Positions 1 through 64,000 of a stretch of DNA of 64,000 nt are shown here, piece after piece. Position 1 is the stretch's first letter; each line of letters opens with the position of its first letter. The notes below the pieces were generated by a model, which was given only the letters and a program-made list of their open reading frames with translations, was not told the origin of the DNA and ran no database searches. The position numbers and the translations under genes were made by a program. Origin of the DNA: an uncultured Lachnospiraceae bacterium (lineage in GTDB: Bacteria; Bacillota; Clostridia; Lachnospirales; Lachnospiraceae); contig CAMORO010000003.1 in NCBI GenBank assembly GCA_946623875.1, positions 1-64,000 on the forward strand, read 5' to 3'.

Positions 1-501
1 GATATAGCGATGACCGGCGCGAGTGTGGGAGATGTGTTAAGGATGACCAATGAAAGACTGTGCGAGGGTAACAGTCAGGGAATGTTTGTCACAGCCTGGC
101 TGGGTATTGTGGACCTTGAGCTCGGCAGGCTCAGATATGCCGATGCAGGACATGAGAATCCGTACATTATGCATGAGGACGGAAGCGTGGAAATGATCCT
201 GCCGTCAAAGAAAAAGCTGCCGCTTGCCGCCATGGATGATACCGTTTATCCCGAGAATGAAATACAGCTTAAGCAGAATGATATGCTCTTCCTGTATACT
301 GACGGCGTACCGGAAGCAACAAACAGTAAAAATGAATTGTATACAACTGACAGACTTGAGAGGGTGCTCAGGAGAAATTACAGGGAAAATCCTGAGGAAC
401 TGCTTTCAAAGGTAAGAAAGAATGTTGATGCTTTTGTCAGAAATGCCCCGCAATTTGACGATCTGACAATGCTGGCATTGAGAATAAAGAGTTTGACGTG
501 A
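1..501 (+). CDS. SpoIIE-type PP2C protein phosphatase, C-terminal part
   Basis: The frame is open at the left edge, so the start and any sensor domain lie outside the window. The visible 166 residues are the C-terminal half of a SpoIIE/RsbU-type PP2C catalytic domain: the segment around CEGNSQGMFVTAWLGIVD, the block LFLYTDGVPEATN, and a terminal APQFDDLTMLALRI, whose aspartates bind the metal ions in this family. Such enzymes dephosphorylate serine/threonine, typically on anti-anti-sigma (STAS) proteins. It is clearly homologous to the C-terminus of the complete phosphatase at 4058-5680, suggesting a local duplication. The stop codon sits in the loop of a terminator hairpin. The partner protein is not visible here. 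Confidence 0.85.
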   Translation, partial: DIAMTGASVGDVLRMTNERLCEGNSQGMFVTAWLGIVDLELGRLRYADAGHENPYIMHEDGSVEMILPSKKKLPLAAMDDTVYPENEIQLKQNDMLFLYTDGVPEATNSKNELYTTDRLERVLRRNYRENPEELLSKVRKNVDAFVRNAPQFDDLTMLALRIKSLT

Positions 502-519
502 GTCGAACTCTTTATTATT
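486..519 (+). terminator. Rho-independent terminator overlapping the stop codon
   Basis: A 12-bp stem (AAAGAGTTTGAC with GTCGAACTCTTT, one G-T wobble) encloses a GTGA loop containing the TGA stop of the phosphatase, followed by a T-rich tract. It separates this gene from the next transcription unit. Confidence 0.75.
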
Positions 520-530
520 GTTACAAAACA

Positions 531-539
531 TGGTATAAT
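531..539 (+). promoter_or_regulatory. Extended -10 promoter before the MFS chimera
   Basis: TGGTATAAT is a perfect extended -10 element about 30 bp before the start at 571. The -35 position (TTTATT with a 17-bp spacer) is weak, as is common with extended -10 promoters. It probably drives the block 571-6797. Confidence 0.55.
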
Positions 540-570
540 TGATAAAAATACTGACAGGATAGAATGGTTA

Positions 571-3468
571 ATGAAACTCGGGACTAAAATTAATAAAAGA
601 AAATATATTGATGCGGCTTTACTGGTAATAATGTTTCTGCTGATCTTTCTGGTTGTTAAGGGGCGCGACGAGCTCTTTATGAAGAAACAGTATGAGTTTA
701 GTACGGTAAATGCCGCATTTTATGGTTTGAACGGAGAAAAATATGTCATTGATCAGGGGACTCAGGTTATCAATATTGTAAGCCGTGATCATGTTCTGCA
801 AAAACAGCTTCGCGGAGGCAGCTTTGACCGTTTTTATTACGCCAAATCGGTAGCAGCCGATAAGAACGGTGTGGTATACATTGCAGATCAGGCATATGAT
901 GAGAATGGCGATGAGGTCAACCGTGTTGTTCAATACATAAATGGTAAGTATCGGGTGCTCTATAGTGCCTATGGCAAGCAGATATATGAGATCCAGGTAT
1001 ATGAAGATGAGGTTTATTTTCTGTCCCAGGATGATTTTGGTCTGAATCTGTATAAGATAGACAAAAGCTTTAATGTTGATCGGATAAGGCAAATATATAC
1101 CGGGGATGTGTTAAATGGTGCCAGCATAGATCTTGCATCAGGAGTTGTTGCGATTGCCGTAAGGCGCGGAGATGTAAGATATATGACTGAAGAGAAATCA
1201 GTGTGGACAACTCTGGAGAAGGATGCGGAGCATCTTATGCCGCAGGATGTTTCCGCCAGAGGCGGACGTGTATTCTTTTCGGATATTTATGCAGGCAGGA
1301 TATGCTTATTCGCACCCGACGGATCGAATAAATATGAGACCGTGTTTTCAGATGACGGTGTCAAGCTGGTATATATTAACGCTTCTGCCGACGGGCAGTC
1401 TCTGATGTGTTCTGATTATTCAAGTTACTATGAGCTTACTTATGATGGAAGCGGTAACCTTTCTTCGTATTATGAAGGTACGATACCATACAGGAATTAT
1501 GGGAAAACCGTATTCTTATGGATAATGCTTTCTTTATCTTTGGTAATTCTTTTATGGTTGCTCAGGTTTATTCCCGGAAAAGCTCTGAACCTTTTGCATA
1601 ATGAGTCAGCGCTCAGAATGGTTGCCGTTATTATTGCGGTTTTGAGTGTATCCAGTTTTATTGCATGGTCATTATTGACAGAGTCGTATAATAGTGAAGA
1701 CAGCGAAGACATAAGCAGCATGAAGCTTTTTACGGATATGGTTGTAGAAAATATTGATACCAAACTGTTAAAAAGTATTGAATGGGAAACGGATTATCAG
1801 GGTTCTGCCTATATGAAGCTTCGTGACCAGTTGGATGTATTGATGGCACAGGCTTATAACGAAGGCAAGGATTTCTATTATGTCTTCTATGGTGTAAGCG
1901 ATGGAAGACTTAAATATCTGATGAATTATTATGATTCATGTACGTGTGGAGAACCATACGGAAATATGGATGACAGTTATTACATGGATGTGTACAACAC
2001 AGGGAAATCATATGCTCTTAAGAGCAGAGACGCTGATGGACTGTGGCTTTATATTTTACGACCTGTTGAGAATGAGTATGGCGAACGGATCGCCGTGTTG
2101 GAAATAGGTACCGACTTAAGTTATCGAATGGTAGAACGAAGGAACCGGACCGTTAATCTGTTGTTGGATCTTTTCTGTTCAACAGCCGTAGTTGTGATGC
2201 TTATAGTTGAAGTTCTGTTCATGATGTCCTTTTTTGATAAACATCGAGGGGAGAAGGCTTCCGAGAGAAAGGTTGGAAATGCGGTTCCTTTAAGGACTGT
2301 CGCGTTGCTGACATATGCGGCTTCCACACTTCAGGATTCATTCATAACTACCTTATCTTCTAAATTGTATACCGGCAATCTCCCGGTTTCAACCGGTATT
2401 GCAGTTGGACTGCCGCTTTCGGCTGAATTGCTTATGATGGCAGTTTTTGCTGCGATCGGAGGCAGGATGTCTTCGAAATTCGGAAGTAAGAAAACCTTAT
2501 TTATCGGGGTATTTATCGAGATAAGCGGTTTTATCGTCTGTGCGGTTATGTGCAATTATACAGGTCTGCTGATCGGAAATACTCTGGTTGGAATAGGAAT
2601 GGGAATAATCAATGTGACATGTAATACGCTTGCTGCTATGGGAGATGGCATTGAAGATACCGCTGCTGCTTTTGCGGACATCATGGCCGGATCCGCCTCC
2701 GGCCTTACAGTCGGTGCAGGTCTTGCAGCACTTATGTACCCAATGGGAGGGGCAAGGCTTTCTTATGCTGTAGCCGCATGTTTTATGATACCCGCGTTTT
2801 TCCTTGTGTATTCATCTGTTAATGTAGATCTGAGTGAAACAAAAGCCGAGGAAGAAGAAACAGAGACAAAGATAGGATTTGTAAGGTTCTTCTTTAACTT
2901 GAGAGTATTTGGTTTTCTGGCACTTATATTGCTTCCGTTTATGACTTCTGTGTCCTATCGTGAATATTTCCTTCCTATGTACGTTATGGAAAACGGTATA
3001 GCAGAGAACAGAGTCGGTCAGATATATCTGATATGCGGATTGTTGGTTTTGTATGTCGGACCTTATATTTCAAGTTATGTTATAAAGAAGTTCGGAACGT
3101 TTTGGAGTATAATAATCGCAAGCATCATGATGGGATCAAATATGCTGATGTTTGTGCTGCATCCTTCAATGGGAACGGCTGTGGCAGGTATATTTGTTCT
3201 CTCGGCAGTCACCTCCTTCGCGTACACCTGTCAGTATACATTTTTCGAACAATTACCTGACAGCCTGTTATATGGAGACGGTCGCTCCATGGGTGTATAT
3301 TCAATATTTGAAAATCTCGGACAGACAGTGGGACCTGTTGTGTACGGAGCTTTGCTGGGTTTTGGATATCGGACGGGATTGGGAATAATGGGTGGAGCTT
3401 TATTGGTATTTGCATTTTGTTATACTGTATTTATGAGTATAAAAAGAGAGAGAAAATTCTTTAGATGA
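571..3468 (+). CDS. Large chimeric membrane protein: propeller-like and Cache-like sensor fused to an MFS domain
   Basis: This 965-residue protein combines parts rarely seen together. A first membrane segment (about 12-31) is followed by some 280 exported residues with repeated short VVYIADQ/VYFLSQDD-like strands, resembling a beta-propeller. Two membrane segments follow (about 312-331 and 349-369), then an exported region of about 155 residues resembling a Cache sensor, then a membrane segment (about 530-552). From about 572 to the end there is a complete MFS-like unit with roughly 12 hydrophobic helices and a motif-A-like loop (GGRMSSKFGSKKT). It may be a transporter gated by its own extracellular sensor, or a receptor using the MFS fold as a membrane module. 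The downstream GNAT gene overlaps by 4 bp and a membrane PP2C phosphatase follows. Substrate and ligand are unknown. Confidence 0.75.
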   Translation: MKLGTKINKRKYIDAALLVIMFLLIFLVVKGRDELFMKKQYEFSTVNAAFYGLNGEKYVIDQGTQVINIVSRDHVLQKQLRGGSFDRFYYAKSVAADKNGVVYIADQAYDENGDEVNRVVQYINGKYRVLYSAYGKQIYEIQVYEDEVYFLSQDDFGLNLYKIDKSFNVDRIRQIYTGDVLNGASIDLASGVVAIAVRRGDVRYMTEEKSVWTTLEKDAEHLMPQDVSARGGRVFFSDIYAGRICLFAPDGSNKYETVFSDDGVKLVYINASADGQSLMCSDYSSYYELTYDGSGNLSSYYEGTIPYRNYGKTVFLWIMLSLSLVILLWLLRFIPGKALNLLHNESALRMVAVIIAVLSVSSFIAWSLLTESYNSEDSEDISSMKLFTDMVVENIDTKLLKSIEWETDYQGSAYMKLRDQLDVLMAQAYNEGKDFYYVFYGVSDGRLKYLMNYYDSCTCGEPYGNMDDSYYMDVYNTGKSYALKSRDADGLWLYILRPVENEYGERIAVLEIGTDLSYRMVERRNRTVNLLLDLFCSTAVVVMLIVEVLFMMSFFDKHRGEKASERKVGNAVPLRTVALLTYAASTLQDSFITTLSSKLYTGNLPVSTGIAVGLPLSAELLMMAVFAAIGGRMSSKFGSKKTLFIGVFIEISGFIVCAVMCNYTGLLIGNTLVGIGMGIINVTCNTLAAMGDGIEDTAAAFADIMAGSASGLTVGAGLAALMYPMGGARLSYAVAACFMIPAFFLVYSSVNVDLSETKAEEEETETKIGFVRFFFNLRVFGFLALILLPFMTSVSYREYFLPMYVMENGIAENRVGQIYLICGLLVLYVGPYISSYVIKKFGTFWSIIIASIMMGSNMLMFVLHPSMGTAVAGIFVLSAVTSFAYTCQYTFFEQLPDSLLYGDGRSMGVYSIFENLGQTVGPVVYGALLGFGYRTGLGIMGGALLVFAFCYTVFMSIKRERKFFR

Positions 3469-4037
3469 CATGTACGGAAAATGTGGAGTTTACGGAAATA
3501 TTGCCTGAAGATATTGATGAATTGATACGGTATTATGAACAATATCTTAACGGAGGAGATTTCATAGGAACATCCATAAGAAAAGCGGCAAAAGAGAATA
3601 GATATTATGGAATAAAAGCACTGATCAATAATGAGACTGCCGGCTATTTTTCATTTCAGAAGGGGATAGTGCTTACATATCCGTATCCGAAATATGAGGA
3701 AGAGTTACGAATTGCTTCCAAAGACAGTGTGATCGATACTGTGGATGCGCTTATGGTCATTCCCCGCTTTCGACGAAAGGGTCTGGCAACCGAGCTGGCT
3801 AAAAGAGCCCGAAAAGAGCTTATTAAAAGGGGTGTAACGCAGTATATGGTCGAAATATGGATGTATCCTGACGGAAGCATTCCCGCAAAAAAGATATACG
3901 AAAGTATGGGGAGAGTATTATACAGTAAAGCTGTTCCCGACTTCTATAAATATGCACATGAATACGGGTTGGTCTGTCCGGTGTGCGGAAAAATATGTAA
4001 ATGCGGCGCACTGCTTGAAATTATTGACGTAAATTAA
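3465..4037 (+). CDS. GNAT-family acetyltransferase with a C-terminal Cys cluster
   Basis: A 190-residue protein with the GNAT acetyl-CoA-binding signature: VDALMVIPRFRRKGLATEL (R/Q-x-x-G-x-A/G motif) around residues 90-107, followed by the usual helix and a YESMGRVLYSK motif-B-like segment. The family transfers acetyl from acetyl-CoA to an amine; the substrate cannot be predicted. The C-terminus carries CPVCGKICKCG, four cysteines in short spacing that could bind zinc, an uncommon addition. The ATG overlaps the stop of the MFS chimera (ATGA), so the two are translationally coupled. The PP2C phosphatase begins 20 bp downstream. Confidence 0.8.
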   Translation: MTCTENVEFTEILPEDIDELIRYYEQYLNGGDFIGTSIRKAAKENRYYGIKALINNETAGYFSFQKGIVLTYPYPKYEEELRIASKDSVIDTVDALMVIPRFRRKGLATELAKRARKELIKRGVTQYMVEIWMYPDGSIPAKKIYESMGRVLYSKAVPDFYKYAHEYGLVCPVCGKICKCGALLEIIDVN

Positions 4038-4057
4038 TTTGGCTTAAGGAGAAATGT

Positions 4058-5680
4058 ATGGGTATGGAAGAAAAGAAAACAGGATTTGGTCTTGAAAAGA
4101 AAATTGTGATTTTGTTGTTTGTTCTTATGACACTCATGTCTATCGCTGTACTTACGATAAGCGGACTTGCTCTGAGAAACAACTACTACAAGCTGTATAG
4201 TGAAAAAGCACAGGACGTTGTACGGATGATATCTCATGATATTGATGGAGACTGGTTGGAGAAGTTTTCGGAAACCTATGAAAAGGATGAGACCTATGAA
4301 GAAGTTCTTACGTATATGAATAACATAAAAAGGAACTTTGGAGGCATTCAGTACTTATATGTACTCAAACCGGGGGAAACCGGATTTACATACCTCATAG
4401 AGGCATATACAGATAAAGATAATATGGAGTATGTATCATCCCCGGGTGACACATATGAATATGTGGAATCCGATTATGAGGGTATAGTTCCGGACATTAA
4501 GGCTGCCAGGGCATCGGACAGAGTAATAGTAGGTAGTGACGTCGGTTTTGGTACAACAATATCTGCATGGGCACCGGTGTTCAATTCGAATAATGAACTT
4601 GTGGCGATGGTTGATGCCGATTACATACTTGAAAATATCAATCCGGATATCAGGGAACACATGAATAAGATCATGTTGTTTGAGATATTATCAATACTCG
4701 TAATCGTTCTTCTGATGCTGTTCATGATCAGAAAAGTAGTTGTAGAGCCAATAACGCATATAACGGAAATTGTACATTCCTACGAGCATGGAGAATTGGT
4801 TCAGGATATGAGCAGATTTAAAGGTAATGATGAGGTTAGCTGGCTTGCATTTGCTTTCAGGGATATGACCGTACGTATTGATAAGTATATTAAGGATCTT
4901 ACGAAGGTGACTGCTGAAAAAGAACGTATCGGTGCTGAGCTGAATGTTGCCACACAAATACAGGCAGATATGCTTCCGAGGATATTCCCGGCATTTCCGG
5001 AGCGTAAAGAGTTTGACCTGTATGCAACCATGAATCCGGCAAAGGAAGTTGGAGGCGATTTTTATGATTTCTTTATGATAGACGATGATCATCTGGGACT
5101 CGTTATGGCAGATGTATCAGGTAAAGGTGTCCCGGCGGCTCTGTTTATGGTAATAGCAAAGACTATGATAAAGAACGGCGCTCTCACAGGTAATTATAAA
5201 GGTCCCGGAGAAATACTTGCCGAAGCTAATAATCAGCTTTGTGAAGGGAATGACGCAGAACTGTTCGTGACCGTCTGGCTTGGTATACTTACGATATCAA
5301 CCGGACATATTGTGTTTGCCAGCGGTGGACATGAATATCCTGCATTTTGCCGTGTTGACGGTGGGTTCAGGCTTGAAAAGGACAAACACGGAGCTCCTCT
5401 TGCAACTATGGAGGGACTTAAATTCAGGGAAACTGAAACAGATTTAAGGCCGGGTGAAACACTTTATCTTTATACGGACGGTGTTACCGAGGCAACCAAT
5501 GCGAACAATGAGCTTTTCGGAGAAAACCGTATGATAGAAGCCCTTGAGAAGTATAAGGATGACAATATGCATGATCTTCTTCTGAATGTCAGGAAGGAAA
5601 TAGATACATTTGTCGGTGAAGCACCGCAATTTGATGATATAACAATGCTTGGCATTCACTACTTTGGTAAGGTCGGGTAA
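4058..5680 (+). CDS. Membrane-anchored SpoIIE/RsbU-type PP2C phosphatase with HAMP domain
   Basis: The order in this 540-residue protein is: TM helix (about 15-37), exported sensor of about 155 residues, second TM helix (about 204-224), HAMP linker (VVEPITHITEIV onward), coiled coil to about 295, then a PP2C catalytic domain. The catalytic part shows EVGGDFYDFF and MADVSGKGVPAALFM (metal-binding aspartates), YLYTDGVTEATN and APQFDDITMLGI. It probably converts an extracellular signal into dephosphorylation of a Ser/Thr-phosphorylated target such as a STAS protein, but no STAS or anti-sigma gene is adjacent. An AAGGAG ribosome-binding site lies before the start. The BMP lipoprotein gene begins 10 bp downstream and may supply the ligand-binding component. 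Confidence 0.88.
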   Translation: MGMEEKKTGFGLEKKIVILLFVLMTLMSIAVLTISGLALRNNYYKLYSEKAQDVVRMISHDIDGDWLEKFSETYEKDETYEEVLTYMNNIKRNFGGIQYLYVLKPGETGFTYLIEAYTDKDNMEYVSSPGDTYEYVESDYEGIVPDIKAARASDRVIVGSDVGFGTTISAWAPVFNSNNELVAMVDADYILENINPDIREHMNKIMLFEILSILVIVLLMLFMIRKVVVEPITHITEIVHSYEHGELVQDMSRFKGNDEVSWLAFAFRDMTVRIDKYIKDLTKVTAEKERIGAELNVATQIQADMLPRIFPAFPERKEFDLYATMNPAKEVGGDFYDFFMIDDDHLGLVMADVSGKGVPAALFMVIAKTMIKNGALTGNYKGPGEILAEANNQLCEGNDAELFVTVWLGILTISTGHIVFASGGHEYPAFCRVDGGFRLEKDKHGAPLATMEGLKFRETETDLRPGETLYLYTDGVTEATNANNELFGENRMIEALEKYKDDNMHDLLLNVRKEIDTFVGEAPQFDDITMLGIHYFGKVG

Positions 5681-5690
5681 GGAGCAGATA

Positions 5691-6797
5691 ATGAAGATTC
5701 GTTACATTGGACTGATGTGTATAATACTGGTTGTGTTTTTTCTTGGCGGTTGCTCGGATGACACAGATGATATACAGGTTTTGAATGTATGGGAGTCAGA
5801 TACTGATATTGCGGATGATGAAACAGAATCCGACTTTGGTTTTAGTGAGGATGTCTCTAACAAGGTAGGTATGGTGACCGATGTCGGAGGTATAGATGAC
5901 GAATCGTTTAATCAGAGCGCATGGGAGGGTCTGCAGGCGTTGTCTGAAAACAAGAACGCCGTTACTGAATATAGAGAATCGGACAGTGAGGATGATTTTG
6001 CCGGCAATTTTCAGGAACTTGTGGACTCGGGATGCGGTCTGTGCTGGGGCATTGGATTTGCATGTGCAGATGCATTAAAGGATGCAGCGCAAAACAATAA
6101 GAGGGTGCACTTTGCGATAGTGGACAGTTCTTATCAATTTATACCGGAAAATGTCACTGCTGTTGTGTTCAGGGCGCAGGAACCGTCCTTTATTGTCGGT
6201 TATATAGCAGGTTCTGTGACAAAAACAGGGAAGATAGGCTTTGTCGGAGGTGTTAAGGGAGATATCATAGATCAGTTTCAGTATGGCTATCAGGCAGGAG
6301 CTGAATATGCATCAGAATTATATGGGAAGCAGATAGATGTAGTAATTGAATATGCAGATAGTTTCGCAGATGCGGATAAGGGTTATGAACTAGCGGACAG
6401 AATGTATAAAGATGGCTGTGATATAGTATATCAGGCAGCCGGAGGTACAGGCATCGGAGTTATAGAAGCGGCAAAGAAATCAGGTAAGTACGTGATAGGT
6501 GTTGACAGGGATCAGGCGTATCTGGCGCCGGAGAATGTTCTTACAAGTGCGTTGAAGCTTGTGAATGTCGCAGTCGAGCGAGTATCGGAGTCTTATATAC
6601 GAGGTGAGGAAATCGGTGGAAAAGCAATGAGTTTCGGGTTGGCCGAAGGAGCTGTTGGAATTCCTGCCGATCATTCAAATTACAGGGATGAAATATATGA
6701 TTCTGCATTAGTACTGGAGGACAGGATAAAATCCGGCGATATAGTGCCTCCGGCTTCGGAACAGGAATACAAAGAATTCAAAAGCAGTTTGAATTAG
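5691..6797 (+). CDS. BMP-family substrate-binding lipoprotein (Med/PnrA type)
   Basis: This 368-residue protein has a lipoprotein signal peptide ending in the lipobox LGGC (Cys about 21). The mature part matches the basic-membrane-protein (BMP) fold: KVGMVTDVGGIDDESFNQSAWEG near the N-terminus and GVIEAAKKSGKYVIGVDRDQ later. Known members bind nucleosides (PnrA, BmpA) for ABC import or act as receptors. No permease or ATPase gene is adjacent, so it may serve the sensory proteins upstream rather than a transporter. The ATG at 5691 was chosen over an upstream in-frame ATG at 5649, because a GGAG site precedes it and the signal peptide then starts at residue 1. Confidence 0.85.
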   Translation: MKIRYIGLMCIILVVFFLGGCSDDTDDIQVLNVWESDTDIADDETESDFGFSEDVSNKVGMVTDVGGIDDESFNQSAWEGLQALSENKNAVTEYRESDSEDDFAGNFQELVDSGCGLCWGIGFACADALKDAAQNNKRVHFAIVDSSYQFIPENVTAVVFRAQEPSFIVGYIAGSVTKTGKIGFVGGVKGDIIDQFQYGYQAGAEYASELYGKQIDVVIEYADSFADADKGYELADRMYKDGCDIVYQAAGGTGIGVIEAAKKSGKYVIGVDRDQAYLAPENVLTSALKLVNVAVERVSESYIRGEEIGGKAMSFGLAEGAVGIPADHSNYRDEIYDSALVLEDRIKSGDIVPPASEQEYKEFKSSLN

Positions 6798-6841
6798 GGT
6801 AATGAAAAGCAGATTATAGCAATTGAAAGGAGAAGCTTTAA

Positions 6842-7870
6842 ATGACAAGGATAACACGTGAAAGGCCATCATATTACCCCCGGTTTCAATGCACGGGAAA
6901 TACAACCTGTATTGATAATTGCTGTCACGCATGGGTTCTGCCTCTGGATAAAAAGACTGCCGATTATTATATGAATTACAAAGGCGAATTTGGAGATACT
7001 ATGCGTTCTAATATTTTTAAGGACGAAAAAGGCGATTGGTTTATAAAGATCGGTGATGATGGGAGATGCAAATTTCTTACCGAAGACAAGCTCTGTACGG
7101 TCAGGCTTAATGTCGGAGAAAGCGCACAGGCTAAGATATGCGATATTTACCCGAGAGAGAGGGATATAATGGCCGGGCATTACAGGCAGGACAGGCTTCT
7201 GCTCGCATGCAGCGAGGTCGCCAAGCTTTTTTACAATGACGCCGGTGAAAGACTTGAGTTTATAAAGACTGTTGAAGAAATTGAAGGAAATGAACCATCC
7301 CCTGAGCTTAGAGAGCGGACGGATATGCTTCTTGCCTTTCGCGACGGGATAGTTGAGGGTCTGCAGGCAGGCACATTTGACAGCAGTCTTTTTGAAGTAT
7401 ATGAATCAGCCGAAACTTTTGAGGGAATATTTGAAGATGCATACTACTTCGAGGGACATGAACCGACGGAAACCATAATAAATAAAACAAGACAGTTGGT
7501 AAGAGAAGCGGATCCGCTACGGAAACAATTCTATTCACAGATTCCCGAAGCCAGGAAATGGATGAGAAAGACGGCGGCGTATTTTGCACACCGGCAGCTG
7601 CTTGATACTATACAGGACGGAAGCATAGACGGTCCGTTGATATCGATCTTCCGGTCGACTCATATTCTGGAACTGATCTGTCTTGCCGTATTTAAGGATA
7701 AGGGTGATTTTACTGTGGATGATATGGCTTTTTGTGCATATACCTTTGGCCTTACATTTGAAATATCCATGCATAATGTTAATTTGATGAAGGAAGTCAG
7801 GAATACGGCAAAGGATGAATACTATCCGGACAACGAGAATTCCGAGATGCGTCCTTATCTCTATCCGTGA
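6842..7870 (+). CDS. fliB: FliB-like lysine N-methylase (flagellin lysine methylase family)
   Basis: A 342-residue soluble protein with the cysteine pattern of the FliB/YkgJ group: C17, C23, C27 and C28 in RFQCTGNTTCIDNCCHAW, a second pair in GRCKFLTEDKLC (about 75-85), then KICDIYPRE and LLACSEV. In Salmonella, FliB methylates surface lysines of flagellin; the cysteines probably hold a metal or Fe-S cluster. A GGAG site lies upstream. No flagellin gene is visible, although fliW occurs at 61093. It lies between the phosphatase block and the peptide-export cassette, so its substrate could be flagellin encoded elsewhere or, speculatively, the lysine-rich precursor peptides downstream. Family assignment is fairly confident; substrate is not. 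Confidence 0.75.
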   Translation: MTRITRERPSYYPRFQCTGNTTCIDNCCHAWVLPLDKKTADYYMNYKGEFGDTMRSNIFKDEKGDWFIKIGDDGRCKFLTEDKLCTVRLNVGESAQAKICDIYPRERDIMAGHYRQDRLLLACSEVAKLFYNDAGERLEFIKTVEEIEGNEPSPELRERTDMLLAFRDGIVEGLQAGTFDSSLFEVYESAETFEGIFEDAYYFEGHEPTETIINKTRQLVREADPLRKQFYSQIPEARKWMRKTAAYFAHRQLLDTIQDGSIDGPLISIFRSTHILELICLAVFKDKGDFTVDDMAFCAYTFGLTFEISMHNVNLMKEVRNTAKDEYYPDNENSEMRPYLYP

Positions 7871-7973
7871 TACTGCCAAGAGGTGTATTGAAGGGTTTCT
7901 AAGGAACTGTTCTTAAACTATAAGTGTAAAGCACCCTGCGTTGGCTGCCGATGCATAATGGGGAATAGAGAAT

Positions 7974-8213
7974 ATGGATAAATCAATTTTCAGGGAAAAA
8001 AGCATAGAGAGGATATCTTCTCCGGAGAAGATCGATGACTACATGAAGATCGCCGGAATAAGCATGTGGCTCGTGCTCGGATGTATTTTGCTGGTACTGA
8101 TCGGTGCTATTATCTGGGGTTTCAAGGGACGCATCGAGGATACGGTTACGGATGCTTCGGGGAATGTCAGTACGGTTGAGATAGCACCGGTATCCCTTCT
8201 TCTTGGTGAATAG
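7974..8213 (+). CDS. Short membrane protein resembling the N-terminus of an NHLM-type HlyD secretion protein
   Basis: A 79-residue protein: basic/acidic N-terminus (FREKSIERISSPEKIDDYMK), one TM helix (about 29-49, ending IIWGFKG) and a short exported tail. The pattern of F/I-R-x-K-S-x-E-R, S-S-P-E, a single helix and W-G-F matches the first 60 or so residues of HlyD-family adaptors accompanying NHLM bacteriocin exporters. It stops before the barrel-sandwich and coiled-coil parts, and the 109 bp to the exporter cannot hold them. It is either a decayed adaptor or a minimal one retained as a membrane anchor. Its position before both ABC exporters supports the family link. Confidence 0.6.
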   Translation: MDKSIFREKSIERISSPEKIDDYMKIAGISMWLVLGCILLVLIGAIIWGFKGRIEDTVTDASGNVSTVEIAPVSLLLGE

Positions 8214-8229
8214 AGTATATTGCAAAGAT

Positions 8230-8256
8230 CATCCGGGCCTTAAGTGAAGCCGGATG
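8230..8256 (+). other. Hairpin between HlyD stub and exporter
   Basis: CATCCGG and CCGGATG form a 7-bp stem within the 109-bp gap. No T tract follows, so it is not a standard terminator. It could be an mRNA processing or stabilising structure, or a scar of a deletion that removed the rest of HlyD. Confidence 0.4.
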
Positions 8257-8322
8257 GGATCGCAGGTGCCAAGGGAAGTGTAAAGAGTTATTGTGACAAA
8301 GTGTAAGAAGAAGGGGTTATGA

Positions 8323-10524
8323 ATGTCTGAGATAAGGAAGCCGGTGACCGGAAAGGTTGCAAAGGTGCCGGTGATACTACAATTGGAAGCGCTTGAGTGC
8401 GGTGCGGCATGTCTTGCAATGATACTTGCCTACTACGGAAAGTGGGTGCCGCTTGAAAAGGTCAGGGTTGACTGCGGAGTGTCGCGCGACGGCTCCAATG
8501 CGAAGAACATCATGCTGGCTGCGAGAAATTACCGCCTGCATGCGCAGGGATACAGGTTTGAGATCGATGATCTGAAAAAAGAAGGAGAATTCCCCTGTAT
8601 CATTTTCTGGGAGTTCAATCATTTTGTTGTTCTTGACGGATTTAAGAAGGATAAGGCGGTTATCAACGACCCTGCAAGAGGGGTAGTGGAGCTGTCGATG
8701 GAGGATTTCGACAAGGGATTTACCGGTGTATGCATATTCTTTGAACCTGAAGAGGGATTTGAACGCGGAGGGAAGAAGAAGAGCATATTCGAATTTGCCG
8801 GGAAGCAGCTTAAGGGAACCGGCGCCGTTATGGCCTTTACCGTTATTGTTTCACTTATATGTGCGATAACCGGAGTCATTAATCCGATATTTGCCAAGAT
8901 ATTTATCGACAGATTTCTTGCCGGTAGAAACAGGGACTGGTTAGTGCCTTTTTTTATTTTTCTGATAGTCTTCGCAGTTATGCAGATAGTTCTTTCGGGA
9001 ATGCAGGCAATATATAATCTGAGGATACAGGGCAAGCTTGCGATAAAGGCGAATGCGCGTTACATGTGGCATGTTCTCAGGATGCCGGTCGAATTTTTTA
9101 CACAGCGTCATGCCGAGGATATCGCCATCAGGAAGAAAGACAATGAGATACTCGCAGCTACGCTTATCAATACACTTGCACCTACGGTCCTTGATCTTTT
9201 AATGATGATAGTTTACCTTACCGTCATACTTAAGTACAGTGTAATGCTGACTGCAGTAGGACTTGTGGGTATGGCAATAAATATATTTGTAAGTCAGTAT
9301 ATTTCCGCGAAGCGCGTTAATATATCACGCGTTCAGATGAGGGATGCCGCCAAGCTGGCCGCTACAACCGTTTCGGGAATAGAGATGATGGAGACTATCA
9401 AATCGAGCGGGGCGGAAAACGGCTTTTTCGAGAAATGGGCCGGATTTCAGGCATCGGTAAACAGTAATACCGTTAAGGAGATCAAGCTGAACAGTTATTA
9501 CGGTCTGATCCCTCTGGTCGTTAATGTTTTTGTTAATACAACAATACTCGGAACAGGATTGTATCTTATCATGAAGGGGCATTTCACGGTTGGTATGCTG
9601 TATTCGTTTCAGGCCATGCTGACACAGTTTATGGCTCCTGTTATGGCGATGTCCGATACCGGTACGATAATCCGTGAAATGCGTGTCGATATGGAGCGCA
9701 TAGATGATGTCATCGAATATCCGGTTGATGTTGAGTATGATGAGAGTGATACAGCGGACTCGGGTCATGATGACAGTACGGATGACAGTGAAAGCTTCAG
9801 TAAGCTTTCCGGGCAGGTCGAACTTAAGGATGTTACTTTCGGATACTCAAGGCTTTCACCGCCTCTTATAGAGAATTTTTCAATGAAGGTGGAACCGGGA
9901 CAGAAGGTAGCTTTCGTCGGCGCTTCGGGTTGCGGTAAATCCACACTTTCGAAGCTTATATCGGGATTGTATAAGCCATGGAGCGGCGAGGTACTGTTTG
10001 ACGGCAAGCCTATGGAGGATATCAACAGAAGTGTGTTTACAGGTTCGCTTGCGGTTGTGGATCAGGAGATAACCCTGTTTGAGGATACGCTGGCAAACAA
10101 TATCAAGATGTGGGACAGCTCCATCGAAGATTTTGAAATGATACTGGCTGCACGCGATGCCAGTCTTCATGATGATATCCTTCAGCGCGAAGGAGGCTAT
10201 AAGTACAGGATGATAGCCGACGGGCGTGATTTCTCGGGAGGACAGCGCCAGAGGATCGAGATAGCAAGGGTGCTTGCACAGGATCCAACCGTGATCATCA
10301 TGGATGAGGCTACCAGTGCACTGGATGCAGCCACTGAATATGAGGTGGTAAAGTCAATTACCGCCAGAGGCATAACCTGTATAGTCATAGCTCACAGGCT
10401 GTCGACGATACGTGACTGTGATGAGATAATAGTGATGGACCATGGAAAGGTTGTTGAGAGGGGAACCCATGATGAGCTTATCAACATGCATGGTAAGTAT
10501 GAGGAATTAATAACGTCGGAGTAG
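8323..10524 (+). CDS. NHLM-type peptidase-containing ABC exporter (C39 peptidase / TM / ATPase)
   Basis: This 733-residue protein has the standard three-part build of double-glycine peptide exporters. Residues 15-140 are a C39 peptidase with Q20, catalytic C26 (in LECGAACLAM), H100 (NHFVVLDGF) and D116 (NDPARG), all present. A six-helix exporter domain spans about 160-450. The ATPase domain has Walker A GASGCGKST, signature FSGGQRQR, Walker B VIIMDEATSALD and an AHRLST switch. It should cleave leaders after Gly-Gly and export the peptide; two such precursors are encoded downstream. An acidic linker (DESDTADSGHDDSTDD) separates the TM and ATPase parts. The sequence fits the first ABC protein of NHLM (nitrile-hydratase/Nif11 leader) microcin systems. 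It lies 19 bp before its partner exporter. Confidence 0.88.
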   Translation: MSEIRKPVTGKVAKVPVILQLEALECGAACLAMILAYYGKWVPLEKVRVDCGVSRDGSNAKNIMLAARNYRLHAQGYRFEIDDLKKEGEFPCIIFWEFNHFVVLDGFKKDKAVINDPARGVVELSMEDFDKGFTGVCIFFEPEEGFERGGKKKSIFEFAGKQLKGTGAVMAFTVIVSLICAITGVINPIFAKIFIDRFLAGRNRDWLVPFFIFLIVFAVMQIVLSGMQAIYNLRIQGKLAIKANARYMWHVLRMPVEFFTQRHAEDIAIRKKDNEILAATLINTLAPTVLDLLMMIVYLTVILKYSVMLTAVGLVGMAINIFVSQYISAKRVNISRVQMRDAAKLAATTVSGIEMMETIKSSGAENGFFEKWAGFQASVNSNTVKEIKLNSYYGLIPLVVNVFVNTTILGTGLYLIMKGHFTVGMLYSFQAMLTQFMAPVMAMSDTGTIIREMRVDMERIDDVIEYPVDVEYDESDTADSGHDDSTDDSESFSKLSGQVELKDVTFGYSRLSPPLIENFSMKVEPGQKVAFVGASGCGKSTLSKLISGLYKPWSGEVLFDGKPMEDINRSVFTGSLAVVDQEITLFEDTLANNIKMWDSSIEDFEMILAARDASLHDDILQREGGYKYRMIADGRDFSGGQRQRIEIARVLAQDPTVIIMDEATSALDAATEYEVVKSITARGITCIVIAHRLSTIRDCDEIIVMDHGKVVERGTHDELINMHGKYEELITSE

Positions 10525-10542
10525 GACAGGAAACACAGATAA

Positions 10543-12714
10543 ATGAGTTGGTTTGAAGAACAGATTAAGCTAAGGACCAGAAGTGATGACGAAATGTTTA
10601 CCGATGCAGTAGCGAGAATGGTGAACATAGTCAGTACGGAGAAGATAGCGGTAGGAATGTCCGGGGATGGTAAGTTCCGGGGTGAAGCCATCGAGGACAT
10701 ACTAAAATATTATCACGTTAAGGTTCAGGAGATCCCTGAAGAGATAACGGATATGGAAGATGCGCTTGAGTACCTGTTAAGACCTTCGGGACTGATGAGA
10801 AGGCCGGTAAAGCTGACCGAAGGCTGGCACAGGGATGCTGTCGGAGCCATGCTCGGCAGTAAAAAGGGAGGCGGGATCGTCGCGATCATTCCCGGCATTG
10901 CAGGAGGATATTATTACAGGGATTATACAACCGGAGAGTCAAAAAGGATAACTGCCCGGGTTGAAAAGGAGCTCGATGAAAATGCCATTTGCTTCTACAG
11001 GCCTTTTCCGCTCCGCAGTATAGGTTTTAAAGATGTTGTTATGTTCATGATGGGTTCATTAAGACCCAGGGATTATGTCCTGATCATTGGCGCGACATTG
11101 TGCTCTGTCCTGATCGGAATGACCGCCCCGATGATAACGAAATATCTGTACGGAACGGTGCTTGATTACTCGAGTACCGCATTACTTATAGCAGCGATGA
11201 TAACCTTTACGTGTGCGGGACTTGTATTGAACCTGCTGGAAGTGATCAAGGTCCTTGTTAATTCGAATGTAACGGCCAGGATTGGCCTTGAATTGGAAAG
11301 TGCGATGATGATGAGGGTATTGTCGCTTCCGGTTAATTTCTTCAGGGATTACAGTGCGGGTGAGCTTGCAGGCCGTATAGGAAATGTAAATGTGATATGC
11401 AATACTGTATTTAATTCTGTTCTCTCGATCGGACTTACATCAATATTCTCGCTTGTTTATATATTTCAGGTTATCAAATATGCACCTGCGCTGGTCGCGC
11501 CTTCCATGGCGGTCACCGTTGCCACCTTTGTCATAACTACGGTGACGGCTCTGTGGCAGATGAGCATTACAGAGAATCAGCTTCGTGAATCAAACAGGGA
11601 AGACGGTATGGTATATGCTCTGATAAGCGGCGTGGCCAAGCTGAAAAATGCCGGCGCCGAGAAGAGGGCATTTGCCAAGTGGAGTGAACAGTATTCCAAG
11701 GCTGCCCGGTATATGTACAGTCCGCCGATGTTCTTAAGGCTAAGCTCGACATTTGTTCTGGCAGTGACTCTTATCGGTACTGTAGTAATGTATTACAATG
11801 CTGTAAAGAGCGGGGTGAGTATGCCGGATTATATGGCGTTTACCGGTGCCTACGGTCTGATGAGCGGTGCCTTTGTTGCTCTTTCCTCTATCGCGGTAAT
11901 GATAGCGCAGATACGTCCGGTACACAAGCTTATCAAGCCGGTATTCGACACTGCTCCTGAGGTTGACGGAACCAGACCCGTGGTGACTGATCTGAAGGGC
12001 GGGATAGAGCTCAATAACATATCATTCAGATACGATGACAATATGCCGAATGTACTGGATAATATCTCCCTTAAGATTAAGCCCGGACAGTATGTGGCTA
12101 TAGTCGGAAAGACAGGCTGCGGTAAATCAACACTCATGCGTATCCTGCTTGGTTTTGAGAAGCCGCAGAAGGGCGCTGTTTATTATGACGGTAAGGATAT
12201 CTCGGGGATCGATCTTAAATCTCTGCGAAGGAATATCGGAGTGGTGATGCAGAACAGTAATCTTTTTCAGGGAGATATTTACAGCAATATCACTATATCC
12301 GCACCGCTGGCTACTCTGGATGATGCATGGGAAGCTGCCGAAATGGCGGGAATGGCAGATGATATAAGAAATATGCCCATGGGAATGAATACCATCATAT
12401 CAGAGGGTCAGGGAGGTATTTCCGGAGGACAGAAGCAGAGGCTCATGATAGCAAGAGCCATCGCGCCCAAGCCCAGGATACTTATGTTTGATGAGGCGAC
12501 TTCGGCTCTTGATAATATCACACAGAAGAAGGTATCGGAGTCCCTGGATTCACTGAAATGTACGAGAATAGTCATTGCTCACCGACTGTCCACGATCCGT
12601 CACTGCGACAGGATAATTGTACTTGACGGCGGGAAGATAATTGAGGACGGTACTTTTGACGAGCTGATCGCCATGAACGGTTTCTTTACGGATCTTGTCA
12701 GGCGGCAGATGTAA
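10543..12714 (+). CDS. NHLM-type ABC exporter, second subunit
   Basis: A 723-residue ABC exporter half-transporter with an N-terminal cytoplasmic region of about 160 residues that is not a C39 peptidase. This is the hallmark of the second ABC protein in NHLM export systems. TM helices span about 180-440. The ATPase domain has Walker A GKTGCGKST, signature ISGGQKQR, Walker B ILMFDEATSALD and an AHRLST switch, all intact. It probably pairs with the peptidase-bearing exporter just upstream as a heterodimer. The stop is followed by an A-rich stretch and then the promoter of the two precursor genes, so exporter and cargo can be expressed at different levels. Confidence 0.87.
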   Translation: MSWFEEQIKLRTRSDDEMFTDAVARMVNIVSTEKIAVGMSGDGKFRGEAIEDILKYYHVKVQEIPEEITDMEDALEYLLRPSGLMRRPVKLTEGWHRDAVGAMLGSKKGGGIVAIIPGIAGGYYYRDYTTGESKRITARVEKELDENAICFYRPFPLRSIGFKDVVMFMMGSLRPRDYVLIIGATLCSVLIGMTAPMITKYLYGTVLDYSSTALLIAAMITFTCAGLVLNLLEVIKVLVNSNVTARIGLELESAMMMRVLSLPVNFFRDYSAGELAGRIGNVNVICNTVFNSVLSIGLTSIFSLVYIFQVIKYAPALVAPSMAVTVATFVITTVTALWQMSITENQLRESNREDGMVYALISGVAKLKNAGAEKRAFAKWSEQYSKAARYMYSPPMFLRLSSTFVLAVTLIGTVVMYYNAVKSGVSMPDYMAFTGAYGLMSGAFVALSSIAVMIAQIRPVHKLIKPVFDTAPEVDGTRPVVTDLKGGIELNNISFRYDDNMPNVLDNISLKIKPGQYVAIVGKTGCGKSTLMRILLGFEKPQKGAVYYDGKDISGIDLKSLRRNIGVVMQNSNLFQGDIYSNITISAPLATLDDAWEAAEMAGMADDIRNMPMGMNTIISEGQGGISGGQKQRLMIARAIAPKPRILMFDEATSALDNITQKKVSESLDSLKCTRIVIAHRLSTIRHCDRIIVLDGGKIIEDGTFDELIAMNGFFTDLVRRQM

Positions 12715-12731
12715 AAAAATTGAAAAAAATA

Positions 12732-12760
12732 TTGCCATTTGGTTTTTTGATTCGTATAAA
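12732..12760 (+). promoter_or_regulatory. Promoter of the double-glycine peptide genes
   Basis: TTGCCA and TATAAA are separated by exactly 17 bp, ending 34 bp before the first precursor. A dedicated strong promoter fits the need for more cargo than exporter. Confidence 0.65.
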
Positions 12761-12793
12761 TATACAGAAAGGCGAAAACAGGAGGTTACTTTT

Positions 12794-13066
12794 ATGAATA
12801 AGAATATAGAACATCTTGCATTGGATGATGAATTACTTAAGGACGTAAACGGTGGCATACAGCAGAAGAAGGGGAATGAGGATCTGAGAAGAGTCAAGTG
12901 CAGGACTTGCGGTGAGGTCTTCATGGCCAATACAAAGGTTAAGCCGATCGTATGTCCGAGCTGCAACGAGGACTGTTCAGAGGAAAATCTGACGGCATCC
13001 AAGGTGAAGAAATCGACAGTCGCAAGCAATCCCGGTTCCGTCAATGTAACGGGCAGGGCAGTATAA
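12794..13066 (+). CDS. Double-glycine leader peptide precursor with zinc-ribbon-like core
   Basis: A 90-residue precursor. The leader ends LDDELLKDVNGG with Gly20-Gly21, matching what C39 peptidases recognise (hydrophobic residues at regular spacing before GG). The predicted mature peptide has 69 residues. It contains CRTC (36-39) and CPSC (54-57) 14 residues apart, plus C61, a zinc-ribbon-like arrangement rare in bacteriocin-type peptides. The tail is basic and serine/asparagine-rich. The ATG at 12794 was chosen because GGAGG lies 8 bp before it and the leader starts there. It shares its leader and ribosome-binding-site sequence (GGAGGTTAC) with the next gene. Function may be a bacteriocin, a signal or a metal-binding exported peptide; none can be assigned. 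Confidence 0.75.
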   Translation: MNKNIEHLALDDELLKDVNGGIQQKKGNEDLRRVKCRTCGEVFMANTKVKPIVCPSCNEDCSEENLTASKVKKSTVASNPGSVNVTGRAV

Positions 13067-13094
13067 TGAATACAGAGGAAGGGAGGTTACGGTT

Positions 13095-13349
13095 ATGTTG
13101 GAGAACAGTAAAGACAAATTACTTGATGATGCATTACTTGATGAGGTTAACGGAGGATTAAAGCTGGGTGGAGTATCTACGTTAGGGGTGGATCTTGTGC
13201 AAAGGGGCGATCCGGGCAGTGCACAGACTACGCAATATGATGAAAAAAAGAAATACAAAGCAAAGTTCATAGATAATGCCGCTGTCAGAAGTGTCGGGGA
13301 AAACAAGATAGTATCGGGCGGCAATTTTGACACAGGAGGCAGGTGCTGA
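13095..13349 (+). CDS. Second double-glycine leader peptide precursor
   Basis: An 84-residue precursor. The leader ends LDDALLDEVNGG with the Gly pair at 20-21, the same position as in the preceding gene, so both fit one peptidase. The mature part is 63 residues, glycine-rich at first (LKLGGVSTLGVD), then lysine-rich (DEKKKYKAK), ending FDTGGRC with a single terminal cysteine. GGAGGTTAC precedes the start, as in the upstream gene. The two cores are unrelated beyond the leader. No lanthipeptide, radical-SAM or cyclodehydratase gene is nearby, so an unmodified or disulfide-linked product is likely. A terminator follows directly. Confidence 0.75.
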   Translation: MLENSKDKLLDDALLDEVNGGLKLGGVSTLGVDLVQRGDPGSAQTTQYDEKKKYKAKFIDNAAVRSVGENKIVSGGNFDTGGRC

Positions 13350-13369
13350 TCTTTCATATATAGCTGATT

Positions 13370-13420
13370 ACGGGGACGCTGATCTGAAACAACCATCGGA
13401 TCATCGTCCCCGTTGTTTTA
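13370..13420 (+). terminator. Terminator after the peptide genes
   Basis: ACGGGGACG pairs with CGTCCCCGT (13405-13413), with an inner GATC/GATC pairing, followed by TTGTTTTA. It closes the export cassette. Confidence 0.75.
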
Positions 13421-13460
13421 TGTGAGTAACTATTCAGAACAGCACATATATTTTAAAATA

Positions 13461-13469
13461 TGTTATACT
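13461..13469 (+). promoter_or_regulatory. Extended -10 immediately before the first sensor kinase
   Basis: TGTTATACT ends 6 bp before the ATG at 13476. Initiation at the usual distance would begin at or next to the start codon, and no Shine-Dalgarno sequence is present, implying a leaderless mRNA. Confidence 0.5.
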
Positions 13470-13475
13470 AGCACC

Positions 13476-15260
13476 ATGAAAAAGATTTTTAACACGTTCA
13501 CCGGTCTGATGAACAACCTGACAATCTACAGAAAGCTGATATTCTTTTATGCCTTCTGCGTTATCCTGCCGATTATTGTAACGGACGGCATCATCATACA
13601 TATAATAAACCGTGATGAGAGGCAGAGGCAGGAGTATGAGCTTGACAACATCGCACAGGCGGTGGGAAACAGTGTCACCGATCTGTTTGATGATATCCTG
13701 GATACGACAAATGCGATATATCTGGACAGAGCTGTCAATGATTTTATCAGCAGGGAGTACGAAAAACCGTATGATTACTATTCCGCCAATTACAGGCTTC
13801 TGCGACAGTCTCTTGCAGGGAGTATATTCAACAATTCCGACTACAGTGTTACCATCTATACCGATAATCCGACGATCGTAAGCGGAGGGCGTTTCTGCTC
13901 CATCGGATCGATAGCCGGTACCGAATGGTATAAGGCATTTCGTGAGTCCAACGCCCCTATCTTCGAAACCTTCTATTACGGTGAGACGGGAGAGTATATT
14001 AAGTCAAGCAAGAGAGATATATGTCTTCTCCGTGCCATGAACAATTACGGTAATTTCAGGCGCGAGGTGATCATTAAGGCGGACATCAATTACAACGAGC
14101 TTGTGAAGTCGCTCAATGATATGAATTATCTTGCTACAGTCTATGTGTGCAGTGGTGATGTCATTCTCTTTTCAAATGATGATAAGACCGACATAAACGA
14201 GCCCTTTGCCACACTTACCGGAAGTGAGAGGATAGCGGCCGTATCGGATCTTGATCTGCACGGGTCAAAGCTTAAGGTGCTTGTGCTTGAACCCGATACG
14301 GGAATCCGGTTTTTCAGTAAGAAGAATATTCCGGTTTTTATTTTGCTTATTTTTATGAATCTGTTTCTTCCGGTGATTTTGGTTTACATAATCAACAAAT
14401 CTCTGACGGAACGGTTTGCGTTGCTGAATGCTTCTTTTGATAAGATCAAGGGAGAGGTGTCGCAGATAAAGGAAATAGAAGATATAGAGGGAAACGACGA
14501 AATAAGCAACCTTATGACCAATTATAATTTAATGGTACGTCGACTTAAGGAGCTTATCAAGACGGTATATGAAGACAGGCTTGAGAAGCAGGAAACCGAT
14601 ATAGCCAGGCAGCAGGCTGAACTGCTGGCTCTTCATTCCCAGATAAACCCGCATTTTTTGTTTAATGTACTTGAAAGTATCAGGATGCTCAGTCTTATCA
14701 GGAAGGAGAAGGAGATCGCGAGCATGATAGAGAAGCTTGCGATACTGGAGAGACAGAGTGTGGACTGGTCGAATGACTTTATCAGGCTTAAAGACGAGCT
14801 TAAGTTTGTCGAAGCATATCTGGACCTTCAGAAGCTGCGCTTTGAGGACAGGTTAAACTATAAGGTCAGCATTAAGAACGGTTGTGAGAATTATAACGTA
14901 CCGAAGCTTACACTTGAAACTTTCGTGGAAAACGCATGTGAACACGGCGTGGAGAATAAGTCGGTTCCCTGTTGGATATATATCCGTATATATGAACAGG
15001 ACGATACTCTGTTTCTGGAGGTCGAGGATACCGGCTCCGGAATGGATGAGAGTGCTGTAGAGGCACTGAACAAAAGGATGCGTGACTGCAGGATCTCCGA
15101 TCTTAAAGAGGGTAAGAGGGTCGGTATTATAAATGCCTGTCTCAGGCTTAAGATGATAACCGGTGACAGGGCAGTGTTCAATGTCGACAGCACAAAGGGA
15201 GTCGGTACGGTATTCCTGATAGGTATCCCTGCTGATACATTGGAGACGTCGGCATTTTGA
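13476..15260 (+). CDS. YesM-type sensor histidine kinase, cassette 1
   Basis: A 594-residue membrane kinase. TM1 is at about 20-42. An exported double-Cache-like sensor runs to about 275 and contains the segment SDYSVTIYTDNPTIVSGG. TM2 is at about 285-310, then a HAMP-like linker. The kinase core shows the HisKA-type motif SQINPHFLFNVLESIRM (phospho-accepting His) and an ATPase lid with ENACEHGVE and DTGSGMD. Members work with YesN-type AraC regulators to control polysaccharide ABC importers; the partner lies 40 bp downstream. The ATG at 13476 replaces an upstream start at 13413 that would lie inside the terminator. It is about 50% identical by eye to the kinase at 21240. Confidence 0.9.
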   Translation: MKKIFNTFTGLMNNLTIYRKLIFFYAFCVILPIIVTDGIIIHIINRDERQRQEYELDNIAQAVGNSVTDLFDDILDTTNAIYLDRAVNDFISREYEKPYDYYSANYRLLRQSLAGSIFNNSDYSVTIYTDNPTIVSGGRFCSIGSIAGTEWYKAFRESNAPIFETFYYGETGEYIKSSKRDICLLRAMNNYGNFRREVIIKADINYNELVKSLNDMNYLATVYVCSGDVILFSNDDKTDINEPFATLTGSERIAAVSDLDLHGSKLKVLVLEPDTGIRFFSKKNIPVFILLIFMNLFLPVILVYIINKSLTERFALLNASFDKIKGEVSQIKEIEDIEGNDEISNLMTNYNLMVRRLKELIKTVYEDRLEKQETDIARQQAELLALHSQINPHFLFNVLESIRMLSLIRKEKEIASMIEKLAILERQSVDWSNDFIRLKDELKFVEAYLDLQKLRFEDRLNYKVSIKNGCENYNVPKLTLETFVENACEHGVENKSVPCWIYIRIYEQDDTLFLEVEDTGSGMDESAVEALNKRMRDCRISDLKEGKRVGIINACLRLKMITGDRAVFNVDSTKGVGTVFLIGIPADTLETSAF

Positions 15261-15300
15261 ACCCGCAAAGACAGATAGCAGACAGAACAGAGGTAGAGTA

Positions 15301-16896
15301 ATGTATAAGGTAATGCTTGTGGATGATGAGCCGCTGATACTGAGGGGTATGTCCGTGGTGATAGACTGGGAGGACAGGGGCTTTGAGATAGTAAAGAGTG
15401 CGGCCAACGGGCGTGAGGCCTATGATTTTCTTAAGGACAATGAGGTCGATCTCATAATAGCCGATATCAAGATGCCCGAAATGAACGGGCTGGAGCTTAT
15501 CAGGCGTATCCGCGAGGAAGGGGTGTCCGATGCGTATTACGTCATACTCAGCGGTTATAATGATTTCGAATATGCAAGGCAGGCCATACGGTATTCGTGT
15601 ATGGATTATCTGCTTAAGCCTATTGACAGTGACCGGCTTATTGAGATACTGGATCAGGTTACGGAGTCGATCCATGAAAGGATGAAGCTGGTTAAAGACA
15701 GGGAAACGATAGAAGATGCATATTTTAAGCAGAGTATGATCGCATTGATGTGCGGCAGGTATGACGAGGATGATGAGGCATATGTTAAGAAGGAACTGGG
15801 CATTGGAAAGGAGAAATGCCGGTTCCTGATAGCTTCTGTTGACAATACGGAATCCCTCGAGGATATGGATGATGAGGAGATAAAGGAGATAAGGGATGCG
15901 CTCAGCCTTGCCGCGGAGGAGTATATCGGGAATCCTTCCTGTATTGTAAGAGATGCGTTTGATTATCTGGAGGATCATGAGATAGGTATCGTGATCCGGG
16001 ATGGTCTTACAAGTGCTTCCCGTATGACAGAGCACGAATATCTGGACGGGCTGTGTGACGTGCTTAATAAGGACATTGATGCCGGCGTGGTACTTCTGGC
16101 GGGTAAGAATGTCGATGATATATCCAGGCTTTCAAGATCCTACAGCAATGCATGTGTGCTGCGTCCATTCAGGGGCTTCAGCAATGAGAAGAGGATCTAT
16201 TACTATGAGGAGGAGGTCTCGGCCCCGCACAATAATGTTGTCCTTCTCAAGCAGAGTCTTGATGAACTTATAACGGCGATAGAGCAGAATGATATTACAA
16301 GGATAAACGGAAGCGTCGACACCCTGTATATGGAAATGGAGAGAGCAGGTCTTAATACGGATATGCGTTCGATGAACTTAAATTATCTGATCTTTCAGCT
16401 TATACATCTTGCGGTTGAGCAGGATGAAACAGTCGATCAGGAGGAGATACTGCATTATATCAGTGAGAATGCTTTCGATGCGACTGTTACCCGCGGCGGC
16501 CGGACACACCTTAAGAGGTTTGCCCTTTCTTACGCAGAATACCTGATACAGTTAAGAAGAAATGTATCGAGGGGGCTGCTTGCCGAGATAGAAAGAGAGA
16601 TCAGGAACAATTACGCCGAGAATCTGACGTTGCGTGAGCTCAGCAGGAAATATTATGTCAACTCATCGTACCTTGGCCAGACATTCAAAAAGAAATACGG
16701 ACAGTCCTTCAAGGACTATCTGTGCTCTGTGCGTATTGACGAAGCTGCCAAGCAGCTGCTCTCGACAGATGAGAAGATAGCCAATATAGCGGAAAATGTC
16801 GGATACAGGGATCCGGACTATTTTCTGCTGAAGTTTACGCAGGTTATGGGCATCTCACCGGCAAAGTACCGGAAGAACGGTGGAATGTTAACTTGA
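15301..16896 (+). CDS. YesN-type AraC response regulator, cassette 1
   Basis: A 531-residue regulator. The receiver domain spans 1-120, with D8-D9, phospho-acceptor D55 (IIADIKMPEMNG) and a conserved lysine in LLKPID. A middle region of about 180 residues follows. The shared linker LDELITAIEQND runs to about 425, then two AraC helix-turn-helix motifs (NLTLRELSRKYYVNSSYLGQTF and IANIAENVGYRDPDYF). When phosphorylated by the upstream kinase it should activate the ABC importer genes that follow. Direct repeats suited to AraC proteins lie at 16898-16928. The middle region is what the paralogue at 23069 lacks. Confidence 0.9.
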   Translation: MYKVMLVDDEPLILRGMSVVIDWEDRGFEIVKSAANGREAYDFLKDNEVDLIIADIKMPEMNGLELIRRIREEGVSDAYYVILSGYNDFEYARQAIRYSCMDYLLKPIDSDRLIEILDQVTESIHERMKLVKDRETIEDAYFKQSMIALMCGRYDEDDEAYVKKELGIGKEKCRFLIASVDNTESLEDMDDEEIKEIRDALSLAAEEYIGNPSCIVRDAFDYLEDHEIGIVIRDGLTSASRMTEHEYLDGLCDVLNKDIDAGVVLLAGKNVDDISRLSRSYSNACVLRPFRGFSNEKRIYYYEEEVSAPHNNVVLLKQSLDELITAIEQNDITRINGSVDTLYMEMERAGLNTDMRSMNLNYLIFQLIHLAVEQDETVDQEEILHYISENAFDATVTRGGRTHLKRFALSYAEYLIQLRRNVSRGLLAEIEREIRNNYAENLTLRELSRKYYVNSSYLGQTFKKKYGQSFKDYLCSVRIDEAAKQLLSTDEKIANIAENVGYRDPDYFLLKFTQVMGISPAKYRKNGGMLT

Positions 16897-16897
16897 T

Positions 16898-16955
16898 TTT
16901 TTAGGGTTTTTAGTTGAGTTTTTAGGGTGAACCCGGTAAAGGGATTTTTTATAAT
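16898..16955 (+). promoter_or_regulatory. 21-bp-spaced direct repeats and promoter before importer 1
   Basis: TTTTTAGGGT occurs at 16898-16907 and again at 16919-16928, a 21-bp period that puts both copies on one face of the helix, as AraC-family dimers prefer. TATAAT follows at 16950-16955 with a poor -35 (TGAACC, 16-bp spacer), suggesting an activator-dependent promoter. Confidence 0.5.
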
Positions 16956-16999
16956 GCAGTAGTAAGGATTTGCAGACGCATCTTTACACTGCATTTTTT
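16955..16999 (+). terminator. Terminator of the kinase-regulator transcript overlapping the importer promoter
   Basis: TGCAGT-A-GTAAGGAT pairs with ATCTTTAC-ACTGCA (one bulge, one wobble), followed by six T. The left arm begins at the -10 of the importer promoter, so only upstream transcripts would contain the full hairpin. Confidence 0.6.
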
Positions 17000-17015
17000 A
17001 TATGTTCAGGAAAGG

Positions 17016-17942
17016 ATGGAGGAGATGAAAGAGAAGAAGAAAGGAGCCTATAAGAAATACTGGCAGCTGTATTTGCTCCTGTTGCTGCCGATGATATACC
17101 TGCTGATATTTAAGTATATTCCCATGGTATATATCCAGATAGCGTTTAAGGAGTACAAGATAGGCGTCAGCCCGTGGAAGATGCCTCTTGCGGCGAATAA
17201 CGGATTTAAGTATTTCATAAGGGCTTTTTCAAACAAGGATTTTATTAATGCACTGAGGAACACACTCATGCTCAATCTCCTTGATCTGATAGCCGGTTTC
17301 CCGGCTCCCATCATTTTTGCACTGATACTGAATGAACTTGCTTTCAAGAAATTCAAAAAGGTGACGCAGACAATAGCTTACATGCCTCACTTTTTGTCAT
17401 GGGTCATCGTATCGAGTCTTGCGCTCCAGTTGTTTGCCCCTACCAACGGTTTTGTTAACCAGCTTATCATGAAGTTCGGAGGAGAGGCGGTTCCGTTCCT
17501 TAACGATCCGAATCACTGGGTCGCAACCTACATCTTCATGGGAGTATGGCAGAGCTTCGGCTGGAATTCGATAGTCTATCTTGCGGCCATAGCCGGCATA
17601 AGTCCCGAGCTGTACGAAGCGGCTTCGGTTGACGGTGCGGGACGTTTCTCCAAGATGTGGCATATAACTCTTCCGGGCATAAGACCTACGATCGTGGTAC
17701 TGCTTATCATGAACCTCGGAAACATCCTGGGCAGCAGCTTCGACAGACCGTATGCTTTCCAGAATAACATGGTCATGAGTGTGGCAAACGTTATCGCAAC
17801 ATATGTATATAAGAACGGTATTAAAGGACTTCAGTTCTCACTTACGACAGCGGTTGGTCTGTTCCAGTCCGTGATATGCGTCATATTCCTGCTTCTTGCC
17901 AACTGGATATCAAGAAAGCTCGGCGAACGCGGCATATGGTAA
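17016..17942 (+). CDS. Sugar ABC importer permease, LplB type
   Basis: A 308-residue inner membrane permease with six hydrophobic helices. The family's EAA loop reads YEAASVDGAGRFSKMWHITLPGI, which docks the ATPase. It resembles LplB permeases that import large plant-polysaccharide oligosaccharides such as aldouronates. Its partner permease begins 22 bp downstream and the binding protein follows. No ATPase gene is in the cluster, so a shared MsmX-type ATPase encoded elsewhere is probably used. The start is ambiguous between 17016 and the ATG at 17025, which has GGAGGAG directly before it. Confidence 0.9.
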   Translation: MEEMKEKKKGAYKKYWQLYLLLLLPMIYLLIFKYIPMVYIQIAFKEYKIGVSPWKMPLAANNGFKYFIRAFSNKDFINALRNTLMLNLLDLIAGFPAPIIFALILNELAFKKFKKVTQTIAYMPHFLSWVIVSSLALQLFAPTNGFVNQLIMKFGGEAVPFLNDPNHWVATYIFMGVWQSFGWNSIVYLAAIAGISPELYEAASVDGAGRFSKMWHITLPGIRPTIVVLLIMNLGNILGSSFDRPYAFQNNMVMSVANVIATYVYKNGIKGLQFSLTTAVGLFQSVICVIFLLLANWISRKLGERGIW

Positions 17943-17963
17943 CTATTAGGAGGAAATTTTTAA

Positions 17964-18845
17964 ATGAATGACAGAATGATCAAATCAAATAAAACAAAGG
18001 CAGGAGATATGATATTTGTTATTATCTGCCTCCTTGTATGCCTTGCATGTGTCCTTCCGATGCTGAACCTTTTGGCCAAGTCGCTAAGCGGCTCTGATTT
18101 TCTGGTAAAGCATGAGGTATACCTTCTTCCCAAGGGACTCAACTTTGAAGCATACAAGACGGTACTTAAAGATCCGAAATACATCAGGGCATTTGTGTGG
18201 ACGGTGGTGTTGACGATCATCTGTACGATCACATCACTCGTGATCACCGCTGTATGTGCTTATCCTCTTATTTATGAGGATCTGAAGGGACGCGGGGTGT
18301 TCAATATCATAATAACGATCACCATGTTCTTCAATGCGGGAACGATCCCCAATTACCTGCTCATGAATTCGCTGGGACTCCTCAGTAACCCGCTTGTCCT
18401 TATTCTTCCGGGCTGCTTAAGTGTGTATAACATGATAATAATGCGCAGCTTCTTCTACGGTATACCCGACAGCTTAAGGGAATCTGCCCAGATTGACGGC
18501 GCATCCTATTTCAATATACTGACATCCATTTACCTGCCGCTGTCCAAGCCCGTTATGGCGACACTGGCGCTGTTCTATGCGGTAGGACGCTGGAACGGTT
18601 ATTCGGACGCTCTGATGTATATGAAGGATAAGAAGTATTATCCGCTTCAGCTGCTTCTTTACAACGTCATCAATAATATCAACAGTATCGAAGTTGCCAC
18701 TCAGGAGGGTTTCTCGTCACCGGGACTTAATGAATCCCTTAAGGCGGCCATAGTCATGTTCTCGACGATACCTATCCTCTGCATATACCCGTGGCTTCAG
18801 AAGTATTTCATTCACGGTGTTACGGTCGGAGCTGTCAAGGGATGA
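17964..18845 (+). CDS. Sugar ABC importer permease, YtcP/LplC type
   Basis: A 293-residue permease with six hydrophobic helices and the EAA loop LRESAQIDGASYFNILTSIY. The C-terminal FIHGVTVGAVKG is typical of YtcP-type subunits. It forms a heterodimer with the permease directly upstream. AGGAGG precedes the start. The binding-protein gene follows after 116 bp that contain a small hairpin (CGGATG-TGTT-CATCCG at 18903-18918). Confidence 0.9.
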   Translation: MNDRMIKSNKTKAGDMIFVIICLLVCLACVLPMLNLLAKSLSGSDFLVKHEVYLLPKGLNFEAYKTVLKDPKYIRAFVWTVVLTIICTITSLVITAVCAYPLIYEDLKGRGVFNIIITITMFFNAGTIPNYLLMNSLGLLSNPLVLILPGCLSVYNMIIMRSFFYGIPDSLRESAQIDGASYFNILTSIYLPLSKPVMATLALFYAVGRWNGYSDALMYMKDKKYYPLQLLLYNVINNINSIEVATQEGFSSPGLNESLKAAIVMFSTIPILCIYPWLQKYFIHGVTVGAVKG

Positions 18846-18961
18846 TATGGAATAGCAAATTTTAGCGGAAATTCAGGATACGACAGTTTAAACAGGAATT
18901 ACCGGATGTGTTCATCCGTTATTCAGGAACTATAAACATTTCATTTTATGGAGGAAGACAA

Positions 18962-20710
18962 ATGAAAAAGAAATTAATCTCACTCTTGCTTGCGGGTACC
19001 ATGGTATTCTCGCTTGCAGCATGTGGCTCACAGGCGCCTGCCGCGCCGGCAGCCGATGCAACAACAGGTGATACGGTAGAGGCACCGGCCGATACCGAGC
19101 CTGAAGCCGATGCGGAGGAAGCTTCATCTGATGACAGTTCAGAGTCAGCGGCAGCCGGAGAGCTTACGGACGGTAAGTTCGCCGAAACCCGTCATATCAC
19201 CGTAGAGGTATATGACCGCGGCAATGACGGCGGTTCCGATCCGACCAACAATAAATATACCAAGTATATCCAGGACGGAATGCTTGCAGACCACAACGTA
19301 GAGGTTGAGTTCGTGGCAGTTCCCCGTTGGACAGAGGTTGATGAGATAAACAACCTTCTTGCGGCAGGCGAAGCGCCGGATATCTGTGTTACATACAGCT
19401 ATGCAACCATCCAGACATATGCCAACATGGGCGGTGTTCAGGATCTTGCACAGATCGTAGAGGATACCAAGGCTGATTGCCCCAATCTCTGGGACTGGCT
19501 GGGAGAGACCAATATTTACTGGGATAAGAGTCCCGTAGACGGAACACTGTGGGCGATCGAAGGTAAGAGAGCAACAGCTAACCGTGTTAATACCTTCGTT
19601 CGTCAGGACTGGCTGGATGCACTTGGTCTTAAGGCACCCACAACCAAGCAGGAATTCGAGGATATGCTCATTGCTTTCAGAGACAACGCAGACAAGCTCC
19701 TCGGTGCAGATGCCAAGAAGATGGTTCCTTATTCGGTAAGCTTCGATGTGGGCTGGAGAGCAGCTACACTTATCGAGTCCTTTATCGATCCTGCTATATC
19801 CGATTATGATTACTATGTCAACGGCTTTGATGACAGAAAGTTCACTGAGCCCGGAACAAAGGAAGCAGTTAGGCTTCTTAACAAGTGGTATAACGACGGA
19901 CTTATGTGGAATGATTTCGCTCTTTACGGCGAAGGCGACACCACAGAGGATGACATGATGAAGGCAGGCTATGTAGGCGCATTTACACACAACTGGGATT
20001 ATCCTTTCAGAAACGGTGAGGATTCCATAAATGCAAACCTTCAGAGAATAGTAGGCGAGGATGCCAAGTTCGTAGCGATCGATCCTTTCGAGGATTCAAA
20101 GGGGACACATACCAAGTTCGTAGACTCAACGGCAGGTGACCGTAAGATATTCTTCCCTACAACAAATGATGAGCCTCTTGCTTCAATGCTTTATCTTGAC
20201 TGGATCTCAGCTCCCGAGCATATCGAGTACTTACAGCTCGGTGATGAGGGTGTGACACACAATAAGCTTGATGACGGATCATACGAGATCATAGCTGCAA
20301 CAGGTGATGATATCCAGAACTCAGGTTTCAATATCGATATGACTATTACCTGTAACGGACTTCATCTGACGGATCCCAAGCTTACAGATCTCACAACAGC
20401 ACACAGCTATGCAAATATCGATCCTAAGCTTGTTCAGGATGCCGATAAGATCGCCAAGACGGATACACGTCCCGCCAAGTGCGTAAATGTTGGTGAGATC
20501 ACATCCGAGAGCGGTGTTGGTGAGGCTCTTAACGCAAAGAGAACAGAGGTATATGACCTTGCAGTAACAGCAGCACCTGCCGACTTTGACTCTGTTTGGG
20601 ACAGCGGTATGGAGGAATACATGGCAGCAGGCGGTAAGGACGTATCGGATGAGCGTGCCGCTAAGTGGGCTGAGGTTTACGGAGATACCAAGAGCGTTCC
20701 CGAATTGTAA
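18962..20710 (+). CDS. ABC sugar-binding lipoprotein (LplA type), cassette 1
   Basis: A 582-residue extracellular binding protein. The signal peptide has the lipobox LAAC (Cys about 21). An Ala/Asp/Glu-rich tether follows to about 75, then a two-lobed solute-binding fold typical of large oligosaccharide-binding proteins; aromatic and acidic residues such as LWDWLGETNIYWDKSP probably line the sugar site. It delivers ligand to the two permeases upstream. The ATG at 18962 has GGAGG 8 bp before it, whereas the 18908 start has none. Codon use looks strongly biased toward preferred codons, consistent with high expression. Based on neighbours, xylo- or aldouronic oligosaccharides are likely ligands. 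Confidence 0.88.
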   Translation: MKKKLISLLLAGTMVFSLAACGSQAPAAPAADATTGDTVEAPADTEPEADAEEASSDDSSESAAAGELTDGKFAETRHITVEVYDRGNDGGSDPTNNKYTKYIQDGMLADHNVEVEFVAVPRWTEVDEINNLLAAGEAPDICVTYSYATIQTYANMGGVQDLAQIVEDTKADCPNLWDWLGETNIYWDKSPVDGTLWAIEGKRATANRVNTFVRQDWLDALGLKAPTTKQEFEDMLIAFRDNADKLLGADAKKMVPYSVSFDVGWRAATLIESFIDPAISDYDYYVNGFDDRKFTEPGTKEAVRLLNKWYNDGLMWNDFALYGEGDTTEDDMMKAGYVGAFTHNWDYPFRNGEDSINANLQRIVGEDAKFVAIDPFEDSKGTHTKFVDSTAGDRKIFFPTTNDEPLASMLYLDWISAPEHIEYLQLGDEGVTHNKLDDGSYEIIAATGDDIQNSGFNIDMTITCNGLHLTDPKLTDLTTAHSYANIDPKLVQDADKIAKTDTRPAKCVNVGEITSESGVGEALNAKRTEVYDLAVTAAPADFDSVWDSGMEEYMAAGGKDVSDERAAKWAEVYGDTKSVPEL

Positions 20711-20747
20711 TACCGGGTGCCATATTTTCAAAAATACATAAAATGCA

Positions 20748-20776
20748 TTGACTAATGTCCGGGATTGGTGTATAGT
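20748..20776 (+). promoter_or_regulatory. Strong promoter before the small 88-residue protein
   Basis: TTGACT and TATAGT with exactly 17 bp between them. Transcription would begin about 35 bp before the ATG at 20818, which has AGGAGG upstream. Confidence 0.7.
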
Positions 20777-20817
20777 TACATTTAGGAACATATGTGACTG
20801 ATTGTAAAGGAGGCGCT

Positions 20818-21084
20818 ATGAGAATAGGTGCAGTGGGAGCAAGTCCTTACATTTACAATACCAACAGCGTAAGCTCAGCCAGTCTTAACAAGATAAGTGC
20901 TATAGGTTCCGATACGACATCGGGTAAGACGGATTTTTCCGGACTTACAACCACGGGACAGAACGAGAACCCGCTTAAGCCGGGGCAGACGAAGAATCTT
21001 GCGGACATATTGGGAATGCAGATGCAGATGGGCATGATGAATGCTTCAAGGGTGATGGATGTAAGTCCCTTTGAGAGCGAATGA
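20818..21084 (+). CDS. Small conserved-looking protein of unknown function
   Basis: An 88-residue soluble protein, not recognised with confidence. The N-terminus is MRIGAVGASPYIYNTNSVSS, the middle is serine/threonine/glycine-rich, and the C-terminal third is methionine-rich and probably helical (ADILGMQMQMGMMNASRVM). The helical Met/Gln-rich end recalls small putative motility proteins of Clostridia (YjfB-like), but this is weak. The start at 20818 has AGGAGG 5 bp upstream. It has its own strong promoter and its own terminator, so it is a stand-alone, probably well-expressed gene, not part of the flanking sugar cassettes. Confidence 0.7.
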   Translation: MRIGAVGASPYIYNTNSVSSASLNKISAIGSDTTSGKTDFSGLTTTGQNENPLKPGQTKNLADILGMQMQMGMMNASRVMDVSPFESE

Positions 21085-21108
21085 AACTTAATTAAATGAA
21101 CGTATGAG

Positions 21109-21138
21109 GACCGGATACCCTGGTGTATCCGGTCTTTT
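21109..21138 (+). terminator. Terminator after the small protein gene
   Basis: GACCGGATAC pairs perfectly with GTATCCGGTC around a 6-nt loop, followed by TTTTAT. Confidence 0.85.
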
Positions 21139-21183
21139 ATTTGGTTTTAACACTTTGACCATTGTACGGAATAGTGAATTTCC

Positions 21184-21228
21184 GAATGCATTTCCTTATT
21201 TGCATTCAGAAAGTCTTGATAATATGAT
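21184..21228 (+). promoter_or_regulatory. Promoter of the second sensor kinase with overlapping inverted repeat
   Basis: TTGCAT (21200-21205) and TATGAT (21223-21228) are 17 bp apart, ending 11 bp before the ATG at 21240. An inverted repeat GAATGCA-N10-TGCATTC (21184-21207) covers the -35, a good place for a regulator. No Shine-Dalgarno sequence lies before the ATG. Confidence 0.55.
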
Positions 21229-21239
21229 AAAATATATCC

Positions 21240-23021
21240 ATGAGTAACAGGATCAGGAGATACCGTAAAGGAATACTGGATGACCTGACGATACGGCGTA
21301 AGCTTATCGTTCTCTTTCTTGTCTGTGTGCTGCTCCCGCTGTTTGTGACAGATGCAGTGATACTGTATCTGGTAAGACATGATGAGGAGACAAGGACACA
21401 ATACGAAATGGGCAATATCGCCAACGCAATGGAGGCTGATTTCGTAAACATCATCGATGATGCGGACAGGATGACACGAAGCTTCTTCATAAACAGATCG
21501 ATCAATGAATTCCTTGATAAGGATTATTCGTCCGATGTTGAATATTATGAGGCGAGATATGCCCTTGTCAATCAGCCGTTTGCGCAGATCAACCTTTCGG
21601 ACAGTGACTATGCGATAACAATGTATTCGGACAATCCGACAATAATAAGCGGAGGAGCCTTTAGCGCACTTGAAGGTCATAAGGGCGAGGACTGGTATAA
21701 GGCAGTTAAGGCTTCGGATAAAGATGCGGTACTGATAAGCTATTTTATCGGTAATGAAGCAAGGACCGAGACCTCCAGAAAACGTCTGGCAATAGTCAGG
21801 AAGCTCGATTATTACAGGAATCTTAAATACGAAAAATATATTAAGATAGAAGTGGATTACGGTTCCATGGTAAGGCGCTTTAACAACAGGAATTATTCGC
21901 TGCCCGTCTATCTGTGTCAGGGAGACAGGATCCTTTATTCCAACGAAGGCTATTCGGATGTTATCACGCCCTATGAGGAGCTTAATGACAGGGAGATGTT
22001 CGCACATAAGAGTGAATTCGAGATTTACGGTACGGGATTTACTGTGCTTGTAAAGTCCCAGGGAGATGCGATGTTTAAGCTGTATGAACAGTTGCCTCTG
22101 CTGGTACTTCTTCTTCTCGTTAACATACTGCTCCCGGCAATCCTTATGTATATGATAAACCGGTCCTTTGTGAGCAGGCTGAGGATACTGAATGATTCTT
22201 TAGACAACGTGAATGTTGCTTACGACAGTATTGAAACGATAGAAGATGCGGAAGGAAAAGATGAGATCGGAAACCTCATGCGTAATTACAATAAGATGGT
22301 TACGCGTCTTAAGGAGCTGATAAAGACCGTATATGAGGAGCGTCTGAGAAAACAGGAGCTGGAACTGTCAAGACGGCAGGCGGAGCTTGATGCGCTTCAT
22401 TCCCAGATCAATCCCCATTTCCTCTTTAATGTGCTGGAAAGTATAAGGATGCACAGTGTCATAAAGAAGGAGGACGAGACTGCCGGAATGATCGAACGTC
22501 TGGCGCTTCTGCAGAGGCAGAATGTCAACTGGTCGGATGACAATATCAGGATCAAGGATGAGATAAGATTTGTGGAAGCATATCTTGAACTGCAGAAGTA
22601 CCGCTTCGGTGATAAGCTGAGTTATCAGATCAGCATAAGGAACGGCTGTGAGAATTACTATATCCCGAAGCTGACGCTCGAAACCTTTGTCGAGAATGCC
22701 TGCGTGCACGGTGCCGAGCATAAGGCCGGAGTTACGTATATTTATATAAGAGTATACGAGCAGGCTGACCGGCTGTATATGGAAATAGAGGATACGGGCG
22801 GCGGGATGGATGATGGTGAGGTCAGCGTACTGAATGAGCGCCTGAACAACTGTACCATCGATGATCTTCGGGCGGGTCAGCATGTCGGTATTATAAATGC
22901 GTGTCTGCGCCTTAAGATGCATACGAGTGAGAGATCCTCGGTCGTAGTCGAGAGTGAGAAGGGGGTTGGCACAACGATCCTTATTTCGATCCCTCTTGAC
23001 ACGCTTGAGGTTTATCCGTAA
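21240..23021 (+). CDS. YesM-type sensor histidine kinase, cassette 2
   Basis: A 593-residue membrane kinase parallel to the one at 13476. TM1 is at about 20-42, then an exported double-Cache-like sensor (SDYAITMYSDNPTIISGG), TM2 at about 283-305, a HAMP-like linker, SQINPHFLFNVLESIRM with the phospho-accepting His, and an ATPase domain with ENACVHGAE and DTGGGMDDGE. The strong similarity including the sensor segment suggests duplication, with related but possibly different ligands. Its response regulator starts 47 bp downstream. The likely promoter is so close to the ATG that the mRNA may be leaderless. Confidence 0.9.
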   Translation: MSNRIRRYRKGILDDLTIRRKLIVLFLVCVLLPLFVTDAVILYLVRHDEETRTQYEMGNIANAMEADFVNIIDDADRMTRSFFINRSINEFLDKDYSSDVEYYEARYALVNQPFAQINLSDSDYAITMYSDNPTIISGGAFSALEGHKGEDWYKAVKASDKDAVLISYFIGNEARTETSRKRLAIVRKLDYYRNLKYEKYIKIEVDYGSMVRRFNNRNYSLPVYLCQGDRILYSNEGYSDVITPYEELNDREMFAHKSEFEIYGTGFTVLVKSQGDAMFKLYEQLPLLVLLLLVNILLPAILMYMINRSFVSRLRILNDSLDNVNVAYDSIETIEDAEGKDEIGNLMRNYNKMVTRLKELIKTVYEERLRKQELELSRRQAELDALHSQINPHFLFNVLESIRMHSVIKKEDETAGMIERLALLQRQNVNWSDDNIRIKDEIRFVEAYLELQKYRFGDKLSYQISIRNGCENYYIPKLTLETFVENACVHGAEHKAGVTYIYIRVYEQADRLYMEIEDTGGGMDDGEVSVLNERLNNCTIDDLRAGQHVGIINACLRLKMHTSERSSVVVESEKGVGTTILISIPLDTLEVYP

Positions 23022-23068
23022 AAAGTATAGTTTGCCCTGAATCATAGTATTTAAACAGAGGAACAGTT

Positions 23069-24145
23069 ATGTTAAAAGTAATGCTTGTTGATGATGAACC
23101 GTTTATCATGCAGGGTCTGTCAATGCTGATAGACTGGAATGCGCTGGGTTATGAGATAGTCAAGACTGCGTCAAACGGCGGTGAAGCGTATGAATATCTG
23201 AAAAAAGAGAAGGTTGATTTTATAATAGCCGATATCAGTATGCCTGTGATGTCGGGGATCGATCTGCTGAAGAAGATCAGGGATGAGAGGCTTTCGGATG
23301 CTTACTTTGTTATACTGAGCGGTTACGGTGATTTCGCTTATGCACAGCAGGCAATAAGATATTCGTGTATGGAATATATGCTCAAGCCTGTTGATAAGGA
23401 ACAGCTTACGGAAATACTTAAAAGGGTTTCATTAACCGGACGTATGGATAAGGGAGATGAGACCGACGCGGCAAAAAGCGAGGGCAGGGCGGTTCTGTGT
23501 AAGAGCGAACTGGACAGCCTTATAGCCGCAATAGACCACAATGATATGAGTAATATGAATGCAAGTGCGGATGCATTGTATGACCGTATGTACGAGATAG
23601 GAATGAATGATGATATAGTCAGCATGAACCTGAATTATATGCAGGTCCAGCTCATACACCTTGCGGTCGAGCTAGACGAGAGTGTGGATCAGGAAGAGAT
23701 ACTTCATTATATCAATGAAAATGTGTATGACGCTGCCGGTACGAAGGGCACAAGGACGCATCTTAAGCGTTTTGCGATGAGCTACGCCGATTACCTTATG
23801 CAGCTACGCAAGAATACATCCAGAGGTGTTCTTGCACAGATAGAACATGAGATAAAAAACAATTATGCGGACAATCTTACACTCAAGGATCTCAGTAGGA
23901 AATATTATGTAAACCCGTCATATCTGGGACAGATATTCAGAAAGAAGTACAATCAGTCATTCAAGGATTATCTGTGCCTGATCCGGGTAAACGAAGCGGC
24001 AGACATGCTTCTTAAATCGGATGATAAGATCACTCTTATAGCGGAAAAGGTAGGGTATAAGGATACCGACTATTTCATACAGAAGTTTATTGAGATCAAG
24101 GGCTGTACACCGGCAAGATACAGGAAAAATGCGGGTCAGTCATAG
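23069..24145 (+). CDS. YesN-type AraC response regulator, cassette 2 (short form)
   Basis: A 358-residue regulator with a receiver domain (D55 in IIADISMPVMSG, lysine in MLKPVDKEQ), then only a short spacer (about 125-148) before the shared linker LDSLIAAIDHND. Two AraC helix-turn-helix motifs end the protein (NLTLKDLSRKYYVNPSYLGQIF and ITLIAEKVGYKDTDYF). Relative to the paralogue at 15301 about 170 residues between receiver and linker are missing, while flanking parts align well, indicating an internal deletion or an insertion in the other copy. The frame is intact, so the protein is probably active. It should control the importer that follows. Confidence 0.9.
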   Translation: MLKVMLVDDEPFIMQGLSMLIDWNALGYEIVKTASNGGEAYEYLKKEKVDFIIADISMPVMSGIDLLKKIRDERLSDAYFVILSGYGDFAYAQQAIRYSCMEYMLKPVDKEQLTEILKRVSLTGRMDKGDETDAAKSEGRAVLCKSELDSLIAAIDHNDMSNMNASADALYDRMYEIGMNDDIVSMNLNYMQVQLIHLAVELDESVDQEEILHYINENVYDAAGTKGTRTHLKRFAMSYADYLMQLRKNTSRGVLAQIEHEIKNNYADNLTLKDLSRKYYVNPSYLGQIFRKKYNQSFKDYLCLIRVNEAADMLLKSDDKITLIAEKVGYKDTDYFIQKFIEIKGCTPARYRKNAGQS

Positions 24146-24171
24146 CTTAAGGCGATTAATACGGACAGATC

Positions 24172-24203
24172 ATACAGGGGCTTTACAGCCTCTGTATTTT
24201 TTC
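24172..24203 (+). terminator. Terminator of the second kinase-regulator operon
   Basis: An 11-bp stem (ATACAGGGGCT with AGCCTCTGTAT, one G-T wobble) with a TTAC loop, followed by a T run. Confidence 0.8.
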
Positions 24204-24231
24204 CCCCCTTTTTATGAATTTTATCGGTGGT

Positions 24232-24259
24232 TTGATTTTTCTTAAATGTATATTATGGT
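24232..24259 (+). promoter_or_regulatory. Promoter of importer 2
   Basis: TTGATT and TATGGT with a 16-bp spacer lie between the preceding terminator and the binding-protein gene. ATTTTATCGG just upstream (24218-24227) loosely resembles the repeat found before importer 1 and might be a regulator half-site. Confidence 0.45.
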
Positions 24260-24312
24260 ATCACGGGGCATAAGAGAGCCCTCAACATCTAATTCAAAAA
24301 GGGAGGAAAAAG

Positions 24313-26055
24313 ATGAATTTCAAAAAGATCAAAGCTTTATTGTTAAGTTCGGTTCTTGCGGCTTCAATCCTTGCAGGATGTGGTGGCGGCGGTAATGCGG
24401 CTGCTCCCGCGGCAGATGCGGCAGACACGACGGCAGATGCGGCTGACGCAGGTTCGGATGCTTCCGATGCGGGCGATACGGCAGCAGACACCGCAGCCTC
24501 AGGCGATGTCAAGGAGTTCACGATGTTTATTACAATGCCCGGTTCGGAGATCAATGACGACAATGAGATCGCTCAGATGATAGCTGACAAGTGGGGCGTA
24601 AAGGTTAAGGAAACATGGCTGACAGGCCAGACAGCATCCGAAGCAACCGGTACACTTATTGCCGGCGGCGAATACCCTGATTTTATCGACTCTGATGAAA
24701 TGAACCTTCTTGTTGATGCTGATGCACTTATACCTCTTGATGATTACATCGATCAGTATCCCGAATTCAAGGAAACATGGTTTACACCCGAAGAGTGGGA
24801 GAAGTTCCGTCAGCCTGACGGACACATCTACTGGATAAATCCTTTCGGCAATACCAAGGGAGAAACCAAAGATACAACTCATAATGATGAGGCATTCTGG
24901 ATCCAGGTTCGTGTTCTTGAGTGGGCAGGATATCCCAAGATCCAGACAATGGATGAGTACTTCAAGCTCCTTGAGGACTACATCGCAGCCAATCCTACAA
25001 TGGAAGACGGTACTGAGAACATGGCTTATACCATTCTCTGTGAGGACTGGAGATACTTCTGTCTTGAGAATGCAGGCCAGTTCCTTGGCGGATATCCCAA
25101 CGACGGTTCCGTAATCGTAAACAAGAAGGATATGAAGATCGAGGATTACAACACCTCAGAGGATACCATCGCTTACTTCAAGAAGCTCAATGAAGAGTAC
25201 AACAAGGGCTTCGTAGATCCCGAGTCATTCACCCAGACCTACGATGAGTACATCGCTAAGCTGTCAACAGGCCGCGTACTTGGTATGGTTGACCAGTGGT
25301 GGGATTTCGCTTACACCGTAAACGATTCCTTCAAGCAGACAGGTCTTGACCAGAAGGGCTGCAACTATGTTCCTCTCGGTCTTACCACAGAGGCAGGCAT
25401 GGAGAACAGGTGGCATACATATGATGATACCGTTAACCAGGCTTCAGGTATCGCCATCACAACAGACTGTGAAGATCCCGATGCAGCCTTCAAGTTCCTT
25501 GTAGACTGCGCTATGGATCAGGAGCTTCATGACCTTCGTTTCTGGGGCGTTAAGGGCGTTGACTATGAAGTAGATGATGACGGACTCTTCTATCGTACGG
25601 ATGAGCAGAGGCAGAACTGGGCAGATACTTCTTACCAGGCAGCACACAGGTGCCAGTACTCTTACTTCCCTCAGTGGCATGGAACAAGCCGCGATGGCAA
25701 GAACGCCAACAAGCCTGAGGAGCAGCCTTCAGAGTTCATGAACGATATGGCTAAGCCTCTTAAGGATTGCTTCGATGCATACGGCGTAACAACTTATCCT
25801 CAGCTGATCGGTTCAGTACAGGAGACAAACGGACCATGGTTCCCGATGTACTCATACTCAAACAACTTCACAACAGAGACACCCGGTGGTGTAGCATGGG
25901 CGAAGATGGGAGAGTGTAAGCACGAGTGGCTTCCCAAGGTTGTTATGGCTAAGGATTTCGACAAGGGTTGGGATGAGTACATGAACGCATACAATGCTTG
26001 CAAGCCTGAGGACTTCCTGGCAGAGATGCAGGAAATACTTGATACCTTCAAGTAA
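24313..26055 (+). CDS. ABC sugar-binding lipoprotein (LplA type), cassette 2
   Basis: A 580-residue extracellular binding protein with lipobox LAGC (Cys about 23) and an extremely Ala/Asp/Thr-rich tether to about 65. The two-lobed oligosaccharide-binding fold is rich in aromatic residues (for example GMVDQWWDFAYTVND, CQYSYFPQWHG), fitting sugar stacking. GGAGG lies 5 bp before the start. The two permeases follow, separated by a hairpin that probably lowers downstream expression. Gene order (binding protein first) differs from cassette 1 (last). GH43 and esterase genes downstream suggest acetylated, arabinosylated xylo-oligosaccharides as ligand. Confidence 0.9.
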   Translation: MNFKKIKALLLSSVLAASILAGCGGGGNAAAPAADAADTTADAADAGSDASDAGDTAADTAASGDVKEFTMFITMPGSEINDDNEIAQMIADKWGVKVKETWLTGQTASEATGTLIAGGEYPDFIDSDEMNLLVDADALIPLDDYIDQYPEFKETWFTPEEWEKFRQPDGHIYWINPFGNTKGETKDTTHNDEAFWIQVRVLEWAGYPKIQTMDEYFKLLEDYIAANPTMEDGTENMAYTILCEDWRYFCLENAGQFLGGYPNDGSVIVNKKDMKIEDYNTSEDTIAYFKKLNEEYNKGFVDPESFTQTYDEYIAKLSTGRVLGMVDQWWDFAYTVNDSFKQTGLDQKGCNYVPLGLTTEAGMENRWHTYDDTVNQASGIAITTDCEDPDAAFKFLVDCAMDQELHDLRFWGVKGVDYEVDDDGLFYRTDEQRQNWADTSYQAAHRCQYSYFPQWHGTSRDGKNANKPEEQPSEFMNDMAKPLKDCFDAYGVTTYPQLIGSVQETNGPWFPMYSYSNNFTTETPGGVAWAKMGECKHEWLPKVVMAKDFDKGWDEYMNAYNACKPEDFLAEMQEILDTFK

Positions 26056-26083
26056 GATTTAAATCAAATCAGCAGGTAAAAAT

Positions 26084-26125
26084 AAAGGCAGCAACTGCGC
26101 GACATCAATGTTGCTGCCTTTCTTT
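26084..26125 (+). terminator. Intra-operon attenuator between binding protein and permease
   Basis: AAAGGCAGCAAC pairs perfectly with GTTGCTGCCTTT around a 14-nt loop, followed by CTTTAA. Partial termination here would give excess binding protein over permeases, a known design in ABC import operons. Confidence 0.65.
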
Positions 26126-26144
26126 AACCAAAAAGGAGTAAAGC

Positions 26145-27080
26145 ATGGCCCGGGAAAATAATAAAAAGAAAGAAAAGATAACTCTGAAGGAGATAAAGAA
26201 ACAGAGCTTTCTTATGATCGTTACTTTCTGTATGGTCGCATACGGTATTGTATTCTATTACTGGCCTCTTACGGGCTGGATCATGGCCTTCCAGAATTAT
26301 AAACCGAAGAACGGCCTTCTTCATTCAAAGTTTGTGGGACTCGATAAATTCAAGTTCCTGTTCGAAGATGATGTATTTATCAAGGTTATACGAAACACCT
26401 TTGCAATGGGATTAATAAACCTTGTTACAACGACGATTATGGCGGTACTGTTTGCCATAATCCTTAATGAGGTAAGGAAGGGCTGGCTTAAGAAGCCTAT
26501 TCAGACAATATCCTACCTCCCGCATTTCCTTTCGTGGATAGTTGTTACCGGTATTCTTCATGACTCTCTGTCATCATCCGGTATCGTAAACGATATTTTG
26601 TTAAGATTTGGAATCATTAAGCAGGCGATCAACTTCTTTGCGTTCCCTAAGTATTTCTGGCCGATAGTTGCTTTTGCCAACTGCTGGAAGGAAACCGGTT
26701 GGAATGCGATAATCTATCTTGCAGCCATTACTTCGATCGATCCTTCGCTGTACGAAGCGGCCTCTATTGACGGAGCAGACAGATTACAGAAGATAAGATA
26801 TATAACTCTTCCGGGAATCAAGCCTACGTTCCTGATACTTCTTCTTATGAATGTCGGTAACGTTTTGAATGCCGGTTTCGAGGTTCAGTATTTGCTTGGA
26901 AACGGACTGGTACAGTCGGTATCACAGACGATCGATATCTACGTTCTCAAATGGGGTATTTCACAAAACGATTACTCACTCGGTACGGCAGCAGGTCTGT
27001 TTAAGAGCGCGGTAAGTATCCTGCTTATCGTAATAGCAAACGAACTTGCCAAAAGATACAGTGATGAGAGATTATTCTAG
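26145..27080 (+). CDS. Sugar ABC importer permease, LplB type, cassette 2
   Basis: A 311-residue permease with a basic cytoplasmic N-terminus, six hydrophobic helices and the EAA loop YEAASIDGADRLQKIRYITLPGI. It is homologous to the permease at 17016 and pairs with the next gene. An AAAGGAG site precedes the start. No ATPase gene is linked. Confidence 0.9.
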   Translation: MARENNKKKEKITLKEIKKQSFLMIVTFCMVAYGIVFYYWPLTGWIMAFQNYKPKNGLLHSKFVGLDKFKFLFEDDVFIKVIRNTFAMGLINLVTTTIMAVLFAIILNEVRKGWLKKPIQTISYLPHFLSWIVVTGILHDSLSSSGIVNDILLRFGIIKQAINFFAFPKYFWPIVAFANCWKETGWNAIIYLAAITSIDPSLYEAASIDGADRLQKIRYITLPGIKPTFLILLLMNVGNVLNAGFEVQYLLGNGLVQSVSQTIDIYVLKWGISQNDYSLGTAAGLFKSAVSILLIVIANELAKRYSDERLF

Positions 27081-27097
27081 GAAAGGAGAATAACAAA

Positions 27098-27997
27098 ATG
27101 GACGAAAAAGTGTATAAAGTCAGAAAACCCATAAGTGATAAGATTTTTTCGGTAATAGTAGTTGTTTTCCTTGCGCTGTTTGTGATAATCACTCTTTACC
27201 CTGTTCTTAACACGGTTGTGCTTTCTTTTAACGACGGTATAGATGCTGTCAGGGGTAAAATATATTTATGGCCCAGAAAGTTCTCCATTAAGAACTACAA
27301 GACAGTGTTTGGCATGCAGAATATCTGGGTCGGCGCAAAGGTGACGGTGGGAAGGACAGTACTTGCGACCATCACTTCGCTGATAGCAAACGCATTGCTT
27401 GCCTTCGTTGTAAGCCGTAAGAAATTCCTTTTTAAATCACAGTTATCGCTGTTCTGGGTTATAACGATGTATGTTAACGGTGGAATGATCCCGGTATTTC
27501 TGTTGTATAAGAATCTCGGACTTACAGGTACTTTCCATGTTTACTGGATACCCGGAATGATAAGCGCCTTTAACATGCTTGTCATGAGAACATATATGGA
27601 GGGAATACCTGAGAGTCTTGAGGAATCGGCTCAGCTTGACGGTGCCGGATACTGGACTGTCTTCCTGCATATAATATCTCCTCTGTGTAAGCCCGTGTAT
27701 GCGACGGTAGCTCTGTTCATAGCGGTATGGCAGTGGAACTCATGGTTTGACGCAATGCTCTACAACCGAATGAAGACAGAGTACACAACTCTTCAGTACG
27801 AACTGATGAAGCTGTTGTCTTCGGTTATGCAGCAGAGCGGCAGTGCCGAGAACGCCAAGAACGGCGCAAATACCATCACACCGGTTACGATCCGTGCGGC
27901 AGCAACGGTTGTAACCATGCTTCCCATAGTAATGCTTTATCCGTTCCTTCAGAGATATTTCGTAACAGGTCTTACGATCGGCGGAGTTAAGGAGTAA
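27098..27997 (+). CDS. Sugar ABC importer permease, YtcP/LplC type, cassette 2
   Basis: A 299-residue permease with six hydrophobic helices, the EAA loop LEESAQLDGAGYWTVFLHII and the C-terminal YFVTGLTIGGVKE typical of this subunit. It begins 17 bp after its partner. The GH43 gene starts 2 bp after its stop, so import and intracellular hydrolysis are co-expressed. Confidence 0.9.
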   Translation: MDEKVYKVRKPISDKIFSVIVVVFLALFVIITLYPVLNTVVLSFNDGIDAVRGKIYLWPRKFSIKNYKTVFGMQNIWVGAKVTVGRTVLATITSLIANALLAFVVSRKKFLFKSQLSLFWVITMYVNGGMIPVFLLYKNLGLTGTFHVYWIPGMISAFNMLVMRTYMEGIPESLEESAQLDGAGYWTVFLHIISPLCKPVYATVALFIAVWQWNSWFDAMLYNRMKTEYTTLQYELMKLLSSVMQQSGSAENAKNGANTITPVTIRAAATVVTMLPIVMLYPFLQRYFVTGLTIGGVKE

Positions 27998-27999
27998 AG

Positions 28000-29547
28000 A
28001 TGAACCCGAATTTAAAACAGCCCACCAATCCGTATCTGCCATCCTATGAGTACATACCGGACGGGGAACCATATGTGTTCGGCGACAGGGTGTATGTTTA
28101 CGGTTCGCATGATAAATACAACGGTGATGTGTACTGTGAGCTTGACTATGTATGCTGGTCGGCACCGGTAAGCGATCTCGGTCTTTGGAGATACGAAGGC
28201 GTTATCTATAAGAAAAATCAGGATCCGGACAACAGGGACCTTCAGGGTAACCTGTATGCGCCCGATGTTACCGTCGGACCCGACGGAAGATATTATCTGT
28301 TCTATTCGCTCAGTAAGTTAAGTCATGTTGGCGTGGCTGTATGCGACGAGCCGGCAGGTAAATATGAATTCCTGGGCCATGTTCACTATAAGGATGGGAC
28401 GGTTCTCGGTGAAAGAGAAGGCGATGAGCAGCAGTTCGATCCCGGTGTTATAACGATAGGGGAACTGACATATCTGTATACGGGTTTCTGCCCCGCTGAT
28501 GATCCGGGTAAACACGGAGCAATGCTTACCGTGCTTGATAAAGACATGCTAACCGTCGTCAGGGAGCCATCATTCGTGGCACCGAGCGGTTACTACAGCA
28601 AGGGAACGGGTTATGAGGGACATGCCTTCTTTGAGGCTCCTTCAATAAGGAAAAGAGGGGATAGGTTTTATTTCATCTTTTCATCTTATGTAAACCATGA
28701 GCTCTGCTATGCGACTGCGGATTCCCCGGAGGGACCGTTTAAATACGGTGGTGTGATCGTCAGCAATGCGGATATAGGGATCGATTCTTACAAACCTGTG
28801 GATATGCCCTGTGTTCCGTATGCCAACAACCATGGAAGTATGGTTGAGATAAACGGAGAGTGGTACATATTCTACCACAGACATACGAATGCTCACAATT
28901 ACAGCAGGCAGGGCTGCGTTGAGAAGCTTAGATTCGATGAAGACGGGAGCATCGGGCAGGTTGAGGTTACCTCATGTACGGGTATTGACACGCCTTTGTC
29001 GGGAAGCGGGGTATATCCTGCGAATCTTGCATGTAACCTGTATCTTGAGAAGGATATTACGGATTTCAGGGGAAATGTATATGATGTCAGCAGGGACAGG
29101 TATATGCTCGTTCCGTGGATAGGGTGGCTTCCCGATATGTTTCCGAAGATCGTTCAGGACCATTCGGATGTTGCTCCGGATGAATATGATAAGATATCAA
29201 GGCCCGATGTGATCGATGACAACAGCGGACTCGACAGGGGAATTCATTCATTTATCACAAACATACGTGACGGAGTTACGGCAGGGTTTAAATATTTTGA
29301 TATTAAGGGTCTTAAGGCTGTTGCCATAAGGACCAAGGGATACGGAAGAGGAAAGGTGGAGATATATGCATCCCCTGCAGCTTCACCAAAGGAACGCAGA
29401 CTGATAGGCAGTATTCCGGTTTCCTCGACCAATGCATATAAGAGGGATGAAACGAAGGTAAGCCTGGAAGACGGGATATATGCGCTGTACTTTGTCTTTA
29501 GGGGAGAAAGTAATCTTAATCTTCTTGATTTCGAGCTTATTGTCTGA
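28000..29547 (+). CDS. Intracellular GH43-family glycosidase
   Basis: A 515-residue enzyme without a signal peptide, so it acts on imported oligosaccharides. The N-terminal 330 or so residues form the GH43 five-bladed propeller. The three carboxylates are recognisable: Asp21 in IPDGEPYVF (base), Asp in NLYAPDVTVGPDG (pKa modulator) and Glu in HAFFEAPSIRK (acid). About 180 further residues form a beta-rich accessory domain (TAGFKYFDIKGLKAV onward). The family holds beta-xylosidases and alpha-L-arabinofuranosidases; which activity applies cannot be read from sequence. It is tightly linked to importer 2 and followed by an esterase, fitting debranching of xylan fragments. Confidence 0.85.
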   Translation: MNPNLKQPTNPYLPSYEYIPDGEPYVFGDRVYVYGSHDKYNGDVYCELDYVCWSAPVSDLGLWRYEGVIYKKNQDPDNRDLQGNLYAPDVTVGPDGRYYLFYSLSKLSHVGVAVCDEPAGKYEFLGHVHYKDGTVLGEREGDEQQFDPGVITIGELTYLYTGFCPADDPGKHGAMLTVLDKDMLTVVREPSFVAPSGYYSKGTGYEGHAFFEAPSIRKRGDRFYFIFSSYVNHELCYATADSPEGPFKYGGVIVSNADIGIDSYKPVDMPCVPYANNHGSMVEINGEWYIFYHRHTNAHNYSRQGCVEKLRFDEDGSIGQVEVTSCTGIDTPLSGSGVYPANLACNLYLEKDITDFRGNVYDVSRDRYMLVPWIGWLPDMFPKIVQDHSDVAPDEYDKISRPDVIDDNSGLDRGIHSFITNIRDGVTAGFKYFDIKGLKAVAIRTKGYGRGKVEIYASPAASPKERRLIGSIPVSSTNAYKRDETKVSLEDGIYALYFVFRGESNLNLLDFELIV

Positions 29548-29595
29548 TACGTTATAATGATGTTGTTTGGTTATTTGGATGAAACAGGAGAAAAA

Positions 29596-31530
29596 ATGAG
29601 CGGACTTAGGTTATCAAGATTCATAAGTAACAGCATGGTACTGCAGAGAGATAAGAAGGGACATATATGGGGATGGGATACTCCGGGTGCCCGTATTAAA
29701 GTATCTTTTCTCGGTAAGACATATGAAGCTGTGGCAGACAGTGAAGGAAGCTTCGGGGTATGGATCGATGAGCAGCCCTTCGGCGGGCCTTATGAGCTGT
29801 CGGTAAGTGATGATGCGGGAAACAGCATTACTGTCACTGATGTTATGGTAGGTGAGGTGTGGCTGTGCTCCGGACAGTCCAATATGGAGCTGCCCATGGC
29901 CAGGGTTAAGGATAAATATCCCGATGAGATGGTGGACTGTGATCATCCCGGTGTAAGGGAATTCAAGATAGCCGAGGAGGTTGTATATGCTGCGCCTCTT
30001 GAAGAACCGAAGACAGGGCAGTGGAGAAGACCTGCGAAGGAGTATATATCCGAATTCTCGGCAACAGCTTACTTCTTTGCAAAAGAATTCAACAAGCTGA
30101 CTGGAATACCTGTAGGATTTATAAATTTAAGTCTGGGAGGTTCGCCGGTTCATTCATGGATGAGCAGGGAAATGCTTGAAGGATTTGATGATAAGCTGGC
30201 AATTGCCGATAAATATGCGGATGATGATTTCAGGGCATCTGTTCTTAAGGCTAATGAGGAGGAGCCGGCTAAGTGGCACAAGGCCCTGGATGAAAAGGAT
30301 GAGGGGCTTAAGGGACACTGGGAAGCCGACGATACTGATGATGACAACTGGGAGACGATAATGCTTCCCGGGTTTTTAAGGGATACGGAAATAGGCAATT
30401 ATATCGGTGTGATATATTTCCGCAAGTCCTTTACGGTTCCTGCAGACATGGCCGGAAAGGAAGCAGGGCTGTGGCTCGGAACCCTTGTTGACAGTGATAT
30501 AACATATGTTAACGGTCAGTGTGTGGGCAACACGGAATACCAGTATCCCCCGAGGAAATACGTTATTCCCGAAGGCCTACTCCGTGAGGGGACAAATAAT
30601 GTTACTGTAAGGCTTAAGTCCGAATACTATCTTGAGTTCATGGACGGTGATATCTCCGGAGCACGTTTTACTCCGGGTAAGGAATATAAGGTATTCAATG
30701 ATGAGTACAGCATAGATATAAGCGGAGAGTGGAAGTACCGCCTGGGAGCACAGGCGGACAGTCCCGCGCCGAGACAGGATTTCGTAAGCTGGAAGCCGAC
30801 ATGCCTGTTCAACGGGATGACTGCGCCCTGCCGTAAGTATGTTGTCGGTGGTCTTAACTGGTATCAGGGTGAATCCGACTGCGAAGACTGTGAACGGTAT
30901 AAGGATATGTTTGAGCGTATGGTTGAGGGCTACAGAAGGGACTGGAATTATCCGGATATGCCGGTAAATATTGTTCAGCTTCCGAACTTTACGATAGACA
31001 ACAATCCCGACAGTGATGCGTGGAACAGGATGCGTGAAACTCTGCGCAGGCTGGGCGAGAGCATAGACTATTGTGCTTCTGCCGTTACCATCGATCTTGG
31101 AGAAGACAATGATCTGCATCCGCAGGGAAAGCGGGAGATAGGAAGGCGCCTGGCTCTGCTCGCGGCTCATGAGAAGGGCTGCAGTGATGCCGAATACAGC
31201 GGTCCCGTGATCAGAAAGTTCATGTGTGTTAAAGAGGGTGACACGGTCTGTATCACTCTTGACATGGAGCACACCGGTAATGGTCTAAAGATAAGAGAGG
31301 CAAACGGTAAGGGATCTGATCTTAAAGTTGTTGATTTCATCGTTGTCGATGTATCGGATAACATGATACGGGCTGATGCGGATATCGAGGGCAACAGGAT
31401 CATTCTTAAGGTTCCGGGACTAAAGCACTCGGTTAAGGAGATCAGATACTGTTATTCCCAGACAAATAACGGAGCTCTTATCTACAATTCCGAAGGATTG
31501 CCGATGAGCCCCGGTATATACGTGATGTGA
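29596..31530 (+). CDS. Sialate-O-acetylesterase-family esterase (probable acetylxylan oligosaccharide esterase)
   Basis: A 644-residue cytoplasmic esterase. The nucleophile motif GEVWLCSGQSNMELPM sits at about 85-100, WYQGESDCEDC at about 420, and the catalytic Asp/His pair in DLHPQGKREIGRRLA. A jelly-roll insert (about 225-345, with FRKSFTVPADMAG) interrupts the hydrolase fold, as in this family. Members remove acetyl groups from sugars; next to GH43 and xylan-type importers, acetylxylan fragments are the likely substrate. The ATG at 29596 was chosen over 29557 because GGAG precedes it and FISNSMVLQRDKKGHIWGW then begins near the terminus as in homologues. A terminator follows. Confidence 0.82.
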   Translation: MSGLRLSRFISNSMVLQRDKKGHIWGWDTPGARIKVSFLGKTYEAVADSEGSFGVWIDEQPFGGPYELSVSDDAGNSITVTDVMVGEVWLCSGQSNMELPMARVKDKYPDEMVDCDHPGVREFKIAEEVVYAAPLEEPKTGQWRRPAKEYISEFSATAYFFAKEFNKLTGIPVGFINLSLGGSPVHSWMSREMLEGFDDKLAIADKYADDDFRASVLKANEEEPAKWHKALDEKDEGLKGHWEADDTDDDNWETIMLPGFLRDTEIGNYIGVIYFRKSFTVPADMAGKEAGLWLGTLVDSDITYVNGQCVGNTEYQYPPRKYVIPEGLLREGTNNVTVRLKSEYYLEFMDGDISGARFTPGKEYKVFNDEYSIDISGEWKYRLGAQADSPAPRQDFVSWKPTCLFNGMTAPCRKYVVGGLNWYQGESDCEDCERYKDMFERMVEGYRRDWNYPDMPVNIVQLPNFTIDNNPDSDAWNRMRETLRRLGESIDYCASAVTIDLGEDNDLHPQGKREIGRRLALLAAHEKGCSDAEYSGPVIRKFMCVKEGDTVCITLDMEHTGNGLKIREANGKGSDLKVVDFIVVDVSDNMIRADADIEGNRIILKVPGLKHSVKEIRYCYSQTNNGALIYNSEGLPMSPGIYVM

Positions 31531-31539
31531 TCAATATTG

Positions 31540-31565
31540 AAAAACCGGCTGAAAAGCCGGTTTTT
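31540..31565. terminator. Bidirectional terminator between convergent genes
   Basis: AAAACCGGCT and AGCCGGTTTT form a perfect stem around GAAA, with A and T runs on both sides. It ends both the esterase transcript and the minus-strand diguanylate cyclase transcript. Confidence 0.9.
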
Positions 31566-31576
31566 ATAATGGATTT

Positions 31577-33085
31577 CTACTTGGAATTGAGCCTTGCTTT
31601 AAGTGCCGGATCGTACCACAGGTAACCGTTCCGGCCTCTTTCTTTTACAAAATAGAGAGCCATATCTGCGCATTTCTTAAGATCCGGCATGTTGTTGGCA
31701 TCATGCGGGAAGCGTGAGGCACCTGAGCTGAAGCTTATCATGAAGCTGCCCTCATTGCTCTTGTCCGTGAGGGTTATATTGTGTGCATCCTCAGCTACCT
31801 GTTCGAGTATCTTATCGATACTTTCCCTTGATTCCATATCTACAAGAACCACGAATTCATCGCCGCCAAACCTTGAAACGATACCGTGTTCCTCGAAGTT
31901 CTTACGAAGGACATTGCAGAATGCGACAAGCAGTTGGTCGCCGGCATCATGTCCGAAGTGATCGTTAACCTGCTTGAAATAATCGATATCAAAAAACAGG
32001 AGAGCGGCATCTTTGTTGCTGTTGTTTATGCGCTGCTCGGAGGCGAAATCAAAGGCGCGTCTGTTAAGTGCCTGTGTCAGAGGATCGTGGATCGACAACT
32101 GTTCGAGCATCCGGTTTTCCTGCTTGCTGAGCCTGTACATATTGATAATAAGTACTACAACAACTATAAGCAGTATTGCAAGGAAGATAAGCACGTAATT
32201 ACGGAAAGTACTCATGGTAGCGGAAAGTGCGTTGCTGGGAATACGTACTACCACGTACCAGCCGGGCATACTCTGTATCTCTGAGCAGTACTGTGAATAG
32301 AAGGTCTCACCTATCGAATAGCTTATACCTATATTGTTTTTGCCGTTATGCACCTGTTGCAGCCATTCGTTGTAAGTATCACGGTCATCCTTGTTTATGT
32401 TCTGCATTGACAGGTAGGCATTGGCCCAGCTTCCTGTGGCGTGTTCATCGGTACCGACACACTGAATGATATTGGCAGACTGTGCGTTCATAAGATATAT
32501 CTCTATATCATTTACAAGAGACTCCGTCGCGGCTATCTTCTGGAGATCGCTCAGCATATATGTCGTGAACATCGAGCCCTGCTTTGTCCCGTCGTATTTA
32601 AAGTTGGAAAACATCGTTATTATTGGCTGTCCGAATACACTCGAACGGTAAGGAGCGGATATGGAAACGGGATCGGCCTTGTCGGCGGTATCATAAAGAT
32701 GCCACTTGACGAATTCGGCTGCTTCCTCATCGGTTGCATAGAGACGATCGTCCGCATCTATAAAGCCGATGCTGATGTATTCGGTGTTTCGCATAGATTT
32801 TAGTTTTTCGTATATCTCATCGGGAGAACTGAAATCCTGAGCTGAAAGTACCTCTGCGATATTCTTGGTGGTAGAGGTCATGGACTGTATGGAGTTATTC
32901 ATCTTCTCAGAGATCAACGTACATATCTCGCCGGAAAGCTGCTGGTCATGACGTGAAATAAGCCTGTTGAAAGCAGTGATAAGCATAGCTATAGCACCAA
33001 AAAATACAAGCAGGCAGATGATCAGTGTTACATAGAATGAGCGGCTGCCGGTTACGTTGTTAAAGAAGTCCTTGCGTTTGTTCAT
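31577..33085 (-). CDS. Membrane diguanylate cyclase with Cache-type sensor
   Basis: A 502-residue protein. TM1 is at about 17-41; an exported Cache-like sensor of about 240 residues follows, then TM2 (about 289-312). The GGDEF domain contains RRAFDFA, FFDIDYFKQVNDHFGHDAGD and an intact SRFGGDEF active site, so it should make cyclic di-GMP. No RxxD inhibitory site precedes the motif. Its start is 8 bp after the stop of a sugar-binding lipoprotein gene. The pair looks like a unit in which the lipoprotein presents a sugar to the sensor. Sugar availability could thus set motility or attachment. Confidence 0.88.
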   Translation of the reverse strand: MNKRKDFFNNVTGSRSFYVTLIICLLVFFGAIAMLITAFNRLISRHDQQLSGEICTLISEKMNNSIQSMTSTTKNIAEVLSAQDFSSPDEIYEKLKSMRNTEYISIGFIDADDRLYATDEEAAEFVKWHLYDTADKADPVSISAPYRSSVFGQPIITMFSNFKYDGTKQGSMFTTYMLSDLQKIAATESLVNDIEIYLMNAQSANIIQCVGTDEHATGSWANAYLSMQNINKDDRDTYNEWLQQVHNGKNNIGISYSIGETFYSQYCSEIQSMPGWYVVVRIPSNALSATMSTFRNYVLIFLAILLIVVVVLIINMYRLSKQENRMLEQLSIHDPLTQALNRRAFDFASEQRINNSNKDAALLFFDIDYFKQVNDHFGHDAGDQLLVAFCNVLRKNFEEHGIVSRFGGDEFVVLVDMESRESIDKILEQVAEDAHNITLTDKSNEGSFMISFSSGASRFPHDANNMPDLKKCADMALYFVKERGRNGYLWYDPALKARLNSK

Positions 33086-33093
33086 AAGTTCCT

Positions 33094-34158
33094 CTAGTTA
33101 TGTGAAAGTACTTCCATGATATCCGGATCGTTCATGGTATTATGATTAACTGATGCAACTCCCGTATCCTCGAACTTGACACTCGGGAATTCATCATTAA
33201 GCATATCCAAAATGGCTTCAACTCCGCGATAACTCATATCATACTGGCGCTGGAGCATTGTCGATGCATGATAATCGGGTGATTCGATAAGTGCACGTAT
33301 TTCGTCGGACATATCGAAACCTACCACGACAATATCTTTTCTTCCCTTTTCGGAAATGGTCTGTGCCAGAGCTCTTGTGGGACCGTTATTGGTACCGTAG
33401 AGTCCTGCCAGATCAGGATGCGTATTAATAAGGTCTGTGATCAATTCCTCGCCGAGATCGATATTGCCGTTACAGTTCTTGATATCGGTGATGATCTCCC
33501 AACTGTCGGGAGCATTTACGGACCAATACTGAATGAAGCCCGCAAGCCTTTCGTTGATGGTCTGGGATGTAGCCTGTCCTACCAGAATTCCGACCGAGAG
33601 ATCTTCGTACTGGTTGTGTCCCATTTCATTGAGCTGGAAAAGCATTTCCTCTGCTGCATTCTGCCCTGCGAGAAGATTGTCGGTCATATAACATATATCA
33701 AAGGAGTCTGTGTTTGCGGCCGTATCAATAAGAACTATCGGAATGTGCTGTTTGTGGATATGGTCGATATCGCCTGCAAGCTCCACAGAATCATCCGGTG
33801 ACAGGATAATTCCGTCTGCTCCGCGCTCAAGTGCCTGTTCAATAAGAACCTGTTGCCCGGGCCAGTCCGTTTCGTTGGCGGTCCCTCCCATATAAATGTT
33901 ACATCCGAGATCCTCGCCGGCATCCTGCGCTCCCTGGATTATTACCTGCCAGTAGCTGCTCTCGATTATCTTTACTATCAAGTAAATATCCGGCCGCCCG
34001 TCCTTTATCTCCGTAAGTGCCACATACTCACTGTTGGTCATCAGGTCAGCCGGAGCAGCGGATGTCTCCTTTTTAGGGAAAGAGCAGGAACCGAAACTTA
34101 ACATTATTAGAATTGTAAGGACTAAATAACCTATTCTTTTCAAGGCACTTTTCCTCAT
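33094..34158 (-). CDS. Sugar-binding lipoprotein of the RbsB/LacI type, linked to a diguanylate cyclase
   Basis: A 354-residue exported protein with a lipobox ending FGSC (Cys about 26). The mature fold is a type I periplasmic binding protein: VIIQGAQDAGEDLGC, QQVLIEQALERGADGIILS, GLYGTNNGPTRALAQ and IVVVGFDMSDEIRALI are classic segments of the ribose/galactose group. No permease or ATPase is linked. The only partner is the Cache-GGDEF gene downstream, pointing to a receptor role rather than import. The start at 34158 was preferred over 34176 because AGGAA lies 8 bp before it. Confidence 0.85.
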   Translation of the reverse strand: MRKSALKRIGYLVLTILIMLSFGSCSFPKKETSAAPADLMTNSEYVALTEIKDGRPDIYLIVKIIESSYWQVIIQGAQDAGEDLGCNIYMGGTANETDWPGQQVLIEQALERGADGIILSPDDSVELAGDIDHIHKQHIPIVLIDTAANTDSFDICYMTDNLLAGQNAAEEMLFQLNEMGHNQYEDLSVGILVGQATSQTINERLAGFIQYWSVNAPDSWEIITDIKNCNGNIDLGEELITDLINTHPDLAGLYGTNNGPTRALAQTISEKGRKDIVVVGFDMSDEIRALIESPDYHASTMLQRQYDMSYRGVEAILDMLNDEFPSVKFEDTGVASVNHNTMNDPDIMEVLSHN

Positions 34159-34298
34159 AAAAGTTATTCCTATCATAAACTTATCACAAAGATTTGATTT
34201 TGTAAATAAACGTAATCCTATCTTTTATTGTACACTTTTTACTAAATCGGAATTTAATTTATGGTAAAAATTGACTATTTACTGCTGACATGTTAGTG

Positions 34299-34307
34299 TG
34301 GTATAGT
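34299..34307 (+). promoter_or_regulatory. Orphan extended -10 element
   Basis: TGGTATAGT fits an extended -10. Transcripts would start near 34313 and meet the palindrome about 100 nt later, giving a candidate small RNA of roughly 150 nt. The -35 is weak, so support is limited. Confidence 0.3.
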
Positions 34308-34412
34308 AGATGTATACTTGCATGCCAGTAGTAATTGTAGCTGTAAATCTTAAGTAACGAGATGCCATGACACAGCCTGATAAGTTGAACAAAGTATATT
34401 GAGTAAATAGAG

Positions 34413-34463
34413 TAAATATAAGAAGAAACAGAGACATCATGTCTCTGTTTCTTCTTATATTTA
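34413..34463. terminator. 51-bp perfect palindrome, probable bidirectional terminator
   Basis: Two 25-nt arms are exactly complementary around a single central C at 34438 (core ACAGAGACAT-C-ATGTCTCTGT, AT-rich ends). It lies 18 bp beyond the stop of the minus-strand gene and can terminate it, although the arms are far longer than a normal terminator. Confidence 0.7.
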
Positions 34464-34480
34464 ATACATTTTAATGCATT

Positions 34481-36859
34481 CTATATTCCCAAAGGTGATT
34501 CGCGGACTACATTTGTGCGTCTCTTTTTCTTGGCTTCGTAAAGAACATCATCGGCTCTGTTTATAAGATCCGAGATCTGAATTGACGGTGAACAGACGAA
34601 CTCGACATATCCCACCGAAAACTCAACGTAATAAGGTTTGTAGCTGGTTGCGTTTAATATCTTGCACTTCTCCTTCATTGCCGCGATCAGTTTCTTCGGC
34701 TCATCGTTTTTCCTGAATATATAGAAGGAAACGAATTCATCACCGCCTATGCGCCCTGTGAAACCGGAGGAATTCAGCGTTTCCTTGAGTATGTCAGCAA
34801 CATGCGTAATTGCAAAATCACCGTCCGAGTGTCCGAATATATCATTGATCTGCTTAAGATGATCAAGATCCGAGAAGAAGACGACAGCACGTTTACCTTC
34901 ATTGACCCTGTTGGCTTCAATGACATGTTCCATAAATCCGCGTCTGTTGTACAGACCTGTAAGCTGATCGTTTGCCGAAATGAAATTAAGGATCTGGTTC
35001 TTTTCCTTAAGACTCTTGAGTGTATCCTCAAGCTTCCTCTTGGCTTCCATTTCTTTTTTACTCATCTGAAGATATGCCTGCGCGGTACTTATCTGTAAGC
35101 CGATACCGTACAGGGCGCCGATTGAGTCGGCGTCGATCTCACACAGCATAAGTCCGTACTGATATTCCTCCGCAAAGAGAACGAAGGCAACATATCTGTG
35201 ACCGCTGGTTGACGGATATTTCGAAACGATACCGTTTTGGGCAGTTATTACCGGACGCTTGTCCGGTGAATAGGAAGTGATCTTACCGTTCACATATTCC
35301 GAAGCCAGATACAGCTTCTTAGGGCATGTAAATTCCTTGTTCCTTGGATATCTGGTAGGCTTCTCGAGCAGATACAGATATGCGCTGAATGCACCCTGAG
35401 CCTTGATATGCTCCATTGCCATACGATAGAAGTTCTTTTCGTTGTTAACGTTTTCCATCATCTTCTGTATCATTGCGGGAGCCATCCAGTTCCTGCGCTG
35501 CAGAAGATTGTACATTTCGGAGCTCTGATGCATGATAAGGGATTCGATATATGTATCCGTTACTTCAAATACATAACCGATAAGCAGAAGAGCATCCCTG
35601 TTTTTCGTAGAGGATTCCATATAACCGAATATCTGATGCAGTGTTTCGGTGAAGCGGGAAATGTTAATGTATTCCGAACTGCCGGATGTTAATACATTCC
35701 TGATACGTTCCAAAGCCAATGAGCCTATGTCCTGTCTGTTTGCAGCAGTAAGCAGGCCGGCCTGTATCTTATACATCAGGATAATAACATCAACATAATA
35801 CTGTTTGCAGATATTGGTGGAATCGGAGGTGTTGATACCGCGCATTGAACTCTGGGCCGCACAGTCTGCCGCGGCATTGATATTTGAAGCATCCTCATAG
35901 CCGGAAATACGTTTCATGATCTCAAGCATAAGATTGGACCCGCCTGTGCCGTAATATGCACAGCCGCAGGAACCGCGCTTCTTAAAATGCGCGGGAAGCA
36001 GGATCTTCTTGCTTTTATGTTCCTTACATATCTGGATGGCAAGCTTAAAGGCCTTATATCCCATATCCAGTCCGTTCTGATCCGCTGTGGTAAGCGGCGG
36101 ATCCATCCGCTGGGCCTGCTCCATGTCATCGTAACCGGTTACGGCAATATCCTTGCCGACTACAAGACCACGCTGTTTACATACGCGGTAAATGCTGATG
36201 GCCATTTCATCATTGGCACTGACTATTGCCTCGGCATCCGGATTGTTGTCCAGTATGCGGTGTACCAGTGAATCCACATCTGTTGAGTAGTCGCCGTACT
36301 CGATCATCGAATCGTCGACGGGAAGTCCGTGAACCCTCATACTGTCTATATATGCACGACGTCTGTCGGTAGCATCCGCATTGTTCTTCGGGCCGCTTAT
36401 ATGAAGGATCTTCTTATAGCCGTGGTGCTCTATAAGATGTTCCATGATATTTTTCATACTGCCGTAGTTATCACTCATTATGTAGGTGTCGGGAGAGTTC
36501 TCCTCATACTCCTCGAGGATAATGAGCGGTACACCCCTGAATTTGGAGATGAATTCCTCCTTGTCGTCCTGTTCGAAATATATACACAACGTTCCGTATG
36601 AGATAATGAGTACATCAAGCTTGCTGATCAGAGCGTAATCATATAATGCATTGAACTGATAGTGGTATGACATGGAATCCGAAGCATTGCTCTGTTTCCA
36701 GAAGTCAAATGCATTTCCCTGGGCACCCAGAAAGAGAGTGACGTTTACATTTTCACTCCTTGCCGCATCATATATTCCTTCTACCAGTTCCTTAGGGTGT
36801 TGAGTATGTATGTTACCGAGCATTACGCCCACATGATAAACCCTGTCAGTGGAAGACAT
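34481..36859 (-). CDS. Soluble diguanylate cyclase fused to a LacI-type sugar-binding domain
   Basis: A 792-residue protein with no signal peptide or membrane helix. Residues 1-300 form a type I periplasmic-binding-protein fold as in LacI-family regulators (VGVMLGNIHTQHPKELVEGI, ILHISGPKNNADATDRRRAY, ITGYDDMEQAQ-like AVTGYDDMEQAQRMDPPL) but no DNA-binding domain precedes it. A helical middle of about 300 residues follows, then a coiled coil (MSKKEMEAKRKLEDTLKSL) and a GGDEF domain (FSDLDHLKQINDIFGHSDGD, GRIGGDEFVSF) with an intact active site and no RxxD site. It probably senses a cytoplasmic sugar or sugar phosphate and makes cyclic di-GMP. It is divergent from uxuA. Confidence 0.85.
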   Translation of the reverse strand: MSSTDRVYHVGVMLGNIHTQHPKELVEGIYDAARSENVNVTLFLGAQGNAFDFWKQSNASDSMSYHYQFNALYDYALISKLDVLIISYGTLCIYFEQDDKEEFISKFRGVPLIILEEYEENSPDTYIMSDNYGSMKNIMEHLIEHHGYKKILHISGPKNNADATDRRRAYIDSMRVHGLPVDDSMIEYGDYSTDVDSLVHRILDNNPDAEAIVSANDEMAISIYRVCKQRGLVVGKDIAVTGYDDMEQAQRMDPPLTTADQNGLDMGYKAFKLAIQICKEHKSKKILLPAHFKKRGSCGCAYYGTGGSNLMLEIMKRISGYEDASNINAAADCAAQSSMRGINTSDSTNICKQYYVDVIILMYKIQAGLLTAANRQDIGSLALERIRNVLTSGSSEYINISRFTETLHQIFGYMESSTKNRDALLLIGYVFEVTDTYIESLIMHQSSEMYNLLQRRNWMAPAMIQKMMENVNNEKNFYRMAMEHIKAQGAFSAYLYLLEKPTRYPRNKEFTCPKKLYLASEYVNGKITSYSPDKRPVITAQNGIVSKYPSTSGHRYVAFVLFAEEYQYGLMLCEIDADSIGALYGIGLQISTAQAYLQMSKKEMEAKRKLEDTLKSLKEKNQILNFISANDQLTGLYNRRGFMEHVIEANRVNEGKRAVVFFSDLDHLKQINDIFGHSDGDFAITHVADILKETLNSSGFTGRIGGDEFVSFYIFRKNDEPKKLIAAMKEKCKILNATSYKPYYVEFSVGYVEFVCSPSIQISDLINRADDVLYEAKKKRRTNVVRESPLGI

Positions 36860-37203
36860 ATACCCCTCCTTGCGTATGTTTTGTTATTGATAGTGTCACA
36901 ATTATTTTAAATATTAGTGCTGTTCTGAATATTTACTATATATTTTACCATATTTGCAGAAAAATTAAAGGTTTATCGATTGTTTATCTTTATATTTATC
37001 TTTACATATATATGAATAAATATACAGAAGAATGAGTATTATCGGGCTGTATTGGTAATTATAAACAAAAAGGGGGCTGACATATTATTTAAAAATACTA
37101 TAGCTAATTTTTCAACAACGTGGTAGTATACTTGTATACAAGTTTGTTATGTTTATGTTTGCAAGAAACACACACTAATTGTACAAAGAAAGAGGAAAAG
37201 ATT
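36860..37203. other. Divergent promoter region between the sugar-sensing cyclase and uxuA
   Basis: 344 very AT-rich bp with no coding frame. It holds promoters in both directions. The uxuA side contains the CTTGTATACAAG operator (37131-37142) and a second palindrome TTGTACAA (37179-37186) before the GAGG ribosome-binding site. Confidence 0.6.
37125..37142 (+). promoter_or_regulatory. uxuA promoter -10 with overlapping GntR/FCD-type operator
   Basis: CTTGTATACAAG (37131-37142) is a perfect 12-bp palindrome matching the TNGTATACNA-type operators of GntR/FCD repressors such as UxuR and ExuR. It overlaps the likely -10 TATACT (37127-37132), so binding would block initiation. The overlapping AGTATACT at 37125-37132 adds a second two-fold centre. 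The likely ligand protein is the regulator at 39989. Confidence 0.6.
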
Positions 37204-38277
37204 ATGGAAATGACAATGAGATGGTTCGGAACAGGTTTTGACACGGTTACGCTTAAGCAGATAAGGCAGGTGCCCGGTGTAACGGGGGTCATCACGACCC
37301 TTTATGACACTACTCCCGGAGAGGTGTGGTCACGTGAGAGGATCCGCGCACTTAAGGATGAGGTTGAAGCAGCAGGCCTTCGTATTTCAGGTATTGAGTC
37401 GGTTAATATCCATGACTCGATCAAGATAGGAAGTCCTGACAGGGATCAGTATATTGACAATTATATCGAGACATTAAGGAATCTTGGTGAAGAAGATATC
37501 CATATGGTATGCTACAACTTCATGCCTGTATTCGACTGGACAAGGTCGGAGCTTGCAAGGAAGAGACCGGATGGCTCTACCGTTCTCGCTTATTCACAGA
37601 AGGCTATCGATGCACTTGATCCGGAAACGATGTTTGACTCGATCAAGGGTGACGCCAACGGAGCTGTTCTTCCCGGATGGGAGCCTGAGCGTATGGCTAA
37701 GATCAAGGAGCTGTTTGAGGCATATAAGGATGTAGATGAGGAGAAGCTGTTTGAGAACCTTAAGTATTTCCTTGAGAAGATAATGCCTGTATGTGATGAG
37801 TATGATATAAACATGGCTATACATCCCGATGATCCCGCATGGTCTGTATTCGGACTTCCCAGGATAATCATCAACCTTCCGAACATCATGAGAATGATGA
37901 AGATGGTAGATAATCCCCACAACGGAGTTACCTTCTGTTCAGGTTCTTACGGAACCAACAGGGAGAACGATCTTCCGGGCATGATCAGGGCGCTTAAGGG
38001 CAGGCTGCATTTTGCGCATGTAAGGAATCTTAAGTTCAACTCGGATGATGATTTCGAGGAAGCAGCACATCTTTCATCAGACGGTGATTTTGATCTGTAT
38101 GAGATAGTTAAGGCGCTGTATGAGATCGGTTTCGAAGGTCCCATCCGTCCCGATCACGGAAGGATGATATGGGATGAGGTCGCAATGCCGGGTTACGGAC
38201 TGTATGACAGGGCTTTGGGCGCTACTTACATCAACGGCCTTTGGGAAGCTATTGATAAGAATGCCACAAGAGGCTGA
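37204..38277 (+). CDS. uxuA: D-mannonate dehydratase
   Basis: A 357-residue cytoplasmic enzyme that converts D-mannonate to 2-keto-3-deoxygluconate. Recognisable UxuA segments are RWFGTGFDTVTLKQIRQVPG at the N-terminus, VCYNFMPVFDWTRSEL, HPDDPAWSVFGLPRI, CSGSYGTN and HFAHVRNLKF, with histidines and cysteine that bind the divalent metal. The ATG at 37204 was chosen because GAGG lies about 9 bp before it; an upstream in-frame start at 37120 would cover the operator. uxuB follows after 81 bp. It processes the glucuronate released by the GH115 enzyme encoded downstream. Confidence 0.93.
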   Translation: MEMTMRWFGTGFDTVTLKQIRQVPGVTGVITTLYDTTPGEVWSRERIRALKDEVEAAGLRISGIESVNIHDSIKIGSPDRDQYIDNYIETLRNLGEEDIHMVCYNFMPVFDWTRSELARKRPDGSTVLAYSQKAIDALDPETMFDSIKGDANGAVLPGWEPERMAKIKELFEAYKDVDEEKLFENLKYFLEKIMPVCDEYDINMAIHPDDPAWSVFGLPRIIINLPNIMRMMKMVDNPHNGVTFCSGSYGTNRENDLPGMIRALKGRLHFAHVRNLKFNSDDDFEEAAHLSSDGDFDLYEIVKALYEIGFEGPIRPDHGRMIWDEVAMPGYGLYDRALGATYINGLWEAIDKNATRG

Positions 38278-38358
38278 TGAATAAAAGAAACAGCCTGATC
38301 TGTATTGGGTGGATGATCTGTAATAACAGAAACACGTAGATGAAAGGAGAAGAATGAA

Positions 38359-39963
38359 ATGAAATTGACACAGATCAATGATGTTAATGCCAGGAAGGCA
38401 TTTGAGGATAATGGTTACAAGTTACCCGGATATGACAGGGAAAAGGTAAGGGAGCTTACCTCGAAGGAGCCTGCATGGGTTCATTTCGGAACCGGTAATA
38501 TTTTCAGGGCGTTTCCCGCTGCGGTGATCGACGATCTGCTTAACCGGGGAGTGTATGACAAGGGTGTTATTGCTGTCGAGGGTTTTGACTATGACATAAT
38601 CTCCAAGGCTTACAAGCCTTTTGATGATCTCAGTCTTCTGGTTACCCTTAAGAGTGACGGAAATATAGAGAAGAAGGTGATCGGTTCTGTTACGGAATCC
38701 CTGACCGCTGATTTTGCAAGGGAGGATGATCTTGCAAGGCTTAAGGAGATATTTACGGCGAAGTCCCTTCAGATGGTAAGCTTTACGATAACTGAAAAGG
38801 GATACTCACTTAACGGACCGGACGGCTCGCTTGCAGGTGTTGTTAAGGATGACTTTGACAACAAATGTTTCCCGCCCAAGCACCTTATGGGAAAGATGGC
38901 TTATCTTTTATTCGAACGTTTCAGCAACGGAGCTTATCCTGTAACTATGGCCAGCATGGACAACTGCTCACACAACGGTGACAAGCTTAAGGCTGCAGTA
39001 TTCGCATACGCCAATAAGTGGGCGGAGCAGGGACTTGTTCCGAAGGAATTCGTTGATTATCTGTCGGATGAGAGTAAGGTGACATTCCCTCTCAGCATGA
39101 TCGACAAGATCACACCCCGTCCGGATGCGGATGTGGTTGAAATGCTTAAGAAGGACGGCTTTGAGGATACGGATATCATCGTTACCGATAAGCATACATA
39201 TACCGCAGCATTTGTAAATGCCGAGGAAACACAGTATCTCGTTGTTGAGGACAAGTTCCCGAACGGAAGACCTCCTTTTGACAAGGGCGGAGTATATTTC
39301 ACGGACAGGGAGACTGTGGACAAGGTTGAGAAGATGAAGGTATGTACCTGTCTTAACCCTCTTCATACGGCGCTGGCAGTATTCGGATGCCTCCTTTCAT
39401 ATGACAGTATATGGAAGGAAATGAAGGATGAAGATCTTTCCTCATTTGTTGAGGGAATGGGTTATAAGGAAGGAATGCCTGTTGTTGTAGATCCCGGGAT
39501 CATTAAGCCGGAGACCTTTATTGATGAGGTGCTTCATAAGAGACTGGTTAATCCCTTCATGCCGGATACTCCTCAGAGGATCGCATGTGACACATCACAG
39601 AAGCTGCCGATAAGATTCGGTGAGACACTGAAGGCTTATATTGCCAAGGGTGATGATGTATCCAAGCTTCACTATATTCCTGTTGTTCTTGCGGGATACT
39701 TAAGGTATCTTACGGGAATTAATGATGCGGGTGAGAAGTTTGAGCAGAGTCCCGATCCGCTGCTTGCCGAGCTTTCGGGTATCATGGAGAAGTACAGGGA
39801 TTGGAAGCCTGCCAAGGCAGAGGATCTTAAAGACATATTGTCAAGGAAGGATATCTTTGCCGTGGATCTGTATGAGGCAGGTCTTGCCGGGCGCGTTACC
39901 GAACTGTTTAATGAGATGAACAGCGGTAAGGGCAAGGTAAGAGAAATCCTTCATAGTGCTTGA
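38359..39963 (+). CDS. uxuB: D-fructuronate reductase (mannonate oxidoreductase)
   Basis: A 534-residue member of the mannitol dehydrogenase family, which here reduces fructuronate to mannonate with NADH. The N-terminal nucleotide-binding motif is VHFGTGNIFRAF and the catalytic signature K-x5-N-x2-H is seen in KVCTCLNPLHTAL (about 330-342). Length suits UxuB. AAAGGAG precedes the start. The regulator gene overlaps or nearly abuts its end, giving a uxuA-uxuB-gntR operon. The uronate isomerase UxaC, needed to make fructuronate from glucuronate, is not in the window. Confidence 0.9.
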   Translation: MKLTQINDVNARKAFEDNGYKLPGYDREKVRELTSKEPAWVHFGTGNIFRAFPAAVIDDLLNRGVYDKGVIAVEGFDYDIISKAYKPFDDLSLLVTLKSDGNIEKKVIGSVTESLTADFAREDDLARLKEIFTAKSLQMVSFTITEKGYSLNGPDGSLAGVVKDDFDNKCFPPKHLMGKMAYLLFERFSNGAYPVTMASMDNCSHNGDKLKAAVFAYANKWAEQGLVPKEFVDYLSDESKVTFPLSMIDKITPRPDADVVEMLKKDGFEDTDIIVTDKHTYTAAFVNAEETQYLVVEDKFPNGRPPFDKGGVYFTDRETVDKVEKMKVCTCLNPLHTALAVFGCLLSYDSIWKEMKDEDLSSFVEGMGYKEGMPVVVDPGIIKPETFIDEVLHKRLVNPFMPDTPQRIACDTSQKLPIRFGETLKAYIAKGDDVSKLHYIPVVLAGYLRYLTGINDAGEKFEQSPDPLLAELSGIMEKYRDWKPAKAEDLKDILSRKDIFAVDLYEAGLAGRVTELFNEMNSGKGKVREILHSA

Positions 39964-39988
39964 ACAACGGAGAATAGAGGTGGAAGGA

Positions 39989-40672
39989 ATGATACGGGTA
40001 AGGGACAGAATGGCCGGTGAAACAGCCAAAGCTTATGCCCTTAGAGAAATTTCGGAGAATATTATAAGCCTTGAGCTTAAGCCGGGTACTCTGGTCAGCG
40101 AAAATGAGCTGGCCAAAGCACTCGGAGTCAGCAGAACGCCCGTAAGGGAAGCTCTTCAGGAGTTACAGAAATCACAGCTTATAGAAGTGTTCCCGCAAAG
40201 AGGAAGCTATGTTGCGGGTATTTCCTTTGAGGCGGTTGAAGAGGCTGCATTCCTGCGAAGAACACTTGAGATCGCAATAGCAGAGGAGCTGTGTGATAAG
40301 ATAACCTTTGAGCAGTTGGAGCAACTGACTGAGAATATCGGCCTTCAGGAATACTATCTTAACAACGGCATGTCGTCCAAGATAATGGATCTTGACAATC
40401 AGTTCCATAAGGATCTGTTTCTTATGTGCGGTAAGGAACGCACTTACAATATAATGCAGTCAATTATGGGACATTTCGACAGGATAAGGATACTGAGCCT
40501 GCACACGATCAAGGATATCAAGATAGTGACGGACCACAGGGCAATACTTGAGGCCATCAAATCAGGCAACAAGCAAGCAGTCAGGGATCTGATAAGCAGA
40601 CATCTTATGCGTTATAAGTTCGATAAGGATGAGCTGGAGAAGAATTATCCCGATTATTTCAAGAGCAACTGA
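39989..40672 (+). CDS. GntR/FCD-family repressor of uronate catabolism
   Basis: A 227-residue regulator. The winged helix-turn-helix (about 18-75) has SENELAKALGVSRTPVREAL, the diagnostic GntR signature. The all-helical FCD ligand domain (about 85-220) includes DNQFHKDLF and TDHRAILEAI, whose Asp and His residues bind a metal and an acid-sugar ligand in this group. By position it is the likely repressor of its own operon through the palindrome at 37131-37142, released by a uronate such as fructuronate or glucuronate. The ATG at 39989 with GAGG upstream is preferred over a GTG at 39956 that lies inside uxuB. Confidence 0.87.
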   Translation: MIRVRDRMAGETAKAYALREISENIISLELKPGTLVSENELAKALGVSRTPVREALQELQKSQLIEVFPQRGSYVAGISFEAVEEAAFLRRTLEIAIAEELCDKITFEQLEQLTENIGLQEYYLNNGMSSKIMDLDNQFHKDLFLMCGKERTYNIMQSIMGHFDRIRILSLHTIKDIKIVTDHRAILEAIKSGNKQAVRDLISRHLMRYKFDKDELEKNYPDYFKSN

Positions 40673-40770
40673 TGGTGCCATGATCATGTATTGCTTACTG
40701 AGGAGCCTTGAGGATGATATAAGTAAGAAGCATATATGATATATGTGCGCCGGTCTGTTTGAGAAATATA

Positions 40771-40812
40771 AATATGCCCTTTACAAGCAAGCTTGAAAGG
40801 GCATATTTTATA
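40771..40812 (+). terminator. Terminator after the uxu operon
   Basis: AATATGCCCTTT pairs with AAAGGGCATATT, with an inner CAAGC-AA-GCTTG stem, followed by TTTA. It separates the uxu operon from the GH115 gene, whose start is 40 bp downstream. Confidence 0.85.
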
Positions 40813-40851
40813 TATGACGATTATTGAAAACCTTTATTTCAGGAGGAGAAT

Positions 40852-43842
40852 ATGGGCTACATTATAAACAGGAACAGCATAGAAGAGGGCAGGATATGCT
40901 TTGTCTATGAGACTGAGGCACTAAACGGTGTCAGGAAGATTGCGGACAAGGTCAGAAAGGATGTAAGTCTTGTCTTTGACGCAAAGCCGGTAAAAAAGGA
41001 ATGTGAGTCTGTGGATGACCTTGCGAAGCTTTCGTGTCTGTTTGGAACTGAAGACAGTGGGGAGGCTGTATATCCCGTTATCTTCGGAACGGCAGAGAAA
41101 AGTCCCATACTTGACACACTTGACAGGGAAGGTCTTATCAGGCTTGATGATATCAGAGGTAAAAGAGAAGTGTTCTCTTTCAGTATTGTCGATGAACCCG
41201 CTGAGGGTATCGCATCGGCGATCGTCATAGCGGGAAGCGATAAGAGAGGAACCATATACGGTCTGTTCAGGCTGTCCGAGCTTCTTCATGTTTCACCACT
41301 TGTGGACTGGTGCGATATCATGCCTGACAAGATGATGCAGGCTGAATTTAATAAGGCTGACAATATGATCTCAAAGGAGCCGTCTGTAAGGTTCAGAGGC
41401 TTTTTTATCAATGATGAATGGCCTGCGTTCGGGAACTGGACAATGAAGCATTTTGGCGGATTTACGTCCGATATGTATGAGCATGTGTTTGAACTGCTGC
41501 TCCGTCTTAAGGGTAATTACATGTGGCCGGCAATGTGGACCTCGACATTTCCCGAGGACGGTCCCGGACTTAAGAGTGCCGAGCTGGCTGATGAGCTGGG
41601 CGTTGTGATGGGGATGTCGCATCATGAGCCGTGTCTGAGACAGGGTGAGGAGTACAAACATGTCCGCGGACCCGAATCCATCTACGGCGATGCCTGGGAT
41701 TTCAGGAAGAATGAAGAGGGCATCACAAGGTTCTGGGAGGATGGTCTTAAAAGAGGCGGTCATCTTGAGAATGTGATCACCGTGGGTATGCGTGGTGAAT
41801 TTGACTCTACGATAATGGGTGAGGATGCTACGCTCAAGGACAATATCGACCTTTTAAGAGATGTCCTTAAGACCCAGAACAGGCTGATACGGGAGATCGT
41901 TAATGACAACCTGGATGAGGTTCCGAGGATGCTTGCTCTGTATAAGGAGGTGGAGCCCTTCTTCTATGGAGACGAGACCACGGAAGGACTTATGGATTCT
42001 CCCGAGCTCGAGGGCGTTACACTTATGCTGTGCGATGATAACTTCGGGAACTTAAGGACGCTTCCCACCGGACATATGAGGGAGCATAAGGGCGGATACG
42101 GAATGTATTATCATTTCGATTACCACGGATGGCCGGTTTCATATGAATGGGTAAACAGTTCCTATTTACCTAAGGTCTGGGAGCAGATGACCACCGCTTA
42201 CGAGTTCGGGATAAGGGATCTGTGGATAGTAAACGTCGGTGATATCTTTACGACCGAATACCCTCTGTCATATTTCATGGAGCTTGCTTATGATTATGAT
42301 AAATGGGGCATTAACAATATAAACAGTGTGGATGAGTTCAACGGGATGTTTGTTGAGAAACAGTTCGGGAACAGCATGAGTGATGCCGATAAGAAGACGA
42401 TCACCACACTGCTTAAGGGATACACAAGGATAGCCAACAACAGACGTCCGGAAGCCATGAACGACAAGGTATATCATGCGGTAAATTACGGAGAACTGGA
42501 GGATCTGTCCCTCAATATAACTGAACTGATGGAAACCGCGGATAAGGTGAGCGGGAACTGTACCGAGGCAAATGCCTTTACATATTTCCAGCTTGTCGGG
42601 TATCCGCTTGTATCTACCCTTAATCTGACACGTATGTGGCTTGCAACGACCGAGAATCATTATCTTTCGGGCATTGGTGCCACCTTTGCATTAAAGACTG
42701 CGGCGGAGGTCAGGAGCAGGCTCAAGCTTGACAGGGCGCTTACGGACAAGCTGCATGAGCTTCGGGATGGCAAGTGGTACGGTATGGGAATGTCCGAGCA
42801 TATCGGATTTAATAACTGGAATGAGGAGGAATGTCAGTTCCCGGTCCTGTACGACTGGGAGCCGGCCAATAAGGCCAGGCTTATTGTGACCATACCGGGA
42901 ACGGACCAGCATACGGAGGGCGGCGTCTGGACCGGCAGGAAGCTGGTGTTGCCTGATTTTCTTGATCCTGAATGCAGCAGCGCCAGGATCACTCTGTACA
43001 CTGCGGGAAGGTCGGATGCGAAATACGAGATAGTATCCGAGGCTCCCTGGCTGTTGGCTGGTGAGAAGAAAGGTGTATGTCTTGCCGGTTTCTTTGAGCA
43101 TATTTATCTGAAGATCGACAGAAGCCTGCTCGGTGATGACCGGGGTACGACGATATGCATTAAGGGTGAGTACGGTGAGACCGGGATCGAGATACCGGTA
43201 AATAATGAGGATCATTCGGAGCTTCCTTCCAATACCTATGTATGGCTTGGCAGGGATGATATAAAGGTAAGCAGCGGATACAGGCCTTATAATTATATAT
43301 CCATTGAGGCGGGACATTATGCTTCCTGTAATGATACTGAACGCGGAAGGTTCAGGGAGCTCCCCGATTTCGGACGTACACAGTCGGGACTTAAGGCATT
43401 TCCGGTGACGGAATACTTCGAGGCTGGTAAGGATGCGCCGAGTATCGACTACCTCATCTATGTGGAAAAAGAAGATGAATATGATGTGGATGTATATATG
43501 GCGCCCTCTAATCCGGTGACAAGGGATAACAGGCTTGTTTACGGTATATCTGCGGTTGCGGGTGATGCTGCCGGAAATGATAAGTGGAATGAGGAGATAG
43601 ATCTTATCAATGTGATCCCGGATGATTTCAGGGTTGGTGACAATCAGCCTTTCTGGGCAAAGGGTGCTCTTTCAAACATCAGGATCAATTCATCGAGGGT
43701 GATCCTCCAGAAGGGTCTTAATACTCTCAGGATATTTGCCGTTACTCCCGGATTTGTTCTTGAGAAGCTGGTAATATCCCCGGCTGATGAGACGATTCCC
43801 GAATCCTACCTTGGCCCTAAGGAAACCTACAGGCGTAAATAG
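40852..43842 (+). CDS. GH115 xylan alpha-1,2-glucuronidase
   Basis: A 996-residue enzyme without a signal peptide. An N-terminal domain of about 165 residues contains IVIAGSDKRGTIYGLFRLSE. The catalytic barrel has RFRGFFINDEWPAFGNW, NYMWPAMWTSTFPEDGPG, VITVGMRGEFDSTIMG, YYHFDYHGWPVSYEWVN and WIVNVGDIFTTEYPLSYF, all characteristic of GH115, then helical and C-terminal beta domains. GH115 removes 4-O-methyl-glucuronic acid from xylan and its oligosaccharides, including from internal units, which GH67 enzymes cannot do. A cytoplasmic form acting after import links importers 1 and 2 to uxuA/uxuB. AGGAGG lies before the start. No operator like that of uxuA is seen in the short upstream gap. Confidence 0.92.
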   Translation: MGYIINRNSIEEGRICFVYETEALNGVRKIADKVRKDVSLVFDAKPVKKECESVDDLAKLSCLFGTEDSGEAVYPVIFGTAEKSPILDTLDREGLIRLDDIRGKREVFSFSIVDEPAEGIASAIVIAGSDKRGTIYGLFRLSELLHVSPLVDWCDIMPDKMMQAEFNKADNMISKEPSVRFRGFFINDEWPAFGNWTMKHFGGFTSDMYEHVFELLLRLKGNYMWPAMWTSTFPEDGPGLKSAELADELGVVMGMSHHEPCLRQGEEYKHVRGPESIYGDAWDFRKNEEGITRFWEDGLKRGGHLENVITVGMRGEFDSTIMGEDATLKDNIDLLRDVLKTQNRLIREIVNDNLDEVPRMLALYKEVEPFFYGDETTEGLMDSPELEGVTLMLCDDNFGNLRTLPTGHMREHKGGYGMYYHFDYHGWPVSYEWVNSSYLPKVWEQMTTAYEFGIRDLWIVNVGDIFTTEYPLSYFMELAYDYDKWGINNINSVDEFNGMFVEKQFGNSMSDADKKTITTLLKGYTRIANNRRPEAMNDKVYHAVNYGELEDLSLNITELMETADKVSGNCTEANAFTYFQLVGYPLVSTLNLTRMWLATTENHYLSGIGATFALKTAAEVRSRLKLDRALTDKLHELRDGKWYGMGMSEHIGFNNWNEEECQFPVLYDWEPANKARLIVTIPGTDQHTEGGVWTGRKLVLPDFLDPECSSARITLYTAGRSDAKYEIVSEAPWLLAGEKKGVCLAGFFEHIYLKIDRSLLGDDRGTTICIKGEYGETGIEIPVNNEDHSELPSNTYVWLGRDDIKVSSGYRPYNYISIEAGHYASCNDTERGRFRELPDFGRTQSGLKAFPVTEYFEAGKDAPSIDYLIYVEKEDEYDVDVYMAPSNPVTRDNRLVYGISAVAGDAAGNDKWNEEIDLINVIPDDFRVGDNQPFWAKGALSNIRINSSRVILQKGLNTLRIFAVTPGFVLEKLVISPADETIPESYLGPKETYRRK

Positions 43843-43861
43843 CATCAGGCATCCGGTGTAT

Positions 43862-43939
43862 TTGCAAAACACTCAGGATATGATAGAATGTACTTCATGC
43901 GAAAGCATGATTGCCGAAAGCATTTCCTTATTTGCATTC
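43862..43939 (+). promoter_or_regulatory. Promoter and structured leader of the first MATE gene
   Basis: TTGCAA and TAGAAT (16-bp spacer; TGA before the -10) form a good promoter. The leader holds TCATGC-GAAA-GCATGA, a stable tetraloop hairpin (43898-43913), and a 20-nt block (43920-43939) identical to one at 21188-21207 before the second kinase. Confidence 0.55.
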
Positions 43940-44005
43940 GGGAAGTCAATGTAAACGAAACAGATAAATTCGTTTATCATATCTATGGAAGAGTGTGGTT
44001 TCTGA

Positions 44006-45397
44006 ATGAGGAAGTACATAGGAGACAGAAAATTTTACGGTCATGCGCTAAGACTCACGATTCCGATGATGGTACAGTATGCCATTTCGAACTTCGTGGG
44101 TCTTCTTGATAATCTCATGATAGGGCGGATCGGAACCAATGCCCTGTCGGGTGTATCCATTGCAAATCAGATGATTTTTATCTTTTATCTGCTTGTGTTC
44201 GGAGCAATTGCGGGGGTAGGGATTTTTACCGCGCAATACCATGGGATGAAAAATGTGGAGGGCGTGCGGGACACATTCAGGTTTAAGCTGGTTATGAATT
44301 CGGTTCTTGTGATCCTTGCGATAGTCTTTTTCAGTCTGTTCGGGAGGGAGCTTATCGGGACCTTTCTTCATGGCGAGGGGTCGGCTGAGGATGCTGCGCA
44401 GACACTTCAGATAGGTGTTTCCTATATGAACATAATGCTGATAGGGCTTGTGCCGTATGCGATATCGCTTGCATACTCGGGAACGCTGAGGGAGATAGGA
44501 GAGACCGCCGTTCCCATGAAGGCTTCGCTGTATGCGGTGCTTATTAATCTTGTCGGTAACTTCCTGCTTATCTACGGTTATTTCGGACTTCCTGCGCTTG
44601 GTGCGGCAGGTGCTGCGGTGGCCACCGATATATCGAGGGTTGCAGAGCTTTTGATACTTGTTGTCTATACTCACAGACACAGCAGTGAGCATCCGTTTAT
44701 CGTTGGTGCGTTAAGTACTCTTGCGGTTCCTAAGGATATGGCTATTAAGTATTTTGTAAAGAGTGTTCCGCTTATGCTTAACGAAACCATGTGGGCTTCA
44801 GGAACCACCTTTATGAACCAGTGCTATTCATACAGAAGCCTGAGTTCTGTTGCGGCGTTAAATATTGAATCCACACTGTTTAATCTGCTGGGTGTTGCCT
44901 TTCTGTCCATGGGAGAAGGCGTCGGTATAATCATCGGTCATACTCTCGGAAGAGGAGATATAGAAAAGGCCAAAGAAGATTCGGTCAAACTGATCGCATT
45001 TACGGTTATGTGCGGTTTGGTGTTCGGACTGGTGCAGATAGGCGTGAGCGGACTGTTTCCCCGGCTTTACAATACATCGGATGAAGTCAGGAGGCTTGCG
45101 GGTCAGCTTATAATCATATTTGGCTGTCTTATGCCGGTCGTTGCCTATGCGCATTCGTCATATTTTACGATACGTGCCGGAGGAAGGGCATTTATTACGG
45201 TTTTGTTTGACAGTTGCTTCGTATGGGTGGTATCTGTTCCGTTTGCGTATTATCTCAGCCGTTATACAGGTATTGCGGTTGTGCCAATGGTTGCCATGGT
45301 ACAGTCCCTTGAGATAATAAAAGCTGTAATAGGCGGAGTAATGGTACATTCGGGTATCTGGGCACGTAACATCGTTATGAAGGGTAATGACCGGTAG
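44006..45397 (+). CDS. MATE-family multidrug/metabolite exporter
   Basis: A 463-residue membrane protein with about 12 hydrophobic helices in two related halves. FYGHALRLTIPMMVQYAISNFVG and GLLDNLMIGRIGTNALSGVSIA match the usual N-terminal MATE helix pair, driven by sodium or proton gradients. Substrate is not predictable. The Shine-Dalgarno sequence is weak. An unusually structured leader precedes it, suggesting regulated expression. A second MATE gene follows after 110 bp; the two are only distantly alike, so this is not a recent duplication. Confidence 0.9.
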   Translation: MRKYIGDRKFYGHALRLTIPMMVQYAISNFVGLLDNLMIGRIGTNALSGVSIANQMIFIFYLLVFGAIAGVGIFTAQYHGMKNVEGVRDTFRFKLVMNSVLVILAIVFFSLFGRELIGTFLHGEGSAEDAAQTLQIGVSYMNIMLIGLVPYAISLAYSGTLREIGETAVPMKASLYAVLINLVGNFLLIYGYFGLPALGAAGAAVATDISRVAELLILVVYTHRHSSEHPFIVGALSTLAVPKDMAIKYFVKSVPLMLNETMWASGTTFMNQCYSYRSLSSVAALNIESTLFNLLGVAFLSMGEGVGIIIGHTLGRGDIEKAKEDSVKLIAFTVMCGLVFGLVQIGVSGLFPRLYNTSDEVRRLAGQLIIIFGCLMPVVAYAHSSYFTIRAGGRAFITVLFDSCFVWVVSVPFAYYLSRYTGIAVVPMVAMVQSLEIIKAVIGGVMVHSGIWARNIVMKGNDR

Positions 45398-45507
45398 CGT
45401 AAATCACGAGTGTTTTGAGCCTGTTTTGAACAGTACGACATAGTAGGAAATCTGACAAACCGAAGAGATAAGGCAGAGACAATAAAGCAGATGACGGTAA
45501 GGATGAA

Positions 45508-46977
45508 ATGAACAGGACAGAAGATAATATAATAGAAGATAATAAAGCAGAAGATAGTAAGGCTGAAGATAATAAGGCGGCAGAAACGCAGCATAAAGAA
45601 AACAAGATGGGAACCATGCCGGTCGGGAAGCTTATCATAAACATCGGTCTGCCGATGATACTGTCGATGCTGGTGCAGGCATTCTACAATGTTGTTGACA
45701 GTATATTTGTAGCAAGGATATCAGATGCGGGTCAGGCCGGTTCGGCGGGAACTTCGGCGCTTGTGGCGGTCGGTATGGCATTTCCGTTCCAGATGCTGTT
45801 GATCGCTGTCGGAACAGGTACCGGGGTGGGAGTCAATTCCATTCTCAGCAGGGCGCTTGGCGAGAAGGACTTAAAGACTGTAAATAAAGCGGCGACCAAC
45901 GGAGTATTCCTGTCGGTCATAAGTGCGGCCGTATTCTTTTTAATAGGTAAGTTCCTGGCACACACTCTGATCAGATCACAGGGCGGAGAAGGTCTTGCTC
46001 TTGAATACGGAACACAGTATCTGTCAATTGTGTGTATGATGTCTATTGGTGTATTTATGCAGTTCATTTTTGAAAGGCTGCTTCAGTCCACCGGCAAGAC
46101 CTTTTATTCAATGCTTACACAGATGACAGGAGCTGTGATCAACATCATCCTGGATCCGATACTTATTTTTGGTATGTTTGGTTTCCCTGAGCTTAAGGTG
46201 GCGGGAGCAGCTATTGCGACCGTAACGGGTCAGATGGTCGCAGGACTGTTTGCTCTTTACCTTAATAAAAAGAAAAATCATGAGATCTCACTGGATTTCA
46301 GAGGGTTCAGACCTGACGGCCGTATAATAAGAAGAATATATGCCGTAGGTATTCCTACAATGATAATGCAATCAATAGGTTCGGTAATGACTTATTGTAT
46401 GAACAGGATACTTGTATCGCTAAATGATGCGGCAGTAGCGGTATTTACTGTATATTTCAAGCTTCAGAGCCTGTTCTTTATGCCGCTGTTCGGACTCAAC
46501 AACGGACTTATACCGATCCTTGCCTACAATTACGGAGCGCAAAAGAGGAGCCGTATGGTAAAGGCAATAAAGGTATGTATGGTTTATGCCTTTGGATTTG
46601 CTTTCTTTGGTTTCCTTATGTTCAGGCTAATTCCCGACAGGCTTCTGCTCATCTTTAATACGGGCGATGCCTCTCTGATCACTTACGGTGTTCCCGCGCT
46701 TAAGATAATAGCCTGGCATTATCTCCTGGCGTGGTTCTGCATCATAGGAGGAACCGTTTATCAATCTCTGGGTAACGGCATCTATTCGCTTATAGTTTCA
46801 GTTGCCAGACAGCTTGTGGTACTTATCCCGGCTGCCTATATCCTTGCCAGGATAGGAGGCCTTGATCTTATATGGTGGAGCTTCCCCATAGCCGAACTTA
46901 TGTCATTTGCGGTTAATGTATATTTCATGTGGAGGATCAACAGGGATATTATTTCAAAGGTGGACGACCGTACGTGA
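45508..46977 (+). CDS. MATE-family exporter with acidic repeat tail
   Basis: A 489-residue membrane protein with about 12 hydrophobic helices. MGTMPVGKLIINIGLPMILSMLVQAFYNVVDSIFVA is split by the usual start of the first helix near residue 33. Before it is a 32-residue tail made of short near-repeats of EDNKAED, encoded by GAAGATAATAA-type repeats, which look prone to slippage. The rest is an ordinary MATE exporter of unknown substrate. An alternative start at Met34 (KMGTMPVGK) would give a protein without the tail. Confidence 0.88.
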   Translation: MNRTEDNIIEDNKAEDSKAEDNKAAETQHKENKMGTMPVGKLIINIGLPMILSMLVQAFYNVVDSIFVARISDAGQAGSAGTSALVAVGMAFPFQMLLIAVGTGTGVGVNSILSRALGEKDLKTVNKAATNGVFLSVISAAVFFLIGKFLAHTLIRSQGGEGLALEYGTQYLSIVCMMSIGVFMQFIFERLLQSTGKTFYSMLTQMTGAVINIILDPILIFGMFGFPELKVAGAAIATVTGQMVAGLFALYLNKKKNHEISLDFRGFRPDGRIIRRIYAVGIPTMIMQSIGSVMTYCMNRILVSLNDAAVAVFTVYFKLQSLFFMPLFGLNNGLIPILAYNYGAQKRSRMVKAIKVCMVYAFGFAFFGFLMFRLIPDRLLLIFNTGDASLITYGVPALKIIAWHYLLAWFCIIGGTVYQSLGNGIYSLIVSVARQLVVLIPAAYILARIGGLDLIWWSFPIAELMSFAVNVYFMWRINRDIISKVDDRT

Positions 46978-47062
46978 TGCCATCTCCCGAATGGCACATT
47001 GAGTAAAAGATAAGCGGTTGGGAAAACGTGATGCATCTCCCGAATGTTCCATTCGGGAGATG
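46968..47062. repeat. Near-identical 21-nt repeats and a 13-bp hairpin after the MATE gene
   Basis: ACGTGATG-CATCTCCCGAATG occurs twice (about 46971-46993 with one extra C, and 47026-47046). The second copy forms a perfect 13-bp hairpin with CATTCGGGAGATG (47050-47062, loop TTC). Without a T run it is not a standard terminator. Confidence 0.7.
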
Positions 47063-47079
47063 ACGCGCTGTCGCGCTAT

Positions 47080-47140
47080 ACATAAATAATATCCGTCCCA
47101 TTGGTAAGCAAGCTTACCCGGGGCCTGATATTATTTATGT
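47080..47140. repeat. Long imperfect hairpin
   Basis: CATAAATAATATC (47081-47093) pairs with GATATTATTTATG (47127-47139). Inside, CCC/GGG and GGTAAGC-AA-GCTTACC (47103-47118) continue the pairing, so the whole 61 nt can fold into one rod. No T run follows. It may be a mobile-type palindromic element or a structured RNA end. Confidence 0.7.
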
Positions 47141-47162
47141 GCATCACTTGTAGAACACGCAA

Positions 47163-47195
47163 AAAAGGTTCGACCCGCCGATCGAACCTTTTCTA
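47163..47195 (+). terminator. Rho-independent terminator before the priA operon
   Basis: AAAAGGTTCGA pairs with TCGAACCTTTT around an 8-nt loop and is followed by TTC and T-rich sequence. The A/T-rich flanks make it usable in both directions. Confidence 0.8.
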
Positions 47196-47462
47196 TTATA
47201 TTTATTAGAGGGAGGATGTGAGGCGAACCTCACGCTTATGAAAAAGATTTAATTTAATTTCTTGGTCTTAGTATATGGGGAGAATATGACTTCGCAATGC
47301 ACAAATTGTGAACGATAAATGAACAAAGTGCAAAAAAATCGTGTCATGTTAAGATGCGAACGTGACATAATTGCATTATGTAAACCAGAAGCCGAATATA
47401 CTTTTTGTTGATTATGCATTTACCGGAAAAAGCGTAAATACGGAGAAGCAGAAGAACACGAT
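47196..47462. promoter_or_regulatory. Upstream region of the priA operon
   Basis: About 270 bp without a coding frame. TGTCATGTT (47342-47350) and AACGTGACA (47359-47367) form an inverted repeat with a 7-bp gap that could be an operator or hairpin. No convincing -35/-10 pair was identified, though the priA operon promoter should lie here. Confidence 0.4.
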
Positions 47463-49709
47463 ATGAAATACGCGAATATCATTGTTAATATTTCACATGA
47501 AAATCTGGATAAGACATTTCAGTATGCGATCCCCGATCGTCTGAAGGATATTCTTAACGTCGGAGATTATGTCAGCATACCCTTCGGAAGGGGTAATAAA
47601 GTCATCGAAGGTTATGTCCTTGAGATCACTGATAAGGCTGAGTATGATCCGGGGAAGCTTAAGGAGATCATTGAAATAAAAACAGACAGCAGGCTGGTTG
47701 AGCATAAGCTTATAAGGCTTGCATACTGGATGAAACGCCGGTACGGATCGACCATGATAAATGCTCTTAAGACAGTGCTTCCGATCAAGAAGATCGTAAA
47801 GGAAAAGGAGGAACGCTCGATAATCTTAAGGCTTGATGAACAGGCGGCTTATGAGAGGCTTGAAATGTATATGAAGAAACACCAGACCGCAAGGGAGAGG
47901 CTTCTTCGTGAATTGATAAATGAAAAAGAACTTGATTATAAGCTGGTCACGAGCAAGCTTAACATAAGCGCTCCGACGATAAACGCCATGGAGAAGCAGG
48001 ATGTATTGAGCGTCCTTAAGACAAGGGTATACAGAAACACTGCCAAAGGCACCGGGGACAGTGCTGATACTGCTGTCAAGCTTAATGAAGCACAGCAGCA
48101 CATAGCCTCAGCTATCATTGAGGAATACAGACAGGGAATAAGAGACACTTATCTTATCCATGGTATAACAGGAAGCGGCAAGACCGAGATATACATGGAG
48201 ATCATAGATGAAGTGGTAAGAGAGGGGAAACAGGTTATAGTGCTGATCCCCGAGATATCCCTTACCTATCAGACGGTAATGCGTTTCTACAAGAGGTTCG
48301 GAGAGCAGGTATCCACACTTCATTCAAGGCTGTCCGACGGGGAAAAATACGACCAGTTCGAAAGAGCGAAGAAGGGGCAGATCTCGGTTATGATCGGTCC
48401 GAGATCGGCGCTTTTTACTCCGTTTGAGGATCTTGGGCTTATCGTGATAGATGAGGAGCATGAGAATACCTATAAGAGTGACAGCATGCCGAAGTACCAT
48501 GCAAGGGAAACGGCGATCGAGCTGGCAGGGCTTCATGGAGCATCTGTGATCCTCGGCTCCGCAACACCGTCGCTTGAAGCATATTACAAAGCTCTTAATA
48601 ACGAATATAAGCTGTTTACCCTTAACAGAAGAGCAAAGGAAGAGGCTGTGCTGCCGGCAGTTCATATAACTGATCTGAGACAGGAACTTAAGGATGGAAA
48701 CAAGTCAATGTTTGGCAGGGAGCTTAAGTCATTTATGGAAGACAGGCTGAATAAGGGAGAGCAGATAATGCTGTTCCTTAACAGACGCGGATATGCCGGC
48801 TTTGTTTCATGCCGCGCCTGCGGTCATGTGATGAAATGTCCCCATTGCGATGTATCACTGTCCCTGCATGAAGGAGGCAGGCTTAAGTGTCACTACTGCG
48901 GATATGAAAGGGAAGCGGTATCGGTCTGCCCCGAGTGTTCGTCGAAGCTTATCAGCGGGATGAGGGCAGGAACCGAGCAGGTTGAGAAGGAAGTGAGGAA
49001 GCTCTTTCCGTATGCGTCAGTGCTTAGGATGGATGCGGATACAACGGCCGGAAAGGGGAATTACGAGAAGATACTGTCGGCCTTCGCCAACCGGGAAGCG
49101 GATGTCCTTATCGGTACGCAGATGATCGTTAAAGGACATGACTTTCCCTACGTTACCCTGATGGGAATACTGATAGCCGATATGTCGTTAAACGGCGGAG
49201 ATTACAGATCGGCAGAGAGAACCTTCCAACTGCTCACCCAGGCCGCGGGCAGGGCAGGAAGAGCCGGGCTTAAGGGGGATGTTGTCATCCAGACCTACAA
49301 GCCCGATCATTACGCGGTTACCGCTGCGGCCACTCAGGATTACAGACGGTTCTATGATGAGGAGATTGTATACCGTTCACTTATGGAATATCCGCCTGTC
49401 GGACATATGCTGGCGATCATGATCGAAAGCTCCGATGAGGAGATTGCCGATAATTACGCCAAAACATTGGCAGAAGCACTCAAAAATGATATAATGGGGA
49501 GTCTGCAGGTTAAGGATGTCCTTATGATAGGGCCAACAGATGCATCAATAAAGAAGATAAACGATATTTACAGGAAGATGATATATCTTAAGTCAAAGGA
49601 TCAGGATAAGCTTGTATCCCTTAAGGACAGGGCAGAGGAGTTCAGGGACATCAACAGGGATAAGCGTATAAGGGTGACCTTCGATCAGGATCCCGTGAAC
49701 GGATATTAA
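47463..49709 (+). CDS. priA: Primosomal helicase PriA
   Basis: A 748-residue replication-restart helicase (3'-5'). The N-terminal 3'-DNA-binding domain starts YANIIVNISHENLDKTFQYA. Walker A is HGITGSGKTEIYM (about 233), the DEEH box is VIDEEHENTYKSD (about 328), and a zinc-binding block has CRACG, CPHC, CHYCG and CPEC (about 450-500). QAAGRAGRAG is the conserved motif VI. Length and order match bacterial PriA. It leads the conserved priA-def-fmt-rsmB-rlmN-prpC-prkC-rsgA-rpe cluster. Confidence 0.95.
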   Translation: MKYANIIVNISHENLDKTFQYAIPDRLKDILNVGDYVSIPFGRGNKVIEGYVLEITDKAEYDPGKLKEIIEIKTDSRLVEHKLIRLAYWMKRRYGSTMINALKTVLPIKKIVKEKEERSIILRLDEQAAYERLEMYMKKHQTARERLLRELINEKELDYKLVTSKLNISAPTINAMEKQDVLSVLKTRVYRNTAKGTGDSADTAVKLNEAQQHIASAIIEEYRQGIRDTYLIHGITGSGKTEIYMEIIDEVVREGKQVIVLIPEISLTYQTVMRFYKRFGEQVSTLHSRLSDGEKYDQFERAKKGQISVMIGPRSALFTPFEDLGLIVIDEEHENTYKSDSMPKYHARETAIELAGLHGASVILGSATPSLEAYYKALNNEYKLFTLNRRAKEEAVLPAVHITDLRQELKDGNKSMFGRELKSFMEDRLNKGEQIMLFLNRRGYAGFVSCRACGHVMKCPHCDVSLSLHEGGRLKCHYCGYEREAVSVCPECSSKLISGMRAGTEQVEKEVRKLFPYASVLRMDADTTAGKGNYEKILSAFANREADVLIGTQMIVKGHDFPYVTLMGILIADMSLNGGDYRSAERTFQLLTQAAGRAGRAGLKGDVVIQTYKPDHYAVTAAATQDYRRFYDEEIVYRSLMEYPPVGHMLAIMIESSDEEIADNYAKTLAEALKNDIMGSLQVKDVLMIGPTDASIKKINDIYRKMIYLKSKDQDKLVSLKDRAEEFRDINRDKRIRVTFDQDPVNGY

Positions 49710-49727
49710 ATTGTTAAGGAGATTATC

Positions 49728-50198
49728 ATGGCACTCAGAACAATCAGAACTATAGGGGATGAAGTACTTAATAAACCATGCAAGCCGGTTAAGGAGATGA
49801 CGCCGAGGATCAGGACACTTATCGAGGATATGACGGATACGATGTATGAAGCCGACGGTGTGGGACTGGCAGCTCCCCAGGTGGGAGTCCTTAAGCAGAT
49901 CGTAGTCATTGACGTTGGCGAAGGTCCTTTTGTCATGGTTAATCCGCGTGTTGTGGAAACATCGGGCGAGCAGACAGGGAATGAAGGCTGTCTGAGCGTT
50001 CCGGGCAAGACGGGACAGGTGACAAGGCCCAATTATGTCAAGGTTATTGCTTTCAATGAGGAGATGGAGCAGGTCGAGATAGAAGGAACCGAGCTTAAGG
50101 CGCGCGCAATGCTCCACGAGATAGACCATCTTGCGGGCAAGCTGTATGTTGACAAGGTTGAAGGCGAGCTTATGGACGTGGAACCTGTGGAAGTGTAA
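49728..50198 (+). CDS. def: Peptide deformylase
   Basis: A 156-residue enzyme that removes formyl from the N-terminal Met of new proteins. The three family motifs are present: GVGLAAPQVG, EGCLSVPG (metal-binding Cys) and HEIDH (HExxH, metal ligands and catalytic Glu). AAGGAG precedes the start. It pairs functionally with fmt, the next gene. Confidence 0.95.
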   Translation: MALRTIRTIGDEVLNKPCKPVKEMTPRIRTLIEDMTDTMYEADGVGLAAPQVGVLKQIVVIDVGEGPFVMVNPRVVETSGEQTGNEGCLSVPGKTGQVTRPNYVKVIAFNEEMEQVEIEGTELKARAMLHEIDHLAGKLYVDKVEGELMDVEPVEV

Positions 50199-50270
50199 AG
50201 CAGAATATGAAAGCTGAGAACCGTCATAAGGAATCCACCGCTTTGCGGTACCCCTTATGACAAATGGAGG
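50193..50270 (+). repeat. Dispersed hairpin element, copy 1 (before fmt)
   Basis: The first 39 nt match 63337-63375 at 35 positions (shared blocks GTGTAAAGCAGA, ATGAAAGC and GAACCGTCATAAGG). GTCATAAGG then pairs with CCTTATGAC, enclosing ACCGC-TTT-GCGGT. The element begins inside the def stop codon and ends at the GGAGG near fmt. Confidence 0.7.
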
Positions 50271-50281
50271 ATGAGGAATAA

Positions 50282-51250
50282 ATGAAAGTCCTTTTTATGG
50301 GAACGCCGGATTTCGCGGCAGGAATACTTAAAGCGATAACAGAGTCGAGACATGAGGTCACCTGTGTTGTAACACAGGAGGATAAGCCTAAGGGAAGGAG
50401 CGGTCAGCCTGCGCCTTCGCCTGTTAAGGAATGTGCTCTTGAGCACGGAATACCCGTATTCCAGCCTCACAGGATAAAGGATCCGGAAGCAGTTAATGAA
50501 CTGAAACAGTATGAGGCCGACATCTTTGTGGTTGCTGCTTACGGTCAGATACTTTCTAAAGAAATACTTGATATGCCGCGTTACGGATGCATTAATACAC
50601 ATGCATCGCTCCTTCCGAAGTACAGGGGAGCAGCTCCGATACAGTGGGCGATAGCGGACGGGGAGGAGAAGACAGGCGTTACCATAATGCAGATGGATGA
50701 AGGACTTGATACGGGTGATATCATGTATGTCAGAGAGGTTGACATAACTAATAAAGATACGGGAGAGAGTCTGTTCAACAGGCTTGAGGAAGCGGGCAGG
50801 TCTCTGATCGTAGAGGCACTTGACCGGATTGAGGCCGGTGATATCCGCCATGTTAAACAGGATGGGGACAGGGCAACATATGCAAAGATCCTTAACAAGA
50901 GTATGGGTGAGATCGACTGGAGCAGGACTGCAGTTGAAACAGAGAGGCTTATACGGGCTTTTACACCGTGGCCGGGGACATTCACTCATCTAAGAGGCAA
51001 GGTGCTTAAGATACTGGGCGCCGAGGTGGTGACAAGGCAGGAAATGGAAGACATGGCGTCGGAAGAAGGCAGTGAATACAGTGAATGTGAGCCGGGCTGT
51101 GTGGCCGCAGTATCAAAGGATGCGGTCTGTATTGCAACCGGAGGTGACTATCTTAAGATAACCAGGCTTCAGCTTGAAGGGAAGAAGAAAATGGACACGG
51201 CGGAATTCCTGAAGGGCTGCAGGATTGACACAGGGGAGAGACTCGGATGA
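50282..51250 (+). CDS. fmt: Methionyl-tRNA formyltransferase
   Basis: A 322-residue enzyme that formylates initiator Met-tRNA using 10-formyl-tetrahydrofolate. The N-terminus VLFMGTPDFAAGIL, the folate/catalytic segment CINTHASLLPKYRGAAPIQW (Asn, His and later Asp of MDEGLDTGDI) and the C-terminal tRNA-binding domain are present. Its last 4 bp overlap the start of rsmB. A hairpin element lies between def and this gene and could uncouple their expression. Confidence 0.95.
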   Translation: MKVLFMGTPDFAAGILKAITESRHEVTCVVTQEDKPKGRSGQPAPSPVKECALEHGIPVFQPHRIKDPEAVNELKQYEADIFVVAAYGQILSKEILDMPRYGCINTHASLLPKYRGAAPIQWAIADGEEKTGVTIMQMDEGLDTGDIMYVREVDITNKDTGESLFNRLEEAGRSLIVEALDRIEAGDIRHVKQDGDRATYAKILNKSMGEIDWSRTAVETERLIRAFTPWPGTFTHLRGKVLKILGAEVVTRQEMEDMASEEGSEYSECEPGCVAAVSKDAVCIATGGDYLKITRLQLEGKKKMDTAEFLKGCRIDTGERLG

Positions 51251-52584
51251 ACCAGAGGATGATAATACTTGAAACGATGCTGCTTATAGAGGAGGGGAAG
51301 GCAGGTTCCGACAAGATCATCAATCAGGTGCTTGACAAATATGATTACCTTAAGAAGCAGGAGAGGAGCTTCATAAAACGTGTGCTTGAAGGCAGTCTTG
51401 AACGCAGGATAGAGATTGATTATATAATCGACAGGTACAGCCGGACGAAGGTATCGGCCATGAAACCGGTCATTCGTGCTTTGCTGCGCATGAGTGTTTA
51501 CCAGCTCAAGTATATGGATTCGGTGCCGGAATCCGCCGTCTGCAATGAGGCGGTCAAGCTGGTAAAGAGCAAGGGTCTTGCAGGCCTTTGCGGATTTGTT
51601 AACGGAGTTCTTCGGAATATCGCAAGGGATCTTGATAAGATCGAATATCCCGATGAGGACACCAAGGAGGGCATGTCCGTTAAATATTCCTGTCCCGTAT
51701 GGCTGACGGAGCAGCTTATTTGTGAACAGGGACCCGGGAATACACATAAGATACTTGAGGCATCTCTTAAACCGGCTGATATATTTATACGTACAAATCT
51801 TTCAAGGATATCCGTAGAACAGCTTAAGGAGAGGATAAAAGAGGAGGGGCTCGGCGCTGCGCCGGCGCCTTATCTGCCTTATGCTGTCAGGCTTACCGAT
51901 GTCGATTCGATCGCAAGGATAAATGCCTTTGGCGTAGGCCTTTTCCAGATCCAGGATATCGGTTCGATGCTTGTCACACATGTCGCCGGAATCAGGAAAA
52001 ATGATATTGTGCTCGATGTGTGTGCCGCCCCGGGCGGAAAGTCAATGCATGTGCTTGATATTCTTAATGGAAGCGGTCATCTGTATGCCTTTGACATATC
52101 TGACACGAAGCTGGAAATGATAATGGAGAACGCAGCCAGGTCGGGTCATTCAAATGTGGATATAATCATGTCGGATGCTTCCCTGTACAATGAACGGCTT
52201 GAGAAAACGGCAGATGTACTCATAGCCGATCTTCCGTGTTCCGGTCTTGGCGTAATGGGTCGGAAGAATGATATTAAGTACAATATGACGCCTGAAAAGG
52301 AAGCCTCTCTTGCAGGTCTGCAGAAGGAGATCCTTGCCAATGTTTCACGGTATGTCAAGCCCGGCGGGATCCTTGTGTATTCAACCTGTACGATACACAG
52401 GGCTGAGAATGAGGATAATGTGGAATGGATAACTGAGAACCTGCCTTTTGAGCCGGTTTCGCTGGATGAATATCTGCCCGTTGAACTAAGATGCGCAACA
52501 TCGGCAAAGGGTTACATTCAACTGATACCCGGGGTTTGTGAATGCGACGGCTTCTTTATTTCAAAGTTCAGAAGGGTGGGCTGA
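51247..52584 (+). CDS. rsmB: 16S rRNA (cytosine-967-C5)-methyltransferase
   Basis: A 445-residue enzyme. A NusB-like RNA-binding domain (about 1-140, with RVLEGSLERRIEIDYII) precedes a Rossmann methyltransferase with VCAAPGGKSMH (SAM binding), DLPCSGLG (Cys) and STCTIHRAENE (catalytic Cys), as in RsmB/Sun. Its start overlaps fmt by 4 bp. Confidence 0.94.
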   Translation: MNQRMIILETMLLIEEGKAGSDKIINQVLDKYDYLKKQERSFIKRVLEGSLERRIEIDYIIDRYSRTKVSAMKPVIRALLRMSVYQLKYMDSVPESAVCNEAVKLVKSKGLAGLCGFVNGVLRNIARDLDKIEYPDEDTKEGMSVKYSCPVWLTEQLICEQGPGNTHKILEASLKPADIFIRTNLSRISVEQLKERIKEEGLGAAPAPYLPYAVRLTDVDSIARINAFGVGLFQIQDIGSMLVTHVAGIRKNDIVLDVCAAPGGKSMHVLDILNGSGHLYAFDISDTKLEMIMENAARSGHSNVDIIMSDASLYNERLEKTADVLIADLPCSGLGVMGRKNDIKYNMTPEKEASLAGLQKEILANVSRYVKPGGILVYSTCTIHRAENEDNVEWITENLPFEPVSLDEYLPVELRCATSAKGYIQLIPGVCECDGFFISKFRRVG

Positions 52585-52596
52585 GGCACTTATGCC

Positions 52597-53658
52597 ATGA
52601 TCGAAAACATGAACATATCGGACAAGAAAGATCTTCGTTCAATTGAATACAGTGAAATGGAGCAGCTCGTCCTGTCGTTTTCCGGGAAAAGATTCAGGGC
52701 GTCACAGATATATGACTGGCTGCATAGGAAGCTGGTCCCGGGACTTGACTATATGACCAACGTGCCGGCTTCACTTAAGGATAAGCTGTCGGAGAAATAT
52801 ATGATATATTCTGCCGGGATAGAAAGGATGCAGGAGTCGTCTGTGGACGGAACACGTAAATATCTTTTCAGGCTTCATGACGGAAATCTTATCGAGAGTG
52901 TATTCATGCGTTATGAGCACGGGAATTCGGTATGTATTTCCACACAGGCAGGCTGCCGTATGGGATGCAGGTTCTGTGCGTCTACCATTGACGGACTGGC
53001 AAGGAACTTAACCTCCGGTGAAATGCTCGCACAGATATACGGTATCATGAAAGATACAGGAGAGAAGATATCAAATGTTGTGACCATGGGGTCGGGAGAG
53101 CCGCTTGACAATTATGACGAGGTTCTTAAGTTCATAAGGATGCTGACGGATGAACACGGACTTAATATAAGCCAGAGAAATGTTACGGTCTCAACCTGCG
53201 GTCTGGTCCCCGAAATGAGGCGTCTTGCCGGGGAGGGGCTGTCAATAACGCTGGCACTTTCGCTGCATGCGGGGAATGATATCAAAAGGAGTGAGCTAAT
53301 GCCGATCGCCAATAAGTATTCACTTGATGAGGTCATGGATGCCTGCCGGTATTATTTTGACAGGACCGGTAGAAGGATGACCTTTGAATACTCCCTTGTA
53401 GGCGGAGTTAATGATACCGAATCAGACGTGAAGGAGCTTGTAAAACTCCTGTCCGGCATGAACTGCCATGTCAACCTGATTCCGGTCAATCCCGTCAAAG
53501 AGCGTAAATATGTTCAGTCCGGGCGCCGGACGGTGAAGGCGTTTAAAAATAAACTTGAAAAAAATAATATAAATGTTACTATTAGAAGGGAAATGGGTAG
53601 AGATATCGATGGCGCCTGCGGTCAGTTAAGGAGGCGCGTTCTTGATGAAAACACATAA
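52597..53658 (+). CDS. rlmN: 23S rRNA/tRNA adenine-C2 methyltransferase
   Basis: A 353-residue radical-SAM enzyme modifying A2503 of 23S rRNA and A37 of some tRNAs. The cluster motif is CRMGCRFC (CxxxCxxC). GSGEPLDNYDEV, NVTVSTCGLVP and LSLHAGND are RlmN signatures, and Cys in DGACGQLR is the C-terminal methyl-carrying cysteine. Spacing to rsmB is 12 bp. Confidence 0.95.
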   Translation: MIENMNISDKKDLRSIEYSEMEQLVLSFSGKRFRASQIYDWLHRKLVPGLDYMTNVPASLKDKLSEKYMIYSAGIERMQESSVDGTRKYLFRLHDGNLIESVFMRYEHGNSVCISTQAGCRMGCRFCASTIDGLARNLTSGEMLAQIYGIMKDTGEKISNVVTMGSGEPLDNYDEVLKFIRMLTDEHGLNISQRNVTVSTCGLVPEMRRLAGEGLSITLALSLHAGNDIKRSELMPIANKYSLDEVMDACRYYFDRTGRRMTFEYSLVGGVNDTESDVKELVKLLSGMNCHVNLIPVNPVKERKYVQSGRRTVKAFKNKLEKNNINVTIRREMGRDIDGACGQLRRRVLDENT

Positions 53659-53698
53659 ATAAATCCTGTTCCCAACAGAGACGAAAGGATCCGGACAA

Positions 53699-54439
53699 AT
53701 GCTTAAGACATTCTCTAAGACCGACATCGGTCGCAAGAGAAAAATCAATCAGGACTGCATTTTCTCCTGTGAAGTACCGCTCGGAAATCTGCCGAACCTC
53801 TTCATTGTTGCAGACGGCATGGGCGGACACAATGCAGGTGACTATGCATCCTCATATACGGTTAAGGCTATCGAGCGCGAGGTCATGATAAATGATGACA
53901 GAGAGCCCATCAAGATAATGAAGGAAGCCATAGATTGTGCCAATACCGAGGTGTTCAGGAAGGCGGAGGCAGACAAGGACTACCGGGGAATGGGCACAAC
54001 TGCGGTTGTTGCTACAATAGTTGGTGAGACCATGTATGTTGCCAATGTGGGTGACAGCAGGCTGTACGTTATAAATGATGATATCCGGCAGATAACAAGA
54101 GATCATTCACTGGTGGAGGAAATGATCAAGCTTGGTGAGATCGACAGGGAATCTGCCAGGACGCATCCCGATAAGAACATCATAACAAGAGCGATAGGAG
54201 TAGGTCCCAAGGTGGAACCTGATTTCTTTGAGGTGGAGCTCAAAAAGGGTGATTACATTCTGATGTGTTCGGACGGACTTACGAACATGGTTGAGGATGA
54301 TGACATATGCATGATAGTCAAAGCAGGAAGGGATGTAGTCCAGATAGTAGAGGAATTGATAAGAATAGCCAATCATAACGGCGGTAAGGATAATATAGCG
54401 GTTGTAATAGTGGAACCGTTTGCAGATGAGGTGAGATAA
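53699..54439 (+). CDS. prpC: PP2C-type Ser/Thr protein phosphatase PrpC/Stp
   Basis: A 246-residue soluble phosphatase that opposes PrkC. PP2C motifs in order: RKINQDCIF, VADGMGGHNAGDYAS (metal Asp), GMGTTAVVA, NVGDSRLYV, MCSDGLTNMV and GGKDNIAVVIVE. Its stop overlaps the prkC start by one base (TAATG), implying coupled synthesis of kinase and phosphatase. GAAAGGA precedes the start. Confidence 0.94.
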   Translation: MLKTFSKTDIGRKRKINQDCIFSCEVPLGNLPNLFIVADGMGGHNAGDYASSYTVKAIEREVMINDDREPIKIMKEAIDCANTEVFRKAEADKDYRGMGTTAVVATIVGETMYVANVGDSRLYVINDDIRQITRDHSLVEEMIKLGEIDRESARTHPDKNIITRAIGVGPKVEPDFFEVELKKGDYILMCSDGLTNMVEDDDICMIVKAGRDVVQIVEELIRIANHNGGKDNIAVVIVEPFADEVR

Positions 54440-56952
54440 TGTTAAATCCGGGAACGATGCTGGGCGACCGGTACGAAATATTGGAAAAAATAGGTGCCGG
54501 CGGAATGGCCGATGTATATAAGGCAAAGGATCATAAGCTTAACAGATTTGATGCCGTAAAGGTGCTTAAGGATGAATTTGCTTCCAACAAGAGCTTCGTT
54601 AGCAAGTTCAGGGCTGAGGCACAGGCCGCAGCGGGACTTATGCATCCCAATATTGTCAATGTGTATGATGTGGGTGATGAGAACGGGCTGTATTATTTTG
54701 TAATGGAGCTTGTTGAGGGAATAACCCTTAAACGATATATAGAAAAGAAGATAAGGCTGTCGGTCAAGGAGGCTGTGAGTATTGCAATACAGGTATCCAT
54801 GGGAATTGAGAGTGCTCACAACAACGGTATCATCCACAGGGACATCAAGCCGCAGAACATAATCATATCAAAGGAAGGCAAGGTCAAGGTAGCTGACTTC
54901 GGTATAGCTCGGGCGGCAAGCTCCGATACCCAGACTTCCCACGCAATGGGCTCTGTTCACTATACATCTCCCGAACAGGCACGCGGCGGTTATTCGGATG
55001 CCAAGAGTGACATTTATTCGATAGGTATCACGATGTTTGAGATGGTAACGGGACGTGTACCCTTCGACGGGGAAACGACGGTTGCCATAGCCATCAAGCA
55101 TATACAGGAGGAGATGCCTTCTCCCAGGATCTATGTGCCCGAGATACCTGTAAGTGTGGAGCAGATCATATTCAAATGCACACAGAAGAATCCCGACAGA
55201 AGATATGCAAACGTAAGTGAGCTGATGGCAGATCTTAAGCATTCGCTCATAAGTCCGGATGAGAATTTCGTTGTAATACAGGATCCGGCAAGCTCCGAGG
55301 GAACCAAGGCTCTTACGGATGAGGACAGGCGCGAGATAAGGCAGCAGACCTCATCGAATATGTATGGTAACGAATCCTTCGAGTCAGCCTATGCCAACTA
55401 CAACCAGATGCAGCAGTACGGCGGATATGATGAGCCCCAGCAGTACGGAAGCGGACAGCAGCAGTACGGAAATAACGGCTACAATGAGCAGTACTATGAT
55501 CAGGGATACAATAACGGCGGCTACAACAACGGTATGTATTCACAGCCGTATGATCAGGGATATAATAAAGGATACGGAAATGAAGGATATCAGGGGGCTC
55601 CCGAGGAAGGCCTTGAGGACCCCTATTATGTAATGGATCCGAGGACTTCGGGTAACAGACAGATAGATTTAAGGGCTGTTTCGGATCAGGCAGACGGTTT
55701 AAGGAACAGACAGGCATCGAATGATAAGGCACAGGGGATGAAGCAGGGTAAGGCCGGTAATTCGAAGCAGAAGGGACAGGGCAGTACAGGTAAATACAGC
55801 CGCGACGACAGATATAATCAGAAAGCCGGTAACAGGAAGGGCCAGAAGAGCCGCAATGATTACCGCAGGGAACCCGAGAGGGACAATGATGTGGATCCCA
55901 AGATGGAGAAGATAATGACGGGACTTCTTATCTTCCTTGCAATTCTTCTTCTGATAGGAGCTATATTTGTAGTATCAAAGGTTATGGGAATAGGAACCGG
56001 TGACAGCGATACGGTGGAGGTTCCCGAGGGAATGACCGAGGTTCCCGATGTTGTGGGTAAGTCATTGGAGGAGGCTTCGGAGGCACTTAAGAAGGCAGGA
56101 CTTACGGCCAAGGCTTCCTATGCCGAATCAATGCTTTACGATAAGGACTTCATTGATTCACAGGATCCGGCTCCGGGTTCGATAGTTGAAGAGAATTCGG
56201 TGTTGACGCTTGTTGTGAGCAGCGGTAAGGCTGAAGGCGCCGGCGGGGCGGAAACGGGAGAAGAGGCACCGGTAGGAGGTGCGGCGGTTCCCGATGTTGT
56301 CGGAAAGAGTGAAGCAGAGGCCAGGGTTGCGGTAGAGACCGAGGGTTTTGTCTTTGCATCAGCCGAACAGCCGAGTGCCAATGTTGAGAAAGGAAATGTC
56401 ATATCGCAGAGTCCCCTCGGAGCTACCAATGCACCATTGGGAAGCACGATACAGGTATATATAAGTTCGGGAGCAAGCGAGGAAGAGGAAGAGGAGAAGA
56501 ACGGCATTGAGGTTCCCAATGTAGCCGGAAAGGATGAGGCTACCGCGAGGGCGCTGCTGATAGAAGCCGGACTTACGTGTAACAATGCTACGGAGGAAAC
56601 CAGCGACAGCGTGCCTAAGGGTAATGTAATATCGCAGACCGTTGCGGCAGGAACCAAGGTTGAAAAGGGAACCAATGTAGATATCAAGATAAGCAAGGGT
56701 CCCGCAGGCTTTACCTGCAATGCGACCATACAGTCACCGGAAGGATATCTGGAGGGATCGGAGGCTATCATAGTGCTTCTTGATGCCAACGGAGCCGAGC
56801 TTCAGAGGTTCTCGACAACATCTTTCCCGTATACGGCGGTTAAGACGGGTATTACAACAACCGAGGCCGGCGTTATAACAGTCACTTACCAGACTGTGGA
56901 CGGACAATGGCAGACATCAACACCTGCGGCTGTTGCCTTTACCAGGGAATAG
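54439..56952 (+). CDS. prkC: PASTA-domain Ser/Thr kinase PrkC
   Basis: An 837-residue membrane kinase sensing muropeptides in known homologues. The kinase domain (about 10-270) has GAGGMADVYKAKD, AVKVL (Lys), HRDIKPQN (catalytic Asp), ADFGIARA and an SPEQARGG P+1 segment. A long juxtamembrane region (about 310-490) includes some 85 residues rich in Tyr, Gly, Gln and Asn (QQYGSGQQQYGNNGY and similar), then a basic stretch. The TM helix is at about 492-512. Three PASTA repeats follow (about 533-597, 615-680, 692-753), each opening with VPDVVGK or VPNVAGK, and an extra beta-rich domain ends the protein. The Y/G/Q/N linker is unusual for PrkC. Confidence 0.94.
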   Translation: MLNPGTMLGDRYEILEKIGAGGMADVYKAKDHKLNRFDAVKVLKDEFASNKSFVSKFRAEAQAAAGLMHPNIVNVYDVGDENGLYYFVMELVEGITLKRYIEKKIRLSVKEAVSIAIQVSMGIESAHNNGIIHRDIKPQNIIISKEGKVKVADFGIARAASSDTQTSHAMGSVHYTSPEQARGGYSDAKSDIYSIGITMFEMVTGRVPFDGETTVAIAIKHIQEEMPSPRIYVPEIPVSVEQIIFKCTQKNPDRRYANVSELMADLKHSLISPDENFVVIQDPASSEGTKALTDEDRREIRQQTSSNMYGNESFESAYANYNQMQQYGGYDEPQQYGSGQQQYGNNGYNEQYYDQGYNNGGYNNGMYSQPYDQGYNKGYGNEGYQGAPEEGLEDPYYVMDPRTSGNRQIDLRAVSDQADGLRNRQASNDKAQGMKQGKAGNSKQKGQGSTGKYSRDDRYNQKAGNRKGQKSRNDYRREPERDNDVDPKMEKIMTGLLIFLAILLLIGAIFVVSKVMGIGTGDSDTVEVPEGMTEVPDVVGKSLEEASEALKKAGLTAKASYAESMLYDKDFIDSQDPAPGSIVEENSVLTLVVSSGKAEGAGGAETGEEAPVGGAAVPDVVGKSEAEARVAVETEGFVFASAEQPSANVEKGNVISQSPLGATNAPLGSTIQVYISSGASEEEEEEKNGIEVPNVAGKDEATARALLIEAGLTCNNATEETSDSVPKGNVISQTVAAGTKVEKGTNVDIKISKGPAGFTCNATIQSPEGYLEGSEAIIVLLDANGAELQRFSTTSFPYTAVKTGITTTEAGVITVTYQTVDGQWQTSTPAAVAFTRE

Positions 56953-56955
56953 TAT

Positions 56956-57834
56956 ATGCAGGGACGTATAGTAAAGGGAATTGCGGGCTTCTATTATGTA
57001 TATGCCGAAGACAGAAGTATATATGAGTGCAAGGCCAAGGGTATATTCCGCAAGGATAAGAGGAAACCGATGGTCGGCGACAGGGTTCTGCTTGATGTCC
57101 TTGACGCAGAGGAACTGACCGGAAACATTACAGAGCTTGAGCCAAGGGACAACGAGCTGATAAGGCCGATGGTTGCCAATGTCGATCAGGCACTGATAGT
57201 ATTTGCGCTGACAGATCCCGATCCGGATTACCTGCTGCTTGATAAGCTTCTTCTTCAATACAGGATGCAGGATCTTCCGGTTATCATCTGCTTTAATAAG
57301 GAAGATCTTGGCAAAGAAGGTGTTCAGAACATGATCGCGGACATCTACAGGGACTGCGGTTCAAGGGTATTGTTTACCTGTGCCGTAACCGGAGAGGGCA
57401 TAGATGAACTGAAGGAGCAGCTTAAAGGGAAGCTTAGTTTTGTTGCGGGTCCTTCGGGGGTCGGTAAGTCATCCCTGATAAACATGCTTCAGGACAGCGT
57501 CAGCATAAAAACAGGAAATATAAGCAGAAAGCTTAAAAGGGGGAAACATACAACCAGGCATTCGGAGATCATTCCCATAGAGGATACAACATTTATAATG
57601 GATACGCCGGGCTTCAGCAAGATGGATGTGTTCATAAAGGATGAATGGGAGCTTAAGGATTATTACAATGAGTTCTTTCCCTATGAGAACTGCAGATTCA
57701 AGCCGTGCTCACATACACACGAGCCTGACTGCGGTGTAAAGGAAGCACTTGACAGAGGACAGATATCAAGGATCAGATACGACAATTATTCGCTGATTTT
57801 TTCGGAGCTTAAGGAAACACATAAAAAGTATTAA
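56956..57834 (+). CDS. rsgA: Ribosome small-subunit biogenesis GTPase
   Basis: A 292-residue circularly permuted GTPase. An OB fold (about 1-70) precedes FNKEDLG (G4), GPSGVGKSSLINML (G1, about 165), HTTRHSE (G2) and DTPGF (G3). The C-terminal zinc motif is CRFKPCSHTHEPDCGV. It assists 30S maturation. It starts 3 bp after the prkC stop. Confidence 0.95.
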   Translation: MQGRIVKGIAGFYYVYAEDRSIYECKAKGIFRKDKRKPMVGDRVLLDVLDAEELTGNITELEPRDNELIRPMVANVDQALIVFALTDPDPDYLLLDKLLLQYRMQDLPVIICFNKEDLGKEGVQNMIADIYRDCGSRVLFTCAVTGEGIDELKEQLKGKLSFVAGPSGVGKSSLINMLQDSVSIKTGNISRKLKRGKHTTRHSEIIPIEDTTFIMDTPGFSKMDVFIKDEWELKDYYNEFFPYENCRFKPCSHTHEPDCGVKEALDRGQISRIRYDNYSLIFSELKETHKKY

Positions 57835-57844
57835 AGGAGCCGTT

Positions 57845-58525
57845 ATGTTTCAGATTTCACCATCCATACTTGCTGCCGATTTTGCATGTCTCGGTGATTA
57901 TATGAGAAAGGCGGATATGGCCGGAGCCGATATGTTCCATGTGGATGTAATGGACGGGATGTTCGTACCAAATATTTCATTTGGGATACCCATTATGGAA
58001 TCGGTTAAAAAGATCACTCACAAGCCGCTTGACGTGCATCTGATGATCGTTCAGCCGGAGCGTTATATCCGTGAGTTCGCAAGAGTAGGTGCTGATATAA
58101 TCACTGTCCACTATGAGGCATGCGATGATGTTAACGTTGCTGCGGCACTTATCCATGAATCGGGCTGTAAGGCGGGACTTGCAATTAAGCCCGGTACCGA
58201 AACCTCGGTGCTTGAACCGTATCTTGAGCAGTTTGACATGTTCCTTATAATGACTGTGGAACCCGGTTTCGGCGGACAGAAGTATATGAGGAAGTGTACC
58301 AAGAAGCTTACTCTTTTGAGAGAGATGCTCAATGAATACGATCTTGATACGGATATTGAGGTTGACGGCGGGATTACAAGGGAAAACATCCGTACCGTTC
58401 TTGATGCCGGAGCAAATGTTATAGTTATGGGTTCGTCTGTATTCAAGGGTGATATTGAGGATAACATGAAGTATTACCGGGAGTTCTTTGAGAATTACGT
58501 TCCCGGGGATCCGTCCGTAGGATAG
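57845..58525 (+). CDS. rpe: Ribulose-phosphate 3-epimerase
   Basis: A 226-residue TIM-barrel enzyme interconverting ribulose 5-phosphate and xylulose 5-phosphate. SPSILAADFACLG, FHVDVMDGMFVPNISFG (metal His/Asp), DVHLMIVQPE, MTVEPGFGGQKYM and EVDGGI are all conserved. AAAGGAG precedes the start. It also serves pentose use, which suits a xylan degrader. Confidence 0.95.
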   Translation: MFQISPSILAADFACLGDYMRKADMAGADMFHVDVMDGMFVPNISFGIPIMESVKKITHKPLDVHLMIVQPERYIREFARVGADIITVHYEACDDVNVAAALIHESGCKAGLAIKPGTETSVLEPYLEQFDMFLIMTVEPGFGGQKYMRKCTKKLTLLREMLNEYDLDTDIEVDGGITRENIRTVLDAGANVIVMGSSVFKGDIEDNMKYYREFFENYVPGDPSVG

Positions 58526-58576
58526 AATAGCAGGCGGCTCATGATAAGGAAGCAGTAAAAGATAAGGAATTAAGGG

Positions 58577-59509
58577 ATGAAGAAATACATAAAGATCGCA
58601 AGACCCGATCACTGGGTAAAGAACGCATTTATACTGCCGGGCGTTGTGCTGGCGGTACTTATGACAAAGCCTGCGTTCTCGCCGGAATATATTTGGAAGT
58701 TTATACTGGGCTTTTTCTCAACATGTTTTATCGCAAGCGCCAACTATGTGATCAACGAATGGCTGGATGCTGAATTCGACAAATTTCACCCCACAAAGAA
58801 AAACAGACCTGTGGTTTCGGAGAATATGAAGTTCTCTCTGGTCATGCTTGAATATGCTGTCTGTATCGTCATAGGTATAGCCCTGGCATTTCCCATTAAC
58901 AGGCCTTTTCTTTTAGTGGAGATATGGCTTCTTGTTATGGGTGTCATTTATAATGTTAAGCCTGTACGAAGTAAGGATATACCGTATCTTGATGTTCTGA
59001 GCGAATCGATCAACAACATGATAAGGCTTCTTATAGGATGGTTTATAATCGATTCCCGGTATCAGCCGCCAAGCTCCATTCTTATAGGATACTGGTTTGC
59101 GGGAGCCTTCCTCATGGCTACTAAGCGTTTTGCCGAATACAGGATGATCGGAGATCCCGAGAGGGCAGGACTTTACAGGAAATCATTCAGGCATTACACC
59201 GAGAACTCACTTCTTGTTTCAACCTTCTTCTATGCAATGACGGCAACCTTCTTCATAGGTATCTTTATGGTGAAGTACCGTATCGAATATCTGCTTGCAA
59301 TGCCGCTGGTGTTCGGTCTGTTCTGCTTCTATCTGTGGATAAGCTTTAAGCCCGATTCGGCGGTGCAGAAGCCTGAGAAGCTGTACAGAGAAAAGAAGCT
59401 GCTCGCTTACATCGCTGTTATGTGCGTGGTGCTGGTTGTTCTGTCATTTGTTGATCTTGAGTTCCTTAACTTCTGGATGGATCCTTTCCTTCTTCCGGCA
59501 GGTGTATGA
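58577..59509 (+). CDS. UbiA-family prenyltransferase (decaprenyl-phosphate phosphoribosyltransferase-like)
   Basis: A 310-residue integral membrane protein with about eight helices. The two polyprenyl-phosphate/metal motifs are NEWLDAEFDKFHPTKKNRP (about 55-75) and a weaker second Asp motif near YLDVLSESINNMIRL. IARPDHWVKNAFILPG at the N-terminus resembles the group that moves phosphoribose to polyprenyl phosphate (first step to decaprenyl-phospho-arabinose in actinobacteria) more than quinone-type enzymes. The HAD phosphatase gene starts 2 bp later and could remove the 5-phosphate from such a product. Exact substrate is inferred. Confidence 0.75.
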   Translation: MKKYIKIARPDHWVKNAFILPGVVLAVLMTKPAFSPEYIWKFILGFFSTCFIASANYVINEWLDAEFDKFHPTKKNRPVVSENMKFSLVMLEYAVCIVIGIALAFPINRPFLLVEIWLLVMGVIYNVKPVRSKDIPYLDVLSESINNMIRLLIGWFIIDSRYQPPSSILIGYWFAGAFLMATKRFAEYRMIGDPERAGLYRKSFRHYTENSLLVSTFFYAMTATFFIGIFMVKYRIEYLLAMPLVFGLFCFYLWISFKPDSAVQKPEKLYREKKLLAYIAVMCVVLVVLSFVDLEFLNFWMDPFLLPAGV

Positions 59510-59510
59510 A

Positions 59511-60221
59511 ATGAATGGCAATAAGGTGATGAACAGGAAATTAAATGAATATAAGGCATTGGTCTTTGATCTTGACGGAACGCTTTATTATCAGAGACAG
59601 CTTCGACTTAAAATGGCATGGATGTTGGGAGGTTACTATCTGTGCCATTTTTGGCGTATTAAAGAGCTGCTTGTGATAAAGAGGTTCAGGGAGATAAGGG
59701 AACACTGGGATGAGCTGTCCGAAGTATCGGACAACACCGCACATGATCCCGGTGAGGGCAAGTCCCTGGAAGAGATCCAGTACGCTTACGTTGCCGGGGT
59801 AATGAACTGTTCGCCCCAAATGGTCAGAAACACCGTTGAAACGTGGATGTATGAAAAGCCTCTTAAAGCGGTGCATGATACAAGGGATGAGGAACTTCTT
59901 GAGATCATCAGAGCCGGAAGGGCTGCAGGACAAAAGATCATCATCTGGTCGGACTACCCCATTGAAGACAAGCTCCGTTCACTGGGGATTGAAGCGGACG
60001 GCATGTATGCCGCAACTGATGAAAGGATAGGCGTGCTTAAGCCGGATCCCAGAGGACTTGAACTTATCATGGATGATTACGGACTTGGGGCGGATGAGAT
60101 CCTTGTGATAGGCGACAGGATGGAGAAGGATGCGGAGGCTGCCGTAAGGGCAGGCTGTGACAGGGTGGTGCTGCCAAAGGATAAAAAAGGCAGAGGAATA
60201 TTATATAAGAGCTTACTGTAA
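59511..60221 (+). CDS. HAD-superfamily phosphatase paired with the UbiA-type enzyme
   Basis: A 236-residue haloacid-dehalogenase-type hydrolase. Motif I is FDLDGTLYY (nucleophile Asp), motif II lies near IIWSDYPIEDK, motif III is KPDPRG, and motif IV is VIGDRMEKDAEAA. A helical cap of about 90 residues follows motif I. The ATG at 59511 is 2 bp after the upstream stop with AGGTG before it; a longer frame from 59436 would overlap the UbiA gene. Substrate may be the phosphorylated lipid made by the neighbour, or a small sugar phosphate. A T-rich region after the stop (60222-60240) with a short hairpin may end the transcript. Confidence 0.75.
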   Translation: MNGNKVMNRKLNEYKALVFDLDGTLYYQRQLRLKMAWMLGGYYLCHFWRIKELLVIKRFREIREHWDELSEVSDNTAHDPGEGKSLEEIQYAYVAGVMNCSPQMVRNTVETWMYEKPLKAVHDTRDEELLEIIRAGRAAGQKIIIWSDYPIEDKLRSLGIEADGMYAATDERIGVLKPDPRGLELIMDDYGLGADEILVIGDRMEKDAEAAVRAGCDRVVLPKDKKGRGILYKSLL

Positions 60222-60317
60222 GGTAATTTTTGTTTTTTTTGTCATGTCCTTCGTCTGAATTGTCATAGTTTTCTCTGAAAGTTTTAAAATGTTTGTGCAA
60301 TTTTACATAAATTGTGT

Positions 60318-60323
60318 TATAAT
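60318..60323 (+). promoter_or_regulatory. -10 element of the phosphoribosyltransferase gene
   Basis: A perfect TATAAT about 107 bp before the start at 60430. The -35 is uncertain (GTGCAA at 17 bp or TTGTGC at 19 bp). The long leader between them shows no clear structure. Confidence 0.45.
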
Positions 60324-60429
60324 TTGAGTAACTGTTCAGAACTTATGAATAGTTACAAATTTTAAAGGTATGGTGAACGGAATCATTTATTTCTTTTACT
60401 ATGCCGGAATAATTTCATAAGGGGGTCTT

Positions 60430-61068
60430 ATGCAGGACTACAAGAAGATTGACTATTCAAAAAACAAGGACGTTGTGCTCCGATATATTCCGGGACATTT
60501 TATCACGCCGAATTCTCATGTTAATTATTACATGGATCTGACAGACATGAAGTCACGCCAGCGTGAGGCAAGAGCAACAGGAGAGGAAATGGCTGATATG
60601 TATTTATCTTCCGATGTTATTGACACGATCCTGTGTCTTAACGGTATGGAGGTAGTCGGTTCATATCTTGCCAACAAGCTGACGAAGGCCGGGATCATAT
60701 CGGCTAACAGACATCAGACAATGTACATAACCACGCCCGAGTACAATGCCAGCGGTCAGATGATGTTCCGCGAGAACAATCGTCATATGATCAAGGGCAA
60801 GAAGGTATTGGTAATAATCGATACCGCCACTACCGGTGACACATTGAGAAGTGCTGTGAATTCCGTCAGCTTCTATGGCGGGCAGGTTATCGGCATTTCG
60901 GCTATTTTTTCAGTGGCTATCCAGGGTGAGGGTGTTCAGATAAGATCACTGTATTCGACAAGGGATCTTACGGACTATATGAGCTATTCCATGGATGCCT
61001 GTCCGCTGTGCAAGGCAGGAACGCCTGTGGATGCCATATGTAACGGTTTTGGTTATTCAACACTGTAG
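60430..61068 (+). CDS. Phosphoribosyltransferase-domain protein
   Basis: A 212-residue soluble protein with a type I phosphoribosyltransferase fold. The PRPP-binding motif reads VLVIIDTATTGDTL (about 138-151), with the paired acidic residues reduced to one Asp. The N-terminal hood is unlike PyrE, Apt or Hpt that can be recognised. The C-terminus carries CPLCKAGTPVDAICNGFG, three cysteines possibly binding metal. It could be an orotate-type enzyme or a regulatory relative. GGGGG lies before the start. It stands between a HAD gene and fliW with no pyrimidine gene nearby, so a role in nucleotide synthesis is not supported by context. Confidence 0.65.
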   Translation: MQDYKKIDYSKNKDVVLRYIPGHFITPNSHVNYYMDLTDMKSRQREARATGEEMADMYLSSDVIDTILCLNGMEVVGSYLANKLTKAGIISANRHQTMYITTPEYNASGQMMFRENNRHMIKGKKVLVIIDTATTGDTLRSAVNSVSFYGGQVIGISAIFSVAIQGEGVQIRSLYSTRDLTDYMSYSMDACPLCKAGTPVDAICNGFGYSTL

Positions 61069-61092
61069 GAGGATGTAAGGAAGGAGAGGGTT

Positions 61093-61539
61093 ATGGAATT
61101 TACGACGAAATTATTTGGGACTATTGATGTGGATGACAGTAAGGTTGTTGAATTTCCGGATGGGATTCTTGGTTTCCCCGAGCTTAAGAAGTTCGCGCTC
61201 ATGTATGACAATGAGAAGAATACGGCAGGCGGCCTCAACTTTATGGTTTCTCTGGATGAGACGGCATTTATGATGCCTGTGGTACCGGCACTTGTTGTAG
61301 AACCCGGTTATTCACCCAGATTTACCGATGATATTGAAGCTGTTATCGACAAGCTTACGGAAGACAATGCACTTGTTCTGGTAACAATGACTATTCCTTC
61401 CGATGTCACCAGGATGACGGTTAATCTGAACGCTCCGATAGTTATCAACACGGAGTCAAAGAAAGGAATCCAGTCTGTTGTTGCCAATGATGAATATGAT
61501 GTTAAATATCCTATTTATGATAAGCTTAAAAAGGATTGA
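61093..61539 (+). CDS. fliW: Flagellar assembly factor FliW
   Basis: A 148-residue beta-rich protein that binds flagellin and antagonises CsrA. Family features are VVEFPDGILGFPELKKFAL near the N-terminus, LNFMVSLDETAFMMPVV, VLVTMTIPSD and VNLNAPIVINTESKKGIQ. csrA normally follows fliW in Clostridia but is absent here; a Suf-type gene comes next. Along with FliB it suggests a flagellated host. GGAGAGG lies before the start. Confidence 0.85.
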   Translation: MEFTTKLFGTIDVDDSKVVEFPDGILGFPELKKFALMYDNEKNTAGGLNFMVSLDETAFMMPVVPALVVEPGYSPRFTDDIEAVIDKLTEDNALVLVTMTIPSDVTRMTVNLNAPIVINTESKKGIQSVVANDEYDVKYPIYDKLKKD

Positions 61540-61571
61540 TCGGGGGCAATCCGGTAAGATCTGATTATCCG

Positions 61572-61610
61572 GCGCTTCAACATCTGTTTAGCAGACAGTT
61601 GTTGAAGCGC
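61572..61610 (+). other. Strong hairpin between fliW and sufC
   Basis: GCGCTTCAAC and GTTGAAGCGC form a perfect 10-bp stem with an inner TCTG/CAGA pair. No T run follows, so it is not an ordinary terminator. It lies 47 bp before sufC and could be an mRNA structure or a binding site controlling Fe-S assembly. Confidence 0.5.
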
Positions 61611-61657
61611 AAATAGTCTATCGGGAAATACAGGGGAAGATTAAAGGAGTACCTGAA

Positions 61658-62410
61658 ATGCTTGAACTTAGGAATGTTTCATTCGGTGTTGAGGATGAAG
61701 GAGAAAAGAAAGAGATCATAAGAGATATAAGCCTGACGGTTCCGGATGGAGCGCTTACGGTTATCACGGGTCCGAACGGAGGAGGCAAGTCGACGCTTGC
61801 AAGGCTGATCGCGGGAATAGAGAGGCCGCACAGTGGGCAGATATTTCTTGACGGGCAGGATATTACCGATATGTCCATTACAGACAGGGCAAGGAACGGA
61901 ATAGGTTTTGCTTTTCAGCAGCCTGTCAGGTTCAAGGGAATAGAGGTATTTGATCTTATAAGGCTTGCCGTCGGAAGGAAAATATCCGCAGCGGATGCTT
62001 GTGAGTATCTGTCGGCTGTCGGGCTGTGTGCAAGGGATTATATAAGGCGTGAGGTCAATTCGAGTCTTTCGGGAGGAGAGCTTAAGAGGATAGAGATAGC
62101 CACTGTGCTTGCCAAGTCCCCGAGGCTGTCCGTATTCGATGAACCCGAAGCGGGAATAGATCTATGGAGCTTCAGGAACCTGATCGAGGTATTTGAGGGT
62201 ATGAGAAGAGATATAAAGAACAGCTCAATACTCATAATATCCCATCAGGAGCGTATCCTTAACATCGCTGACGAGATCATGGTGATAAAGGACGGACGTC
62301 TTGTAAACAGGGGAACAAAGGATGAGGTCCTGCCTCTCCTTATGAGTACGGAATCTGCAGTAAGGGAATGTACCGGGATCAACAGAAGGGAGACGGCCGC
62401 AAATGCTTGA
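61658..62410 (+). CDS. sufC: Fe-S cluster assembly ATPase SufC
   Basis: A 250-residue soluble ABC ATPase. Walker A is GPNGGGKSTLARLIAG, signature SLSGGELKRIEIATVLA, and Walker B VFDEPEAGIDLWSF. The EAGID/W form and cytosolic setting separate SufC from transporters. It drives conformational change in its scaffold partner, the next gene, which it overlaps by 8 bp. No sufS, sufU or second scaffold gene is present. Confidence 0.9.
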   Translation: MLELRNVSFGVEDEGEKKEIIRDISLTVPDGALTVITGPNGGGKSTLARLIAGIERPHSGQIFLDGQDITDMSITDRARNGIGFAFQQPVRFKGIEVFDLIRLAVGRKISAADACEYLSAVGLCARDYIRREVNSSLSGGELKRIEIATVLAKSPRLSVFDEPEAGIDLWSFRNLIEVFEGMRRDIKNSSILIISHQERILNIADEIMVIKDGRLVNRGTKDEVLPLLMSTESAVRECTGINRRETAANA

Positions 62411-63329
62411 AATGGATGAAATACAGAAGCGTATACTAAGTGAGGTTGCAGGGCTTCATGAGGTGCCGGAGGGGGCATACAATATAAGGGCCAACGGCGT
62501 ATCTGCCGGAAGGGCTTCAACTGAGAATATAGAGATAATACCGCGTGAGGACGGTCAGGGACTTACGGTTAAGATAAAGCCCGGTACAAAACGCGAGAGT
62601 GTTCATATACCGGTGGTTATGACAAAGAGCGGAATAAAGGAAGCGGTTTACAATGACTTTTACATAGGCGAGGGTTCGGATGTTACGATAGTCGCAGGCT
62701 GCGGAATAGATAACTGCGGCGATCAGGACAGTCAGCACGACGGTATACACCGGTTCTTTGTCGGTAAGGGCGCCAAAGTCAGATACGTTGAGAAGCATTA
62801 CGGCTCCGGGAACGGTAAGGGGAAGCGTATCCTCAACCCGGTTACCGAGGTTTTCATGGAGGAAGACAGTACGGCCGAGATGGAAATGGTTCAGATAAAG
62901 GGTGTAGATGACACGGAGCGCACCACTAAGGCTGAGCTTGCAGCAGGAGCGAAGCTGGTAGTAAGAGAGAGACTGATGACGCACGGTAATCAGCGTGCGA
63001 TCAGCATATATAAGGTTAACATGAACGGTGAGGGGGCTAACGCCGATGTTGTATCCAGGTCGGTGGCAAGGGATAGCTCATATCAGAAGTTTGATGCGGT
63101 TCTTGTGGGAAATGCAGAGTGTCAGGGACATACCGAGTGTGATGCCATAATCATGGATCAGGGCAGGATACTGGCTGTGCCGGGTCTTGAAGCCAACAAC
63201 GTTGATGCGGCTCTTGTCCACGAGGCTGCGATCGGTAAGATTGCCGGAGATCAGCTTATCAAGCTTATGACTCTGGGACTTACCGAACTGGAGGCTGAGG
63301 AGCAGATAATAAACGGGTTCCTGAAATAA
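62403..63329 (+). CDS. SufB/SufD-like Fe-S scaffold protein (short form)
   Basis: A 308-residue protein of the SufBD family, whose core is a parallel beta-helix. The C-terminal signature is LVGNAECQGHTECDAIIM, LEANNVDAALVHEAAIGKI and LGLTELEAEEQIINGFL. It is much shorter than SufB of E. coli or B. subtilis (about 460-495 residues). A two-gene ATPase-plus-single-scaffold set of this size matches the minimal Suf-like (SMS) type described from archaea and anaerobes. It probably builds or carries [4Fe-4S] clusters. The start overlaps sufC. Confidence 0.85.
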   Translation: MLEMDEIQKRILSEVAGLHEVPEGAYNIRANGVSAGRASTENIEIIPREDGQGLTVKIKPGTKRESVHIPVVMTKSGIKEAVYNDFYIGEGSDVTIVAGCGIDNCGDQDSQHDGIHRFFVGKGAKVRYVEKHYGSGNGKGKRILNPVTEVFMEEDSTAEMEMVQIKGVDDTERTTKAELAAGAKLVVRERLMTHGNQRAISIYKVNMNGEGANADVVSRSVARDSSYQKFDAVLVGNAECQGHTECDAIIMDQGRILAVPGLEANNVDAALVHEAAIGKIAGDQLIKLMTLGLTELEAEEQIINGFLK

Positions 63330-63336
63330 ACGGGTA

Positions 63337-63405
63337 GTGTAAAGCAGATCATGAAAGCCGGGAACCGTCATAAGGCGGTGGCTTCATTATGACAGATTAT
63401 GGAGG
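63337..63405 (+). repeat. Dispersed hairpin element, copy 2 (before the PAS-GGDEF gene)
   Basis: Matches the element at 50193 over its first 39 nt (35 identical). Here GTCATAA (63367-63373) pairs with TTATGAC (63387-63393) around a different loop, and the element again ends in GGAGG close to a start codon. Confidence 0.7.
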
Positions 63406-63414
63406 TACATCCTA

Positions 63415-64000
63415 TGAATGAAAAAATACCCCCTAAGCGAAAAAAACGGTTGGATTCTCTGTTTGAAGCGTTGGCTATAGTAGGTGAAGATACATACGTA
63501 TTTCTGTGTGATATGTATTATGATTATTCCCGCTGGTCAAAGGTGCTGGTAGAGGAATTCGGTCTGCCATCGGAGTATATGTTTAATGCAGGAGAAATAT
63601 GGGAAGAGCACGTGCATCCGGAGGACAGGGATACTTATCGCACCGGAATAAAGAACATATTTGACGGTCTGGCATCCGGACACGATATGCAATATCGTGC
63701 GAGAAAAGTCAACAGCGAATATGAGCTGTGCACCTGCAGAGGTATCGTGGTATTTGATGAAACGGGACAACCGGAATACTTCGGAGGAGCGATCCGTAAT
63801 CACAGTGCCCAGAGTCATATAGATACGCTTACCGGGCTGAGAAATCAGTATGGTTTCTTTGAGGATGTTCAGGCATATATCAGAAATAAGACCGTTATCA
63901 GGATCGGAATGATAGGGATAGGTAAGCTTACCGAGATAAATGAGGTGTACGGATATCACGTCGGGAATGCCGTGCTGCAGTATTTCGGAAGGTATCTTAT
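63415..64000 (+). CDS. PAS-GGDEF protein, N-terminal part
   Basis: The frame is open at the right edge; 195 residues are visible. Residues 1-120 look like a PAS domain: CDMYYDYSRWSKVLVEEFGL, WEEHVHPEDRDTYR and YRARKVNSEYELCTCRG, ending in a PAC-like FDETGQPEYFGGAIRN. From about 138 a GGDEF domain begins (DTLTGLRNQYGFFEDVQAY, IGKLTEINEVYGYHVGNAVLQYFG). The active-site GGDEF motif lies beyond the window, so cyclase activity cannot be judged. GGAGG is 9 bp before the ATG, within the end of the dispersed hairpin element. Confidence 0.85.

Follow-up and report, generated by a model that had tools for sequence, protein, structure and literature searches.

Among exporters of the LahT/AMS-PCAT kind, LahT of Lachnospiraceae C6A11 requires valine, leucine or isoleucine at leader position -4 and leucine at both -7 and -12, according to the available part of its description (PMC6363468). 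Its cluster has nine Nif11-type precursors. Likewise, PCAT1 of Clostridium thermocellum is a C39 exporter acting on the 90-residue precursor CtA, specificity being ascribed to the leader in the accessible text (PMC6959990), while the NHLM export cassette, in the accessible part of the account by Haft et al. (2010; PMC2887384), combines a TIGR03796/TIGR03797-type pair with a TIGR03794-like gene. In Faecalibacterium, a gut member of the Clostridia, the protein MAM has a double-glycine (GG) leader and adjoins a PCAT; the available portion of the source presents it as the most abundant envelope protein, 135 aa long and helical, argues its export by the PCAT in silico, and there describes no ribbon and leaves HlyD unmentioned (PMC12184118). 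Zinc ribbons of the MJ0042/Zn_ribbon_4 kind, finally, are captured by models 36-38 positions long, which include no GG leader.

The locus compared here lies in a window of 64,000 nucleotides (contig CAMORO010000003.1, positions 1 to 64,000) from an uncultured Lachnospiraceae bacterium, whose genome is denoted G000. The open reading frames of 7974-13349 were found where the original prediction had placed them, and the features are as follows.

6842-7870, forward strand: FliB-like lysine N-methylase, upstream neighbour of the cassette, 103 bp before it (NF038110, 124.1 bits, cut-off 85)
7974-8213, forward strand: mini-HlyD, a 79-aa membrane protein resembling the N-terminal part of the TIGR03794 HlyD-like protein
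8323-10524, forward strand: C39-peptidase ABC exporter, 733 aa (TIGR03796, 920.3 bits; Q20, C26, H100, D116)
10543-12714, forward strand: partner ABC exporter without peptidase, 723 aa (TIGR03797, 707.2 bits; canonical ATPase motifs)
12732-12760, forward strand: putative promoter of the cargo genes, TTGCCA-17-TATAAA, read by eye, second box conserved in 5 of 5
12794-13066, forward strand: cargo 1 precursor, 90 aa, a GG leader and a 69-aa zinc-ribbon-like core
12794-12856, forward strand: cargo 1 leader, residues 1-21 (L-12, L-7, V-4, G-2, G-1)
12899-12964, forward strand: four-cysteine ribbon of cargo 1, C36-C39 and C54-C57
13095-13349, forward strand: cargo 2 precursor, 84 aa, a GG leader and a 63-aa core
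13095-13157, forward strand: cargo 2 leader, residues 1-21 (L-12, L-7, V-4), read from the sequence
13370-13419, forward strand: intrinsic terminator after cargo 2 (hairpin stability, z -7.7)
13476-16896: two-component system (kinase and regulator), just downstream of the cargos

The original prediction of two NHLM-type ABC exporters, one with a complete C39 peptidase, is largely borne out. The C39 exporter exceeds the TIGR03796 cut-off of 853.3 bits, as in NHLM cassettes, and carries all four residues listed; its partner falls 2.2 bits under the TIGR03797 cut-off of 709.4, the next family scoring 333 bits, and Walker A, signature and Walker B are intact in both proteins. LahT is the closest solved C39 domain (6mpz, E 6e-65), the match to PCAT1 being far weaker (4ry2, 1.5e-19). 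Unlike PCAT1, the cassette has a second ABC partner and a mini-HlyD, and unlike the LahT cluster it has 21-aa leaders, a ribbon core and no tested maturase. From the NHLM cassette it is set apart by the reduced HlyD, by the same lack of a tested maturase and by precursors that are neither NHLP nor Nif11, neither cargo giving an NCBIfam match to such leaders at E up to 1.

The gene at 7974-8213 is a part of the cassette that the original prediction had left unnamed. It scores 30.3 bits against a TIGR03794 cut-off of 156.2 and covers only positions 1-47 of the 421 in that model, so that it is not a full HlyD-like protein of the NHLM kind. A pseudogene can nevertheless be ruled out, since both length (79 aa also in the relatives G036, G009 and G032) and sequence are conserved, with dN 0.011 and dS 0.504 between G000 and G036 (dN/dS about 0.02) and dN 0.074 and dS 0.401 between G009 and G032 (0.18). 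Across the genus genomes, short HlyD genes, classed by open-frame length as frames of at most 110 aa, adjoin 23 C39 exporters; the underlying set comprises 61 C39 rows after one of two from a split gene was dropped, and in one of the 23 cassettes (G023:C103) the C39 frame is split. G000 itself contains a second C39-like ABC pair.

Both leaders end N19-G20-G21, matching each other as claimed, and both carry V(-4), L(-7) and L(-12), which fits the LahT rule. In 23 aligned ribbon precursors -4 is V or I, -7 is L or F and -12 is L, I or M (the last in 23/23); the rows were chosen for having a leader, mostly through a motif demanding -7 and -4, so that only -12 is unselected, and columns were counted from the last GG (L029 has GGG; row L165 is without a set start codon). 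In a control with a GG pattern that makes no demand on -12 (67 matches in four genomes), a hydrophobic residue stood there in 24 of the 33 small frames that have a ribosome site vs 14 of the 34 other frames (Fisher p 0.014). Among 20 small GG genes, 17 picked by eye from 27 candidates, with AtpG, UvrC, sigma-like and doubtful frames dropped, and three from G000, it was hydrophobic in all but one (L249). The in silico evidence supports reading both products as substrates of the C39 exporter next to them.

The CRTC and CPSC pairs attributed to the first core are present. Among the 23 aligned members C36, C39 and C57 are invariant, and position 54 has Cys in 22 rows and His in the remaining one, giving four Cys/His ligands in every row, in the paired-knuckle pattern of a zinc ribbon; the cysteines are only partly independent of row choice, the matches having come from a ribbon profile. 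Because one ligand is swapped from Cys to His, bound metal would suit the pattern better than a disulphide. Knuckle spacing varies, with CPC in the first knuckle of G009 and G032 and C-x4-C in the second in three rows. The alignment omits L026 (94% identical to the window), L032 (at a contig end), L157, L161-L164, L166 (the same as L165), L158 (leader ending AG), L159 and leaderless profile matches. Cargo 1 lies below every Pfam and NCBIfam cut-off (best Pfam by E-value PF23470, 18 bits vs 26), and at E up to 0.05 Zn_ribbon_4 is matched by 11 of the 23 members (best E 1.5e-6) and TIGR02098 by 8. Against solved structures, the ribbon profile best matches C2H2 finger arrays, which have a different fold.

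Cargo 2 has a core with a conserved C-terminal SGG and a final Cys. The claim that the pair has its own promoter and terminator agrees with our reading: ATAAAT of the second promoter box is invariant in the window and four relatives (5/5), the first box being less conserved, and the terminator hairpin (13370-13413, followed by a T-rich tail) reaches -29 kcal/mol, with none of 200 shuffles equally stable. Both sites are absent from an automatic site list, whose promoter and terminator counts are about those of shuffled sequence. Both cores are under purifying selection, with dN 0.204 and dS 0.96 for core 1 and dN 0.065 and dS 0.685 for core 2 between G009 and G032, and dN 0.025 and dS 0.091, and dN 0.021 and dS 0.123, respectively, between G000 and G036. 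The cargo 2 leader shows little constraint overall (G009-G032: dN 0.205, dS 0.224). Between G000 and G036 the dS of the cargo stretch is 0.07-0.10 vs 0.35-0.50 in the other cassette genes, a low divergence that could reflect recombination or constraint.

A search for homologous cores and leaders beside exporters found the cargo pair with GG leaders in four relatives (G036, G009, G032 and G012); the prediction would have been refuted by leaders not conserved in relatives that keep the exporters, and these four do conserve them. A leader followed by a four-ligand ribbon was read in 27 of the 37 genus genomes, in five of them beside the exporter; the count includes one leader cut at a contig end with GG visible (G035) and excludes one ending AG (G024). 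The view that an exported zinc-ribbon peptide would be unusual does not survive this recurrence of an exported-looking ribbon. A GG pattern blind to cysteines likewise picked up CxxC cores in two of three small GG genes of G000 and in five of the 17 genuine-looking ones, which come from G004, G010 and G029. The same position need not hold the same cargo, for G025 and G031 have C39 exporters 73-74% identical, yet a different GG cargo at the same spot. An orphan cargo of G000, on contig C65, shares 54% identity across 91 aa with a GG peptide encoded about 1.3 kb before the G029 mini-HlyD. We infer that orphan cargos are served by the cassette exporter. Leader-ribbon genes are not commoner in genomes with C39 (24/32) than in those without (3/5), the latter three being G012, cut at a contig end, G027, 59% complete, and G015, 97% complete.

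Outside the genus, leaders were seen in two of six match stretches read, and most others among the matches listed are long frames that align in their ribbon portion only. A search of named genomes with cargo 1 returned two loci: the contig of G036 and a 32% match in a MAG titled Variovorax. Mobile spread was dropped as an explanation, with no match for cargo 1 in plasmids, mini-HlyD in phages or cargo 2 in viral contigs.

The lack of a maturation gene had been regarded as atypical. LanC-like, YcaO or SPASM genes occur within 15 kb of none of the 23 mini-HlyD cassettes (contig ends permitting), so that cassettes of this class typically lack the maturases tested. In the source assembly (83% complete) LanC-like and YcaO genes gave no match and SPASM a single one, on another contig, while MNIO was found in 0 of 37 genomes; the absence covers these four classes, the first three within that distance. 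The same searches succeed elsewhere, picking up LanC close to C39 at G036:C382 and G014:C91, and SPASM at G020:C30.

Modification of the precursors, for instance by the FliB-like lysine N-methylase, is improbable. This gene is well supported and on the same strand as the cassette, lysines are available for methylation (eight in core 1, seven in core 2), and weak FliB-like matches (24% identity) occur about 1.8-1.9 kb past the exporters in L091 and L092. In G036, however, whose cargos are 94% identical, a SpoIIE phosphatase and an NRPS occupy the methylase position, and L026-L028 give no FliB match above 35 bits; the methylase was rejected as a maturase, the closest relative showing no linkage. 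Genes for NRPS, SpoIIE phosphatase and mini-HlyD follow one another with gaps of 0-77 bp in G036, G009 and G032 (the G009 NRPS by eye); since a segment of the G036 NRPS finds at best a 37% identical match in G000, the cassette does not need it, and a partnership was discarded. Equally hard to sustain is the idea that the ribbons are cytosolic zinc proteins with an incidental GG likeness: similar ribbons do occur in larger leaderless proteins, but the unselected -12 position, uniform in the alignment and enriched in the control, and the five genomes with a ribbon gene adjoining exporter genes speak against it.

For the products, predicted as bacteriocin-like or signalling peptides, the GG leaders agree with export, but the proposed roles fare less well, with no immunity gene or dedicated peptide receptor recognised and the cores under purifying selection. 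A two-component class II bacteriocin, in which both unmodified cores act jointly on competitors, is unlikely. Two consecutive GG precursors share a promoter-like site, the GG leader being typical of class II, and in a survey of cultured rumen genomes 21 clusters are predicted to encode unmodified two-component bacteriocins; according to the accessible part of that report (PMC13289728), double-glycine motifs occur in most of these and AxxxA, GxxxG or SxxxS in all. Core 1 has one SxxxS, a loose motif. Cargo 1 relatives match TIGR01847 in 3 of 23 cases, a CTB bacteriocin model in two and a cerein-type model in one (E up to 0.05), yet every such match is weak, no immunity gene was recognised, the interval from cargo 2 to the kinase in the window holding no recognised gene, and the conserved ribbon motif is genus-wide and mostly orphan. 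A small protein gene follows cargo 2 in G009, G032 and G012 and could encode an immunity protein. Somewhat unlikely is a PCAT-exported cell-envelope protein, as proposed for MAM of Faecalibacterium duncaniae: conserved cores and the lack of a tested maturase fit, but ribbon cores are short (44-81 aa) and of many kinds. As a peptide signal for the two-component system at 13476-16896 the cargos have little probability, although kinase and regulator closely follow them in G000, G036 and G012 (about 5 kb off in G009 and G032). The kinase is of the His_kinase type with a weak dCache match, the regulator is AraC-like, sugar-type ABC transporter genes come next in line (by eye from translations), and the cores are long for pheromones. 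Such kinase/AraC-like pairs usually serve carbohydrate uptake.

We consider it probable, from gene order, matching leaders, catalytic residues, conservation and the lack of the tested maturases, that the cassette is a double-glycine route derived from the NHLM type, lacks a maturase and handles several substrates with dispersed genes, zinc ribbons being prominent among them. The C39 domain would cut each precursor after Gly21, and the two ABC proteins, probably paired and aided by the mini-HlyD, would export the unmodified core as an unfolded chain. Cargo 1 would then fold around zinc outside the cell as a ribbon, and cargo 2, whose single cysteine is C-terminal, would be released unmodified. 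Additional GG-leader miniproteins with genes at other sites in the genome, several of which are likewise ribbons, probably use this exporter too, and the likeliest role would be a standing extracellular or cell-surface function common to the genus, rather than that of a strain-specific bacteriocin. More tentatively, and as a serious possibility rather than a probability, there may be a genus-wide double-glycine secretome in which one NHLM-derived exporter class, with a mini-HlyD and no maturase, handles many dispersed miniproteins, extracellular zinc ribbons being a main class among them and serving as a secreted scaffold stabilised by metal. Among the papers listed, as judged by title or start of abstract, a set with subscription journals largely outside its scope, no description of GG-leader zinc ribbons was recognised. 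Such miniproteins would be missed by maturase-based mining because they are made without modifying enzymes. If this reading is true, small zinc-binding proteins would be a routine secreted product of these anaerobes, an HlyD partner would have been trimmed to barely more than a membrane helix, and an exporter class read as a sign of modified peptides could be a general route for plain miniproteins.

The cassette consists of two ABC exporters, preceded by a short HlyD-like gene and followed by two small cargo genes.

Genes of the cassette
7974-8213, + strand: mini-HlyD, a gene of 79 aa
8323-10524, + strand: C39-peptidase ABC exporter, above the curated TIGR03796 score
10543-12714, + strand: second ABC exporter, 2.2 bits below the TIGR03797 cut-off
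12794-13066, + strand: cargo 1, a small gene
13095-13349, + strand: cargo 2, a small gene

The catalytic residues assigned to the C39 peptidase in the original prediction (Q20, C26, H100 and D116) are correct, the ATPase motifs of both exporters are intact and ribosome sites lie ahead of both cargo genes, which are also provided with a promoter-like TTGCCA-17-TATAAA, its second box conserved among relatives, and with a strong terminator on their 3' side; neither this site nor the terminator was listed by an automatic scan of the window. By far the best structural match of the C39 domain is LahT (6mpz, from Lachnospiraceae C6A11; E 6e-65), the second-best solved relative reaching only E 1.5e-19. 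When one LahT substrate was mutated, positions -4, -7 and -12 of the double-glycine (GG) leader, counted back from the cleavage site, proved important, while substitutions at -3, -5 and -8 were tolerated (PMC6363468), and both cargos carry V, L and L at the three important positions. Judged from sequence, both cargos would be cleaved and exported, and cargo 1 would bind zinc. The unusual core need not stop export, since the cargo density reported for the PCAT1-CtA complex suggests an absence of specific contact with the transporter (PMC6959990); it would cross unfolded, and so zinc-free.

A full HlyD, NHLP/Nif11 leaders and a maturase were all looked for in the cassette of the window and not found, and for this reason we do not class it as a full NHLM cassette; it would work like a peptidase-containing ABC exporter (PCAT) with plain GG substrates. 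When 61 C39 genes of the genus were classed by the open-frame length of any HlyD-like gene within 4 kb, 23 (21 genomes) had a frame of at most 110 aa, 20 one of 150-195 aa and 8 a longer one, none being found for 10. The 17 short versions read besides the window's measure 73-79 aa; by eye, what they retain is the N-terminal stretch, the membrane helix and, at the C-terminus, a short hydrophobic end. LanC-like, YcaO or SPASM matches within 15 kb, a reach limited by short contigs, accompany 0/23 short-HlyD cassettes, compared with 1/20, 1/8 and 1/10 in the other classes, and MNIO enzymes were found in none of the 37 genus genomes.

Directly 5' of mini-HlyD lies a FliB-like flagellin lysine N-methylase (6842-7870; NF038110, 124 bits, cut-off 85), for which no match above 35 bits stands beside the cassette in G036, G009 or G032. 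In three relatives (L132, L027, L028) an NRPS and a SpoIIE-type phosphatase precede mini-HlyD with gaps of 0-77 bp, and two of the relatives, G009 and G032, have further condensation and AMP-binding genes 3' of the cargos. Relative to G036 the cargo stretch (12900-13650) has a dS of about 0.1 and the exporter genes 0.35-0.5, which suggests recombination or extra constraint. Elsewhere in the own genome (contig C20; L131 9456-15075) a UG26 reverse transcriptase (PADLOC E 1e-100) lies directly 5' of a C39-like exporter with catalytic Cys replaced by Asn (ENGAA) and its partner ABC gene, an arrangement present in three genomes (L131, L134, L136); in a fourth (L135) the altered pair occurs with no reverse transcriptase recognised among the adjacent frames listed.

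Cargo 1 matched in 22 of 99 related genomes, in part to unrelated sequences, many of the frames read having a GG leader and paired cysteines. A 17-sequence profile (A1) gave matches in 32 of the 37 genus genomes, and a leader plus ribbon was accepted after reading in 27. Among relatives, the gene adjoins exporter genes in G036, G009, G032 and G012, making, with the own genome (G000), 5/27; in 20/27 the detected C39 genes lie on other contigs, or 57 kb off in G025, and in G015 and G027 ribbon genes are present with C39 not found. The GG ribbons of G015 count against the exporter link, and co-occurrence is not statistically visible (24/32 genomes with the peptidase, 3/5 without). Also on the negative side, the close exporters of G025 and G031 have a different cargo at the same spot, with ribbons elsewhere in the genome. 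Family-wide, the profile matches in 194/397 genomes; among six stretches read outside the genus, leaders occur in G209 and G380 only, and most other matches listed span the ribbon part alone, within long frames.

In the 23-row alignment (A4) C36, C39 and C57 are invariant and position 54 is Cys in 22 rows and His in one, a swap that fits zinc better than a disulphide. The first knuckle is CPC in G009 and G032, and the second C-x4-C in three rows. Pfam ribbon models match weakly but widely (Zn_ribbon_4 in 11/23). Profile searches of solved structures return mostly zinc fingers and ribbons, and since the best are C2H2 arrays, of a different fold, the cysteine motif is backed more than the fold.

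A pattern ignoring cysteines, D/E(-8) L/F(-7) V/I/M(-4) x G G, gave 10 matches in the own genome against 1 in the reversed control, three being small genes with leaders (CxxC in two), and 18, 20 and 19 in G004, G010 and G029 against 2, 5 and 2. In the latter three genomes 27 small frames are preceded by a ribosome site, and 17 of them were judged genuine; the cores of five contain CxxC, and two of these five were already known from the profile. Position -12, outside the pattern, is hydrophobic in 24/33 small frames versus 14/34 others (four genomes, p 0.014). An orphan cargo of the own genome shares 54% identity with a GG peptide encoded close to the G029 exporters, and a second cargo family (VIFDA..GADP..PWEVLD...NWDQV) recurs among these candidates and occurs both beside exporters (L091, L092, L094, L102, L103, L108, L126) and as orphans (L209, L234). 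The picture is of a set of GG miniproteins in each genome, some adjoining an exporter and most not. On contig C20 of the own genome, a second GG-leader ribbon gene (L111 7854-8180) lies 27 bases 5' of a 1207-aa NRPS-like gene.

No immunity gene was recognised, although in three relatives the next gene after cargo 2 is small and uncharacterised. A small conserved protein, PYIYNTN...TDFSGL, encoded 3' of the cargo genes (L027 8346-8630, L028 9683-9967, L031 2316-2648, L043 9374-9628), is possibly linked to them; neither of two copies scanned matched Pfam.

Two-component GG bacteriocins have been predicted in rumen isolates, according to a survey (PMC13289728), and an extracellular or surface function has been proposed for PCAT-linked MAM (PMC12184118). 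Between G009 and G032, dN and dS are 0.204 and 0.96 for core 1 and 0.065 and 0.685 for core 2 (few sites in each); the cores are under purifying selection. Because of this, and because no immunity gene was recognised, we lean towards a standing function outside the cell or on its surface rather than a strain-specific bacteriocin, such that the cargos may play a role like that suggested for MAM.
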